From assembly GCA_902573425.1 (NCBI GenBank), contig CACGJO010000005.1, positions 1-64,000 of the forward strand: a stretch of DNA of 64,000 bases, read 5' to 3'. Source of the DNA: an uncultured Pelagibacteraceae bacterium (GTDB taxonomy: Bacteria > Pseudomonadota > Alphaproteobacteria > Pelagibacterales > Pelagibacteraceae). Every line of letters begins with the position of its first letter. Position 1 is the stretch's first letter. This document shows positions 1 through 64,000 of the stretch, piece after piece. The position numbers were made by a program, and so were the translations under genes. Under the pieces are notes generated by a model. It ran no database searches. It saw only the letters and a list, made by a program, of their open reading frames with translations, and was not told the origin of the DNA.

Positions 1-164
1 ATGGTGTATCACTTACAGTTTCTAAAGTTACAAAAAATAGTTTTCAAATCACTATTATCCCACACACTCTAAGACTTACAAACTTAGTTAAACTAAAAAA
101 GGGAGATAAAGTTAACGTTGAATTTGATATTGTAGGCAAATATTTAAATAATATTTATAAATGA
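1..164 (+). CDS. ribE: Riboflavin synthase alpha subunit, C-terminal fragment (5' end outside window)
   Basis: Open frame from position 3: GVSLTVSKVTKNSFQITIIPHTLRLTNLVKLKKGDKVNVEFDIVGKYLNNIYK, stop at 162-164; immediately upstream of ribBA/ribH. Confidence 0.85.
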   Translation, partial: GVSLTVSKVTKNSFQITIIPHTLRLTNLVKLKKGDKVNVEFDIVGKYLNNIYK

Positions 165-165
165 A

Positions 166-1224
166 ATGAAAAAAAACTCATCATCTATAGTTGAAATTAT
201 TAAAGATGCCAAAAGAGGAAAAATGTTTATTTTGGTTGACAACAAAGATAGAGAAAATGAAGGAGACTTAGTAGTACCAGCATCAAAAATTAATCCTAAA
301 AAAATTAATTTTATGGCGAAACATGGTAGAGGTTTAATTTGTTTAGCATTAACATCTAATAAAGTTAAAAAACTTAATTTACCTTTAATGTCATTAATAA
401 ATAAATCTAGAACACAAACCGCTTTTACTGTTTCAATTGAATCAAAAAAAGGTATTTCGACTGGAATATCCGCACACGATAGATCAAAAACAATTAAGGT
501 GGCCATTAAACCTTCATCAAGTAAAAAAGATATAGTCTCGCCCGGCCATGTTTTTCCTCTAGTAGCAAAAAATGGTGGCGTTCTTGAAAGAGCTGGACAT
601 ACTGAAGCATCAGTAGATATTTCAAAATTAGCAAAATTAAATCCTAGTGCAGTAATATGTGAGGTTATGAATGAAGATGGAACTATGGCTCGATATAATG
701 ACCTCATTCCATTCGCAAAAAAACACAAATTAAAAATTGCTAAAATTGAAGATTTAATTTCCTACAGATTAAAAAATGAAAAACTAATCAAGAATGTATC
801 AACAAAAAAAATAAAGATTAAAAAATTTGGAAATTTCGATATTAAAACTTTTAAAAATAAATTAGATGGATTGGAGCATTATGCCTTAATAAAAGGTAAG
901 TTTAATAAAAATAAATCGATAAGAGTAAGAGTTATCTCAACAAATATACCAAGCAGCTTTTTTAACTTTAATAAAAATATTTTTAAGAACTCTTTAAAAT
1001 ATTTAAATAAATTTGGAAACTTTGCTTTAATACTTGTAACAGGGTCTAACTCCAAACCAATTTCTTCTGAAAATAATAGAATACTTAGATACTATGGGGT
1101 TGGTGCACAAATTATCAAAGAATTAAAAATAAAAAAAATGATATTAGTTTCAAGAGCAAAAAAACGTGTTATAGCACTTAAAGGCTACGGAATAGAAATA
1201 AAGAAACAGGAAATTATTAAATGA
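166..1224 (+). CDS. ribB: 3,4-dihydroxy-2-butanone 4-phosphate synthase with degenerate GTP cyclohydrolase II-like C-terminal domain (RibBX-like)
   Basis: DRENEGDLVVPA and GHTEASVDISKLA motifs of RibB; C-terminal ~150 aa lacks the zinc cysteines of GCH II. Confidence 0.9.
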   Translation: MKKNSSSIVEIIKDAKRGKMFILVDNKDRENEGDLVVPASKINPKKINFMAKHGRGLICLALTSNKVKKLNLPLMSLINKSRTQTAFTVSIESKKGISTGISAHDRSKTIKVAIKPSSSKKDIVSPGHVFPLVAKNGGVLERAGHTEASVDISKLAKLNPSAVICEVMNEDGTMARYNDLIPFAKKHKLKIAKIEDLISYRLKNEKLIKNVSTKKIKIKKFGNFDIKTFKNKLDGLEHYALIKGKFNKNKSIRVRVISTNIPSSFFNFNKNIFKNSLKYLNKFGNFALILVTGSNSKPISSENNRILRYYGVGAQIIKELKIKKMILVSRAKKRVIALKGYGIEIKKQEIIK

Positions 1225-1616
1225 AACCAAAAATTTGTATAGTTATCTCAACTTATAATAGTGGTATTACAAAAAAATTACTTTTGAGCGCTAAAAATGA
1301 ATTAAAAAAGTATGGAGTTTATAAAGTGAAGGATTATAAAGTACCAGGTGCTTTTGAAATTCCAGTAACTATATCAAGACTTGCTAAAAAATTTGATGCT
1401 TTTATTGCAATTGGTTGCATTATCAGGGGCCAAACAGCAAATTTTGATTTAATTTCAAGCGCAATAACGAACGCAATAATGGATTTATCTATAACTTACA
1501 AAAAACCAATTGGAAATTCGATTATTACATTATTTAATAAAAACCAAGCGTCTAAAAGATATAATAAAGGCAAAGAGGCTGCTGATGCAATTATAGAGGT
1601 TTTAAAGATAAAGTAA
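1221..1616 (+). CDS. ribH: 6,7-dimethyl-8-ribityllumazine synthase
   Basis: VPGAFEIPVTISRLAK and GCIIRGQTANFD motifs; 4-nt overlap with upstream gene. Confidence 0.93.
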   Translation: MKPKICIVISTYNSGITKKLLLSAKNELKKYGVYKVKDYKVPGAFEIPVTISRLAKKFDAFIAIGCIIRGQTANFDLISSAITNAIMDLSITYKKPIGNSIITLFNKNQASKRYNKGKEAADAIIEVLKIK

Positions 1617-2014
1617 TGGAAGGGTCTAATCCAAACAACAACCCAAGAATTATTGTTATTCAAAAATTATATGGTTACTATTTGAATAAAAGTTCTAATA
1701 TTGAGATTCAAAAGCATAGATATAAAAAATTTATCAAAGATACCATATCTGGAACCATTGAGAGAGAAGAGCTCCTTCTTGAAAATTTAAAAACGATTTT
1801 ACAAAAAGAGTTCAACCCAGAAAGAACTGATCTTATTCTTAAGTTAATGATTCTCTCAGCAACTTATGAGCTTATGTTTAGTCACAAAACACCAGTAAAT
1901 GTAATAGTTAGTGAATATGTTAAAATTTCAGATTTTTTTTTGGAGAGCGCTCATAAAGGCTATTTAAATGCAGTTTTAGACAAAATCTCACAAAATTTAA
2001 GAAAAGATAATTAA
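1616..2014 (+). CDS. nusB: Transcription antitermination factor NusB
   Basis: NusB-like C-terminus (TPVNVIVSEYVKISDFF...GYLNAVLDKI); follows ribH as in many proteobacteria. Confidence 0.88.
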   Translation: MEGSNPNNNPRIIVIQKLYGYYLNKSSNIEIQKHRYKKFIKDTISGTIEREELLLENLKTILQKEFNPERTDLILKLMILSATYELMFSHKTPVNVIVSEYVKISDFFLESAHKGYLNAVLDKISQNLRKDN

Positions 2015-2085
2015 TTATTCTTGCCTTTTATGGTTTTTTTTGGCAATTTCCATTTTTTTAACAAATCATTAGTGGAGATATATCA

Positions 2086-4176
2086 TTGGAAAATTTATTT
2101 TTAATTATATTAGCCGGAATTATCGCAGTAATTTATAGTTACTTTTTAAGCAATCAAATAGTTTCATCTAGCCCTGGAAATTCAAAAATGCAAGAAATTG
2201 CGGAAGCAATTCAAATTGGTGCTAAAGCATATTTAAATAGACAGTACAAAACTATAGCCATCGTCGGTGTAGTTGTCCTAATTATTATTAGTTATTTTTT
2301 TAGTCTACTTGTTGGTTTAGGATATCTGATAGGAGCATTGTTATCTGGTGTTGCTGGCTATATTGGAATGTTAATTTCAGTTAAAGCAAATGTTAGAACA
2401 GCTGAAGCATCAAGAAAAAGTTTACAAAGTGGACTTACTATGGCATTTAAATCAGGAGCCATAACTGGACTTTTGGTTGCTGGCTTAGCACTTTTAGCTA
2501 TCTCTTTATATTACTGGGCTCTTTTGACTTTTAACGTAGATAGTAGAGAATTAATAAATGCTTTAATAGCCCTAGGTTTTGGAGCTTCGCTAATTTCAAT
2601 TTTTGCAAGATTAGGAGGCGGAATCTTTACAAAAGGAGCTGATGTAGGCGCAGATTTAGTCGGCAAAGTTGAGGCAGGAATTCCGGAAGATGACCCGAGA
2701 AACCCAGCTGTGATAGCTGACAATGTAGGAGACAATGTAGGTGATTGCGCTGGTATGGCAGCAGATTTATTTGAAACATATGCAGTAACAATAGTTGCTA
2801 CCATGGTTTTAAGTTCAATTTTTTTCGTAAGTAATGCGGATATGATGATCTATCCTCTTGCTATAGGCGGTGGATGTATAATCGCTTCAATAATAGGAAC
2901 ATTTTTTGTGAGACTAGGTAAGGGCAAAAACATTATGGGTGCTCTTTATAAAGGTTTTATAGTGACAGCCATTATTTCATTAATCCTACTTTATCCAATT
3001 ACATCACATGTTATTGGATTAGAAAATATATTTAAAGTAGGTGACAAAAGTTTTTCGGGCATGGACTTATATTACTGTGGAGTTGTAGGTTTAGCAGTAA
3101 CTGGATTAATTATATGGGTTACTGAATATTATACAGGTACAAATTATAGACCTGTAAAAAGTGTAGCTAAATCTTCGACAACTGGGCATGGAACAAACGT
3201 GATTCAGGGATTAGCTGTGTCAATGGAAGCAACAGCATTACCTGCAATAATAATAGTAGCTGGAATAATAATTACTAATCAATTGGCCGGTTTATTTGGA
3301 ATTGCAATAGCTGTAACAGCTATGTTAGCATTAACCGGAATGGTTGTTGCATTAGATGCTTATGGACCAGTAACAGATAACGCCGGTGGAATAGCTGAGA
3401 TGTCAAAATTACCAAAAAATGTTAGAAAAACTACAGACGCTTTAGATGCTGTGGGTAATACTACAAAAGCTGTAACTAAAGGCTATGCAATAGGATCAGC
3501 TGGTTTGGGCGCATTAGTTTTGTTTGCTGCATACACAGAAGACATTAAATTTTTCTCTAAAGTATCAGGATCACCCTTAGAAGGTATCGATGTTAGTTTT
3601 GATTTATCTAATCCATTTGTAGTTATAGGATTATTATTTGGTGGTATGTTACCTTACTTATTTGGTTCAATGGGAATGCAAGCTGTTGGAAGAGCAGGAG
3701 GAGCTGTCGTAATAGAGGTAAGAAGACAATTTAAAAAAATTCCTGGAATAATGAAAGGAAAAAGAAAACCTGATTACGGTCGGCTAGTTGATTTGTTAAC
3801 TAAGGCTGCGATTAAAGAAATGATTATACCATCTTTATTACCTGTACTTTCGCCAATAATTTTATATTTAGTCATTTATTCTATTGGTGGTTTAGAAGCA
3901 GCTTTATCTTCGGTTGGAGCAATGCTTTTAGGAGTTATAGTTACAGGTCTTTTTGTTGCAATATCAATGACAGCTGGTGGTGGAGCTTGGGATAATGCTA
4001 AAAAATTTATTGAAGATGGAAATTATGGTGGAAAAGGTTCTGAGTCGCATAAAGCAGCTGTGACTGGTGATACAGTCGGTGACCCATATAAAGATACGGC
4101 AGGTCCCGCAGTGAACCCAATGATAAAAATTACTAATATTGTTGCTCTATTACTATTAGCTGTAATTTCTCATTAA
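2086..4176 (+). CDS. hppA: Membrane-bound proton-translocating pyrophosphatase (K+-independent type signature), TTG start
   Basis: [19 protein letters not shown] and [18 protein letters not shown] motifs; GNTTKA at the position that distinguishes K+-independent enzymes. Confidence 0.95.
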
Positions 4177-4183
4177 AATATAA

Positions 4184-4660
4184 TTATTTTTTATTTCTAG
4201 GACTATTTGTTCTCATCTTGTTTCTTAAACTAGATAAAAATGAGTCTAGAAAAGTACCTCTTGTTACTACATTGTCTGTAACACTTTTAGAAAATTCATG
4301 TTTGTTCATCTTGTTTTTGTCATAAAAAAGTTTTTCCTCTAAAACTCCTAATTTATTAAACTTAACAACCAAAACGTTATTATTTAAAAACTCATCTTTG
4401 CCTAACTTATGAACACCACCTCTAATCTTTGTTCTTTCGATATAGAACCAAGTATTTTCATCTTTAATAGATTTAACATGGGGTTGTCCCAAAACATTAA
4501 TAACATCATTTTTATTACTAATATTTGTTTTAATTAGAGTTTCCCTCTTATCAAGAAAGATTATACCGTGACTTTTTACGACTTTATTATTTTGGCAATT
4601 CATTAAAAAAAAAGATAATAATAATAATATTTTAAAATGTTCGCTTCTTATAAAAAACAT
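4184..4660 (-). CDS. bamE: Outer membrane assembly lipoprotein BamE/SmpA/OmlA family
   Basis: Signal-like N-terminus with Cys (FFLMNCQ), VINVLGQPHVKS and TWFYIE motifs. Confidence 0.75.
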   Translation of the reverse strand: MFFIRSEHFKILLLLSFFLMNCQNNKVVKSHGIIFLDKRETLIKTNISNKNDVINVLGQPHVKSIKDENTWFYIERTKIRGGVHKLGKDEFLNNNVLVVKFNKLGVLEEKLFYDKNKMNKHEFSKSVTDNVVTRGTFLDSFLSSLRNKMRTNSPRNKK

Positions 4661-5140
4661 AGCAATAAACTTTACAATAAATTAGTGGAATTATCACGAA
4701 ATAAATTCTTCTACAATGAACTTAAATTAAATGATAATTTTGAAACTAGAGTTTTACTTATTTTCTTCCATTTTATTATTGTTTTAAGATTAAAAAAGAG
4801 CGAGAAGAACAAGAAAATATTTCAAGAGTCATTTGATAACATTTTTCAAAATATTGAAATTAACATACGAGAATTAGGTTATGGTGATACAAAGGTTAAT
4901 AACACTATGAAAAATTTAAACAAAATATTTTATGATATTTTATATAAGTTAGATAAAAATGATTTTACATCATTCAAAGAACAGTCAGACTTATTAAACA
5001 AATATTTCTTCAATAATAAAAAAATTAATGAACAAAATAACGATAAATTGGCTAAATATATGGATCAATTTAATGATTTTTGTTTTGATTGTAATATCGA
5101 TAATGTGCTAAACGGTTCTATAGAATTTAAACTTAAATAA
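4637..5140 (+). CDS. Ubiquinol-cytochrome c chaperone (CBP3-like) family protein
   Basis: Sequence resemblance (LYNKLVELSRNKFFYNELKLNDNFETRVLLIFFHFIIVLRL) and position next to bamE/rpmF/plsX as in alphaproteobacteria. Confidence 0.7.
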   Translation: MFASYKKHSNKLYNKLVELSRNKFFYNELKLNDNFETRVLLIFFHFIIVLRLKKSEKNKKIFQESFDNIFQNIEINIRELGYGDTKVNNTMKNLNKIFYDILYKLDKNDFTSFKEQSDLLNKYFFNNKKINEQNNDKLAKYMDQFNDFCFDCNIDNVLNGSIEFKLK

Positions 5141-5146
5141 TTTATC

Positions 5147-5320
5147 ATGGCTGTACCTAAAAGAAAAACATCTACTTCAAGGCGAAACAAAAGAAGATCA
5201 CATCATCGAATTGTTGGGGCAAATGTCATTGAAGACAAAAAAAGTGGTGAATACAGACTATCTCATCATATAGATCTAAAAACGGGTACGTATAACGGAA
5301 AAAAAATTTTAGATAAATAG
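5147..5320 (+). CDS. rpmF: 50S ribosomal protein L32 (57 aa, below the ORF-track cutoff)
   Basis: Translation [57 protein letters not shown]; directly upstream of plsX. Confidence 0.95.
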
Positions 5321-5339
5321 TCTAAATTTAAAAACCTAC

Positions 5340-6386
5340 ATGTTAGATAAAGTTAAAATATCAATTGATGTAATGGGTGGAGACAACTCTCCAAATAAGA
5401 CACTAGAAGGTTTAAATCTCTTTATAAAAAGAAATCAGAACATAAATGATTATATTTTTTATTTATTTGGAGATGAAACACTTATTAATCAGAAATTAAG
5501 TAATTATAAATATCTAAAAAATAATTATAAAATTTTTGATACAAAGATAGTTGTATCAAATGAATTATCTGCCATGTCTTCTATCAAAAAAGGAAAGAAT
5601 TCAAGTATGTGGAAAGCTATTCAATCACAAATTGATTTATCCGCTGATGTTACTTTGTCAGCCGGAAATACTGGCGTCTTATTAGTTATGTCAAAAATGA
5701 TTTTAAAAACTCTTGAGAATGTTGATAAACCAGCATTAGCCGGTTTGTGGCCCAATGAAAATAATATGAATATCGTTTTGGATCTAGGAGCAAATGTTGA
5801 GTGTAGTGAAAAAAATTTAATAGATTTTTCGGAAATGGGCTCAGCTCTTTTTAAATCACTTTTCCCGAATGAAAAAGCAAAACTCTCATTATTGAATATT
5901 GGATCAGAAGAAATTAAAGGTACTGGAATTTTAAAAAGCACTTATGCAAAATTAAAACAACTAGATCAATTTGGCGATTTTGAATTTCGTGGTTATATTG
6001 AGGGAAATCATATTACAAAAGGAGACACCAACGTTATTGTAACTGATGGTTTTACTGGAAATGTTGCACTCAAGACTGCCGAAGGAACCGCTGATTTTTT
6101 AACTAAGAATTTAAAAAAAGCATTATCTGAAAATTTTTTGTCAAAACTATCAGCAATTTTTTCTTATTTTTCATTAAAAAGATTTAAAGACCGTCTTGAT
6201 CCAAGAAAATATAATGGAGCAATTTTTTTAGGTTTAACTGGGCCTGTAGTCAAAAGTCATGGAGGCACAGATGGTTTGGGATTTTCTTACTCAGTTGAGC
6301 TTTGCTATAAAATTGCAAAAGGAAAACTTATGGATAAGATAAAATCTAACCTTTCGCATACTCAAAATTTAAATGAAGAGATTTAA
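5340..6386 (+). CDS. plsX: Phosphate acyltransferase PlsX
   Basis: IDVMGGDNSP N-terminus, SAGNTGVL, GTDGLGFSYSVEL motifs. Confidence 0.95.
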   Translation: MLDKVKISIDVMGGDNSPNKTLEGLNLFIKRNQNINDYIFYLFGDETLINQKLSNYKYLKNNYKIFDTKIVVSNELSAMSSIKKGKNSSMWKAIQSQIDLSADVTLSAGNTGVLLVMSKMILKTLENVDKPALAGLWPNENNMNIVLDLGANVECSEKNLIDFSEMGSALFKSLFPNEKAKLSLLNIGSEEIKGTGILKSTYAKLKQLDQFGDFEFRGYIEGNHITKGDTNVIVTDGFTGNVALKTAEGTADFLTKNLKKALSENFLSKLSAIFSYFSLKRFKDRLDPRKYNGAIFLGLTGPVVKSHGGTDGLGFSYSVELCYKIAKGKLMDKIKSNLSHTQNLNEEI

Positions 6387-6663
6387 TATAACTAAAGATG
6401 AAATACTAAAAACTATTAATAGTTCACTAGGTACCCCTTTATCGCTTTCTGAAAAAATTTTAAATGAAATTTTAAATATAATTGTAGACGGTCTTAACTC
6501 TGAAAATATTGTAAAGATAAAAGGTTTTGGAACCTTTAAAACACTGAATAAAAAGTCAAGAATAGGCAGAAATCCCAAAACAGGTCAAATTCACGAAATA
6601 GATGCCAGAAAGACAGTTGCTTTTTATCCATCAAAAAATTTCAAAAGAGTGATCAATGAATAG
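6373..6663 (+). CDS. ihfA: Integration host factor alpha subunit (HU/IHF family)
   Basis: VKIKGFGTFKTLNKKSRIGRNPKTG...ISARKTVAF-type HU/IHF signature; followed by MerR gene. Confidence 0.9.
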   Translation: MKRFNITKDEILKTINSSLGTPLSLSEKILNEILNIIVDGLNSENIVKIKGFGTFKTLNKKSRIGRNPKTGQIHEIDARKTVAFYPSKNFKRVINE

Positions 6664-7018
6664 GGATAGAAAAATATATAAGTCAATTGGGGAAGTCTCA
6701 AAAGAAATTTCAATTTCAACACACACATTACGTTTCTGGGAAAAAGAGTTTAAACAAATAAAACCGATAACTTTTGATGGCAACAGAAGATACTATACGG
6801 AAAAAGATATAGATATATTAAAAATTATTTATGAACTTTTAAAAAAACAAGGATATACAATAATGGGCGCAAAAAAGTTACTAAATCGAAAATCAGATAA
6901 ACTTGACGAACATTTAGATTTAGATATAAAGAGAAAAAATTTTCAAAGTTCCTTGAAATACAAAGCACAAAGAATTAAGATTATTTTAAATAAAATTAAA
7001 GGATTAAAGAATGGCTAA
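6656..7018 (+). CDS. MerR-family transcriptional regulator
   Basis: IGEVSKEISISTHTLRFWEKEF winged-helix motif; position after ihfA. Confidence 0.9.
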   Translation: MNRDRKIYKSIGEVSKEISISTHTLRFWEKEFKQIKPITFDGNRRYYTEKDIDILKIIYELLKKQGYTIMGAKKLLNRKSDKLDEHLDLDIKRKNFQSSLKYKAQRIKIILNKIKGLKNG

Positions 7019-7202
7019 AAAAAGTTCAATTAAAGTTAGATTGGTGCCCGAAGCTAAACCCGATAGTTCCTTTTTCTATTATGCTAAAAAACCTACAAAG
7101 GGTGAAAAAGTAAAAGTTAAATTAAAAGTGAAAAAATATAATCCAAGTACTAGAAAGCACGAGTTTTTTGTTGAAAAAAAACTTCCACCTCATAGTAAAT
7201 AA
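7011..7202 (+). CDS. rpmG: 50S ribosomal protein L33 (somewhat extended)
   Basis: MAKKSSIKVRLV...FFYYAKK...KVKKYNPSTRKHEFFVEKKL matches L33 layout. Confidence 0.8.
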   Translation: MAKKSSIKVRLVPEAKPDSSFFYYAKKPTKGEKVKVKLKVKKYNPSTRKHEFFVEKKLPPHSK

Positions 7203-7203
7203 T

Positions 7204-7485
7204 TTATTTTTTTTTAAAATTCTTATATTCGTACTCTATAAAGCCTTTAATCATTGATTTCCAAATTCTCTTTGTCAAATCTGGATCAATTTTATTTTTA
7301 ATCGATTTTTTTCTTATGGTTTTATGAATTTCTATAATTCTTTTTTTATCAACAATTTGATTTTTATATTTTTTGTTTTTTAATACTTGATTAACTAGAT
7401 TTATCCTCTTCTTAATAAATACGAGCAATTTTTCATCCAAAGCATCAAGCTTTTTTCTAAGTTTTGATAGATTATTTTTTTTCAT
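7204..7485 (-). CDS. Stand-alone chorismate mutase (AroQ type)
   Basis: LSKLRKKLDALDEKLLVFIKKRINLVNQV ... pattern of AroQ helix 1. Confidence 0.8.
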   Translation of the reverse strand: MKKNNLSKLRKKLDALDEKLLVFIKKRINLVNQVLKNKKYKNQIVDKKRIIEIHKTIRKKSIKNKIDPDLTKRIWKSMIKGFIEYEYKNFKKK

Positions 7486-7542
7486 ATAGCGACATTTATG
7501 TTAATAAAAATTTATAGAATATAATATAACAAATGCAACTAA

Positions 7543-8604
7543 ATGATTTTAGAAAATAATAATTATAAGAATTATGTAAGTTTCTGGCTGCTATCCTTAT
7601 TAATTTTTTTATCAATAATAATTGTAGTTGGGGGGCTAACAAGACTAACAGACTCAGGTTTATCTATTACTAAGTGGGAGTTATTTACCGGAATTTTACC
7701 TCCACTCTCAAATGAATCTTGGTCTGAAGTATTTGCTCTCTATAAACAGATCCCACAGTATAGTCAGTTATTTCCAACTATGACTTTAAGTGAGTTTAAA
7801 GTTATTTATTATTGGGAATATATACATCGAATTTTAGGAAGAGTTTTTGGACTTTTATTTTTAATTCCATTTGTTTTTTTTTTGTCAAAAGGAGTATTTA
7901 AAAAAGAATTTAATATAAAATTTTCTATTTTATTTTTATTAATACTCTTACAAGGTTTTATTGGCTGGTATATGGTTAAAAGTGGATTAGTAGAAAATAC
8001 TACTGTAAGTCATTATAGATTAGCTATCCACCTTAATATCGCGCTAATTTTATTTGCATCTATTTTTTGGTATTTTTTAAATATAAAAAATAATCAAAAT
8101 AAATATTTTTTTCATTTTTTTAAAAATGGTTCTTTATTTAAATTTTTTGTGTTATTAATTTTTATCCAAATTACTTTAGGGGCTTTTACTTCTGGACTAG
8201 ACGCTGGAAAAATTTACCAAACATGGCCCTCCATGAACAATAACTTTTTTCCAGATGATATAATTTTATCAAATTTATTAAATTCAGATTTCTTTTCAGA
8301 ACCTTCAATTGTGCAATTTTTACATAGGAATATGGCATATATAATTTTTATATATATTTTAGGATTAACTTTTTATATTTTTTCCAAAAAAATGAAATAC
8401 TTATATACTCCTTTGACCTACGTATTGGTTATGGTTTGCGTACAAATATTTTTAGGAGTAATTACATTGGTAAGCGGTTTAAATATTATTTATGCTTCCC
8501 TTCATCAAATTTCTACCACGCTATTACTAATTACTTCTATTAATTTGAGTTTTGCCTTTAAAAAAGAAGAGTTTGTAATTGACACCGAAAATAAAAACTT
8601 GTAA
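7543..8604 (+). CDS. ctaA: Heme A synthase (COX15/CtaA family)
   Basis: GGLTRLTDSGLSITKWELFTGILPPL, EYIHRILGRVFG, FLHRNMAYI histidine motifs. Confidence 0.95.
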   Translation: MILENNNYKNYVSFWLLSLLIFLSIIIVVGGLTRLTDSGLSITKWELFTGILPPLSNESWSEVFALYKQIPQYSQLFPTMTLSEFKVIYYWEYIHRILGRVFGLLFLIPFVFFLSKGVFKKEFNIKFSILFLLILLQGFIGWYMVKSGLVENTTVSHYRLAIHLNIALILFASIFWYFLNIKNNQNKYFFHFFKNGSLFKFFVLLIFIQITLGAFTSGLDAGKIYQTWPSMNNNFFPDDIILSNLLNSDFFSEPSIVQFLHRNMAYIIFIYILGLTFYIFSKKMKYLYTPLTYVLVMVCVQIFLGVITLVSGLNIIYASLHQISTTLLLITSINLSFAFKKEEFVIDTENKNL

Positions 8605-8619
8605 TTATGCGCAAGTTTT

Positions 8620-9087
8620 ATGACACCGTTCACAAAAAAAAAAGATTTGAAAAATAATTGGTATATAGTTAATGCTGATAACGTTGTTGTTGGTAGATTA
8701 GCTGCATATATCTCAAAATTATTAAGAGGGAAAAATAAACCTCAATACAATCCAAACATAGATAACGGAGATTTTGTAATTGTTACAAATATTGAAAAAA
8801 TAAAATTTACTGGAAAAAAATTTACTGATAAAAAATATTATAGACATACTGGACACCCTGGCGGAATTAAAGAGACAAAACCTTTTAATCTTAAAGAAAA
8901 AAACAAATCACAAGATATTCTTAAATTTGCAGTTAAGAGAATGTTACCAGGTGGACCTTTGGCAAAAAAACAATTAGGAAAACTCAAAATGTATTATGGC
9001 GATAAACATCCACACTCAACACAAAATCCTGTTGAAATAAAGTTTTCTCAACTAAATAAAAAAAATTCCTTGAAAACATATGAATAA
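8620..9087 (+). CDS. rplM: 50S ribosomal protein L13
   Basis: NADNVVVGRLAAYISKLLRGK, RHTGHPGGIKE, KRMLPGGPLAKKQL motifs. Confidence 0.97.
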   Translation: MTPFTKKKDLKNNWYIVNADNVVVGRLAAYISKLLRGKNKPQYNPNIDNGDFVIVTNIEKIKFTGKKFTDKKYYRHTGHPGGIKETKPFNLKEKNKSQDILKFAVKRMLPGGPLAKKQLGKLKMYYGDKHPHSTQNPVEIKFSQLNKKNSLKTYE

Positions 9088-9526
9088 TCCAAACGTAGAT
9101 ATAGCTTCAAAAAAAATTGAAAAAATAAAATTAGATTTCAAAGATAGCAAGTACGCTACTGGTAGAAGAAAAAAATCCATTGCGAGAGTTTGGGTTAAAA
9201 AAGGATCTGGAAAAATTTATGTAAACGGAAAGTACATGCAGGATTATTTCAAAAGACCTGTTCACCAAATTTTGGTTGCTAGACCATTAAATGAAATAAA
9301 TGCATCAGCAGAATACGATGTTAAATGTAGAGTGACAGGTGGAGGCTTATCTGGTCAAGCTGGCGCAATTATACATGGTTTATCAAGAGCCTTAGTAAGT
9401 ATAGATGGTGGTCTTAAAAAAACCCTAAAAAAAAACAAATTAGTCACTAGAGACTCAAGAAAAGTTGAAAGAAAAAAATACGGTCGTAAAAAAGCCCGGA
9501 GAAGTTTCCAATTCTCTAAAAGATAA
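9080..9526 (+). CDS. rpsI: 30S ribosomal protein S9
   Basis: YATGRRKKSIARVWVKKGSGK and C-terminal RKKYGRKKARRSFQFSKR. Confidence 0.97.
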   Translation: MNNPNVDIASKKIEKIKLDFKDSKYATGRRKKSIARVWVKKGSGKIYVNGKYMQDYFKRPVHQILVARPLNEINASAEYDVKCRVTGGGLSGQAGAIIHGLSRALVSIDGGLKKTLKKNKLVTRDSRKVERKKYGRKKARRSFQFSKR

Positions 9527-9568
9527 ATCGTTTATTTTCATTAACAATAGAAGTGATATAAGGAAATT

Positions 9569-10600
9569 ATGTCATTAAATAAAATTAATATAGCAGTTGC
9601 TGGTGCAACTGGATATGTAGGGCTAGACTTGATAAAAATACTTGCTTCTCATCCGAGAGTAAGCATTAAATATCTTTGTGCCCAAAAAAAAATTGGTAAA
9701 AATATTCAATTTTTTGATAAAAGAATTAAAAAAAAATTACCAAAAATATCTAATTTAAAAAATGTAGAATGGAATAAAATTGATGTTCTTTTTTGCTCGT
9801 TACCAACTGGGCAATCTCAAATTCTTGCAAAAAAATTAATTAAAAAATATAATTTAAAAATAATTGATCTTTCTGCTGATTTTAGACTATCTAATAAAAA
9901 AGATTTTTATAAATTTTATAAATTAAAACATTCTTCTCCCGAATTATTAAAATTTTCAAAATATTCACTTACAGAGTTTGCCAAAAAAGATTTAAAAAAA
10001 TTTAAAATTATAGCTTGTCCCGGTTGTTATCCTACATCAATACAATTACCAATATTACCGCTTTTAAAAAAGAAACTATTGAATTCAAAAGATATAATAA
10101 TTGACTCCAAGTCAGGTTATTCAGGTGCTGGAAAAAATCTTAAAAAGAAGTTTACACATAAAAATATTTTTTCCGCAATAAAAGCTTACGGTATATTAAA
10201 TCACAGACACACAGCTGAACTTGATCAGGAATTTAAAAAGGCAACTAAATCAAAAATACATTATAACTTTACTCCTCATTTAATACCTACTTTTAGAGGA
10301 ATGTTATCAACAATTTATGTTGAGCCGAAGGAAAGTGTCACAATCAATAAAATTCACAATGAACTTAAAAATTTTCATAAAAAAAATAACTTTGTAAAAA
10401 TATTACCAATTAACAAAAATTTAGGCACAGAAAATGTAATAAATACAAATTTATGTGAAATTAGTGTTTGCAAATTAAAAGGCAGTAAAAAGATAATGAT
10501 ACTATCTGCAATAGATAATTTAATAAAAGGTGCATCAGGACAAGCAGTTCAAAACATGAATATTATTTATAATTTAAATGAAAAAACTGGTCTTAAATGA
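9569..10600 (+). CDS. argC: N-acetyl-gamma-glutamyl-phosphate reductase
   Basis: GATGYVGLDL N-terminus, IACPGCYPTSIQLPILPLL active-site motif. Confidence 0.95.
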   Translation: MSLNKINIAVAGATGYVGLDLIKILASHPRVSIKYLCAQKKIGKNIQFFDKRIKKKLPKISNLKNVEWNKIDVLFCSLPTGQSQILAKKLIKKYNLKIIDLSADFRLSNKKDFYKFYKLKHSSPELLKFSKYSLTEFAKKDLKKFKIIACPGCYPTSIQLPILPLLKKKLLNSKDIIIDSKSGYSGAGKNLKKKFTHKNIFSAIKAYGILNHRHTAELDQEFKKATKSKIHYNFTPHLIPTFRGMLSTIYVEPKESVTINKIHNELKNFHKKNNFVKILPINKNLGTENVINTNLCEISVCKLKGSKKIMILSAIDNLIKGASGQAVQNMNIIYNLNEKTGLK

Positions 10601-11118
10601 AAGTTTTAAAAATTATACTTTTTCTTTTCATAATCCAGTGTGCTGGACCACTTAATAAAGTTGAAAAAGTTTATATATGTGGCGACCACAAGTGTGCAAA
10701 TAAAGCTGAAGCTGAAGAGTATTTTAATAATAATATCTCTATAGAAATTTATACTATTGATACTAAAAAAGAAGACAACGAATACTTTGATTTAGTTGAA
10801 TTAAATCTTCTTAAAGATAAGTTAGCAACTAAAAACAAAATTATTGTAAAAGACGAAAAAAAGAAAATAGATGAAAAAATAAAGGAAAGAAAAAAATTGG
10901 CTAAGTTAAAAATTAAAGAGATTGAAAAACCAGTTGAAAAAATCAAACAAGATCAAGTAAAATTAAATAATATAAAAAAAACCAAACCAAAAAAACAAAA
11001 ATCTAAAATAACTTTTATTAGAATATGTAAAAATTTAGAGGAATGTGATATAGACAAAATATCTAAAATAGTTATGGAAATAGGAAAAGAAAAAGACTTT
11101 CCTGATATAACTAATTAA
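10597..11118 (+). CDS. Putative Lys/Glu-rich lipoprotein, unknown function
   Basis: Signal peptide with lipobox-like IIQCAG; no recognised family. Confidence 0.55.
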   Translation: MKVLKIILFLFIIQCAGPLNKVEKVYICGDHKCANKAEAEEYFNNNISIEIYTIDTKKEDNEYFDLVELNLLKDKLATKNKIIVKDEKKKIDEKIKERKKLAKLKIKEIEKPVEKIKQDQVKLNNIKKTKPKKQKSKITFIRICKNLEECDIDKISKIVMEIGKEKDFPDITN

Positions 11119-11125
11119 ATTTTTT

Positions 11126-12407
11126 ATGAAAAAGAAACTAAATATTGCTATTATTGGTTTAGGCAACATAGGTTCCTACCTTTATACTTTTTTAAAACAA
11201 AAAAGGAAAATTCTCTCCAAAAAATACCAAGTGGATTTAAATATTGCTTTTATATGTGACAAAAAAAGAAAATTTAAAGTACCAAAAAACAAATGGTTAA
11301 AAAATTATTTAGATGCACCCAAAATTAGCAAAATAGACTTAATAGTAGAGTTAATAGGAGGTGCAGAGGGACCAGCAAAAAAATTAGTATTCTCTGCATT
11401 AAAGAATAAAAAACATGTTGTTACAGCCAACAAGGCACTTATATCTAAATATGGAAATCAATTAGCAAAAATTGCTGAAAAAAATAAAGTAAATTTAGAA
11501 TATGAAGCTGCAGTTTGTGGAGGAATTCCTGTCATCAGAAGTATTAAAGACGGTTTGATAACGAATGAAATTAATAAAGTTTATGGAATATTTAATGGAA
11601 CAACCAACTTTATATTATCATCTATGGATTTTGATAAATTGAATTTTGATTCCGCACTTAAAAAAGCACAGGGTCTCGGTTATGCAGAAAGAAATCCCAA
11701 TGCAGACTTAGCTGGACTTGATGTTGCTGACAAACTAAGGATACTTTCAGCACTATGTTTTAATAGCGTAATAGATTATAAAAATATTCATATCGAGGGC
11801 ATAAACAATATAGATCAATTCGATGTTCAATACGCAAATCAACTTGGATACAAAATTAAACTACTTGGCCTAGCAGAAAGAAATAATAAATTTATTGTTC
11901 AAAAAGTTTTTCCAGCCCTACTTAAAAATAATTCAAACACAGCTAAAATTAATGGTGTATTAAATAACGTTGTTTTAGAGGGCAAACCAATAGGGAGAGT
12001 AGAAATGATAGGCGAGGGTGCTGGTCCGAAAGCAACTGTTTCAGCAATATCATCAGATATTATATCAATAATGAAGGGTGGTATTAAATTACCATTCAAC
12101 ACGCCAATAAATAAAAAAAATAAATATAAATTTAAAGATATTTCAAATGAAAATTACGAAGCTTATTTAAGATTTGATTTGAATTTAAAAAATATGAATT
12201 TAGCCCAAAATATAATTGGTAAATTAAAAAAAAAATAGATTTCTTATTCAAAAAATTATAAAAAAAAAGAATACTTTCAATAGACTTTTTTCTTTAATAT
12301 TAATCACAAAACAATCTAAAAACATGAAACTTAACAGAATGATAAAAATTTTCAAAAATAAAAAAATATATAAGAGTGTAAAATTTATAAGAATCGAAAA
12401 AGTTTGA
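11126..12407 (+). pseudogene. hom: Homoserine dehydrogenase; apparent frameshift in an A10 tract (12226-12235). First ORF 11126-12238; ACT-domain tail continues in the +1 frame to TGA 12405-12407
   Basis: GNIGSYLY, TANKALIS, GIFNGTTNFIL and GLDVADKLRIL motifs; tail NRFLIQKIIKKKNTFNRLFSLILITKQSKNMKLNRMIKIFKNKKIYKSVKFIRIEKV in the shifted frame, ending flush with glpX ATG. Confidence 0.85.
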
Positions 12408-13355
12408 ATGACACTTAAAAACATCTACTTGGATCAATTTATTAAAGTAGTAGAAAGAGCTGCATATGGAGCTTCAAAATTTAGAGGAAAAAATGATAAA
12501 ATTGCAGCTGATCAAGCTGCTGTTGATGAAATGAGAACAGAAATAAATAAAATTAATATTAAAGGAAGGGTTGTTATCGGTGAAGGAGAAATGGATGAAG
12601 CCCCAATGTTATTTATTGGTGAAAATGTGGGTACAGGAATTGGTGAAGAAATCGATATAGCAGTAGATCCACTAGAAGGAACAAATTTTACTGCAAAAAA
12701 TTTACCAAATGCTATTTCAGTACTAGCAGTTACAAGAAAAGGTGACTTATTGTCTGCTCCAGATACATACATGGAGAAAATTGCAGTCGGACCAGATCTT
12801 CCAAATAATCTTTTAGATTTAGATAATTCGGTTGAAAAAAATATAAAACTTCTTGCTGAAGCTAAAAATACTCAACCCGATAAACTAACTGCATGCGTTC
12901 TTAAAAGAAGCAGACACGAAAGAATTATTCAATCTTTGGAAAAATTGAATGTGAAAATTAATTATATTCAAGATGGAGATGTTACAGGTGTTATCTCTGT
13001 TGTTGATAATAATTCAAATACAGATATTTATTTAGGAGTAGGTGGTGGTCCAGAGGGAGTATTAGCTGCCGCAGCACTTGATTGCTTAGGCGGACAAATG
13101 CAAACTAGACTTGTTTTAAGCGATGACGCTGAGGTAAAAAGGGCAAAAAAATTGGGGATTACTGATTTAAAAAGAAAGTATAATATTTCCGATATGGTAA
13201 AAGGTGATGTCATATTTTGTGCAACAGGAGTTACAGACGGAGATATGTTGAAAGGCATAAACCTAATAAATGATAATGAATTTGAAGCTACTACATTTGC
13301 ATTACATAAAAGTCAAAAAATATCAAAGATTGTAAAAAATATTATAAAAAAATGA
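12408..13355 (+). CDS. glpX: Fructose-1,6-bisphosphatase class II (GlpX)
   Basis: VIGEGEMDEAPMLFIGE, DPLEGTN, GVGGGPEGVLAAAAL motifs. Confidence 0.96.
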   Translation: MTLKNIYLDQFIKVVERAAYGASKFRGKNDKIAADQAAVDEMRTEINKINIKGRVVIGEGEMDEAPMLFIGENVGTGIGEEIDIAVDPLEGTNFTAKNLPNAISVLAVTRKGDLLSAPDTYMEKIAVGPDLPNNLLDLDNSVEKNIKLLAEAKNTQPDKLTACVLKRSRHERIIQSLEKLNVKINYIQDGDVTGVISVVDNNSNTDIYLGVGGGPEGVLAAAALDCLGGQMQTRLVLSDDAEVKRAKKLGITDLKRKYNISDMVKGDVIFCATGVTDGDMLKGINLINDNEFEATTFALHKSQKISKIVKNIIKK

Positions 13356-15115
13356 GTACGAGTTCCGTTCTTGGTAAGGATTGGGTTTCAAAAACCTATA
13401 ACGAAGAGTCTGTTAATTTTTTAAAAGATAATTTAAATTTGAGTGAAATAACATCAAAGCTAATAGCAATTAGAAAGATTAAAGTTGCAGATGTTAATTT
13501 ATTTTTGAAACCTAAAATTAAAAATTTAATACCAGATCCATTTATATTAAAGGATATGGAAAAAGCTGTTTCCAGAACTGTTGAAAGCATACAAAAAAAA
13601 AATAAAATTGGAATATTTGGTGATTATGACGTTGATGGAGCTACATCTTCAGCTTTATTGGGAAATTTTTTTAAATCAATTAATCAAGATGTAGAAATTT
13701 ATATTCCAGATAGGAAAACTGAAGGTTATGGACCTAGCAAAAAAGGTTTTGAAAAGTTAATTAGAAATGAATCAAAATTAATATTTACTGTAGATTGTGG
13801 CACGTTATCTTTTGAGGCTATTAATTATTCTAAAACTAAGAATGTAGATGTATTAGTATTAGACCACCATCAATCAGAGTTAGAACTTCCTGATGCACAT
13901 TCTATAGTCAATCCAAACAGATACGATGATAATTCGAATCTAAAATATCTTTGTGCTGCAGGAGTATGTTTTATGTTTCTTGTTGCTCTAAATAAAAAAT
14001 TGAGAGATTTAAAATGGTTCAAAGATAATAATATTAATGAACCAAATTTATTAAATTATTTAGATTTAGTATCTCTCGGAACAGTTTGTGACGTAGTTCC
14101 ACTAGTTGGACTTAATAGAGCATTTGTTAAGCAAGGTCTAGAAATATTTAAAAAAAAAACAAATTTAGGTATAAAAACTTTAAAAAATATTTGTGGAATT
14201 GAGAGCAATATAAATACTTATCACCTAGGGTATATTCTTGGACCTAGAATAAATGCTGGAGGAAGAGTTGGAAAATGTTCTCATGGAGCAAATTTGTTAT
14301 TAAGTGATAATTCAAAAGAAATATTTAAAATTGCATCTGAACTTGAACTATTTAACAAAGAAAGAAAAATCCTTGAGAATAATATGTTAAATAAAATTGA
14401 AAAAAATATTCAAATAAATCAAAGTGAACCAACTATAGTCTTATCCGGACACAATTGGCATGGTGGTATCATTGGTATTATTGCTTCAAGATTAAAAGAT
14501 AAATATAACAAGCCAACAATTATAATTTCTGTAGAAAACGGACTTGGTAGGGCTTCAGCTAGGTCTGTTTTAGGTTTCGACATAGGTGCTTTAATAATTA
14601 AGGCTCACCAAAAAAATATAATTAAAAAAGGTGGTGGCCACAAAATGGCTGGTGGTTTTTCTTTACAAGAAGAAAAAATATCAGAATTTAAAGATTTTAT
14701 AAATTTAGAATTTTCAAAAATTGAAAAAAAAATTAATAGAACAAATAATCTATTTTACGATTCTAAGATTTCACCATCTGCATTAAATGAAAACTTTTAT
14801 TCTGAGATTAATCTTCTCTCCCCATTTGGATCAGGAAATCCCGAGCCACGTTTTGTTATTGAAAGCCTTGAATTGTTAAAATCATCGATTGTTGGAGAAA
14901 AACACATTAAAACAATCTTTACTGCTCCAGACGGATCAGTAGTTAAATGCGTCACTTTTAATGCTATTAAAACTGATTTAGAGACTTATTTATTAAGAAA
15001 AGACAGAAAAAAAATTAATATTTTAGGCAAGTTAAGTCTTAATGAATGGAAAGGTCAAAGAAAAGTAGAGTTTATTATCGATGATATTTCTGTTAATAAG
15101 GCTAACATTAATTAG
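13352..15115 (+). CDS. recJ: Single-stranded-DNA-specific exonuclease RecJ
   Basis: FGDYDVDGATSSAL, VDCGT, LDHHQSE (DHH) and GGGHKMAGGFSL (DHHA1) motifs. Confidence 0.95.
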   Translation: MSTSSVLGKDWVSKTYNEESVNFLKDNLNLSEITSKLIAIRKIKVADVNLFLKPKIKNLIPDPFILKDMEKAVSRTVESIQKKNKIGIFGDYDVDGATSSALLGNFFKSINQDVEIYIPDRKTEGYGPSKKGFEKLIRNESKLIFTVDCGTLSFEAINYSKTKNVDVLVLDHHQSELELPDAHSIVNPNRYDDNSNLKYLCAAGVCFMFLVALNKKLRDLKWFKDNNINEPNLLNYLDLVSLGTVCDVVPLVGLNRAFVKQGLEIFKKKTNLGIKTLKNICGIESNINTYHLGYILGPRINAGGRVGKCSHGANLLLSDNSKEIFKIASELELFNKERKILENNMLNKIEKNIQINQSEPTIVLSGHNWHGGIIGIIASRLKDKYNKPTIIISVENGLGRASARSVLGFDIGALIIKAHQKNIIKKGGGHKMAGGFSLQEEKISEFKDFINLEFSKIEKKINRTNNLFYDSKISPSALNENFYSEINLLSPFGSGNPEPRFVIESLELLKSSIVGEKHIKTIFTAPDGSVVKCVTFNAIKTDLETYLLRKDRKKINILGKLSLNEWKGQRKVEFIIDDISVNKANIN

Positions 15116-15189
15116 GTCCCATCGTCTAACGGTTAGGACAGATGGTTTTCAATCATCTAATCGGGGTTCGATTCCCCGTGGGACCGCCA
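15115..15189 (+). tRNA. tRNA-Glu (anticodon TTC), CCA encoded
   Basis: Cloverleaf: acceptor GGTCCCA/TGGGACC, anticodon loop TTTTCAA, T-arm CGGGGTTCGATTCCCCG, 3' GCCA. Confidence 0.95.
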
Positions 15190-15196
15190 AAATATT

Positions 15197-16153
15197 ATGT
15201 TTAAAATCGGTATTGTAGAAAATTTTCACAAAGATGGAATAAAACTTTTAGAAGACCATCCAAATTTTGAGTATGAAATTATTGATGATGTCTCAAAAGA
15301 AAACCTAATTAAAGAGCTACCAAAATTTGATGGTTTGACTTTACGTGTTGCAAAATTAGGCTCTGATGTTTTAAGCAATTGCAAGAAACTTAAAGTTATT
15401 TCTCGTCACGGTGTTGGTTATGATAACGTTGACACTAATCATCTAAAAAAAAATAATATTACTTTACTCATTACTGCTACTGGTAACGCATTAGCTGTTG
15501 CAGAGCACGTGATGTACATGATGTTATCATTATCAAAAGGAGTAACTTTATACGATTCTGAGGTGAGATCTGGAAATTTCAAAAAAAATGCAAATAAAAT
15601 AGAAACATATGAACTCTATAAAAAAGAAATATTAATCGCAGGATTTGGCAGAATTGGAAAAAATTTAATTAAGAGATGTCTTGGTTTTGATATGAAAGTA
15701 AATGTTTTTGACCCATTCATTGATGAGAGCACTATTAAGTCTTACGGCGGCAAAAAGGTAGATAATCTTGAAACTGCAATAAAAACATCAGATTTTGTTT
15801 CAATACATATGCCTTTAAACGAAAAAACTAAGAATCTTATTGATGCTAAAATATTAAAAACAATGAAAAGTAATGCTATTGTTATTAATACTGCACGGGG
15901 TGGAATAGTAAATGAAGTTGATTTAGATAACGCTTTAAAATCAAAAATAATATATGCAGCAGGTTTAGACGTTTTTGAAAAAGAGCCACCAGATTCAAAC
16001 AACCCTTTGTTAAAAAATAAAAATGTTTTGTTAAGTCCACATTCCGCAACGTTTACAAACGAGTGTAAATCAAGGATGAGTGTTGAAACAGTTCAAAATA
16101 TAATTGATTTTTTTGAAAATAAAACAAAACCATATATGATAGTAAAATTATGA
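15197..16153 (+). CDS. D-3-phosphoglycerate dehydrogenase-like D-2-hydroxyacid dehydrogenase
   Basis: RHGVGYDNVD, GFGRIGKNLIKR, NTARGGIVNEVDL, LDVFEKEPP motifs. Confidence 0.9.
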   Translation: MFKIGIVENFHKDGIKLLEDHPNFEYEIIDDVSKENLIKELPKFDGLTLRVAKLGSDVLSNCKKLKVISRHGVGYDNVDTNHLKKNNITLLITATGNALAVAEHVMYMMLSLSKGVTLYDSEVRSGNFKKNANKIETYELYKKEILIAGFGRIGKNLIKRCLGFDMKVNVFDPFIDESTIKSYGGKKVDNLETAIKTSDFVSIHMPLNEKTKNLIDAKILKTMKSNAIVINTARGGIVNEVDLDNALKSKIIYAAGLDVFEKEPPDSNNPLLKNKNVLLSPHSATFTNECKSRMSVETVQNIIDFFENKTKPYMIVKL

Positions 16154-16662
16154 ATAATTTTTTTAATAAATTTAAAAACTATGGTTTATTGGAACTATTA
16201 GTATTTTCATCAGCAGTTTATGTTGTTGGTATGTTACTGTGGACTGCGTCGACGAGATCTGCAGTTGAGGAAAAAGCCAATACTGTAAAATCAAACCATA
16301 AACAAATTGTTGATTTTATAAATTCAGAAATAAATAATTGTGGTCAAGGTGATGAAAATTTAAATACGGCCTGGGGCGATCCATGTAATGGTGAGTGGTT
16401 GTCCGTAAAAGTTATTGAATATATTAATAGTAATATGAAAATGGTAAATCCTTATTCATCAAGCAAAGAAATTTTAAAGCAAGCACAGGATCCCAGACTA
16501 CAAGCAGAGGGAAAAGCTGGTCAGTCAACTGAGATGGGAGTTATCTTTTTAAGTTCCCAAAATATTAGTTCAGAAGCTGGATCGGAATGGGTTATTGGAA
16601 CTTGTGTAAAATCTCCATGTGTAGCAGCTGGAAATAACGAACTTACTTCTGTTTATAGATAA
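16150..16662 (+). CDS. Hypothetical protein, single N-terminal TM, pilin-like N-terminus
   Basis: LLELLVFSSAVYVVGMLLWTA hydrophobic helix followed by charged region and Cys-containing C-terminal half. Confidence 0.55.
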   Translation: MNNFFNKFKNYGLLELLVFSSAVYVVGMLLWTASTRSAVEEKANTVKSNHKQIVDFINSEINNCGQGDENLNTAWGDPCNGEWLSVKVIEYINSNMKMVNPYSSSKEILKQAQDPRLQAEGKAGQSTEMGVIFLSSQNISSEAGSEWVIGTCVKSPCVAAGNNELTSVYR

Positions 16663-16664
16663 AG

Positions 16665-17564
16665 TTATTTAATGATTTCAAATCCAGCTTTAGTTGCGGT
16701 TTTTTTTAAATAAGAATAACCTTTTTTTGCGTACTCAAACGGGTTAGCTTTTTTTGGGTCTTGTTCAGCTTCAACAACTAACCAACTATTATAATCATTT
16801 TTTTTTAGTTGGTCTAAAACAGGTTTATAATCTATGCAACCATCACCCGGAACAGTAAAAGCGCCCTCAAGAAACGCGTGTCGAAAACTTAAATTTTTAG
16901 ATATAGATTTTTTTAAAACACTTTCTCTCATATCTTTGCAATGCACGTGAGCAATTTTTTCTTTAAAATTTTTTATTATTTTTAAATAATCTCCGCCTGC
17001 AAATAACATATGCCCAGTATCAATTGTAAGTTTAACTGAGTCATTGGTTTCTTGCATCAATCTGATCGTGTCCTCTTCTGACTGTATAACAGTACCCATA
17101 TGATGATGATAAGCTAACGGCATTTCTTCGTCCTCAAGTCTTTTTCCAACTTCATTAATTTTTTCGCAATAGGAAATCCAAGTATCATTATCTAGAGTTG
17201 GTCTTTTAGATAATGGCTTGTTTTCGTCACCTTGAATTGAGTCGGTTACTTCAGCAAAAACTATACATGGAGCTTTACAGTCTTTAAATAAATTTAATTG
17301 ACCTCTTATATTTTCCATTTCTTCTTTAACTGTCCGTTTTAATAAATTTGCTCCATACCAGCCAGAACATAATTTAATATCAAATTTATTTAATATTGGA
17401 ATTAATTCATCTGATGTTCGTGGAAATTTACCCCCTGACTCTACACCAGTAAAACCAGCCTGTCTTGCTTCAGACAAACAGGTTTCAAGAGATGTTTCAC
17501 CTCCAAGTTCTGGCATATCATCATTACTCCAAGCTATTGGTGCTATTCCTAATTTTACTGACAT
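16665..17564 (-). CDS. iolE: Inosose dehydratase (IolE); ORF track extends to 17612 but MSVKLGIAPIAWSNDDMPELGG is the likely start
   Basis: GIAPIAWSNDDMPELGG, GFTGVESGGKFP, YHHHMGTVIQ, DTGHMLFAGGD motifs. Confidence 0.92.
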   Translation of the reverse strand: MSVKLGIAPIAWSNDDMPELGGETSLETCLSEARQAGFTGVESGGKFPRTSDELIPILNKFDIKLCSGWYGANLLKRTVKEEMENIRGQLNLFKDCKAPCIVFAEVTDSIQGDENKPLSKRPTLDNDTWISYCEKINEVGKRLEDEEMPLAYHHHMGTVIQSEEDTIRLMQETNDSVKLTIDTGHMLFAGGDYLKIIKNFKEKIAHVHCKDMRESVLKKSISKNLSFRHAFLEGAFTVPGDGCIDYKPVLDQLKKNDYNSWLVVEAEQDPKKANPFEYAKKGYSYLKKTATKAGFEIIK

Positions 17565-17626
17565 TTTATTTATATTTGTTAGGATAATGCTAGATATCAG
17601 TACTAAAAACAATAAAAATTTATTAA

Positions 17627-18574
17627 ATGAAAATTAATGTTGCATTATTTGGCCTTGGAAGAATTGGTATAATGCATGCTCAAAACTTAAAGATGAATAA
17701 AAAATTTAATCTTAAGTATGTATTTGATATCAATAAAAAACTTTCTATAAGAGCTGCGAAAAAACTCAAATCAACATATATTAAAAATCCAAATATTGCG
17801 TTCAAAGACAAAAATATAAAAGTAATTTTTATTTCATCTTCGACTTCGACACATATACCTTTAATTTCATTAGCTGCAAAACACAAAAAAATAATCTTTT
17901 GTGAAAAACCTTTAGATCTTAATATTCAAAGAGTAGTTAAATGTAGAAAAAAAATTAAAAGATTTAAACCTAAAATACAATTGGGTTTTAATCGGCGTTA
18001 CGATCCAGGACATTATCATCTAAAAAAATCTCTTTTGGCTGGAAAAATCGGTAAGTTGGAAAAAATAATCATTACAAGCCGTGACCCAGCACCTCCTTCC
18101 TTTAATTATTTAAAAAATTCAGGAGGAATATTTAGAGATATGACAATTCATGATTTTGACTTAGCCAGATTTTATCTTGGCAAAGATCCAATTAAAGAAA
18201 TCTTTGCATCCGCAACCAATTTATCTGACTCAAGATTTAAAAAAATTAAAGATTATGAAATTGCTTCATGTGTTTTAAAATCTAGAAAAGGGGTAATCAC
18301 AGTTATTAATAACTCTCGACACTGTAAATTTGGATACGATCAAAGAGTAGAAATATTTGGTAATAAAGGAATGTTAATATCAGACAATAAGCGGAAATAT
18401 AATTTTTTTATAGATAGATACAAAATTGCTTACAAACTTCAATTGAACGATCTATATAACCTTGTAACAAAAAACAAAAAACCAAGATCTACTTTCGATG
18501 ATGGTGAGAAATCACTTTGTATAGCTAATGCAGCATTTAAATCGTTGAAATTAAAAAAAATTGTTACTATCTAG
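17627..18574 (+). CDS. iolG: Inositol 2-dehydrogenase (Gfo/Idh/MocA family)
   Basis: GLGRIGIMHAQNL, CEKPLDLNI, LGFNRRYDPG, SRDPAPPS, GGIFRDMTIHDFDLARF motifs. Confidence 0.9.
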   Translation: MKINVALFGLGRIGIMHAQNLKMNKKFNLKYVFDINKKLSIRAAKKLKSTYIKNPNIAFKDKNIKVIFISSSTSTHIPLISLAAKHKKIIFCEKPLDLNIQRVVKCRKKIKRFKPKIQLGFNRRYDPGHYHLKKSLLAGKIGKLEKIIITSRDPAPPSFNYLKNSGGIFRDMTIHDFDLARFYLGKDPIKEIFASATNLSDSRFKKIKDYEIASCVLKSRKGVITVINNSRHCKFGYDQRVEIFGNKGMLISDNKRKYNFFIDRYKIAYKLQLNDLYNLVTKNKKPRSTFDDGEKSLCIANAAFKSLKLKKIVTI

Positions 18575-18591
18575 TAATAATTTTTAAACCT

Positions 18592-18624
18592 AAGGTTGAA
18601 ATAAAAAATCCTAACCTTTTCTTT
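18592..18624 (+). terminator. Possible weak terminator downstream of iolG
   Basis: AAGGTT ... AACCTT followed by TTCTTTT. Confidence 0.35.
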
Positions 18625-18680
18625 TAATCTTTTTTTTGCTTAAATAAAAATAATTAAAATAACAATATAACGAGGGAAAA

Positions 18681-19601
18681 ATGAGAAAAATATATTTAAC
18701 ATTAGTAGCTTTCCTTTCGTGGATGGCGATGTCTGTTGCATCATTTGCAATCGATGTAATCGTTGTTTCACATGGTCAAGCTAACGATCCTTTTTGGTCG
18801 GTTGCTAAAAACGGAGTTGATTCTGCTTGTAAAGATATGAAAATCAAATGTAAGTACACAGCTCCTGGCACATTCGACATGGTCGAAATGGCTAAATTAA
18901 TTGATAACGCTGTTTCACAAAAACCAAAAGGTATTGTGATCACTTTACCTGACGCTGCGGCTTTAGGAAAATCTGTCAAAGCTGCGATTGCTGCTGGTAT
19001 ACCAGTAGTATCAATGAATTCTGGTTCAGATGACTTCGCTAAGCTAGGTATTAGCGCTCACGTTGGACAAACTGAGTTTGAAGCAGGTGTAGGTGGTGGT
19101 CAAAAAATGAAAGCAGCTGGTGGAAAAAAAGCACTGTGCGTTAACCATGAAGTTGGTAACGTAGCACTTGATAGAAGATGCGCTGGTTTCAAAAAAGGTT
19201 TTGGTGGTCCAGTAGAAATACTTGGTACATCAAATGACCCAACTGAAATTCAAAAAGCTGTTGCTGCAAAACTAGGTGGAGTAGATACTATTCTAACTTT
19301 AGGTGCAGGACTTTCTGGAGAAGCGGCTCTAAAAGCAATCAAATCTGCTGGTAAAACTGGCAGCATTAAACTTGGAACATTTGATATGTCACCAGGAATG
19401 CTTAAAGCTGCTGCAGCTGGAGAAGTTGAGTTCTTAATTGACCAACAACAATATCTTCAAGGATATTTGCCTATAGCTATATTTGCTCAGTATATGAGAT
19501 GGGGAACAATGCCAGCTGGCGTTGTTATGACGGGACCTGGTTTCGTTACACCACAAAATGCTAGCAAAGTAATTAAGTGGGCAGCACAAGGTTATAGATA
19601 A
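18681..19601 (+). CDS. Sugar (probably inositol) ABC transporter periplasmic binding protein
   Basis: Signal peptide; periplasmic binding protein 2-type sequence (VVSHGQANDPFWSVAKNG); adjacent to iolG. Confidence 0.88.
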   Translation: MRKIYLTLVAFLSWMAMSVASFAIDVIVVSHGQANDPFWSVAKNGVDSACKDMKIKCKYTAPGTFDMVEMAKLIDNAVSQKPKGIVITLPDAAALGKSVKAAIAAGIPVVSMNSGSDDFAKLGISAHVGQTEFEAGVGGGQKMKAAGGKKALCVNHEVGNVALDRRCAGFKKGFGGPVEILGTSNDPTEIQKAVAAKLGGVDTILTLGAGLSGEAALKAIKSAGKTGSIKLGTFDMSPGMLKAAAAGEVEFLIDQQQYLQGYLPIAIFAQYMRWGTMPAGVVMTGPGFVTPQNASKVIKWAAQGYR

Positions 19602-19610
19602 AAATAATTT

Positions 19611-19646
19611 AAAAAGGCCTGGTTTTAAAGCCAGGCCTTTTTTTTT
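19611..19646 (+). terminator. Strong intrinsic-terminator-like hairpin between binding-protein and permease genes
   Basis: AAAAAGGCCTGG TTTTAAAG CCAGGCCTTTTT then T-run; 12-bp perfect stem. Confidence 0.85.
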
Positions 19647-19663
19647 AACAAAAAAAAATAAAT

Positions 19664-20782
19664 ATGTCAGTTAAGTCAAAAAGCATTCAAAACAAATCTA
19701 AAGATGAAAGATTACGTAAAGTTTCAAATTTAAAAGTTTTATTAAACAGACCTGAACTAGGTGCACTAGGTGGATCAGTCCTTGTATTTATTTTTTTTGG
19801 TATCGTTGCAGGTGATACTGGAATGTTTAGTGCATATGGAACGATTAATTTTTTAGAAGTCTCAGCCAATCTTGGAATAATTGCAATTGCTGCAGCACTT
19901 TTAATGATAGGTGGAGAATTTGATTTATCAGTTGGATCTATGATTGGTTTTGCTGGCATATGTATAGCGATACCAGCAATTTATTGGGGCTGGCCATTGT
20001 GGTCGAGTATTCTGTTTGCTTTCTCCATGGCTGTTCTTGTTGGATATGCAAATGGTATACTAGTTGTCAGAACAGGTTTACCATCCTTTATTGTAACACT
20101 TGCAATGCTATTTATTTTACGTGGAGCAACATTAGCTCTAACAAGATTAATTACAGGCAGAACACAGGTTCCCGGTTTAAGAGTGCTGATCGAAAATGAT
20201 CCAATTGCATGGATTTTTTCTGCAGATGCATTCAAAGGAGTCTTTACATGGCTGGGTTCATTAGGTCTTATAGCGTTAAGACAAGACGGAACACCTTTAG
20301 CTACTGGTATTCCTGCATCGGTTTTGTGGTGGGTTGGAATGACAATTTTTGCAACATGGTTATTAATGAAAACAAGATATGGTAACTGGATATTTGCTTC
20401 TGGAGGAGACAAGCTTGGTGCTAGAAACGTCGGTGTACCAGTTGGTAGAGTAAAAATTAGTTTATTTATTGGAACAGCAGTGGCAGCAACTATTTATGCT
20501 TGTGTTCAAGTATTAGATGCTGGGTCAGCTGATACAATGAGAGGTTTTTTGAAAGAATTAGAAGCAATTGTTGCTGCTGTTGTTGGAGGATGTTTATTAA
20601 CCGGTGGTTATGGTTCAGCAATTGGTGCAGCGTTTGGCGCTTTAATATTTGGAACAGTTTCAATGGGAATTTATTATACAGATGTAGATACTGATTGGTT
20701 TAAAGTCTTTTTAGGAGCAATGATGTTGATTGCTGTTATTTTTAATAATTTTATTAGAAGAAGAGTTACTGAGAATAAATAA
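19664..20782 (+). CDS. Sugar ABC transporter permease (RbsC/inositol type)
   Basis: [43 protein letters not shown] motifs. Confidence 0.92.
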
Positions 20783-21576
20783 TGTCAAATAATTTAGTTG
20801 AATTTAATAATATAAGTAAATTTTTTGGGTCTGTTATAGCTCTTAAAGATGTAACTATGCATATTAAAAAGGGTCAAATTATGTGTTTACTTGGCGATAA
20901 TGGTGCTGGCAAATCAACATTAATAAAAACATTATCAGGCGTTCACAAACCAGATGAGGGAGAAATTATAGTTGACGGAAAACAAACCGTATTTGACTCG
21001 CCACGAGATGCCTTAGACCTTGGTATAGCAACAGTTTATCAAGATTTAGCTCTTGTATCTTTGATGAGCGTGACTAGAAATTTTTTTATGGGAAGAGAAC
21101 CAATGAAAGGGTTTGGCCCTTTTAAAACCTTTGATGTTAATAAAGCAAACAGTATAGCTTCAGAAAGAATGGGCCAAATAGGAATTGATGTCAGAGATCC
21201 ATCGCAGGCTGTCGGCACAATGTCAGGTGGAGAAAGGCAATGTTTGGCAATCTCTAGAGCAATTTACTTTGGTGCAAAAGTTTTAATTCTAGATGAACCA
21301 ACTTCTGCGCTCGGTGTTCACCAAGCATCGGTAGTTCTAAAATATATTGTAAAAGCAGCTGCCTCTGGTTTAGGGGTTATTCTAATTACACATAACGTTC
21401 ATCATGCATATCCAGTAGGAAATAGTTTTACAATATTAAATAGAGGTAAAAGCATGGGTACTTTTGACAAAAAAGATCTTTCGAGAGAAAAACTATTAGG
21501 TATGATGGCAGGTGGCGAAGAGCTCGATAAGCTTGAAGTAGAACTAAAAGAAATTGATAGAACTAATAAAAATTAA
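20782..21576 (+). CDS. Sugar ABC transporter ATP-binding protein
   Basis: [16 protein letters not shown] Walker [15 protein letters not shown] signature, [12 protein letters not shown] Walker B. Confidence 0.95.
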
Positions 21577-22481
21577 TGCAAATTGGAATAGACCTTGGTG
21601 CTACTAAAATAGAATATGTTTTATTAGACAATAATAATAAAGAATTAGAAAGAAATAGATCCGAAACACCAAAAGATTTTGGAAAAACAATTATCGTAAT
21701 AACTGATATTATTGAAAAACTTCAAAAAAAATATAATTCAAAATTTGTAGTTGGTATTTGTCATCCAGGTAATCTTGATAGCACATCCGGGTTAATAAAA
21801 AATGCACATAATTCGATGTGGTTAAATGATAAAAGTTTGATAACTGAATTAAAAAAAAAAATTGATAACGATGTATTTTCTGAGAACGACGCAAATTGTT
21901 TTAGTTTGTCAGAAGCATTAGATGGAGCAGCAAGGCACTACAATAGTGTATTTGGAATTATTTTAGGTTCTGGTTGCGGGGGTGGTTTGGTAATTAATAA
22001 AAAAATTGTCTCAGGAGCAAACGGTCTAGGTGGCGAATGGAGCTTAAATCAAATGCCGTTGAAAGAAATTAAATCCAACATAGATAATAATGGAAAATTT
22101 GATTTTTCGCAGAGAATAGAGGGACACCTATCTGGTAAATCAATTGAAAAAAATTTTAATACTTTATTTAAAAAAAAATTAACCGCAAAAGAAATATTTA
22201 CCAAATATAGAGATAAAGATGCTGATGCATCAAACTTCATTATCAGCTATAAAGAAAACCTAGCAAGAAGTTTAGTAATAATTATTACAACAATTGACCC
22301 GGACGCTATAGTTTTTGGCGGTGGTGTATCAAATGAAATTGATTTCTTAGATGAACTTAAAAGTATGTCTGCAAAATTACTGAATGAAAAAAGCCTTAAA
22401 ACGGTTTTTCTTAAACCAATTTATGGTGACGCAAGCGGCGTAAGAGGAGCTGCATTATTAGGAAGACAAAATCTAATTTAA
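21576..22481 (+). CDS. ROK-family sugar kinase
   Basis: IGIDLGATKIEYVLLD, NDANCFSLSEA, GIILGSGCGGGLVI, GANGLGGEW motifs. Confidence 0.9.
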   Translation: MQIGIDLGATKIEYVLLDNNNKELERNRSETPKDFGKTIIVITDIIEKLQKKYNSKFVVGICHPGNLDSTSGLIKNAHNSMWLNDKSLITELKKKIDNDVFSENDANCFSLSEALDGAARHYNSVFGIILGSGCGGGLVINKKIVSGANGLGGEWSLNQMPLKEIKSNIDNNGKFDFSQRIEGHLSGKSIEKNFNTLFKKKLTAKEIFTKYRDKDADASNFIISYKENLARSLVIIITTIDPDAIVFGGGVSNEIDFLDELKSMSAKLLNEKSLKTVFLKPIYGDASGVRGAALLGRQNLI

Positions 22482-23737
22482 TTATTTAGCTTTAAATCTA
22501 AATACAAAGCCGCCGACCAAGAAAAGTTATTAGCCCCTAAACATTCACCAGTTTTGTAATTATAGTATTCATGAAATTTTTTATTTTCCAATAATTCCAA
22601 AGTCTTATTTTTAATTAAATTAGAAAATTTTTTATCTTTATCAAGCAAACCTTGATAAACTATCCAATTGGAATTTATCCAAACAGGACCCCTCCAATAT
22701 CTTGTTTCTTCAAAAGTTTTATCTTTAGGATTAACTGTTGTAAAAAAATATTCATTCTGTGAATTATACTCTTTAAGCTTGTTAATAATTTTATTATTTA
22801 TATCTTCATTTCGAAGGTTTGCGAACAATACAAAATAATTAGAAATTGCATCTACCTTAATTAAATTGTGGTTCTTAAAATCATAAGAAAAAAAACTGTG
22901 TTCTTCATCTTTATAAAATTTTATTAAACTTTCTTCTGACTTTGATATTTTATTCTTAAGATCTGCAAAATCTAAATTAAATTTTTTTGCAACCTCAACA
23001 AGATCTTTTGTGGCTCTAATTAGTATTGAATTAAAACCAATATCAATCACGTTAAACATTGAGTCATTTACAATTTTACTTGGATTATATTTATCTTTTT
23101 TAAATTGATTTAATAGAGTTATATAACCATCATAATCCTTTTTAAGAGGTCTGTTCGAACTTCTTGAAACATTAAGATCTCTTCTTTCATACTTTAAATT
23201 TTTCTCAATTTTAACTTTATCTAATGATGAGTCCCAAATAGGTGAGTTATCAAGTCCACTTTCCCAAGGATGGATAATTGAAACAAGACCTATTTTATTT
23301 GTATCTCTGTAATTAAAAAACCAGTCCAAATATTTTTTTAATTTTTTTATTATAGTTTCTACTCTTTTTAACTGACTTTGATTTAATTTATTTTGGTCTA
23401 CAATTTTTTTAATTATTGTTGCAATTATTGGTGGCTGTGTAATACCGGAAGAGGGTATCTTATTACCACAATCCCATGTTTTATGATTTGGAAAATAACT
23501 TTCGTCATTATCATGAAATAGAATGTGAGGTATCATGCCATCATCCCACTGACCTGATATAAGTTTTTCTAATTCTACAATCGCATACTCCAAATTAAAA
23601 TATGAGTATCCCAATGCTATGAAAGCCGAGTCCCAATTCCACTGTGCAGGATATAATTCATTATTTGTAGGTAGCGTGTAACCAGATCTTCTATTATTTT
23701 TTAAAACTTCTTTTGCAATTTCGATTGTTTCTTTCAT
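22478..23737 (-). CDS. GH63/MGH-like (alpha/alpha)6-barrel glycoside hydrolase
   Basis: LYPAQWNWDSAFIALGYSY, WESGLDNSPIWD, RYWRGPVWINSNW, FSWSAALYLDL motifs typical of GH63-like hydrolases. Confidence 0.8.
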   Translation of the reverse strand: MKETIEIAKEVLKNNRRSGYTLPTNNELYPAQWNWDSAFIALGYSYFNLEYAIVELEKLISGQWDDGMIPHILFHDNDESYFPNHKTWDCGNKIPSSGITQPPIIATIIKKIVDQNKLNQSQLKRVETIIKKLKKYLDWFFNYRDTNKIGLVSIIHPWESGLDNSPIWDSSLDKVKIEKNLKYERRDLNVSRSSNRPLKKDYDGYITLLNQFKKDKYNPSKIVNDSMFNVIDIGFNSILIRATKDLVEVAKKFNLDFADLKNKISKSEESLIKFYKDEEHSFFSYDFKNHNLIKVDAISNYFVLFANLRNEDINNKIINKLKEYNSQNEYFFTTVNPKDKTFEETRYWRGPVWINSNWIVYQGLLDKDKKFSNLIKNKTLELLENKKFHEYYNYKTGECLGANNFSWSAALYLDLKLNN

Positions 23738-24936
23738 TAACCCTTAACGCTTCCTGCGGTTAATCCACTTACAAGATATTTTTCAAAATAAACAAAAATC
23801 AAAAGAATTGGCAAAGTCACAACAACAGATCCAGCCATTAAATATTGTCTAGGTGTTTCAGCATCTCCAGTTAAATGATTAATTGCTCTAGACAAAGTAA
23901 ATGATTTTGGATTATCCAAAAACATCAATGAAAATAAAAACTCATTCCACGCGATCATAAAAACATACAATGCTACAGATGCAATTGCTGGTAAACTTAG
24001 TGGAATAATAATTTTAGCTATTATACCAAACCAGTTTTGGCCATCTATAAGACCAGCGTCTTCAATTTCTTTTGGAATACTTTTGAAATATCCTTGAAGC
24101 ATATAAATAGCTACTGGCAGTGTTGTTGCTGTATAAACAATTAAAAGACCTTCAATTGAATTTCTTAATCCCAACTGACTAAAGACGGTGTAAAGAGGTA
24201 TTACTAAAACAATGGCAGGAAACATATATATAATTAATATTGATGTTGATAAAAAAGTTTTACCAAAAAAGTTTAGCCTAGCTACAGCATAGGCCGCCGG
24301 TATTGCAAAGATCAAAGTAATAATTACAGTTCCTATTGAAACTATAGAGCTTGTGAAAATATATCTTCCAAAGTCGTATGTTTTAAAAATTACTAAGTAA
24401 GATTTAAATTGGTCAGAAATATTTTTGGTAAAATCAATACTTAAATCTAAAGGATTATACAATAATGCTGCTTGTAATTTAAAACTTGTAACGAACATTA
24501 AATAAAATGGAAACAAAATGATAAAAGCAAAAAATACAATCGCAAATAAAGACAAGAAGTCAAAAACGATTTTTTCAGAAACAAAATCTTCTTTAAGATA
24601 ATTTAAGTTATAATTCTTAACCCTATTTGTAAAAAATAAACTTATTAAAAGAATTCCAACGTTATACCAAATTGGAGCACTTTCATTCATTGCAATGTAA
24701 ATAAAAGTAAATATTAATGGTAGCACCACTATTTTAATTAAATGATTAATTTTCTTACCAATAAAAACAAGTGATAAACTTAATAATAAGGCTAAAAGAA
24801 AATTTATATTGAAATTTATTTCTGTTAACTTAAGTCCTTGAAGAGTTGCCATTATTTTCCAAATTGAACCTACTAACGTCAGAAAAATAGATGATATAAA
24901 TAAATAAATTAATAATGGTTTATATCTCATTTGCAC
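23737..24936 (-). CDS. Carbohydrate ABC transporter permease (MalG type) with N-terminal multi-TM extension
   Basis: EIEDAGLIDGQNWFGIIAKIIIPLSLPAI EAA loop; ~140 aa hydrophobic extension before the MalG core. Confidence 0.9.
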   Translation of the reverse strand: MQMRYKPLLIYLFISSIFLTLVGSIWKIMATLQGLKLTEINFNINFLLALLLSLSLVFIGKKINHLIKIVVLPLIFTFIYIAMNESAPIWYNVGILLISLFFTNRVKNYNLNYLKEDFVSEKIVFDFLSLFAIVFFAFIILFPFYLMFVTSFKLQAALLYNPLDLSIDFTKNISDQFKSYLVIFKTYDFGRYIFTSSIVSIGTVIITLIFAIPAAYAVARLNFFGKTFLSTSILIIYMFPAIVLVIPLYTVFSQLGLRNSIEGLLIVYTATTLPVAIYMLQGYFKSIPKEIEDAGLIDGQNWFGIIAKIIIPLSLPAIASVALYVFMIAWNEFLFSLMFLDNPKSFTLSRAINHLTGDAETPRQYLMAGSVVVTLPILLIFVYFEKYLVSGLTAGSVKG

Positions 24937-26179
24937 GCTTCCCGATTAATTTAAAATAAACAATCATAAAAATTATTAATAACATAACTATAACAATTGA
25001 AACTGCTGACCCCATTCCTATGTTAGAAACAGCAAAACCTTGTTGGTAAACATTTATTGGCAAAGTTCTTGTTCCTGATGCACCCCCGGTTAAAAGAAAA
25101 ATGTCTTCAAATTTATTAAAATTCCAAATAAATCTAATCATAAATAAAATAGATAAAATTGCTGTTATCTGTGGCAGAGTAATATTAATAAATTTTCTTA
25201 GTGGACCGGCGCCATCAACCTCAGCAGCTTCATACAAATCTTTTGGTACCGCCTGCAATCTCGCAAGAATAAACAAGAAGGCTAGGGGGAAATATCTCCA
25301 AATCTCAAACATTATTACTGTAGTTAGTGCCAACCTTAATTTAATGTCAAAACCTAAAAGATTTAGTGTCATATACTTCTGACCTAATAAATTTATCGGC
25401 TTATCAATAATTCCAAAGTTAACTAGTAAAGCATTTAAAGTTCCACTATTTGGATCTAACAATAAAGTCCACGTGTATGCTAACGCAACAACAGGTCCAA
25501 CATATGGAAATAGCAGAATACTTCTCATAAAAGTTCTACCATAAAACTTTTGATTTACTAATTGTGCTGCAAACATACCAAAAATGATTGCACCAACTGT
25601 TCCAAAAAAAGTAAAATAAAAAGTAGTTAGTAATAAATCTAAAAATTCATTTTCATTAAAAACCTGTTTGAAGTTTTTTAAAGTAAATTTTGTGGTTAAT
25701 AAAATATTGTCAGCATCACCAGAAAGCTTGGGTTTTTGAGATCTAATAGTATTTTTATCAATTACATAATTATTAATATTTTGAATAATAATCTCAAAAT
25801 TTTCTCTATATTTAGCTTCCCAGTTTCCAAAATCACATTTAATTTTTTTTGATTTAAATTCGCATCTTGAGTCAAGATTAACAGGTTCAATGTTTCTTGG
25901 TAAATTATCTGAAAATTTAATATTATTAATACCTTCAATTAGTGAACTGTTTCTTAGCCTATAAACTATTTTTAATTTAGTTTTATCTTCAGGAATACTT
26001 TTTACTATTTTTTTCGCTCTTGGCTCAGGAATCCTAATATCTTTTAATTGTACTTCTTTAAAACTTATCCAAATATTTGCAAAAATCGGAAATAACACTA
26101 TAGCGAAAACTAAAAATACCGCTGGTAATAAGAGCGTGTAAGCTGTTCTTTTTTCTATTTTTGATAATGTATCGTTCAT
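24920..26179 (-). CDS. Carbohydrate ABC transporter permease (MalF type) with large periplasmic insertion
   Basis: DLYEAAEVDGAGPLRKFINITLPQI EAA loop; ~110 aa soluble insert after TM1. Confidence 0.9.
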   Translation of the reverse strand: MNDTLSKIEKRTAYTLLLPAVFLVFAIVLFPIFANIWISFKEVQLKDIRIPEPRAKKIVKSIPEDKTKLKIVYRLRNSSLIEGINNIKFSDNLPRNIEPVNLDSRCEFKSKKIKCDFGNWEAKYRENFEIIIQNINNYVIDKNTIRSQKPKLSGDADNILLTTKFTLKNFKQVFNENEFLDLLLTTFYFTFFGTVGAIIFGMFAAQLVNQKFYGRTFMRSILLFPYVGPVVALAYTWTLLLDPNSGTLNALLVNFGIIDKPINLLGQKYMTLNLLGFDIKLRLALTTVIMFEIWRYFPLAFLFILARLQAVPKDLYEAAEVDGAGPLRKFINITLPQITAILSILFMIRFIWNFNKFEDIFLLTGGASGTRTLPINVYQQGFAVSNIGMGSAVSIVIVMLLIIFMIVYFKLIGKRANEI

Positions 26180-26181
26180 AT

Positions 26182-26214
26182 AAAAAGCGGATAATATTAT
26201 ATTACCCGCTTTTT
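26182..26214 (-). terminator. Hairpin between MalE-like and MalF-like genes
   Basis: Inverted repeat AAAAAGCGG ... CCGCTTTTT with T-run on the minus strand. Confidence 0.65.
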
Positions 26215-26227
26215 AAAAATATTTTTA

Positions 26228-27550
26228 CTAAAATTTAGCTAATTCAGCGTTGATTTTATCAACTGCTTCATCTGCTGAAATTTGATCATCAATAAATTCT
26301 CTTGTGATTCTATTTAAGAATTGTGCATTGATGATTTTTGATGCTCTAGAAAGTTCACCTTCTTTAACACCCCATCTGTTAGCAGTATCTAAACCTGCAA
26401 CAATGTTATTAATAACATCGCCAGAATAAAGTTCTGTTAAAGGTTTCTTTCTATCAACACCAACAGGAAGTTTACTCCAAGCTTTTGTAAACGCAGCTGG
26501 ATCACTAGCATTTCCTCTTCTTACAGGAAATTTACCTTCTGGTGCGATAGATAATGTAGCTGTGTAACCTTCATCCATTGAGTATTCGATGAATTTTTTA
26601 GCTTCATCAGTATCAGCATCAGCAGTAATACCAAAGTATCTAACATCAGCCCAAGCAGCACCTTTTTTATTATCTGGACCACTAAAGTTTGTAATAAATC
26701 CAGTTTTTGATGCTAGTTCTGGTGATGTAGGATCGCTATTTATTGTTGGAGGAGCAGAGTCTCTAAGACCAGCTAATTCATCCATAATAAATGGTGACCA
26801 AATAATCATTGGTGTTTTACCAGCAAAGTAAAGTGCTCTAGATTGTTTCCAGAATAATTCTCCTGGAGGGCTCGCTTTAGCAAGCTCTTTGTAAAATATT
26901 AAAGCATTTTTAAGTTCTTTACCTTGTTTTTTTGTTCCACCTTTTTTAACAAAATTAACTCCATTAGCTAAAAGCACATGTTCTAGCACTTGGCTCATAA
27001 AGTTTTCATCTGTTTTAGTAGCGGCAACGAATCCAAATCTGTCAGCATTAGATAAAGCTTTTACAGCTTTAGAAATGTTTTCATAATTTGTTGGTGGTTG
27101 AAGATTAAATTCTTTGAATAAATCTTTTCTGTAAACAACCATCTGTGTCCAGCCATCAACTGGTACAGCAGCGATTTTTCCACCTTTTTTTGCCATGTTA
27201 AGTGCACCTGGAGCAAAAGTATCTTTGCCCAAAGATTTAACAACTGCGTTGTTAGCATTAACATCTAATATCCCAGCTTCTGCCCATGGTAATACGTACT
27301 GAAGTGTATGATAGATCACATCAGGTAAATCACCTGCAGCTGCTGCAGCTGTCGCTCTTTTTCCAAGATCTTTTTCCTCAACAGGAATTACTTCTACTGC
27401 AATACCTGACTTGGCTTCAAAAGCTTTAGCCATTTCTTTTTGCTTTTCCATTCTTGCAGGCTGTACTTCAGTCGTCCAGAAAGTTATTCCAGCGAAGCTA
27501 GAGTTAGCCAAAAAGGTAAAAGCAAATAAATAAATTAATATTTTTCTCAT
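26228..27550 (-). CDS. Carbohydrate ABC transporter substrate-binding protein (MalE/UgpB-like)
   Basis: Signal peptide, ITFWTTEVQPARMEKQKEMAKAFEAKSGI; upstream of MalF/G-like permeases. Confidence 0.9.
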   Translation of the reverse strand: MRKILIYLFAFTFLANSSFAGITFWTTEVQPARMEKQKEMAKAFEAKSGIAVEVIPVEEKDLGKRATAAAAAGDLPDVIYHTLQYVLPWAEAGILDVNANNAVVKSLGKDTFAPGALNMAKKGGKIAAVPVDGWTQMVVYRKDLFKEFNLQPPTNYENISKAVKALSNADRFGFVAATKTDENFMSQVLEHVLLANGVNFVKKGGTKKQGKELKNALIFYKELAKASPPGELFWKQSRALYFAGKTPMIIWSPFIMDELAGLRDSAPPTINSDPTSPELASKTGFITNFSGPDNKKGAAWADVRYFGITADADTDEAKKFIEYSMDEGYTATLSIAPEGKFPVRRGNASDPAAFTKAWSKLPVGVDRKKPLTELYSGDVINNIVAGLDTANRWGVKEGELSRASKIINAQFLNRITREFIDDQISADEAVDKINAELAKF

Positions 27551-27708
27551 TTTTCCCCCATATGAATAATTAATTTAACGTGAAAACCTACCAAAACTGT
27601 CGAGAATGTGAACCCTATAAAAAAATTATAGAAGCTATCGAATTTTTACTTTACTTTATTTTTTTAAGAAAAATAAAACTAAATACCCTAAGTTAAACTT
27701 GAAGTTGT

Positions 27709-28722
27709 ATGGCTACTATAGAATTAAAAAATATTGAAAAATCTTTTGGTAACAACAAGGTAATTAATAATTTTAATATCAAAATTAGTGATGGCGAATT
27801 TATTGTATTAGTAGGTCCTTCTGGATGTGGAAAATCAACATTACTTAGAATGATTTCAGGTTTAGAGTCGGTTGATAAAGGTGAAATACATTTAAATAAT
27901 AAAATAATTAATAATTTAATTCCCTCAAAAAGAGGAATTGCTATGGTTTTTCAATCCTACGCCTTATACCCACACATGAATGTTTATGAAAACATGTCAT
28001 TTGGTTTAAAAACAGAAAAACTAAAAAAAAATGAAATTGATAAGAAAGTAAAAGACGCTGCCAAAACTCTTCAAATTGAAGATTTGCTTGAAAGAAAACC
28101 CAGACAGCTTTCAGGTGGTCAAAGGCAGAGAGTAGCTATTGGCCGCGCAATAACAAGGAACCCAAAACTTTTCTTATTTGATGAACCACTTTCGAATCTA
28201 GATGCAGCACTAAGATCAGAAATGCGTGTTGAAATATCAAAACTACACAAACAACTGAACACTAATATGATCTATGTAACCCATGATCAAATTGAAGCAA
28301 TGACACTAGCTGATAAAATTGTCATTTTGAATAACGGAAATGTTGAACAGGTTGGAACTCCAGATGAAATTTATAATAATCCAAGCAATATATTTGTAGC
28401 TGAATTCATAGGTGTACCAAAAATGAATATTTTGAAGAATGGTATAGAGTCTTTATTAAAGAATTTAAATTTGAAGCCAGAAACGTATTTAGGGATAAGA
28501 CCGGAACACATCCTTGCAAATGGAAATGGTGAAATAAAACTTGATATAAAAGTCGATCTTATTGAGAATCTAGGTTTTGAAAAAATTATTTATGCAACAT
28601 TCAAAGGTCAGGAATTAAGAATTAAAACATCTGATAACATTTCACAAAATCTTAAACAAATTTCATTTTCAAAGAATAAAATCTTTTTATTTGATAATAA
28701 TAAAAAAAGATATCGTATTTAG
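27709..28722 (+). CDS. Carbohydrate ABC transporter ATP-binding protein (MalK/UgpC/MsmK-like)
   Basis: GPSGCGKSTLLRMISGLE, LSGGQRQRVAIGRAI, FLFDEPLSNLDAALR motifs; C-terminal TOBE-like GIRPEHI. Confidence 0.95.
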   Translation: MATIELKNIEKSFGNNKVINNFNIKISDGEFIVLVGPSGCGKSTLLRMISGLESVDKGEIHLNNKIINNLIPSKRGIAMVFQSYALYPHMNVYENMSFGLKTEKLKKNEIDKKVKDAAKTLQIEDLLERKPRQLSGGQRQRVAIGRAITRNPKLFLFDEPLSNLDAALRSEMRVEISKLHKQLNTNMIYVTHDQIEAMTLADKIVILNNGNVEQVGTPDEIYNNPSNIFVAEFIGVPKMNILKNGIESLLKNLNLKPETYLGIRPEHILANGNGEIKLDIKVDLIENLGFEKIIYATFKGQELRIKTSDNISQNLKQISFSKNKIFLFDNNKKRYRI

Positions 28723-28728
28723 ACTGTT

Positions 28729-29886
28729 TTATTTCAATATTTTATTGACTTCTTTACTTGAAAATAATTTTGGTATTTGACAAGACGTTTTTATATTTAC
28801 TCGTTTACCTATTTTTGCTGCGTACATTATTGATTTAATTATGTCTAGTACGTGGAGCGAAAGTTCACCATTACATCTATGTTTTTTTTTATTCTTAATA
28901 CAATACGCCATCTCTGCTAAACCAACTCCTCTATAATTTGCATTTATTGGCGCTTCGTTAGCCCTGAGACTTTTTTGGCGAATATTTATTTTTCCTAGCG
29001 GCATTTTATTTGTTTTATATTCTTTCCAATCACCACCTAGCTTTTTACAAGTATAAACAGATCCACCAAACATATTTGGATCAGGTACAAGAATAGATCC
29101 TTTATCTCCGTACAATTCAATATGGTTCCTATGATGTGCAATAACATCAAAAGAAAGGGTAAATCTTATTATTGTTTTATTTTTAAAAAATATTGTTCCA
29201 AGATAAGTAGTTGGACAAAGTACTTTGATAGATTTACCTTTTCTAGGGCCAATACCAATTATTCTTCTTTTTTTATTCCACATCAAACTTCCCCACACTT
29301 GTTTTGCAGGACCAAGTAAATTAACCAATGCTGTTAAATAATATGGACCCATATCAATAACTGGACCACCTTCCTTTTTTGCAAACCAAGGTTCTGGATT
29401 TGGATGATAAGATTGAACACCAGGATAAGCAAAAATAATATTTCCTAAGTTAATTTTACCAATTTGATTTTTTTCTATTAATTCTTTTGATTTTTGATTT
29501 CCTCCGCCAAGAAAAGTATCTGGAGCATTACCAATATATAATTTTTTTCTTTTAGCGATTTTTACCAATTCTTTTCCATGTTCAACATCAATTGCCATTG
29601 GTTTTTCTGTATAAACATGTTTATTATTCAAAAGTGCTTTCTTTGAAACTTCAAAATGTGCTTTTGGTATTGTAAGGTTTAATATAATTTCAATTTCTTT
29701 ATCTTTAAGAATATCTTTAACACTTACTGCCTTTATTTTATAAAGAGATGCACATTTTTTTGCAGCCGAATGTTTGATATCGGCACATTTGATAATTCTA
29801 AAATTATTAAAGTATTTGTGACCTTTGAAATAAGTTTCGGCTATATGGCCACAACCAATAAGACCGACTTTGAATACTTTTTGCAT
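28729..29886 (-). CDS. Gfo/Idh/MocA-family oxidoreductase
   Basis: VGLIGCGHIAETYFKGH Rossmann motif, TEKPMAIDVEHGKELV. Confidence 0.9.
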   Translation of the reverse strand: MQKVFKVGLIGCGHIAETYFKGHKYFNNFRIIKCADIKHSAAKKCASLYKIKAVSVKDILKDKEIEIILNLTIPKAHFEVSKKALLNNKHVYTEKPMAIDVEHGKELVKIAKRKKLYIGNAPDTFLGGGNQKSKELIEKNQIGKINLGNIIFAYPGVQSYHPNPEPWFAKKEGGPVIDMGPYYLTALVNLLGPAKQVWGSLMWNKKRRIIGIGPRKGKSIKVLCPTTYLGTIFFKNKTIIRFTLSFDVIAHHRNHIELYGDKGSILVPDPNMFGGSVYTCKKLGGDWKEYKTNKMPLGKINIRQKSLRANEAPINANYRGVGLAEMAYCIKNKKKHRCNGELSLHVLDIIKSIMYAAKIGKRVNIKTSCQIPKLFSSKEVNKILK

Positions 29887-29891
29887 TTAGG

Positions 29892-31736
29892 TTAAACACC
29901 CTGTCTTTGTTTAGACTTACCTTCAAGATGTTCTTTTAGCGCTTTTTCATTTTCTTTTGTTGAGGTTTTTTGCAATGTAGGGCTTTCCCAATAAGCTGAT
30001 CCTTCTAACCATTGGTAACCGTCAGTTTTAATAGAAATTACGTAAGTTGATTTAGATTTTTTTGCCCTTACAAAAGCAGCCTCAAGATCACTTACAGAAC
30101 TTACATTTTCTCCAGTTGCTCCTAAACTTTCAGCATGTTTAGCAAAATCAATATTTTTTAAATTATCAACCTTGGAGCTTTCAAATAAACAATTAAATTC
30201 TTTACCACCTTTATAAAGCTGCAAGCGGTTGATAACAGCATGACCTCCATTGTCACAAACAACTATAATTAATTTATGATTTGTAATCACAGAACTATAA
30301 ATATCAGAATTATATAAAAGATAAGAACCATCACCTACAAATGCAATTACTTCCTTTTTGGGGTTTGCCATTTTAATACCTAACGCTCCTGAAATTTCAT
30401 AACTCATACAGCTAAAGCCCCATTCAGTTTCATGAGTGTTTAGTTCTCTTGGTCGCCATACTTGAAGAACTTCGCCAACTAAACCGCCTGCTGCTGTCAC
30501 GGCAATATCAGATGGATCTGATTTTCTATATATTGCTCCAGCTACATGAGCATAAGATGGTAATTTTTGATTTGTAGGACCACTTTCCTTATCTAAATAA
30601 TTATTCCAAGAATTTAATGCTTCTCTAGATTTTTTATACCAGTCGTCTGGTGCCTTCCAACTACCTAAAGCATTTGAAATATCCAGAAGTGAAACTTTTG
30701 CGTCACCAACAACCGATTCCGCCATGTGTTTATTTGCATCAAATCTAGAAACATTTATTGATACTAATTTAAAATTTGGATTTTCAAAATTTGACCAAGA
30801 CCCAGTTGTAAAGTCAGCTAATTTAGTTCCAACAGCTATTGCCAAATCCGTTTTTTTCATAAAATTATTTGTCGCCTTGCCTCCAAATCCACCAATAGCT
30901 CCTAAAAAGTATGGATCATCTCTTTTCATAGTTGAATAGCCCATCACAGTTTGCGCAGTTGGAATATTATGCTTTTTTGCAAATTCACTTAATTCTTTCA
31001 TCGCATCAGAATAAAAGACGCCTCCACCCGAAATAATAATTGGATTTTTAGATTTTTTAATTATCTCAACAGCTTGCTTTATTTGATAATCATCTGGCCT
31101 TGGTCTTCTTATTGTATGAACTTTTTCTTTAAAAAATTCTTCTGGATAATCAAAAACTTCACCCTGTACATCTTGAGATAAAGAAATGCAAGCAGGTCCG
31201 CAGTCGGCAGGATCAATCATTGTTTGAATAGCTTGTGGCAAAGTTTGTAAAATTTGTTCGGGCCTAGTTATTCTATCAAAATATCTGGTTACATATTTAA
31301 AAGCATCATTTTGTGTAATATTAGGATTGTTGAAATGTTCAACTTGTTGCAATACTGGATCTGGCATCCTATTAGCATATGTATCTCCAGGTAAAAAAAG
31401 TATCGGTAATCTATTGCTCATAGCTACTGCAGCAGCTGTTAATAGATTAGTTGAACCAGGACCAACAGAACTTGTGGCTACAAAAATTTGTTTTCTTCTC
31501 TTTGCTCTTGCGTAAGCTATTCCCGTTAAAGCCATATTTTGTTCGTGATGACCTCTCCAAGTAGGAAGATCTTTTTGATTTTCCTCTAAAGCCTGTCCTA
31601 GACAAGCTACATTTCCATGGCCAAAAATTCCAAAAGCACCTGCAAACAGAGGTAATTTCTTGCCATCAACTAATATTTTTTGCGATATCAGATATTTTAC
31701 AATAGCGTGGGCACAAGTTAGTTGAATTTTTTTCAT
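29892..31736 (-). CDS. iolD: 3D-(3,5/4)-trihydroxycyclohexane-1,2-dione acylhydrolase (TPP enzyme)
   Basis: FGIFGHGNVACLGQAL, PTWRGHHEQNMALTGIAYA, GPGSTNLLTAAAVA, VAFVGDGSYLLYNSDIYSS. Confidence 0.92.
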   Translation of the reverse strand: MKKIQLTCAHAIVKYLISQKILVDGKKLPLFAGAFGIFGHGNVACLGQALEENQKDLPTWRGHHEQNMALTGIAYARAKRRKQIFVATSSVGPGSTNLLTAAAVAMSNRLPILFLPGDTYANRMPDPVLQQVEHFNNPNITQNDAFKYVTRYFDRITRPEQILQTLPQAIQTMIDPADCGPACISLSQDVQGEVFDYPEEFFKEKVHTIRRPRPDDYQIKQAVEIIKKSKNPIIISGGGVFYSDAMKELSEFAKKHNIPTAQTVMGYSTMKRDDPYFLGAIGGFGGKATNNFMKKTDLAIAVGTKLADFTTGSWSNFENPNFKLVSINVSRFDANKHMAESVVGDAKVSLLDISNALGSWKAPDDWYKKSREALNSWNNYLDKESGPTNQKLPSYAHVAGAIYRKSDPSDIAVTAAGGLVGEVLQVWRPRELNTHETEWGFSCMSYEISGALGIKMANPKKEVIAFVGDGSYLLYNSDIYSSVITNHKLIIVVCDNGGHAVINRLQLYKGGKEFNCLFESSKVDNLKNIDFAKHAESLGATGENVSSVSDLEAAFVRAKKSKSTYVISIKTDGYQWLEGSAYWESPTLQKTSTKENEKALKEHLEGKSKQRQGV

Positions 31737-31795
31737 AAATTAATTAAACTGAACCCTAGGAAATATTGCACTTTTAAGCAATAAAAATTTAAATA

Positions 31796-33238
31796 ATGTA
31801 TTCAAAATTTGGTCAATTCATAGACGGAAAATGGCAGCCTTCTGAAAAAAAAGAAACTTACGACGTTATAAACCCAGCAACCGAAGAACTTATTGGCAAG
31901 GCATCAAAAGCAACAAAAGCAGATGTTTTAAAAGCACTTAAATCTGCCGAAAAGGGTTTTCAAATTTGGAAGAAAACTCCTGCCTGGAAGAGATCATACA
32001 AAATTAGAAAAATAGCCGATTTAATGCGTGAAAGAAAAAAAGAATTAGCAAAATGGTTAGCATTAGAAGTTGGTAAACCATTAGTAGAAGGCGAAGGTGA
32101 AGTAGGTGGTGGTGCTGATATTTTTGAATGGAACGCAGAAGAAACTAAAAGAATATTTGGTCAAACAGTTGAAAGCAGATTTGAGGATACTAGAGTTCAA
32201 GTTATTTATCAGCCTGTTGGAGTTGTAGCAGCACTTATACCATGGAACTTTCCAATCATATTGGCTTCAAGAAAAATCTCAACAGCACTAGCTGCAGGAT
32301 GTTCTGTAATTGTAAAACCAGACGTAATAACTCCTGGCGCAGTTATGGAATTAATGAATATTATGAATGATGCAGGTATACCTCCAGGTGTTGTTAATCT
32401 TTTATCAGGAGATCCAGAAGAAGTATCAAATGAACTTATCTCCTCGAATATTGTAAAAAAAGTTTCAATAACTGGTTCGACTAGAGTAGGAAAACTAATT
32501 TTAAAAAAAGCAGCTGACAAAGTCCAAAGAGTTACAATGGAGCTAAGTGGACACGCGCCTTTTATTGTCTTTGAAGACTCTAATATTGACAAAGTTACTG
32601 ATATGGCAATTACATCCAAATATAGAAATAATGGTCAAGTATGTATTTCACCAAGCCGTTTTTATATTCATGAGAGTAAAAAAAATGAATTTGCAAAAAC
32701 ATTTGTTGAAAAAACAAAAAAACTTAAACTTGGCGATGGAATGAAAGAGGGCGTTAATCTTGGACCTATTACAACAAAAAAAAGATTAGAAGAAATTGAA
32801 AAATTAGTAGAAAAAACAAAAAAAGAAGGCGGAAAAGTTCTTTATGGTGGTAAACGACCAGCAGGATTTAACAAGGGTTATTTTTATGAACCTACTATAA
32901 TTGATAATGTAAAAGATGATTTTACTGTAATGACAGAAGAACCTTTCGGACCAATAACTGCAATTACAACTTTTAAAAATTTTGATGAAGTTATAAAAAG
33001 AGCAAACAAACATGATTGTGGTTTAGCAGGATATGTTTGTACAAATTCTATGGAAAAAGCATTTAAAGCTTCTGAGCAACTAGAAACAGGTGTTGTAGCT
33101 GTAAACACCCCGGTAGTTGCCACAGCAGAGACACCTTTCGGCGGTATAAAACAAACTGGCTATGGTCGAGAAGGCGGTTCAGTTGGTATTAAGGATTATC
33201 TGAATATTAAATATACTCATCTTGGCCTTTCTGGTTAA
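31796..33238 (+). CDS. NAD(P)-dependent aldehyde dehydrogenase
   Basis: PWNFPIILASRKISTALAAGC, MELSGHAPFIVFEDSNID, NNGQVCISPSRFYI catalytic Cys, EEPFGP. Confidence 0.95.
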   Translation: MYSKFGQFIDGKWQPSEKKETYDVINPATEELIGKASKATKADVLKALKSAEKGFQIWKKTPAWKRSYKIRKIADLMRERKKELAKWLALEVGKPLVEGEGEVGGGADIFEWNAEETKRIFGQTVESRFEDTRVQVIYQPVGVVAALIPWNFPIILASRKISTALAAGCSVIVKPDVITPGAVMELMNIMNDAGIPPGVVNLLSGDPEEVSNELISSNIVKKVSITGSTRVGKLILKKAADKVQRVTMELSGHAPFIVFEDSNIDKVTDMAITSKYRNNGQVCISPSRFYIHESKKNEFAKTFVEKTKKLKLGDGMKEGVNLGPITTKKRLEEIEKLVEKTKKEGGKVLYGGKRPAGFNKGYFYEPTIIDNVKDDFTVMTEEPFGPITAITTFKNFDEVIKRANKHDCGLAGYVCTNSMEKAFKASEQLETGVVAVNTPVVATAETPFGGIKQTGYGREGGSVGIKDYLNIKYTHLGLSG

Positions 33239-33241
33239 TTA

Positions 33242-34030
33242 ATGCGAAAAAATAAATTAAAAAAAATCTTTTCTGAAGGAAAAGCTGTAATAAATGGTTG
33301 GTTACAAATTCCTAATTCTTTTTCCGCGGAAGTAATGGCTCATCAAAATTGGGACTCTCTAACGATTGATATGCAACATGGTGTAGTTGATTATCCAAAT
33401 GCATTACAAATGTTACAAGCAATTTCCACCACCGATGTTGTACCAATGGCTAGAGTAAATTGGAATGAGCCTGGCCAAATAATGAAAATTCTTGATGCCG
33501 GATCATATGGAGTTATATGTCCAATGGTAAGCAACAGAAAAGAGGCTGAAAAGTTTGTACAAGCGTGCATGTACCCTCCCAAAGGGTATAGAAGTTTTGG
33601 ACCGATCAGAGGTCTTTTATATGGTGGACCCGATTACGGAAAGTACGCAAATGATGAAATTTTAAAATTTGCAATGATTGAGACTAAAGAAGCTCTAGAT
33701 AATTTAGACTCTATAATGTCTACACCTGGGCTAAATGGTATTTATATTGGACCAGCAGATCTTAGCTTAGCTATAGGAGAAGAGCCGAGTTTTGACAAAC
33801 CTGAGGGTGATAAAGTTTATGACACAATTATGAAAATCTTAGAGCACACTAAAAAAAATAATATAATTGCAGGAATACACAACATGAAAGCTGATTATGC
33901 TGACAAAATGATAAAAAAAGGTTTTCAACTTGTAACAGTTGGCTCAGATCAAAGATTTATGTCTGCAGGCGCAAAAGAAGTAGTTGGCAAATTTAAAGAT
34001 ATTAAATCTAAAGAGACAAAAGGATATTGA
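33242..34030 (+). CDS. HpcH/HpaI-family aldolase
   Basis: GWLQIPNSFSAEVMAHQNWDSLTIDMQHGVVDY, PPKGYRSFGPIRG, GIYIGPADLSLAIG. Confidence 0.93.
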   Translation: MRKNKLKKIFSEGKAVINGWLQIPNSFSAEVMAHQNWDSLTIDMQHGVVDYPNALQMLQAISTTDVVPMARVNWNEPGQIMKILDAGSYGVICPMVSNRKEAEKFVQACMYPPKGYRSFGPIRGLLYGGPDYGKYANDEILKFAMIETKEALDNLDSIMSTPGLNGIYIGPADLSLAIGEEPSFDKPEGDKVYDTIMKILEHTKKNNIIAGIHNMKADYADKMIKKGFQLVTVGSDQRFMSAGAKEVVGKFKDIKSKETKGY

Positions 34031-36171
34031 ATAAGATGCAACGAAAAATTGCAATACTTCTTCCCTATAAGGATCAATTTATTAAAGATAATGCAGGTTC
34101 CGCATCTATTTGGGTGAAAGATTTCTCAAAAAATAGTAGGTATAAAAAAAATACTACTGTTTTTGGTTTTACAAATTATACAAATAAAATCTTTAATAAT
34201 TTTAAATATTCAAATTTAAAGTTCTCTAAATTTGGTATTCAAAGTAATAATCTTCAATATGTAAATAAATTTATTGATGTTTTAAAAAAAAAAACTTTTT
34301 CAATAATAGAAATTCATAATAGACCTTCATATATTCTTCATATTGAAAAATATCTTCCAAATAATAAATACATACTAGTAATTCACAATAATCCACAATC
34401 TTTGCGAGGAGCTGTCACACCAAAAGATCGGAAAAAACTAATTAAAATTTGTAGCAAAATTATTTTCGTTAGTAACTGGGTAAAAGAAAAATTTTTTGAA
34501 GGTTTAGACATCAAAAACCATGAAATTTGTCAGGTAGTTTATCCTTCAATAAACAAGATTAGTAAACTTCCAAAAAAAGAAAAACTAATAACTTTTGTTG
34601 GAAAATTGAATCATTCCAAAGGTTATGACACTTTTGGAAAAGCTATAATTAAAATACTTAAAAAATATAAAGATTGGAAAAGTATTGTGATAGGTGACGA
34701 ACCTAGAGAAAAATATAATTTTAAACACAATAGATTATTTCATTTAGGATGGATTACTCATGATGAAACAATGAATATATACAAAAAATCTAGTATTTCC
34801 GTTGTGCCATCTCATTGGGAAGAACCTTTCGGCAGAACATCATTAGAGGCTGCTTCGAGAGGTTGTGCAACAATTCTGTCAAGAAGGGGTGGTTTGCCCG
34901 AAACAATTCCTTATGGAATATACTTAAATCGAATTAATCAAAACGAAATTTTTAAAAAAATTAAACTTTTAATAACAAATAAAAAATTAAGAGAAGATCT
35001 TCAAAAAAAATCGCTTAAAAATGTTTTCCATGAAATAAAAAAAAATACAATAACTTTAGATAATTTACGTCATGAAATTATTAATGAAAAAAACATTTTT
35101 ATTAAAAGAAATTTATCTAACTTAAAAATTTTAAATATATCTAATTTTGGTAACAGACAATTCAACAGACTTTATTATATATCAATAGCAAAAAAACTTG
35201 CTAATGGTTTTATCAGAAATGGACATGATGTTATAAATTTAAGTGATAGAGATGTTGGAAAATTTAATAAAAGTTTTAGAGATTTTAAGGGCAAAAGCTA
35301 CTTAAATACTATGATATATGAAACTGCAAAAAATTATAAACCAGACCTAATTTTACTTGGACATTCTTATGATATTGAGAATGAAACTTTAGAAAGAATT
35401 AAAGACTATAGTAAAAATACAGTTATATCTCAGTGGTTTGAAGATCATTTGGCTGATACAGGTCCTGACTTTTCTTTAAATAGGAAAAAGCTGCTTAAAT
35501 ACGATAACTTTATAAAATCAAATTTTATAACTACACATCCATCTACATTAGATTTTTTAAAGAAAAAAGATAATTTTCACTATTTACCAATTCCAGTAGA
35601 TAAAAATATCGAAAAATTAAAAATATACGAAAATAAAAATCAAATTTGCGATGTTTTTTTTTCAATGAGCCATGGTGTAAATAGAGGAAAATTAAAAAGA
35701 GACAAAGTTGACGAAAGACATAATTTTATAACTGACCTAATTACAGAATGTCCCAATATCATTTTTGATATATATGGTTATAAAAATCGTGAACCTGTAT
35801 GGGCAGAAGACTTTTATAAAGTTATTGTGAATTCTAAAATGGCTCTTAATCTTACTAGAGGTAAGCCACTCAAATATTTAACCAGCAATAGAATTGCATC
35901 ATTAATTGGAAATGGTCTATTAACTTTTATTGATAAGAAAACTAAGTTAAATAATTTCTTTAACAATAATGAAGTAGTTTTTTATTCGGGTCTTAAGGAT
36001 TTAGCAGATAAAATTAATTATTATAAATCCAATGAATTATCAAGAATAAAGATAGCAAAAAACGGAAGAAGAAAATATTTTGATCTCTTTGAATGTCAAA
36101 AGGTAGCTAATTATATTATTTCTAAATCATTTGATAGAGACATTCCAAAAGTTTTGAAATGGATGGATTGA
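34027..36171 (+). CDS. Two-domain glycosyltransferase (GT4-like N-terminus, CgeB/GT1-like C-terminus); ATG at 34036 may be the true start
   Basis: N-terminal VGKLNHSKGYDTFGKAI...HWEEPFGRTSLEAASRGCATILSRRGGLPE; second Rossmann-like half after aa ~360. Confidence 0.85.
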   Translation: MNKMQRKIAILLPYKDQFIKDNAGSASIWVKDFSKNSRYKKNTTVFGFTNYTNKIFNNFKYSNLKFSKFGIQSNNLQYVNKFIDVLKKKTFSIIEIHNRPSYILHIEKYLPNNKYILVIHNNPQSLRGAVTPKDRKKLIKICSKIIFVSNWVKEKFFEGLDIKNHEICQVVYPSINKISKLPKKEKLITFVGKLNHSKGYDTFGKAIIKILKKYKDWKSIVIGDEPREKYNFKHNRLFHLGWITHDETMNIYKKSSISVVPSHWEEPFGRTSLEAASRGCATILSRRGGLPETIPYGIYLNRINQNEIFKKIKLLITNKKLREDLQKKSLKNVFHEIKKNTITLDNLRHEIINEKNIFIKRNLSNLKILNISNFGNRQFNRLYYISIAKKLANGFIRNGHDVINLSDRDVGKFNKSFRDFKGKSYLNTMIYETAKNYKPDLILLGHSYDIENETLERIKDYSKNTVISQWFEDHLADTGPDFSLNRKKLLKYDNFIKSNFITTHPSTLDFLKKKDNFHYLPIPVDKNIEKLKIYENKNQICDVFFSMSHGVNRGKLKRDKVDERHNFITDLITECPNIIFDIYGYKNREPVWAEDFYKVIVNSKMALNLTRGKPLKYLTSNRIASLIGNGLLTFIDKKTKLNNFFNNNEVVFYSGLKDLADKINYYKSNELSRIKIAKNGRRKYFDLFECQKVANYIISKSFDRDIPKVLKWMD

Positions 36172-36175
36172 TCAA

Positions 36176-36628
36176 ATGAAAAGAATAAACTCAAAAATTA
36201 CAAATCTTAAACATGGAATGGGATGTAAAATCATTAAACCAGTAAATATATATGGATCAAAATTTGGAAATAATGTTTTTGTTGGACCTTTTGTTGAGAT
36301 CCAAAATAATACTTCAATAGGAGATAATACAAGAATACAAAGCCATAGTTTTATTTGTTCAAAAGTCACAATTGGAAAAAATTGTTTTATTGGACATGGC
36401 GTCATGTTTACCAACGACGACCTCAAAAAAGGCAAAATAACAAGAAATTCAAAACTTTTCAAAAAAACTAAAATAGGAAATAATGTTGTTATTGGTTCAA
36501 ATTCAACTTTGTTACCAGTATCAATTACATCAGGAACTGTAATCGGCGCTGGATCAACTGTAACCAAAAATATTAATGTAAAAGGTATTTATGCAGGTTC
36601 CCCTGCTAAACTTTTAAGAAAAATTTAA
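36176..36628 (+). CDS. Hexapeptide-repeat acyltransferase (WbpD/WlbB-like)
   Basis: Left-handed beta-helix hexad repeats: VFVGPFVEIQNNTSIGDNTRIQSHSFICSKVTIGKNCFIGHGVMFTND. Confidence 0.88.
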   Translation: MKRINSKITNLKHGMGCKIIKPVNIYGSKFGNNVFVGPFVEIQNNTSIGDNTRIQSHSFICSKVTIGKNCFIGHGVMFTNDDLKKGKITRNSKLFKKTKIGNNVVIGSNSTLLPVSITSGTVIGAGSTVTKNINVKGIYAGSPAKLLRKI

Positions 36629-36630
36629 AC

Positions 36631-37566
36631 ATGAGAAAATTCAAGGTTTCAATAATTGGTTACGGCTACTGGGGACCAAAATTAGCTAGAAATTTCCAAA
36701 ATTCAAATTTTTTTAATTTAACTTCAATTATTGATGTATCTAAAAAAAATTTAATCAAAGCAAAAAGAGATTTTCCACTTGCTTATATTGGAAGAGATTA
36801 TAAACAGTCTTTAAATAAATTAAACATTTCATTAATTGTAATATCAACACCAACTAAAACTCACTTTAAAATTGCAAAATATGCACTAGAAAAAAAAATT
36901 AATGTATTAGTTGAAAAACCACTCTCTCTTTCAATTAAAGAAGTTAAAATTCTTGAGAGTCTTGCAAAAAAAAATAAAGTTCTTTTATTTGTAGATTATC
37001 CTTTTTTATTTTCTGGTTCTATGAAGTATGTAAAAAAACTAATTGATAATAAAAAATTTGGAAATTTAATTGAAATAGAATCCTTTCGAGAACAAGCTCC
37101 AATTAGAAAAGATTGTAATGTAGTATGGGATTTAACAGTACATGATGTTTCAATATTAGATTTTCTCTTAAAGGGAATGCCTTATAAATATGTGTCTCGT
37201 AAATTCAAAACAGTAAGTAAAAATCAAGCAGACACTGCATATATAAATTTGTCATATAAAAACAATATTAATGTTTTTTTAAAAAATACCTGGATTTCAC
37301 CAATAAAAATAAGGCTAATAAAATTAAAATTTAAAAATGCGATTGTTTATTGCGATGAAAACGAACCGATTTATAAAATTAGAATATTCAAAAAAAAGCT
37401 ACCAAGTAGTAATGAATATAATTTAGAAGTGCCTGATTTAGATTTAAGCGAACCTCTTTCTGTTTTAGTAAATTATATTTATAAGTCTTTAAGTGAAAAA
37501 AGAAATATAATATTCAAAAATGACTTAAATTTGAATATAACTAAAATATTAAAGAAATTGAGTTAA
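36631..37566 (+). CDS. Gfo/Idh/MocA-family nucleotide-sugar oxidoreductase (WbpB/WlbA-like)
   Basis: IGYGYWGPKLARNF, VEKPLSLSIKEV, WDLTVHDVSILDFLL; next to acyltransferase and aminotransferase. Confidence 0.88.
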   Translation: MRKFKVSIIGYGYWGPKLARNFQNSNFFNLTSIIDVSKKNLIKAKRDFPLAYIGRDYKQSLNKLNISLIVISTPTKTHFKIAKYALEKKINVLVEKPLSLSIKEVKILESLAKKNKVLLFVDYPFLFSGSMKYVKKLIDNKKFGNLIEIESFREQAPIRKDCNVVWDLTVHDVSILDFLLKGMPYKYVSRKFKTVSKNQADTAYINLSYKNNINVFLKNTWISPIKIRLIKLKFKNAIVYCDENEPIYKIRIFKKKLPSSNEYNLEVPDLDLSEPLSVLVNYIYKSLSEKRNIIFKNDLNLNITKILKKLS

Positions 37567-37569
37567 GAT

Positions 37570-38694
37570 ATGAAATTTACAGATGTTAATCCTTTTAATA
37601 AAAAAATTCAAAAAAGAATTAATAAATCAATACTAGATACTGTCAAAAAAAAAGATTTTATTCTAGGAAATAATGTTAATAGATTTGAAAAAAAATTTTC
37701 AAATTTGTCAAAATCTAAATATGCAGTGGGATGCGCTACAGGAACGGACGCATTAATACTTGCACTTAAATCATTAAACTTAAAACCAAACCATGAAGTT
37801 ATTATTCCCGGAATGTCATATATATCAACTGGATTAAGCGCAGCTCTTAATAACAACAAAATTGTATTTGCTGATATTGATAATGATACAGGTTTAATAT
37901 CTTTAAATAGTGTTAAAAATAAAATTTCGAGGAATACAAAAGTAGTTATACCTGTTAATCTTTACGGTCAGAAAGTCGATATAAAGAAACTTCGTAGAAT
38001 TGTAGGATCAAATAAATATATTATAGAAGACAGTGCGCAAGCCCATTTTGCTTTTAGCTGTTTTGATTGTAAAAAATCTACATCAACAAAATGTTGTAAA
38101 AAAGAGATGAACCATAAATATGCGGATATTTCTTGTTATAGTTTTTATCCTTCAAAAAATCTGGGTGCATACGGAGATGGAGGTATTATAACTACCAATA
38201 ATAGAAATTTATTTAATAAAATTTATTTTCTTAGAAATTTAGGAACAATTAAAAAAAATGTTCATCAATATGAGGGCTTAAATAGTCGTCTAGACACTTT
38301 ACAAGCAACTATTTTGCTTGAAAAAGTTAAATTTACTCACTTACATAATGATTATAGAAGAATGGTTTCATCTTTTTACGACAAACAGTTATCGACTATA
38401 AAGGAGGTAAAATTAACCTTATCAAAACCAGGATCTTCAAGACATTTGTATGTAATTAGAATAAAAAAAAGAAATAAATTGGCAAAATTCCTATTAAAAA
38501 ATAAAGTTCCAGTTCAGTATCATTATCCATACAGCTTAAATAAAGCTCCAGCATTAAAAAATAAAATAAAAGAGGTAAAATTATTAAATTCTGAGAACTG
38601 GGCTAAAGAATGCTTGAGTTTGCCTTTATACCCTTACATGAAATTGAATGATGCAAAAAAAGTCGTTAGGTTAATCCGGAAATTTTATTCTTAA
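37570..38694 (+). CDS. DegT/DnrJ/EryC1/StrS sugar aminotransferase (WbpE-like) with Cys-rich insert
   Basis: GTDALILALKSL, EDSAQAH, CYSFYPSKNLGAYGDGG PLP-Lys motif, GLNSRLDTLQA. Confidence 0.92.
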   Translation: MKFTDVNPFNKKIQKRINKSILDTVKKKDFILGNNVNRFEKKFSNLSKSKYAVGCATGTDALILALKSLNLKPNHEVIIPGMSYISTGLSAALNNNKIVFADIDNDTGLISLNSVKNKISRNTKVVIPVNLYGQKVDIKKLRRIVGSNKYIIEDSAQAHFAFSCFDCKKSTSTKCCKKEMNHKYADISCYSFYPSKNLGAYGDGGIITTNNRNLFNKIYFLRNLGTIKKNVHQYEGLNSRLDTLQATILLEKVKFTHLHNDYRRMVSSFYDKQLSTIKEVKLTLSKPGSSRHLYVIRIKKRNKLAKFLLKNKVPVQYHYPYSLNKAPALKNKIKEVKLLNSENWAKECLSLPLYPYMKLNDAKKVVRLIRKFYS

Positions 38695-39080
38695 TTATAT
38701 TCTACGTACTGCTTAATTTCTCTTATATTTGATTTAAGAAGCTTATTTATTTTTAGTTTAATTTTAGACCTGTCATCATTGTTAAAATAAACACCTCTTG
38801 CTAATTCGATAAAATCATTATCTAATTTTTTTTTCTTCTCAAGTATTCGAAGTTTATCTTCAATTTCCCACAATTTAGAATTCGTTTGTTTTAATTCATT
38901 ATATAACTTTTTAATTTCTTCATTAAATTCAATATTTTCTTCTTGTGTTTTTTTTAGAGATTTATACTCTTTTAAGACTTCTTTTTTATCATCTTCATTT
39001 TTAATTTTATCAATTTTGATTTCCAAAATTGTTATTTTATCTAGTAGTTCTCCAGCAGATATTTCAGATAAGATTTTCAT
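38691..39080 (-). CDS. Conserved hypothetical coiled-coil protein (DUF6165-like)
   Basis: MKILSEISAGELLDKITILEIKIDKI N-terminus and predicted coiled coil. Confidence 0.6.
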   Translation of the reverse strand: MKILSEISAGELLDKITILEIKIDKIKNEDDKKEVLKEYKSLKKTQEENIEFNEEIKKLYNELKQTNSKLWEIEDKLRILEKKKKLDNDFIELARGVYFNNDDRSKIKLKINKLLKSNIREIKQYVEYN

Positions 39081-39141
39081 AACAATATTTTAAATTAATA
39101 GTTTTTTATTGGATTCTCTATAGAAATGTATATATATAAAT

Positions 39142-40215
39142 ATGGGAATAATAAAAGATTCGCTTACCTTTGACGATGTTACTCTAATTCCTAGTTTTTC
39201 GTCGATTTTACCCTCAGAAGCTATAACTGACACTGTCTTAAGCCCTAATTTGAGATTGAAAATACCTTTAATGTCATCAGCAATGGATACTGTTACAGAA
39301 TCAAAAATGGCCATAGCACTTTCAAAAGCCGGTGGCCTTGGAGTGATCCATAGAAACCTTTCAATTGAGAGTCAGGTAAAAGAGGTAAAAAAGGTAAAAA
39401 AAAGCAACTGTATAGTTGGAGCAGCAATAGGTGTTGGTGAAAATGATTTTGAGAGAGCAATAGAGCTTAATAAAGCAAATGTTGATTTATTAATTATAGA
39501 TACAGCACACGGCCACACCCAAAAAGTTTCTAAAATGATTAAAAAAATAAAAAAAAGAATAAGTAAAGCAAATCTTTGTGCTGGCAATATCGCTACAGGT
39601 AAAGCAGCAAAATTTCTGGCTGACAATGGTGTTGATATAGTAAAAGTTGGTATTGGACCTGGATCAATATGTACCACAAGATTGGTTGCAGGCATCGGAG
39701 TACCACAATTAAGTGCAATAATGGATGTAAAAAAATCAATGAGAAAATATAAAACAAAAATTATTTCTGACGGTGGTATAAAATTTTCTGGAGATTTAGC
39801 AAAAGCTTTAGCAGCAGGCGCTGATTGTATAATGATTGGATCATTGTTTTCTGGCACAGACGAGAGTCCAGGAAAAATAATAAAAATTAAAGGTAAACTT
39901 TATAAAAATTTTAGAGGCATGGGTTCTGTGGGAGCAATGTCAGTCGGATCATCTGACAGATATTATCAAAAAAGATACAAAGATATTTCAAAATATGTAC
40001 CCGAAGGTGTTGAAGGATTGGTCAAATATAAAGGCCAAGTTTCTAAAATTATTTATAATCTTGTAGGAGGATTAAAGTCTTCAATGGGGTATTTAGGATC
40101 AAAAAAAATTAAAGATCTACAAAGAAATGGTGAATTTGTCAAAATTACAAAAGCAGGTTTTTACGAAAGTATGGTTCACAATGTTGATCATATAAAACAA
40201 AATGGAACCAAGTAA
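39142..40215 (+). CDS. guaB: Inosine-5'-monophosphate dehydrogenase lacking CBS domains
   Basis: [57 protein letters not shown]; 357 aa. Confidence 0.93.
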
Positions 40216-41758
40216 TTTACAAAAAATTGTTATAATTGACTTTGGATCTCAATTTACACAACTTGTAGCAAGAAAAATTAGAGAGTTAGGCTCTTATTCT
40301 GAAATAATTAACTTTAAAAATATTTTTAAATTAAAAAACGATTCCTCAGTAAAAGGCATAATCCTTTCTGGTGGTCCTTTAAGTATTACTAATGATAAAG
40401 GTATCAGTTTAGATAGTTTTTTAATAAAAAAAAAAATACCAATTCTAGGTATATGTTATGGCCATCAAATTCTTGCTAAAAGGTTCGGTGGAAAGATTAA
40501 AGTTTCAAAACATCGCGAATTTGGCAAAGCAATATTAAAAGCAAAATCAAATTCTATTTTAACAAAAAATTTTTTTAAAAGTAAAAAAAATGTAGTATGG
40601 ATGAGTCATCAAGATATTGTTCAAAAACTTCCCAAGGGTTTTAAAACTATAGCATCTAGCCAAAATTCAAAATTTGCTGTTATTGCTAATGACAAGTTAA
40701 AATATTACGGTGTTCAATTTCATCCGGAAGTAAGTCATACAGAGAATGGAAAAACATTAATTAAAAATTTTATATTTAATATATGCAAAGTCAAAAAAAA
40801 TTGGAATTCCAAAAATCAAAAAAAATTATTTATTAGTAATATTGTAGATATTGTTAAAAATGACAAAGTTATTTGCGCATTATCAGGAGGCGTAGATAGT
40901 AGTGTTGTTGCTTTGCTTTTGAAAAAAGCTATAGGCAATAATCTTACTTGTATATTTGTTAATACAGGCCTTTTGAGAAAAAATGAGGCAAATGATATAA
41001 AAAAAATCTTCAGAAACAAAATTAAGCTAAATTTGGTTTATGTTGATGCATCTAAGATTTTTTTAAAAAAATTAAAAAATATTACAAACCCTGAAAAGAA
41101 AAGAAAAATTATAGGAAGTCTATTTATAAAAATTTTTGAAAAATACGCAAAAAAAGTAAAAAATGCTAAATATTTGGCTCAAGGAACTTTGTACCCAGAT
41201 ATGATTGAAAGTAAATCTGTTACAGGAAGTCCATCGTCTAAAATTAAATCACATCATAATGTAGGCGGTTTACCAAAAAATATGAAATTTAAACTTCTTG
41301 AACCTCTAAAATATTTATTCAAAGACGAGGTTAGAAAGTTAGGATCTGAACTGTCTCTTGATAAAAATATACTTTTGAGACATCCCTTTCCTGGACCAGG
41401 TCTTGCGATAAGAATACCTGGAAAAATTTCAGAGGAAAAAATTAAAATATTACAAGAAGCAGATTATATTTTTATTAATGAATTAAAAAAAGAGAAACTT
41501 TATAATAAAATTTGGCAAGCATATGCAGCATTACTTCCGGTAAAAACCGTTGGTGTTATGGGCGATAGTAGAACCTACGAGTATATTTGCTTAATTAGAG
41601 CTGTTACTTCCGTTGATGGAATGACAGCTGATTTTTTTTCTTTTGATAAAAATTTTTTAACTAATATTTCAAATAAAATCGTTAATTCTGTAAGAGGTAT
41701 TAATAGGGTTGTGTTGGATATCTCTTCAAAACCCCCTAGTACAATTGAATTAGAATAG
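40202..41758 (+). CDS. guaA: GMP synthase (glutamine-hydrolysing)
   Basis: [47 protein letters not shown]. Confidence 0.97.
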
Positions 41759-41854
41759 TATTTTCCATTATAAATTGTCTTAATCATAATATGGTTATCT
41801 TTGAAATTTAAATACTACATTAAGTGCTAATAAAGGTCATATTAGGTCGCGTGC

Positions 41855-41875
41855 TGATCAAACTGCTTGATCAAA
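41855..41875. repeat. TGATCAAA-CTGCT-TGATCAAA direct repeat / TGATCAA-ACTGC-TTGATCA inverted repeat upstream of aapJ
   Basis: Read directly from the sequence. Confidence 0.8.
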
Positions 41876-41920
41876 TTAAATTTATAAAACATAATATTTC
41901 CCAAATTACATTAGCTTGTA

Positions 41921-41940
41921 ATTTATTGTTAACAATAAAT
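41921..41940. promoter_or_regulatory. 20-bp perfect palindrome ATTTATTGTTAACAATAAAT just upstream of aapJ start
   Basis: Perfect self-complementarity; 15 nt before ATG at 41956. Confidence 0.6.
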
Positions 41941-41955
41941 AAGAGAGGATAATAA

Positions 41956-42996
41956 ATGCTAAGAACATTAAAAACTTTGATGTATTTGCTTACGTCAATT
42001 GCTCTTCTAGTAAGTTTCGAAACTGGAGCATTTGCAGCAAAGAAATCAAAAACTCTTAAGAAAACTCAGAAGATGGGTTTTGTAAGATGTGGTGTTTCAC
42101 AAGGTCTTCCAGGATTTTCTAATGCTGATGCATCAGGAAATTGGACGGGTGTTGACGTAGATTTATGCAGAGCTGTTGCTGCTGCAACTCTTGGCGATTC
42201 AGGAAAAGTTAAATTTTTTCCTTTAAGCGCTAAAGAAAGATTTACAGCTTTAACATCTGGTGAGATAGACGTCTTATCAAGAAATACTACTTGGACATTA
42301 TCTAGAGATGCTGACATTGGTTTAACTTTTGTTGGTGTAAACTTTTATGATGGACAAGGTTTCATGGTTAGAAAAAGTTCTGGTATAACATCTGTAAATC
42401 AATTTAAAGCAGGTGTATCAGCTTGTACTAACTTAGGTACAACAACAGAGCTTAACATGAGGGACTTCTTTAATTCTAAAGGAATTAAATATGAACCTGT
42501 AACTTTTGAAAAAGCTGACGAAGTCGTAGCTGCATACGATGCAGGAAGATGCGATACGTACACTACTGATAAATCTGGTTTAGCAGCTCAAAGAATTAAA
42601 TTGAGCAAACCAAATGATCATATAGTATTACCAGAAACAATCTCTAAAGAGCCATTAGGACCTGTTGTAAGACAGGGCGATGCTGTTTGGGAAGACATTG
42701 TTAGATGGTCACTAAACGTTATGATCGAAGCAGAAGAGTACGGTATAACATCTGCTAATGCTGACAGCATGAAATCTTCAGACAATCCAGCAGTAAAAAG
42801 ATTAGTTGGAGCTGAAGGTGAATTAGGAGCAGCATTTGGTCTAGATAACGACTGGAGCTTAAGAATTATCAAGCAAGTTGGTAACTACGGTGAAAGCTAT
42901 AAACGAAATATAGCTGATACTGGAATTTTACCAGACAGAGGTCCAAATCAACTTTGGACTAAAGGTGGTATACTTTACGTCCCACCAGCAAGATAA
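41956..42996 (+). CDS. aapJ: General L-amino-acid ABC transporter substrate-binding protein
   Basis: VRCGVSQGLPGFSNADASGNWTGVDVDLCRAVAAATLG; followed by AapQ/M/P-like genes. Confidence 0.93.
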   Translation: MLRTLKTLMYLLTSIALLVSFETGAFAAKKSKTLKKTQKMGFVRCGVSQGLPGFSNADASGNWTGVDVDLCRAVAAATLGDSGKVKFFPLSAKERFTALTSGEIDVLSRNTTWTLSRDADIGLTFVGVNFYDGQGFMVRKSSGITSVNQFKAGVSACTNLGTTTELNMRDFFNSKGIKYEPVTFEKADEVVAAYDAGRCDTYTTDKSGLAAQRIKLSKPNDHIVLPETISKEPLGPVVRQGDAVWEDIVRWSLNVMIEAEEYGITSANADSMKSSDNPAVKRLVGAEGELGAAFGLDNDWSLRIIKQVGNYGESYKRNIADTGILPDRGPNQLWTKGGILYVPPAR

Positions 42997-43020
42997 TTGC
43001 TAATAATTATTACTAAAAAG

Positions 43021-43051
43021 AAAGGGCTAGATTTATCTGGCCCTTTTTTTT
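43021..43051 (+). terminator. Intrinsic-terminator-like hairpin between aapJ and aapQ
   Basis: AAAGGGCTAGA TTTA TCTGGCCCTTT followed by T-run; 11-bp stem with one G-U. Confidence 0.85.
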
Positions 43052-43063
43052 ATACATAGACAA

Positions 43064-44218
43064 TTGATGAATCATAGAATTAAAAGTATTGTACCTCAAT
43101 TATTAACGCTCCTATTCGTAGTGGCAGTAATTGGTTTTTTTACAATTAATGCTCAATTAAACATGGACGAAAGAGGTATTGATTTTGGCTATGGTTTTTT
43201 AAGCCAAGAATCCTCTTTTGATGTCCAGTTTTCTTTAATCGAATATGATGGTTCACATTCCTATGCAAAAGCATATTTAGTTGGACTTTTAAATACAATT
43301 TTAGTTTCTGTTTTAGGCATTATTTTCTGTACTATAATTGGTGTTATTGTAGGTATTGCAAGGTTGTCACCAAATTATTTAATAAGAAATACTGCAGCTT
43401 GGTATGTTGAATTCTTTAGAAATGTACCTCTGCTATTACAAATTTTTTTCTGGTATTACGCTGCTTTAAGAGCGTTACCTTTACCTGAAAATACAGAACC
43501 TCTTTTTGGTGTTACCTATTTAACAGTTAAGGGTTATTATATTCCTCGATTTATCTGGGAAAATTTTGATATTTTAATTTATTCTATTTTAGCAGCAGTA
43601 ATTTCTATTGTTTTTATTAGAAATTACGCAAGAAAATTACAAGAAGAGAAAGGTCAACAACTTCCAGTTCTTTTAATTTCAGTTGGAATAATATTAATAT
43701 TTCCGGCAATAACATTTGTGACCGGAATGGTTCAATTGGAAGTTGCATTACCCGTTCTAAAACAATTATCGAAAACCTCTTTCATATATGCAGAAGGTCT
43801 AAGCGTTCCACCTGAACTATTGGCACTGGTACTTGCTTTATCTTTGTATACGGCCACATTTGTTGCTGAATGTGTAAGAGCTGGCGTTCAGGGAGTTAGT
43901 AAAGGTCAAAAAGAAGCTGCTGCCTCAATAGGTCTAACACCTAATCAAATACTAAAACTTGTTGTAATGCCACAAGCTTTAAGAATAATTATTCCACCAA
44001 CTACTAATCAATATTTAAATTTGACTAAAAATTCATCATTAGCCGCAGCTATTGCATATCCTGATTTAGTTTTAGTTTTTGCAGGAACTGCACTAATGCA
44101 GACAGGCAGGGCAATAGAAATAGTTTCAATAACAATGTTAACTTATTTGACTCTAAGTTTAGCAATATCATTATTAATGAATTGGTATAACAAAAAAATA
44201 GCAATTAAAGAAAAGTAA
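43064..44218 (+). CDS. aapQ: General L-amino-acid ABC transporter permease
   Basis: RNVPLLLQIFFWYY, YTATFVAECVRAGVQGVSKGQKEAAASIGLTPNQ. Confidence 0.93.
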   Translation: MMNHRIKSIVPQLLTLLFVVAVIGFFTINAQLNMDERGIDFGYGFLSQESSFDVQFSLIEYDGSHSYAKAYLVGLLNTILVSVLGIIFCTIIGVIVGIARLSPNYLIRNTAAWYVEFFRNVPLLLQIFFWYYAALRALPLPENTEPLFGVTYLTVKGYYIPRFIWENFDILIYSILAAVISIVFIRNYARKLQEEKGQQLPVLLISVGIILIFPAITFVTGMVQLEVALPVLKQLSKTSFIYAEGLSVPPELLALVLALSLYTATFVAECVRAGVQGVSKGQKEAAASIGLTPNQILKLVVMPQALRIIIPPTTNQYLNLTKNSSLAAAIAYPDLVLVFAGTALMQTGRAIEIVSITMLTYLTLSLAISLLMNWYNKKIAIKEK

Positions 44219-44219
44219 A

Positions 44220-45494
44220 ATGATAAATATTAATATATTAAAACCAACCAGCGCTAATTTTCAAACCTATTTATATATAGGTTCAGGCCTTATTTTAATT
44301 AGTATTTTTGATGTTTTTTTAAGAAGTTTTTTTAATCTTAATTTTTCAACTTCTTTACCTGGTATTTTAAATTTCTTTCTGCCGTTAATAATTGGTTTAA
44401 TTGGATTTCAAATGATAAGGCTTGAATATTCGGGCAATAGAATTGTAGATAAAATTAACCAAAGTGTAAATAACAATACATTCAATGCAGGACTAACACT
44501 TGTAATTATATTCCTTACTCTTTTAGTAATACCGCCAGCTTTAAATTGGATGATATTCGAGGCTACTATATCGGGAGATACAAAAGAAGCATGCGCGACT
44601 ACAGAGGGCGCTTGTTGGACTTATATTAAAGTTTGGTTCAGAAGATTTATGTACGGTATGTACCCAAATGACTTTCATTGGAGAATAAATACGGCATTTA
44701 TTGCTTTAATTGGTTTTGCATTTGTAGGTTATTTTATGAGAGGCAAATTAAAGAATTATATTACTTTTTATTATGCAATTTTTTATCCAATAATTGCATT
44801 TATTATTATTAATTTTTTAATTTCAGGTGGTTCTTTCGGTCTTGAGTGGGTCGAAACTAATGCTTGGGGAGGACTATCTTTAACCTTTATTGTTTCGTTT
44901 TTTGGATTAATTTTTTGTTTTCCTCTAGGAATGATTTTAGCTTTAGGAAGAAGATCTGAGCTTCCAGTAATTAGATATATTTCAATTGGATATATAGAGT
45001 TTTGGAGAGGCGTTCCATTAATAACAGTTTTATTTATGTCATCTGTAATGTTTCCAATGTTCTTACCGTCAGATGCTTTTGTTGATAAATTGATTAGAGT
45101 GATTGCTGCAATAATACTTTTTGAAGCTGCTTATGTAGCAGAAGTTATCAGGGGCGGATTACAAGCATTACCAAGAGGCCAATATGATGCTGCCAAATCT
45201 TTAGGAATGAGTTATTGGAAAATGCAAATTTTCGTAATTTTACCACAAGCCTTAAAGTTAGTTATACCTGGAATTGCAAATACATTTTTAGCTTTAGTAA
45301 AAGATACACCATTAATATTTGTTGTTGGTTTATCAGAAGTTGTTGGAATGCTTCAAATGGCAAAAACAAATCCTAAATGGCTTGGATATGCTATGGAAGG
45401 CTATATTTTTGCCTCTATATTATTCTGGGCAATTTGTTATGCTATGAGTAAATATAGTCAATACTTAGAACTAAAATATAAAACAGATAGGTAA
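44220..45494 (+). CDS. aapM: General L-amino-acid ABC transporter permease
   Basis: [47 protein letters not shown]. Confidence 0.93.
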
Positions 45495-45495
45495 A

Positions 45496-46230
45496 ATGTC
45501 AGAATCGATTATACAGATGAAAGAAGTGAATAAGTGGTTCGGTGACTTTCAAGTTTTAAAAGATATAAATCTTGAAGTTAAAGAAAAACAAAAAATAGTA
45601 GTTTGTGGCCCATCTGGTTCAGGAAAATCTACTTTAATTAGGTGTATTAACAGACTTGAAGAACATCAAAAAGGTCAAATTATTGTTGATGGAAACGAAC
45701 TTTCAGAAAAAACTAAAGATATTGAAAAGATTAGAGCTGAGGTAGGAATGGTTTTTCAACAATTTAATTTATTTCCACATCTATCAATTTTAGATAATTG
45801 CACATTAGCGCCTATATGGGTTAAGAAAACTCCAAAAAAACAAGCAGAAGAATTTGCAATGAAACAACTAGAACAAGTTCAGATAGCAGACCAAGCTGCA
45901 AAATTTCCAGGTCAGCTTTCTGGAGGACAACAACAAAGAGCAGCTTTGGCAAGAGCGTTATGCATGGAACCTAAAATCATGTTATTTGATGAACCTACTT
46001 CGGCTTTAGACCCTGAAATGATTAAAGAAGTTTTAGACGCAATGGTAAGTCTCGCAAAAGGTGGTATGACAATGATTGTTGTTACACATGAAATGGGATT
46101 TGCTAAAGAAGTTGCTGATGAAGTTGTTTTCATGGATGAGGGAATGATAGTGGAAAGAGCAAAAACTAATGATTTTTTTGCAAATCCCAAAAACGAAAGA
46201 ACAAAACTTTTCTTAAGTCAAATTCTGTAA
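45496..46230 (+). CDS. aapP: General L-amino-acid ABC transporter ATP-binding protein
   Basis: [50 protein letters not shown]. Confidence 0.95.
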
Positions 46231-46255
46231 ATCTTTTTTTAAATAATTCATACGT

Positions 46256-46939
46256 ATGAAAAAACTTTTTTCTATAGCAACTCTAGTATTTTTTTTGATA
46301 CCATTTTCCCATGTTTTTTCTCACGTTGAACATTATAAGAGTTTAAAGTTATTAAAATATGGGCTTTATTTAAACGATAAATTAATAGGACATCACACCT
46401 TTGAATTTAATAAAAAAGGGGAGTTTTTATATGTTCGTGGAGCGGGTAACTTTGTTGTCAACAAATTAGGAGTCTCATTATTTGACTTCAAAACAGTAAG
46501 TGAGGAAGTCTATAAAAAAGGTAAGTTAATAAAGTTTTCGTCAAAAACCACGCAAAATAAAAAGCAAAAATTTTGCAACATTAAATTAGAAAATAACAAG
46601 CTTATGATTAAAGGGTCTTCTTATAACGGCATAGCAGAGAGTAATTTACCAGTTGGTACATGGTGGAACCATGAGATTATTAAATTTAGTAAACAAATTA
46701 GTCCAATCTCAGGAAGACTGCTGCCTCAAAAAGTTAATTTTTTAGGGAAAAAAGATATTATAATAAACGAAAAACCTTTTAAATCTATTCATTTTTATTT
46801 TTTATCAGATGATGACCGACCTAATGACCAAAAAAAATTAAATATTAATATTTGGTATGATCAAAAAAGTTTATTATGGATAAAATCAAGTTACGAAAAA
46901 TTTGGTCTTTGGGAATATAGACTTTTGGAAGTCAAATAA
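46256..46939 (+). CDS. Secreted hypothetical protein (DUF6134-like)
   Basis: Signal peptide; YGLYLNDKLIGHHTFEFNKKG and LPVGTWWNHEII patterns. Confidence 0.6.
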   Translation: MKKLFSIATLVFFLIPFSHVFSHVEHYKSLKLLKYGLYLNDKLIGHHTFEFNKKGEFLYVRGAGNFVVNKLGVSLFDFKTVSEEVYKKGKLIKFSSKTTQNKKQKFCNIKLENNKLMIKGSSYNGIAESNLPVGTWWNHEIIKFSKQISPISGRLLPQKVNFLGKKDIIINEKPFKSIHFYFLSDDDRPNDQKKLNINIWYDQKSLLWIKSSYEKFGLWEYRLLEVK

Positions 46940-47104
46940 GATGTGCTTTTGATGATACTTGTCAAGAAATATAGCAATAAATTATTGTCTTTTATGGTCT
47001 TTTTAACCCCAAAAAAAAAGTTTTTTTTTAGATTTTATCTATTGCCATATTATTTTTTTTCATGTTGAATGATCTTTCTTAGGGATAATTATTAAGGAAG
47101 ATAA

Positions 47105-47470
47105 ATGGAAGAAACTTTTAATGCACATCTAGGTCGAAAGTTAAGAATGAGAAGATTATCACTAGGTTTGACTCAAACAAAAGTTGCAAACGCGATTAAT
47201 GTGACTTTTCAACAAATTCAAAAATATGAAAAAGGTACAAATGGGGTTAGTTCCAGCAGATTAATACAATTATCAAATTTTTTAAAAGTACCTATAACAT
47301 ATTTTTTTGAAGATTTTTCTGATAACCTTTATACTGAAAAAAATGCAAATGATAATTCGGATCTAAATTATTCTTTTTTAATAAAAACTTTTTCAAAGCT
47401 TGATGAAAATCAAAAAGTAAAAATTTTACAACTCTTAAAAAATACTTCAAATCTAAAAGAGACTGGTTAA
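47105..47470 (+). CDS. XRE-family HTH transcriptional regulator
   Basis: LGRKLRMRRLSLGLTQTKVANAINVTFQQIQKYEKGTNGVSSSRL HTH. Confidence 0.92.
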   Translation: MEETFNAHLGRKLRMRRLSLGLTQTKVANAINVTFQQIQKYEKGTNGVSSSRLIQLSNFLKVPITYFFEDFSDNLYTEKNANDNSDLNYSFLIKTFSKLDENQKVKILQLLKNTSNLKETG

Positions 47471-47473
47471 TCT

Positions 47474-47549
47474 TGGCTCCTCGGGCAGGACTCGAACCTG
47501 CGACCAATTGATTAACAGTCAACTGCTCTACCAACTGAGCTACCGAGGA
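47474..47549 (-). tRNA. tRNA-Asn (anticodon GTT), CCA encoded
   Basis: Reverse complement TCCTCGGTAGCTCAGTTGGTAGAGCAGTTGACTGTTAATCAATTGGTCGCAGGTTCGAGTCCTGCCCGAGGAGCCA. Confidence 0.97.
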
Positions 47550-47578
47550 ATAATTTCAACATACTTTATTTTTAATAA

Positions 47579-47980
47579 TTAACAACTAATTTTTAATGCT
47601 TTTAAAACAGCCTTTAATGGTAGCATCAAACAATCTTTTCTTGCAATATTACTTTTATTTATTATTACCAAAAATTTGTTCCAATTTCTCTTTAAATCAG
47701 ATTTTTTTAAAAAGGATTTATTTAAAGATTCATATAAAACTTTTAACTTTTTAGTTTCTTTATTTATTGATACCCTTGAGAGTAAACTTGCTGATGCCTG
47801 ACAATAAATACACGATTTAGTTTCATATTTAAAATTCATTAACTTGTTATTTTTTACAATTAGATACACATGAATTTCATCTCCACATAATTTACTTTTT
47901 AACTTATGTTTGTGTGTATAGTTATCAATATAGTGGAAATTCTTCAAATCTGATGCAATTCTAAGTAATTTTTTGTCCAT
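47579..47980 (-). CDS. SufU/NifU-N-like Fe-S scaffold family protein (start probably at MDKKLLRIASDL; the longer ORF-track start crosses tRNA-Cys)
   Basis: LCGDEIHVYLIVKNNKLMNFKYETKSCIYCQASASLLSRV matches CGD...C..CxASAS layout. Confidence 0.8.
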   Translation of the reverse strand: MDKKLLRIASDLKNFHYIDNYTHKHKLKSKLCGDEIHVYLIVKNNKLMNFKYETKSCIYCQASASLLSRVSINKETKKLKVLYESLNKSFLKKSDLKRNWNKFLVIINKSNIARKDCLMLPLKAVLKALKISC

Positions 47981-47992
47981 TTTAAAATATCT

Positions 47993-48066
47993 TGGAGGCC
48001 ACGCCCAGAATCGAACTGGGATAAAAGGATTTGCAATCCTCTGCGTAACCATTCCGCCACGTGGCC
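47993..48066 (-). tRNA. tRNA-Cys (anticodon GCA), CCA encoded
   Basis: Reverse complement GGCCACGTGGCGGAATGGTTACGCAGAGGATTGCAAATCCTTTTATCCCAGTTCGATTCTGGGCGTGGCCTCCA. Confidence 0.97.
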
Positions 48067-48139
48067 ATATATAGATTAATATAGGTATATATATAAAAAT
48101 AAAGCTAGAACTTTGCAAATATTATTAATATTTATAACT

Positions 48140-50773
48140 ATGGCACAAAGTAAATATAATCATAAAATTTCAGAAAGCAAAATTTACTCATATTGGGAAA
48201 AAAACAAGTTATTCAAACCCAAAAAAAACAAAAAATCCTTTTCAATAGTTATACCTCCTCCAAATATAACTGGAAGTCTACATATGGGACATGCTTTAAA
48301 TAATTCAATCCAAGATGTTTTGTCCAGGTATTATAGAATGAATAATTATGAAACCTTATGGCAACCAGGCACAGATCATGCTGGTATAGCCACCCAAGCA
48401 TTAGTTGAAAAAAATCTTAAATCAAAAGGAATTGATAAAAATGAAATAGGAAGAGAAAAATTCATAAAAAAAGTTTGGCAATGGAAAGCCGAATATGGTG
48501 GAAAAATAATTAACCAACTTAAAAAACTAGGTTGTTCGTGTGACTGGTCAAGAAATGCATTCACAATGGATAAAAATTTATCGAATTCTGTAATTAAAGT
48601 ATTTATCGATCTTTATAAAAAAAAACTAATTTTTAAAGCTAAAAAATTAGTTAATTGGGATACAGTTTTAAAGACTGCTATATCCGATCTTGAAGTTGAT
48701 CAAAAAGAAGTAAATTCAAAATTATATTATATAAATTACAAGATAGAGAACTCAGATGAAACAATTACAATTGCAACTACTAGACCAGAGACCATGCTTG
48801 GTGACACAGCTATTGCGGTTAACCCTAAAGATGAAAGATATTTGAATTTAATTAATAAATTTGCGATACTTCCTATAGTTGGAAGAAAACTTAAAATAGT
48901 TCAGGATGATTATGCTGATCCACAGCAAGGCAGTGGTGCAGTTAAAATTACACCCGCACATGATTTTAATGACTTTGAAGTAGGTAAAAGACAGAAGCTT
49001 AAATCTATAAATATTTTTACTGAAGATGGAAAAATTAATAATAATGCTCCAAATGAATATATAGGTTTAGACAGATTTGAAGCCAGAAAAAAAATAATCG
49101 ATAAATTAAAAGAATTACAAGTCTTTGAAAAAGAAGAGACTATAAAAAACAAAGTGCCTTATGGAGATAGATCTAATTCTATAATTGAACCTTTTTTAAC
49201 TGAGCAGTGGTTCTGTGATGCAAAAAAATTATCTATCAAAGCAAAAAAAATAGTAAAAAATAAAAAAACAAATTTCTTCCCATCAAATTGGTCAAAGACA
49301 TATTTTCAATGGATGAATAATATTGAACCCTGGTGCATTTCACGACAACTTTGGTGGGGACATCAAATCCCAGCATGGTATGGACCAGATAAAAAAATAT
49401 TTGTTGCAGAAAATCAAAAAAAAGCAGAATTGCAGGCAAAAAAATTTTATAAGAAAAATGTTAATTTAGAAAGGGATCCAGATGTTCTAGATACATGGTT
49501 TTCTTCGGGTCTTTGGCCTTTTGCAACATTAGGGTGGCCTTCAAAAAATTACTTTTTAAAAAAATTTTATCCCACGTCAGTTCTAGTAACTGGTTTTGAT
49601 ATCATTTTCTTTTGGGTAGCCAGAATGATGATGTTAGGTATGCAATTTTTAAATAAAGAACCATTCAAAGAAGTTTATGTACATGCGCTTGTGAGAGATG
49701 AGAAGGGCCAAAAAATGTCAAAATCAAAAGGAAATGTAATTGATCCTTTGGTTCTTATAGAAAGTTACAGTGCAGATGCTTTAAGATTTACGTTACTATC
49801 AATGGCATCACCAGGAAGGGACGTTAAACTCTCTGAACAAAGAGTTAAAGGATATAGAAATTTTTTAACAAAGATATGGAATGTTAATAATTTTCTTAAA
49901 GTCAATAAATGTAGTTTTGATGGAGCAATTAAACCCAAAAAATTAAATCTTAATATAAATAAGTGGATTTATAATGAGCTTATTGAAACAAAAAATTTGA
50001 CAGAAAATTATATTAAAAATTACCGTTTTGATGAAGCAGCAAAAACCATTTATAAATTTGTTTGGAATAGTTATTGCGATTGGTACTTGGAACTCTCTAA
50101 AACCATCTTATTTTCGAAAAAAAACAAAGATGTTATAGAAGTAAAAAATACATCTGGTCAAATTTTCAAAGAGATATTAATATTATTACATCCATTTATA
50201 CCTTTTATAACCGAAGAATTGTGGCTTAAAAATAAGCTTAAAACTAAATCAACTAAATATTTAATGTATGCCAATTGGATTTCTACAAAAAAATTTAAAA
50301 AAAACAAAAATATTGAAAATGTAAATGAAATCATTAACATGATATCAAGTATAAGATCGTTTAAAAATGAATTGAACGTTAAACCAGGCTCTTTTGTTGA
50401 TATTTCAATAGAGAAATTAGACAATAGAAAACAAGCATTATTTTTACAAAATCAAATTATAATTAAAAAATTAGGAAGAGTTAATTCTATCTTTATAAAA
50501 GACTTATCAAAACAATCAGCAAATTTAGTAGTATCTGGTGAAATTTTAAAATTATATTTTGACAAAAGTATCGATCTTGATTTGATTAGACAAAATTTAT
50601 CAAAAAAACAAAGTAAAATTCAACAAGATTTAGATGTTGTCGCTAAAAAATTAAACAATTCTAGCTTTGTAGAACGTGCACCAAAGCATATTGTGGAACA
50701 AGAAAAAAATATCTATAATGATTTAAAAATAAACATTGAAAAAATTAATTTTACTTTAAATAGTCTAAAATGA
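48140..50773 (+). CDS. valS: Valyl-tRNA synthetase (MAQSKYNHK start preferred over ORF-track 48113)
   Basis: [16 protein letters not shown] (HIGH), [28 protein letters not shown] (KMSKS). Confidence 0.97.
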
Positions 50774-52488
50774 ATAAATTTAATAAAAAAAAATTACCAA
50801 GTAGACATACATCTTTAGGCGCAGATAAAGCTCCTCAAAGATCCTTTTATTATGCAATGGGTGAAACTGAAAAAGATGTAGCAAAACCTTTCGTTGGTGT
50901 TGTTTCTACATGGAACGAAGCTGCTCCGTGTAATATTGCACTAATGAGACAAGCTCAATCAGTTAAAAAGGGCGTCAAATTTTCTGGCGGAACACCAAGA
51001 GAATTTTGCACTATAACTGTTACTGATGGTATCGCTATGGGGCATGAAGGAATGAAATCTTCTTTGGTGTCTCGAGATGTTATTGCTGACTCAACAGAGT
51101 TAACTGTTAGAGGACATTGTTATGATGCATTAGTAGGAGTTGCCGGTTGTGATAAATCTTTACCAGGCTTAATGATGGCAATGCTTAGACTTAATGTACC
51201 AAGTGTGTTCATTTATGGCGGATCGATTCTTCCTGGCAGATATAATGGAAAAGATGTAACAGTTTTAGATGTATTCGAGGGCGTAGGAAAATATTCTTCA
51301 GGCAAAATGAGTGAGCATGCACTGAGAAAATTGGAATTAAAAGCTTGTCCTAGTGCTGGAGCATGCGGTGGACAATTTACTGCAAATACTATGGCATGTG
51401 TATCTGAGGCTATTGGTTTAGCTTTACCTTATTCTGCAGGAACACCAGCACCATACGGACAGAGGGATAAATATGCTTTGCAAAGTGGTAAGGCAGTAAT
51501 GAATTTATTAAAAAGAAATATTAGACCAAGAGATATTGTTTCAAGAAAATCTTTAGAGAATGCAGCAACTATAGTTGCGGCCACAGGAGGTTCAACTAAC
51601 GCAGCGTTGCATTTACCAGCTTTAGCAAATGAAATAGGAATTAAGTTTGATTTAATGGACGTTGCAAAAATTTTTAAAAAAACACCTTATCTCGCAGATT
51701 TAAAACCTGGCGGAAGATATGTTGCAAAAGATATGTGGAAAGCCGGGGGTGTTCCTATGCTATTAAAAACTTTGTTAGATGGCGGATATATTCATGGAAA
51801 CTGTATGACGGTTACAGGTAAAACAATGAAAGAAAATCTTAAAAAAGTTAAATTTAATAGTAAACAAAAGGTTATGAGAAAATATAATAATCCGTTATCA
51901 AATGATGGGGGCGTTGTAGGATTGAAAGGTAATCTTGCACCGGACGGAGCAATTGTAAAAGTTGCAGGGTTAAAAAAACTTCAATTTACTGGTAGAGCAA
52001 GATGTTTTGATACTGAGGAGTCTGCTTATAAAGCAGTTTTAAAAAGAAAATATAAAGATGGAGATATTATAGTTATCAGATATGAGGGTCCTAAAGGAGG
52101 TCCGGGTATGAGAGAAATGCTTCAGACTACTGGAGCAATTTATGGTCAAGGCAAAGGTGAAAAAGTTGCATTAATAACGGATGGAAGATTTTCTGGAGCA
52201 ACTAGAGGTTTTTGCATTGGACATGTAGGTCCAGAAGCATCGGTAGGAGGTCCAATTGCATTATTGAAAAATGGAGACATAATTCATATAGACGCAAAAA
52301 GAGGAACAATTAAAGTTGATCTCTCAAGAAAAGAGTTATCAAAAAGGAAGAAAAATTGGAAACCAAAAAAAATCAATTTTGGAAATGGAACGCTTTGGAA
52401 GTATGCACAAACAGTTGGACCAGCCTATTTAGGCGCGTCAACACACCCTGGTGGTAAAGAAGAAGTTAAGTGTTACGCAGATATTTAA
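50770..52488 (+). CDS. ilvD: Dihydroxy-acid dehydratase
   Basis: [48 protein letters not shown]. Confidence 0.97.
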
Positions 52489-53694
52489 ATGAAAATTAGA
52501 CCTGTTATTTTATGTGGTGGAGCAGGAACCAGACTATGGGAAAATAAAAAACACCATCAACCAAAACAATTTATCGACTTTGGTGGTTGGTCTTTAATGC
52601 AAAAAACTTTAGAAAGAGTAAAAAATAAAGTTTTTGATTATCCCATAATTAGCACAAATAAGAAATATTTATCTCATGTTAAAAAGTCATTAAAAAAATC
52701 AAAAATAAAAAAATATAAAATTATTTTAGAACCAGCTAAAAAAAATACTTCACCAGCTATACTAGCCTCAGCTTTAATTAAAGATATACCTTATAATCAA
52801 CCCTTAATGTATTTTCCCTCTGATCATCTATTGGAAAAAAATAGTATTTTTGTTAGGGCTATAAGAGGTACGTCTATCCATCTCAATAACAAAAATATTT
52901 TCATTTTTGGCATTAAACCTACCAATCCATCAAGCGAGTATGGTTATTTTTATACAAAAAAAATTAAAAATAACTTAAATAAAGTATTAAAATTCATTGA
53001 AAAACCGGTCAAATCAAAAGCTAAGTTAGTTATAAAAAAAAAAGGATACTGGAATTCTGGTATGTTTTTTTTAAGAAAAGACTCTTTAATATATAATTTT
53101 CAGAAATATGAGCGTAAAACATTTACAAATTGCTTAAATTCAGTTCTTAAATCCAAATACAGAAATAATATTTATTATTTAAATAAATCAGCTTTTAAAA
53201 AATGCGCAGAAAAATCTTTTGATTATGCAGTTCTTGAAAAGTCAAAATATATTAATGCTATTAAATTAAGTATACCATGGTCAGATCAGGGAAGTTGGAA
53301 AGAGATTTCAAAAATTTATAATAAGAATAAATCAAAGTATTTTAGAAAAAAAAATGTTTTCCGTAGGCCCTGGGGCAGTTACACAAATTTATTTAAAGGT
53401 AATAATTTTTTAGTTAAAGAGTTAATCGTCAAACCCAAAGGTATTCTTAGTCTTCAAAAACACTTCCATAGATCTGAACATTGGTTGATAACAAAAGGAA
53501 AACCAATGATTACTTTAAATAATAAAAAGATTTTAAAGTCTAAAAACGATTCTGTTTATATTCCAAAAGGCGCTATTCACAGAATAGAAAATCCATTTAA
53601 TAAAACTGTTAACATTTTAGAAATTCAAAAAGGTTCAATTTTAAAAGAAACTGATATTGTAAGGTACCAGGATATTTATGGGAGAGTTAATTAA
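52489..53694 (+). CDS. Mannose-1-phosphate guanylyltransferase / mannose-6-phosphate isomerase-like
   Basis: PVILCGGAGTRLWENKKHHQPKQF, FIEKPVKSKAK, RRPWGSY...LQKHFHRSEHWLITKG cupin. Confidence 0.92.
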   Translation: MKIRPVILCGGAGTRLWENKKHHQPKQFIDFGGWSLMQKTLERVKNKVFDYPIISTNKKYLSHVKKSLKKSKIKKYKIILEPAKKNTSPAILASALIKDIPYNQPLMYFPSDHLLEKNSIFVRAIRGTSIHLNNKNIFIFGIKPTNPSSEYGYFYTKKIKNNLNKVLKFIEKPVKSKAKLVIKKKGYWNSGMFFLRKDSLIYNFQKYERKTFTNCLNSVLKSKYRNNIYYLNKSAFKKCAEKSFDYAVLEKSKYINAIKLSIPWSDQGSWKEISKIYNKNKSKYFRKKNVFRRPWGSYTNLFKGNNFLVKELIVKPKGILSLQKHFHRSEHWLITKGKPMITLNNKKILKSKNDSVYIPKGAIHRIENPFNKTVNILEIQKGSILKETDIVRYQDIYGRVN

Positions 53695-54463
53695 TCTCTA
53701 GTTCAACTGGAGTATGGTCCGAAGGTTTAACTTTTCCACGAGGTTTCTTATTAATATTAATTCTCTTAATATTGTTTAACAAATTATTTGAAACTAAAAA
53801 GTGATCTATCCTCAAGCCATTATTCTTTTGCCATGAACCAGCCATGTAGTCCCAAAAAGTATATTCAGTCTTATCTTTATTAAAATAGCGGTAAATATCG
53901 TGAAACCCTAAATTCATTAATTCTTGATATTTTTTTCTTATCTCTAATTTAAATAGTGCATCATTCTCATATTTTTTATAATCATAAACATCATTTTTTT
54001 CAGGTATTACATTAAAATCTCCTCCAATAATTACATTTTTATTTGTTAATAATAATTTTTTTATTTTTTTTATAAAAGAATTCAACCAATTTAGTTTATA
54101 TGTGTATTTTTCAGTGTTCACAGGATTTCCATTTGGAACATATATATTAATTAGTTTAATTTTTACAGATTTGTTAATCACATTTGCTGTTATTACTCTA
54201 GATTGTTTTTTCGGGTCTTTAATAAAATCAGTTTCAATTTGATTAATTTCTTTTTTACTTATAAATGCAACTCCATTATAACTCTTTTGGCCATATACAT
54301 AAGAGTTATAACCTAATCTTTCAAAGTCAGTATAAGGAAAGCTTTTATCCTCTGTTTTAATTTCTTGTATCATTAATATATCGGGATTAGATAGTTTGAT
54401 ATAGTCTTTAATATTTAGAATTCTGGCTCTTACAGAATTTACATTCCACGATGTTATTTTCAT
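53687..54463 (-). CDS. xth: Exodeoxyribonuclease III (start MKITSWNVNSVRAR)
   Basis: ITSWNVNSVRAR, MIQEIKTED, NVIIGGDFNVIP, WDYMAGSWQKNNGLRIDHFL, PSDHTPVELE. Confidence 0.95.
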   Translation of the reverse strand: MKITSWNVNSVRARILNIKDYIKLSNPDILMIQEIKTEDKSFPYTDFERLGYNSYVYGQKSYNGVAFISKKEINQIETDFIKDPKKQSRVITANVINKSVKIKLINIYVPNGNPVNTEKYTYKLNWLNSFIKKIKKLLLTNKNVIIGGDFNVIPEKNDVYDYKKYENDALFKLEIRKKYQELMNLGFHDIYRYFNKDKTEYTFWDYMAGSWQKNNGLRIDHFLVSNNLLNNIKRININKKPRGKVKPSDHTPVELEIN

Positions 54464-54780
54464 TAAACAGAAAAAGATAGCCCACAGCCACAAGAAGAGC
54501 TAGCTTTTGGGTTAGTTATTGTAAAAGAATTTCCTATTAGTTCTTTTTTAAAATCTACAATTGAACCTTCAATAATCTTTAGCGAATTATTATCTATAAC
54601 AGTTTGGTCAAAAAGGTTATCATTTGCTTGAACTCTTTCTTCAAATGAAAAATTATACTTAAAACCTGAGCACCCCCCGCCAAGCACAGATATTCTAAAG
54701 TATTTTTTTGCGGTATCTTGAGAAATTATTCTACTAATCTCTTTTTTTGCAGTATCTGTAAATTCAATTTTATTAGCCAT
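54463..54780 (-). CDS. Iron-sulfur cluster insertion protein (ErpA/IscA/HesB family)
   Basis: LGGGCSGFKYNFSFEE and SSCGCGLSFSV with three conserved Cys. Confidence 0.93.
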   Translation of the reverse strand: MANKIEFTDTAKKEISRIISQDTAKKYFRISVLGGGCSGFKYNFSFEERVQANDNLFDQTVIDNNSLKIIEGSIVDFKKELIGNSFTITNPKASSSCGCGLSFSV

Positions 54781-54821
54781 TTTATTTATAAATCATGTAT
54801 TATAACTAATTAATACCTTTA

Positions 54822-55949
54822 ATGCAAAAAAACGATTACTCACTATTAGCCACACCTCTGAGATCTAGTGGAAGGATTTACAAAGAAAAAACAAGTAAAT
54901 TTAGAACGCATTATCAAAGAGACAGAGATAGAATAATACACTCAACAGCCTTTAGAAGATTAAAACACAAAACCCAAGTATTTGTTAATACATCCAGTGA
55001 TCATTTCAGAACACGAATTACTCATTCAATGGAGGTTTCTCAAATAGCAAGAACTTTAGGTAAAATTTTTAAACTCAACGAGGATTTATGTGAAACATTA
55101 AGTTTAGCCCATGATTTAGGCCATCCACCATTTGGCCATGCTGGAGAGAAAGCGTTAGACACTTGCATGAAAAACTTTGGAGGTTTTGATCATAACATTC
55201 AAACTTTAAGAATAGTTACCATTTTAGAGAAAAAGTATTATAAATTTAATGGTTTAAATTTGACCTTAGAAACATTAGACGGGTTGATCAAGCATAATGG
55301 TCCAATACTGAACAAAGATAAATATGAAAACATTTTAGGTAAAAATATATTTAAAAATAAAATTAATTATATTAAAAGCCCTTCACTAGAGGCGCAACTA
55401 TCTTCAATATCAGACGATATAGCATATAACAGTCATGATCTTGAGGATGGATTAAACGCAGGTTTTTTTAGTTTAAATGAACTAAAAAATATTCCATTAA
55501 TATCTGGTATTGTAAGAACACATCTAAGAAAACTTAAAAAAAATAATAAAGATTTAATTTATCGTCAGGTTACTAGAGACCTTATTAACAAATTGGTTAG
55601 TGACGTTATCCGTACAACCAGTTTAAATATTAAACGAGAAAAGATTAGATCTATTAAAAATGTATATAAAACAAAGATCAAACTGGTCACTTTTTCTAAC
55701 GAAATGAGATTATTTGATAAGGAAATAAAACTTTTTCTAAATAAAAAAATGTATAATAACCCAGTTGTTCTAAATAAAACTAAGCAAGGATCAATTATAA
55801 TAAGTTCCCTTTTTAAAAAAATCAGAGAAAAACCAAGTAAATTTATTAAAATTAATGAGTTAAAAATGTTCACAATAGAGAGACGAATTTGCGATTTTAT
55901 ATCTGGAATGACTGATAGATATGCAATAAATCTATATAAATCATTATAA
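54822..55949 (+). CDS. dgt: dGTP triphosphohydrolase-like protein (HD domain)
   Basis: RDRDRIIHSTAFRRLKHKTQVF, HDLGHPPFGHAGEKALD, DDIAYNSHDLEDGL. Confidence 0.93.
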   Translation: MQKNDYSLLATPLRSSGRIYKEKTSKFRTHYQRDRDRIIHSTAFRRLKHKTQVFVNTSSDHFRTRITHSMEVSQIARTLGKIFKLNEDLCETLSLAHDLGHPPFGHAGEKALDTCMKNFGGFDHNIQTLRIVTILEKKYYKFNGLNLTLETLDGLIKHNGPILNKDKYENILGKNIFKNKINYIKSPSLEAQLSSISDDIAYNSHDLEDGLNAGFFSLNELKNIPLISGIVRTHLRKLKKNNKDLIYRQVTRDLINKLVSDVIRTTSLNIKREKIRSIKNVYKTKIKLVTFSNEMRLFDKEIKLFLNKKMYNNPVVLNKTKQGSIIISSLFKKIREKPSKFIKINELKMFTIERRICDFISGMTDRYAINLYKSL

Positions 55950-57673
55950 TGAATTTTTTTAATATATATCTGGAAAAAATAAAAAAAAGCACGATTAAAA
56001 ATAAAAAAAAGCTAGATTTCAAAGAAAATCAAATTTTAAATAAAATTATCGTTGAGACACCTCCTGATAACTTCGACTGTGACCTATCAACAAACATTGC
56101 TTTAATACTTGCAAAAAAAACAAACAAAAATCCAAAAATAATTGCAGAAAAAATTAAAGCAATTCTTATTCATGAGATTAAACATTTTTCATCAATTGAT
56201 ATTGCCGGACCAGGTTTTCTTAATATAAAATTATCAAATGAGGCATGGTTTTATGTTATTAAAAATATCGAAAAAAATAAAAAAAACTTTGGTTCTAATA
56301 AAAAAAATCATAAATATAATATTGAATTTGTTTCTGCAAACCCTACTGGTCCTTTACATATAGGTCACTGTAGAGGGGCAATATTTGGTGATGTTTTATC
56401 AAATCTACTCAAGTTTAACGGAAATAAAGTAACGAAGGAGTTTTATATTAATGACTACGGAAAACAAATAAATGATTTTTCAAAGTCAATCTATTTTAGA
56501 TTAAAAGAGATAAAATTTAACACAAAGTTCCCAAGTGACGAAACACTTTATCCCGGTAGTTATATTATAGATATTTCAAAGAAAATTTTGAATGATGAAC
56601 CAGATATTAATCTTGAAAATTTCGATAAAATAAAAAACAAATTAAAGAAACAAGGTCTTAAATATTCTATGGATTTAATAAAATTGGATCTTAAAAATTT
56701 AGGTATTACACATGACAAGTTTTTTTCGGAAACTACTTTGGTTAAAAATAAATCAGTTGAAAAAGTTATTAAAATATTAAAGAAGAAGAATTTAATTGAA
56801 GAAGGTTATTTAGATCCTCCTAAAGGTGAAGATAATAAAAATTGGAAAAAAGTTAAAAGATTAATTTTCAAGTCTAGTTTATTTGGAGATGACACAAATA
56901 GAGCTTTAACTAAAAACGATAATACCTGGACGTATTTCGCTAATGATTTAGCATATCATTCAAACAAAGTTTCTAGAAAATACGATTATCTAATTAATAT
57001 TCTTGGTGCTGACCATGCTGGATATATTAGAAGAATATCATCAGCTGTTAATGCTCTATCTAAAAAAGAAAATATATTAATTTGTAAAGTCTGTCAGCTT
57101 GTTAAGTTAATTAAGAATGGTCAACCTTATAAAATGTCAAAGAGAAAAGGGGATTTTATAGAAATCAAAGATGTATTGAATGAAGTTGGAAAGGACTCAC
57201 TGCGGTTTATGATGTTAAGTAGAAGTAATGATGCTGAGTTAGATTTTGATTTCAATAAAGTTCTTGAGAAAAATAAAGAAAATCCTGTTTTTTATGTTCA
57301 ATATTGTTATGCAAGAATAAATTCTTTATATACATCATTAAAAATAAATCCCAAAAGTATGAATAAATTAACTGGCTTAAAATTTAATCCAAATGATTAT
57401 GAATACAAATTGTTAAGAAAAATAATTGAGTGGCCTAAGATAGTAGAATTGTCAGTAAAAAAACTAGAACCACATCGAATTCCTTTCTATTTATATGAGC
57501 TAGTTACAATTTTTCACTCGTATTGGAGTAAAGGAAATGAGGACTCGAAATTCAAATTTATTGTTAATGGAAAAATTAAAAATGAATTAACATTCAAAAT
57601 TTTTCAACTTATTACTATAATTTTAAAAAATGCAATGCATATACTGGATGTTTCATTACCCAAAAAAATGTGA
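55949..57673 (+). CDS. argS: Arginyl-tRNA synthetase
   Basis: SANPTGPLHIGHCRGAIFGDVLSNLL (HIGH), GADHAGYIRRI, MSKRKGDFIEI, C-terminal anticodon-binding region. Confidence 0.96.
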   Translation: MNFFNIYLEKIKKSTIKNKKKLDFKENQILNKIIVETPPDNFDCDLSTNIALILAKKTNKNPKIIAEKIKAILIHEIKHFSSIDIAGPGFLNIKLSNEAWFYVIKNIEKNKKNFGSNKKNHKYNIEFVSANPTGPLHIGHCRGAIFGDVLSNLLKFNGNKVTKEFYINDYGKQINDFSKSIYFRLKEIKFNTKFPSDETLYPGSYIIDISKKILNDEPDINLENFDKIKNKLKKQGLKYSMDLIKLDLKNLGITHDKFFSETTLVKNKSVEKVIKILKKKNLIEEGYLDPPKGEDNKNWKKVKRLIFKSSLFGDDTNRALTKNDNTWTYFANDLAYHSNKVSRKYDYLINILGADHAGYIRRISSAVNALSKKENILICKVCQLVKLIKNGQPYKMSKRKGDFIEIKDVLNEVGKDSLRFMMLSRSNDAELDFDFNKVLEKNKENPVFYVQYCYARINSLYTSLKINPKSMNKLTGLKFNPNDYEYKLLRKIIEWPKIVELSVKKLEPHRIPFYLYELVTIFHSYWSKGNEDSKFKFIVNGKIKNELTFKIFQLITIILKNAMHILDVSLPKKM

Positions 57674-57930
57674 TGATAAATAAAGTATTTTCTATCTTAC
57701 AATTTTTATTAATAATATTTTTTATATTTTATACCAACTATTACTATTTTTCAGATACAAATATTGATAAAATTTATAAAAATCGGATGAACTTATCGCT
57801 TAATTTAAGCAAAAATACAGGCGAATTACCATTACTAAATAACGACACGAATAATATTATCGAATATCAAAATAGTGATGAAAGTATGGAAAAAATAAAA
57901 AAAAGATCTTTCTGGAATTTATTGAAGTAA
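57670..57930 (+). CDS. Small membrane-anchored hypothetical protein
   Basis: ORF overlapping argS stop; one N-terminal TM; sits between argS and nagZ. Confidence 0.6.
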   Translation: MMINKVFSILQFLLIIFFIFYTNYYYFSDTNIDKIYKNRMNLSLNLSKNTGELPLLNNDTNNIIEYQNSDESMEKIKKRSFWNLLK

Positions 57931-57931
57931 A

Positions 57932-58879
57932 ATGAATAGGAAACCAATTATAACGAGTATTCAAACATACTATTTAACAAAGTCTGAAATAAAACTTTTT
58001 AAAAAGGAAAAGCCATGGGGAATAATTTTATTTAAAAGAAATATAAAATCATTTCAACAAGTAAAATTATTAACATATAGTATAAGAAAAATCCTAAAAG
58101 ATCCTTATTATCCCATTCTGGTAGACGAAGAGGGGGGAGATGTTTCAAGATTTTCAGATTTGATAAATAGCAAAGAATTATCACAAAAATTTTTTGGTAA
58201 TATATTTGAAAAAAATAAAAATAATGGAAAAAAAATTTATCAATATTACCTTAACTCAACATGCTCTGTGTTAAGAGAGGCTGGAATTAATATAAATACT
58301 GTGCCAGTTTTAGATATTTTACATAAAAAAACGGCAAAAATTTTAAAAAATAGGTGTTTTTCCTCAGATAAAAAAAATATAAGAATATTAGGTAAATTAT
58401 GTGTATCTGTACTAAAGGAAAATAAAATTGGCTCTGTTTCTAAACACATACCTGGACATGGAGCAACAAATATTGACAGTCACAAATCCCGTCCAATAGT
58501 TTTAGATAGCATTAAAAAATTAGGACTTAAAGATTTTTTTCCATTTAAAAATATCAACTCTAATTTTGTTATGACTGCCCACATATTATATAAAAAAATT
58601 GATCCAAACTTTGTTGCAACACAATCTAAAATTGTCTTGAAAAAAATTATAAGAGATAAAATTAATTTTAAAGGTCTTATAATGTCAGATGATATTGGAA
58701 TGAAAGCTTTAAAGGGAAACTTGCTTTCTAATGCAAAAAAATCACTACAATCTGGTTGTAATCTTATTTTATATTGCGGCGGCAATACAAACGACTCTTC
58801 TCTACTTCTTAAAGGAACAAATAAAATTGATAAATTTACTGTAAAAAAAACACAACAATTTTATCGTTTTTTAAGATAG
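57932..58879 (+). CDS. nagZ: Beta-N-acetylhexosaminidase (GH3)
   Basis: PILVDEEGGDVSRF, SVSKHIPGHGATNIDSHKSRP, IMSDDIGMKAL. Confidence 0.93.
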   Translation: MNRKPIITSIQTYYLTKSEIKLFKKEKPWGIILFKRNIKSFQQVKLLTYSIRKILKDPYYPILVDEEGGDVSRFSDLINSKELSQKFFGNIFEKNKNNGKKIYQYYLNSTCSVLREAGININTVPVLDILHKKTAKILKNRCFSSDKKNIRILGKLCVSVLKENKIGSVSKHIPGHGATNIDSHKSRPIVLDSIKKLGLKDFFPFKNINSNFVMTAHILYKKIDPNFVATQSKIVLKKIIRDKINFKGLIMSDDIGMKALKGNLLSNAKKSLQSGCNLILYCGGNTNDSSLLLKGTNKIDKFTVKKTQQFYRFLR

Positions 58880-58888
58880 TATCTATAT

Positions 58889-59656
58889 ATGGAATCAAAG
58901 AATGATTTAGATATTTTAATTGATATACCAAATTACTCAGGCCCGCTTCAAACCTTACTTGATCTTGCTAAAAACCAAAAAGTTGATCTTAATCAAATCT
59001 CAGTTACAGTTTTAGCTGATCACTTTCTTGATTATATAAAAAATTCAAAAAATCTTGATTTAGCATTTGAATATTTAATTATGGCTACATGGTTAGCATA
59101 CTTAAAATCTAAACTTTTATTACCAGAAGATGAAGATGATGAATTCAAGGCTTCAGACATTGCTGAAAAATTAAAATTACAATTAAAGAAATTGGAACTA
59201 ATAAGATTACTATCTGATCAACTTCTTAAAAGAGAAATAATTGGAAAATCAATATTTTATAGAGGTATGAAAGGTGGAATTAGATCTATAAATAATACTG
59301 TCTACAAAGTAACACTATATGAATTATTAAAAAGTTATTCAGGTATTAAAGTTCAATCGTTATATCAAAAAATAAATATACCTAAACTTCCTGTTATGAC
59401 AACTCAAGAGGGAATTAAAGAGATAAAAAATAAAATGTCTGAAATTGATGATTGGAAAAAAATTCAAGATTTGATCCCCCAAACTTTTAAAACTTCTATT
59501 AATTTTAAAAAAACTGGACTCGCTTCAGTTTTTTCTGCCAGTCTTGAATTAGTGAAAGATGGAGTGGTGAATTTGATGCAAGATAATCTTTTTGATGACA
59601 TCTATATTAGAACAGCAAAACACACGCCATTAAAATTGAAGGAAAGTAAATCATGA
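58889..59656 (+). CDS. scpA: Segregation and condensation protein A
   Basis: YSGPLQTLLDLAKNQKVDLNQISVTVLADHFLDYI; followed by scpB. Confidence 0.92.
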   Translation: MESKNDLDILIDIPNYSGPLQTLLDLAKNQKVDLNQISVTVLADHFLDYIKNSKNLDLAFEYLIMATWLAYLKSKLLLPEDEDDEFKASDIAEKLKLQLKKLELIRLLSDQLLKREIIGKSIFYRGMKGGIRSINNTVYKVTLYELLKSYSGIKVQSLYQKINIPKLPVMTTQEGIKEIKNKMSEIDDWKKIQDLIPQTFKTSINFKKTGLASVFSASLELVKDGVVNLMQDNLFDDIYIRTAKHTPLKLKESKS

Positions 59657-60342
59657 CCAAAAACGAAAAAAAAAATAATATTATTAATTTTCCAAAAAAA
59701 AAAACTAAAATTGAAAGGGAAGTAGAAGCAATAGTTTTTGCAGCAGATGAACCATTAGATTTAGATACAATAGAAAAAAGAGTTGGATCTACCACAAATA
59801 TAAAAAAAATTTTAGAAAATCTTCAAAAAGACTATTCTGAAAGAGGAATAAATTTAATATACAAATCAAATAAATGGTCTTTCAGAACAGCAATTGACTT
59901 ATCAAAACTAATGTCGTTACAAAAATCTACCCAAAAAAAATTATCTAAATCCACAATAGAGACTCTAGCAATTATTGTTTATCATCAACCTGTTACTAGA
60001 TCTGAAATTGAGTCTATTCGAGGTGTTGCATTTTCCTCTAATACTTTAGAAATTTTACTTGAGCTAGATTGGGTCCGTCCATCTGGTAGAAAAAATGTTC
60101 CAGGCAAACCTATTCAATATTCAACTACTGAAAAATTTCTTGAACATTTTAATATTGAAAAATTAACCGATCTTCCAAGTGTTGACGAACTTAGCTCAGC
60201 TGGTTTAATAGATGATGCTTCAATTGACTCCTCTATATTCGGAACCAGTAAATTTTTTAAAGAGCAATCTCTCCAGAAAAAAGATGACCTATATAAGGAT
60301 ATAGACAAAGCGATTAAAGACTCACCTAAAAGCGAAGAATAA
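59653..60342 (+). CDS. scpB: Segregation and condensation protein B
   Basis: VEAIVFAADEPLDLDTIEKRVG, LSKSTIETLAIIVYHQPVTRSEIESIRGV. Confidence 0.94.
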   Translation: MTKNEKKNNIINFPKKKTKIEREVEAIVFAADEPLDLDTIEKRVGSTTNIKKILENLQKDYSERGINLIYKSNKWSFRTAIDLSKLMSLQKSTQKKLSKSTIETLAIIVYHQPVTRSEIESIRGVAFSSNTLEILLELDWVRPSGRKNVPGKPIQYSTTEKFLEHFNIEKLTDLPSVDELSSAGLIDDASIDSSIFGTSKFFKEQSLQKKDDLYKDIDKAIKDSPKSEE

Positions 60343-60383
60343 AGATATTTATTTAATTGGTTTTATTGTATATAATTTAACTT

Positions 60384-60569
60384 ATGGGAATAAGTTTTTG
60401 GCAAATAGCTATAGTAGTTGTACTAGTGGTTCTACTGTTCGGTAGAGGAAAAATCTCAAGTTTAATGGGTGATGTTGCTAAGGGAATCAAGAGTTTTAAA
60501 AAAGGTATGTCATCTGAAGAAAAAGACGATAAATCAGATTCAGATAAAGATTCAAATTCACAAAGTTAA
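60384..60569 (+). CDS. tatA: Sec-independent protein translocase TatA
   Basis: [42 protein letters not shown]. Confidence 0.95.
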
Positions 60570-60578
60570 TAAACAATA

Positions 60579-60821
60579 ATGCCACAAATTGGATGGTTCG
60601 AAATACTAATTATTGTAGTTGTTGCTATTTTAGTAATTGGTCCTAAAGATTTTCCAAAAGTTTTAAATAAAGTTGGAAGTTGGATTGGCTCAACCAAAAG
60701 ATATTTTAGCGATATTCAGAAGAAAATGACCAAACTTGAAGATGAAGTAACTCCAGATGATCCAGAAGTAAAATATTCAAAAAATAATGACGAAGGCGTA
60801 GAAAAGAAAAATGACAGATAA
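60579..60821 (+). CDS. tatB: Sec-independent protein translocase TatB
   Basis: MPQIGWFEILIIVVVAILVIGPKDFPKVLNKVGSWIG. Confidence 0.95.
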   Translation: MPQIGWFEILIIVVVAILVIGPKDFPKVLNKVGSWIGSTKRYFSDIQKKMTKLEDEVTPDDPEVKYSKNNDEGVEKKNDR

Positions 60822-61584
60822 ACCCAAAGAAGGTTCTTTTGTTAGTCATCTTACAGAACTGAGAAGTAGATTAATAAACTCCTTAATCTTTATATTTATA
60901 ATTTTTATTATTGGATATTTTTTTGCAGAAAATATTTACAATTTTTTAGTTGAGCCATATGCTAATGCAGTTAAAAATGACGGTGTTGAGAGAAGATTAA
61001 TATTTACTGCATTACATGAGACATTTATTACTTATTTAAAAGTTGCTTTTTTTGCAGCAATTTTTCTTGGCTGCCCTGTTGTTTTAACGCAATTATGGAA
61101 ATTTGTTGCACCAGGTCTCTATAAAAACGAAAAGAGAGCTTTATTACCATATTTAATAGCTACTCCAATTCTATTCTTGCTCGGAGGAATGTTGATTTAT
61201 TATTTGGTCATGCCGTTAGCAATTAAGTTTTTTTTATCTTTTGAAACAGTCGGTCAAGGAAATGCTCTTCCAATCCAATTAGAAGCAAAAGTGAATGAAT
61301 ATTTATCTCTTATAATGCGTCTTATCTTTGCTTTTGGTTTAAGTTTCCAGCTTCCAGTTCTGTTAAATTTGTTAGCTCGTGTAGGTGTAATTGATTCGGA
61401 ATATTTAAAAATAAGAAGAAAATATTTTATTGTCATCATCTTTGCAGCTGCTGCAATACTAACTCCCCCTGATCCTATTACTCAAATAGGTTTAGCAATA
61501 CCATTGTTAATATTATATGAATTATCTATTATATCAGTAAAACTTACTGAAAAAAATAGAGATAAAGAAAATGCACAATCTTAA
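60811..61584 (+). CDS. tatC: Sec-independent protein translocase TatC
   Basis: SFVSHLTELRSRLINSLIF, FVAPGLYKNEKRALLPYL, AAAILTPPDPITQIGLAIPLLILYELSI. Confidence 0.96.
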   Translation: MTDKPKEGSFVSHLTELRSRLINSLIFIFIIFIIGYFFAENIYNFLVEPYANAVKNDGVERRLIFTALHETFITYLKVAFFAAIFLGCPVVLTQLWKFVAPGLYKNEKRALLPYLIATPILFLLGGMLIYYLVMPLAIKFFLSFETVGQGNALPIQLEAKVNEYLSLIMRLIFAFGLSFQLPVLLNLLARVGVIDSEYLKIRRKYFIVIIFAAAAILTPPDPITQIGLAIPLLILYELSIISVKLTEKNRDKENAQS

Positions 61585-62818
61585 ATTAATAAGGGAGAAT
61601 TTAGGCGATTTTAAAGACAAAATTTCTAAAAGAAATACAAAAGTAGATTTTGACGAATTAATACAGTTAGATAAAAAACATAGAGAAATAATAGGTAATA
61701 AAGAAAAATTAGAACAACAAAAGAAAATAATCTCCAAATCACAAGACAAAAAACAATTTGAGAAATCAAAAAATATTTCTAACGAGATTAATCAATTAAT
61801 AATTGAAGAAAAAAAAATTGGTAAAAAAATTTCTCAAATTTTAGATGTAATACCTAATATAGGTTTAGATGACGTTCCAGTTGGTTCTGACGAAAAGTCA
61901 AACAAAATTATAAATCTTACTGGTGAAATCCCTAAGTTTTCTTTTAAAGTCCAATCACATTATGATTTAGGTAAAAAAAAAGGTTTACTAGATTTTGATC
62001 TAGCATCTAAAACAACAGGTGCTAGATTTGTTTTTTTAAAAGGTAAATTAGCTGAATTAGAAAGAGCAATTTCTAATTTTATGCTCGATGTTCACACAAA
62101 AGAATTTGGCTATGAAGAAGTATCACCTCCATTAATTGCATCTGAAAGTACCATGTATGGCACAGGTCAGTTACCTAAATTTGAAAATGATCAATTCCAA
62201 ATCCAAATGGAGGGTAATCAAAAAAAATATTTAATTCCTACTGCAGAAGTTATATTAACAAATATGTTTAAGGAAAATACTCTTAACATTAAAAATCTGC
62301 CAAAAAGATTAGTGGCTTCAACCCCTTGCTTTAGAAAAGAAGCGGGAAGTTACGGGAAAGACACAAAAGGAATGTTGAGACAGCACCAATTTTATAAAGT
62401 TGAATTAGTTAGCATAGTTGAACCAAACAAATGTAATGAAGAGTTAAATCGAATGATAAGTTGTGCTGAAGAGATTCTTAAAAGACTAAAACTACCTTAC
62501 AGACAAGTGTTATTATGTACTGGCGATATGGGTTTTAGTGCTGAAAAAACTATTGATTTAGAAGTATGGATACCATCTGAAAATAAGTTTAGAGAAATTT
62601 CAAGTTGTTCATCTTGTGGACAATTTCAGTCAAGACGAATGAGAGCCAAATATAAAGATTCAAAAAATAAATCTGATTTTCTTGGTACACTTAATGGATC
62701 TGGTTTAGCTATTGGACGTACTTTAATTGCAATTATGGAGAATTATCAGAAATCAGATGGCACAATTACAATACCTGAAGCTTTGAGGGGGTACATGAAA
62801 AACCTAGACAAAATTTAA
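61571..62818 (+). CDS. serS: Seryl-tRNA synthetase
   Basis: N-terminal coiled coil; TGQLPKFENDQF, PTAEVILTNMF, CFRKEAGSYGKDTKGMLRQHQFYKVELV, NGSGLAIGRTLIAIMENYQ. Confidence 0.97.
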   Translation: MHNLKLIRENLGDFKDKISKRNTKVDFDELIQLDKKHREIIGNKEKLEQQKKIISKSQDKKQFEKSKNISNEINQLIIEEKKIGKKISQILDVIPNIGLDDVPVGSDEKSNKIINLTGEIPKFSFKVQSHYDLGKKKGLLDFDLASKTTGARFVFLKGKLAELERAISNFMLDVHTKEFGYEEVSPPLIASESTMYGTGQLPKFENDQFQIQMEGNQKKYLIPTAEVILTNMFKENTLNIKNLPKRLVASTPCFRKEAGSYGKDTKGMLRQHQFYKVELVSIVEPNKCNEELNRMISCAEEILKRLKLPYRQVLLCTGDMGFSAEKTIDLEVWIPSENKFREISSCSSCGQFQSRRMRAKYKDSKNKSDFLGTLNGSGLAIGRTLIAIMENYQKSDGTITIPEALRGYMKNLDKI

Positions 62819-62873
62819 ATATTTAATAAATTAGTTGTTATAATATTATTAATACTATATTTATTTTAAAATT

Positions 62874-63152
62874 ATGAGCTCAAATTTTGCACAATTTATA
62901 CCTTTAATACTAATTTTTGTTATATTTTATTTTTTCTTAATTAGACCCCAGCAAAAAAGAGTTAGAGAACATAAAGATATGGTAAAGAATTTAAAAAGGG
63001 GAGATGAAGTAATTACTTCTGGTGGAATTATAGGAAAAGTAGATAGAGTTTATGAGGATGATAAATTAGAAATAGAGATTTCAGACGGCGTAAAAGTTAA
63101 TGTGATAAAGAATACAGTTCAAAGCCATTTAAAAAAAGAAATTAAAAAATAA
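62874..63152 (+). CDS. yajC: Preprotein translocase subunit YajC
   Basis: FLIRPQQKRVREHKDMVKNLKRGDEVITSGGIIGKV. Confidence 0.95.
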   Translation: MSSNFAQFIPLILIFVIFYFFLIRPQQKRVREHKDMVKNLKRGDEVITSGGIIGKVDRVYEDDKLEIEISDGVKVNVIKNTVQSHLKKEIKK

Positions 63153-63158
63153 TTTTTT

Positions 63159-64000
63159 GTGTTAAACTTTTCAAATTCGAAAGTTCTTTCAATATATATA
63201 ACGTTTATTTTAATAAGTATTTTTTCACTTACTAATTTTTTAAATTTTGAAAGTCCTTTTTTAAAAAAAAAAGTTAATCTTGGTTTGGATTTGCAAGGTG
63301 GATCTTACTTGCTTTTAGAAGTTGATAGTAGTGCATTAGAAAAAAGACGTTTACAGTCGAAAGTAATATTACTTAAAAAAGCACTTAATAAGAGTTTAAT
63401 TAAATTTGATAATTTTAGTATAAATGATGACTCGATTAAATTTACAACCGAGGAAAAAAACTTTAAAGAATTTGAAAAAATATTTAATCTTAAGGGTTCT
63501 AATGAAATTAATACCTTTTTGGACAAATATAATTCATTCGAATTAGACTACACAATAAAGAATAATTTAATTAGTATATATTTATCTAAATATGGTATTA
63601 TTAATCTTCGTTCAGCTGCTGTAGACCAATCCATAGAAATTGTTAGAAGACGTATTGATGAAATAGGTACCAAAGAACCATCTATACTTAAAAGAGGAAA
63701 TAATCGTATTTTGGTAGAGCTACCTGGTATTAAGGATCCAGAAAGAATAAAAGAATTGCTTGGAAAAACAGCAGAGTTGTCATTTAGATTAGTTACTAAA
63801 GATAATGTCGAATTTGGCAGTGAAAAATTTATTATTACTGATACCCAAGAAGAAATATCTGTAAGCAAAAGAATTATTTTAAGCGGAGAAAACTTGATTG
63901 ATGCTCAGCCAAAATTTGACAATTTAAATAATCAACCCATTGTTTCTTTTTCATTGGATAGATTGGGCTCGCAAAGATTTGGTAGGGTAACCAGTGATAA
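63159..64000 (+). CDS. secD: Protein translocase subunit SecD, N-terminal part (continues beyond window; GTG start at 63159 likely)
   Basis: NLGLDLQGGSYLLLEVD, VDQSIEIVRRRIDEIGTKEPSILKRGNNRILVELPGIKDPERIKELLGKTAELSFRLV; follows yajC. Confidence 0.92.
   Translation, partial: MLNFSNSKVLSIYITFILISIFSLTNFLNFESPFLKKKVNLGLDLQGGSYLLLEVDSSALEKRRLQSKVILLKKALNKSLIKFDNFSINDDSIKFTTEEKNFKEFEKIFNLKGSNEINTFLDKYNSFELDYTIKNNLISIYLSKYGIINLRSAAVDQSIEIVRRRIDEIGTKEPSILKRGNNRILVELPGIKDPERIKELLGKTAELSFRLVTKDNVEFGSEKFIITDTQEEISVSKRIILSGENLIDAQPKFDNLNNQPIVSFSLDRLGSQRFGRVTSD

Follow-up and report, generated by a model that had tools for sequence, protein, structure and literature searches.

Genes of Buchnera and Blochmannia that are frameshifted at poly(A) tracts are rescued by transcriptional slippage, with 12–50% of the transcripts being corrected (reviewed in PMC5009743). 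The rates of both insertion and deletion climb exponentially with run length, and +1 insertions dominate in the A/T runs of Buchnera (PMC5574713). Among homoserine dehydrogenases with known structures some carry a C-terminal ACT domain (PDB 3mtj and 6dzs), and others, from Thermus (2ejw), Archaeoglobus (3do5) and Sulfolobus (4ydr), are short chains of about 300–332 residues that match the core alone. Given these natural short chains, the enzyme family can do without the ACT domain. A literature search on homopolymer frameshifts in SAR11 bacteria found none on this subject.

The gene described here, hom, encodes homoserine dehydrogenase in an uncultured Pelagibacteraceae bacterium and is interrupted at a run of ten As. 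It lies in a stretch of 64,000 nucleotides (the window) of a genome that comprises 985,842 bases in 19 contigs and is 79.5% complete. The gene resembles the rescued genes of Buchnera and Blochmannia in its one-base indel, its long A run and its AT-rich genome, but a change of −1 or +2 is needed to restore its frame, and its tail carries no sign of maintained function. The features of the locus are listed in the table.

Features of the hom locus (positions in the window)
Feature	Position	Strand	Basis
hom, homoserine dehydrogenase, 370 aa as assembled; NAD-binding and catalytic core complete, followed by the opening strand and helix of the ACT domain	11126..12238	+	Pfam NAD_binding_3 and Homoserine_dh above cut-off; 98–87% identity to four intact 426-aa proteins
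A10 run, frameshift site, one A more than the A9 of G025 and G013	12226..12235	+	Alignments with relatives
Premature TAG stop resulting from the frameshift	12236..12238	+	Reading of the sequence
Rest of the ACT domain, out of frame (+1 frame, NRFLIQ... to the TGA at 12405-12407)	12234..12407	+	Profile match to the ACT domains of relatives; ACT fold in an intact relative
glpX-like gene	12408..13355	+	ATG adjoins the original hom stop; intact relatives arranged alike

As assembled, the open reading frame ends in ...IIGKLKKK*, the +1 frame has no stop between the run and the original TGA, and the single extra A removes the last 57 residues of the enzyme. This arrangement had been proposed in a sequence-only reading, whose coordinates and frames were correct, as were its identification of the gene (Pfam Homoserine_dh, 4e-51) and its placement of the DNA in SAR11, the close relatives being Pelagibacteraceae. 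Nine As restore a single intact frame, as it had predicted, with a product of 426 aa where about 427 aa had been given; a run of 12 As gives 427 aa and a run of 11 As a dead end of 378 aa. The name glpX for the adjoining gene was carried over from that reading. The premature stop places 169 untranslated bases (12239-12407) ahead of glpX, which could weaken any translational coupling between the two genes. Promoter and terminator scans gave no signal above that of shuffled sequences. The pathway otherwise appears to be intact, the frames of thrB, thrC and the aspartokinase gene being open.

Homologues of hom were found in 50/61 of the relative genomes searched and in 25/31 within the genus. The four closest relatives (G025, G008, G013 and G006) encode an intact protein of 426 aa that is 98, 96, 92 and 87% identical, respectively, to the truncated protein over its length. 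At the frameshift site the run is A9 in G025 and G013, and A8 with a neighbouring substitution in G008 and G006. The closest relative, G025, is colinear with the window at hom, and given its A9 run and intact frame, together with the run lengths in the other three relatives, the frameshift in hom is not due to chance. In a wider search at the order level 355 of the 398 genomes had a match, and among the matches listed internal stops were present only in the hom gene of this genome. The sequence-only reading had held that a uniform A9 in close relatives would make the tenth A an error; between species the comparison came out that way, with A9 in two relatives and A8 in the other two, but these relatives belong to other species, and the result is compatible with an error and a real mutation alike. 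As a separate observation, the distant G060 (L200, G060:C2:34300-36000) carries an independent frameshift within the ACT domain of its hom gene near CCAAAAGAAAAAATTTC, where there is no long run; its DKAGVM motif is still present and the ACT domain continues in another frame.

The truncated protein is a homoserine dehydrogenase, both the catalytic and the NAD-binding domains scoring above the curated cut-offs (PF00742 and PF03447, 173.6 and 56.7 bits versus 22.9 and 24). Residues K103, E188, D194, D199 and K203 are invariant across the aligned relatives and unchanged in the truncated protein; they are predicted to be catalytic, as in the yeast enzyme. The natural short homoserine dehydrogenases end at the core, whereas the truncated protein extends beyond it by one strand, one helix and a poly-lysine terminus. 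The structures 3mtj and 6dzs have the same core as the intact relatives and also agree with them in overall fold, C-terminal ACT domain included (TM 0.86–0.90), but in this genome the ACT domain breaks off behind its first helix, and no member of the clade has the effector motif.

The tail is genuinely homologous to ACT domains, as had been proposed from its sequence. The tails of the intact clade members matched the ACT domains of other relatives in a profile–profile comparison (hhalign, probability 97.9, E 6e-13), and the intact G025 protein, modelled with AlphaFold (pLDDT 90.8), shows the ACT topology beta-alpha-beta-beta-alpha-beta (strands at 343-353, 374-382, 387-394 and 415-423, helices at 359-369 and 399-410), with the frameshift position falling just past the first ACT helix. 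The Pfam ACT model matched one relative outside the clade (1.2e-7) and gave no score for the tails of the intact clade members or for the tail of this hom gene alone. A hit to DUF3960 in the tail (E 0.007) was below the cut-off and was set aside as composition noise. In ACT domains generally the DKxGVLS loop is effector-binding. This motif and two distal residues, a Gln and a His, do not vary among the ACT domains sampled from the other relatives but are lost in 4/4 intact clade members, in which the DKxGVL between the first strand and the helix is replaced by LKNMNL or VKNTSL. Given these losses and the silence of the Pfam ACT model, it is doubtful that the ACT domain of this clade would sense threonine, even where it is intact. 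The earlier suggestion that slippage would yield two enzyme forms differing in threonine feedback is for the same reason poorly founded, and a threonine-feedback switch was discarded as the main reading.

The changes since the split from G025 were polarised with outgroups and counted for the catalytic region and the tail. On the lineage of this genome the catalytic region gained 11 synonymous and 6 nonsynonymous changes and the tail 0 and 6, respectively; for the tail the expected number of nonsynonymous changes is 7.0 under neutrality, 1.8–3.1 at the background constraint of the clade and 1.0 at the constraint of the catalytic region. In a codon model omega was 0.041 for the core, 0.125 for the tail on other branches and 0.45 for the tail on this branch (likelihood ratio test, p ~0.015 with a fixed branch scale and ~0.06 with a free scale), a weak test in that it draws on 6 substitutions only. 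The tail also evolves fast and under weak constraint in the intact relatives, and the core itself has 6 nonsynonymous changes on this lineage versus 0 on the G025 lineage. Taken together, the constraint on the tail leans slightly towards a real and tolerated truncation.

To place the break among others of its kind, genes were compared in both directions between this genome (G000), 597 kb of G025 and 727 kb of G008. Four further one-base frameshifts at A/T runs were found in G000, in maeB-like (malic enzyme), nhaA-like, cfa-like (cyclopropane-fatty-acid synthase) and pnp genes, the names of the malic-enzyme and nhaA genes being taken from their sequences. They lie outside the window at C14:~4583, C7:~44963, C1:~297889 and C1:~351343. 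The dN/dS values against G008 were at most 0.12 on either side of all four breaks, a degree of constraint that would be expected for a very recent mutation as well as for a technical error. G008 has run breaks of its own, in a penicillin-binding-protein-like gene, nadD and others, and run-length frameshifts are thus a recurring class in these assemblies. Runs of at least 10 A or T are not unusual within open reading frames of at least 100 aa, numbering 126 in this genome; among comparable genes only hom is broken at such a run, which indicates that runs of this length are usually assembled in frame. At C7:~52236-52278 an rlpA-like lipoprotein gene is thrown out of frame by a 16-base length difference versus G008.

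Our preferred explanation, to which we assign a probability of roughly one half, is that the expansion from A9 to A10 is present in the cell and truncates the enzyme to 370 aa by plain mutation and not as a recoding device. It is slightly favoured over an artefact in which one A was overcounted during amplification, sequencing or assembly, the true gene having A9 and encoding the normal 426-aa enzyme of the clade. Such an overcount is a serious contender, if somewhat short of an even chance. It would parallel the homopolymer frameshift errors of draft assemblies, to which the four other A/T-run breaks in G000 and the similar ones in G008 bear a likeness, and the nearest relatives appear from their isolate names to be single-cell assemblies. 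The breaks in pnp and the other genes, which are under strong purifying selection, make run-length errors a live class and count against a real truncation. However, hom is the exception in that the four other breaks sit in constrained regions, whereas this one falls within a terminal domain that had already decayed and in which a real truncation would be tolerated. Its tail looks neutral on this lineage, as the other broken genes do not, and it alone among comparable genes is broken at one of the 126 long runs.

Two further explanations would retain the full-length enzyme. RNA polymerase might slip on the A run, so that some transcripts would carry A9 or A12, both of which restore the frame, and would yield the complete protein as in Buchnera and Blochmannia. 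Slippage does occur in AT-rich bacteria on A runs as long as this one (PMC5009743), at rates that rise exponentially with run length (PMC5574713). The sequence-only reading had put this forward, but the case is less simple, since the frame is regained only in transcripts that are one base shorter (−1) or two bases longer (+2), and the commonest slippage product, +1, would be the A11 dead end; in Buchnera transcript insertions in runs numbered 151/157 and deletions only 16/57 (PMC5574713). Selection for a rescued product would moreover require conservation of the tail, to which the few changes on this lineage do not point, and rescue by slippage, at whatever level, has no support here and is improbable. 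Still less credible is programmed +1 ribosomal frameshifting producing two regulated forms of the enzyme. The sequence would permit it, since a +1 slip of peptidyl-tRNA on the AAA ahead of the TAG would enter the frame of the tail. Against it, the hom genes of the relatives are all read in one frame with no conserved shift site, local and downstream structures are not strong (−1.6 and −3.5 kcal/mol), and the missing effector motif and the drifting tail speak against two regulated forms; it was rejected for want of a conserved site and of structure. Given that the close relatives are intact and that the lost regulatory domain had already decayed in the lineage, no new mechanism is involved, and the break comes down to ordinary mutation or to a slip in sequencing.

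If the truncation is real, as we prefer, a one-base expansion of the run in hom would have left a 370-aa homoserine dehydrogenase with its catalytic core complete. The part lost would be the second half of the C-terminal ACT domain, and because the effector site had already decayed in the clade, this loss would have been tolerated and the out-of-frame remainder left to drift. The 370-aa enzyme is probably active and free of threonine feedback control, and the length of the A10 run is inferred to be biologically real.

For a lone homopolymer frameshift of this kind, comparison with relatives, with the rest of the genome and with branch-specific constraint should precede any appeal to rescue by slippage. 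An erroneous break in hom would be one among several in this assembly. A real truncation would represent a step-by-step loss of feedback control by threonine in an ocean bacterium with a streamlined genome: tentatively, a free-living SAR11 clade may have lost the effector site of the ACT domain, and one lineage may then have shed the domain by poly(A) expansion in the course of genome streamlining.
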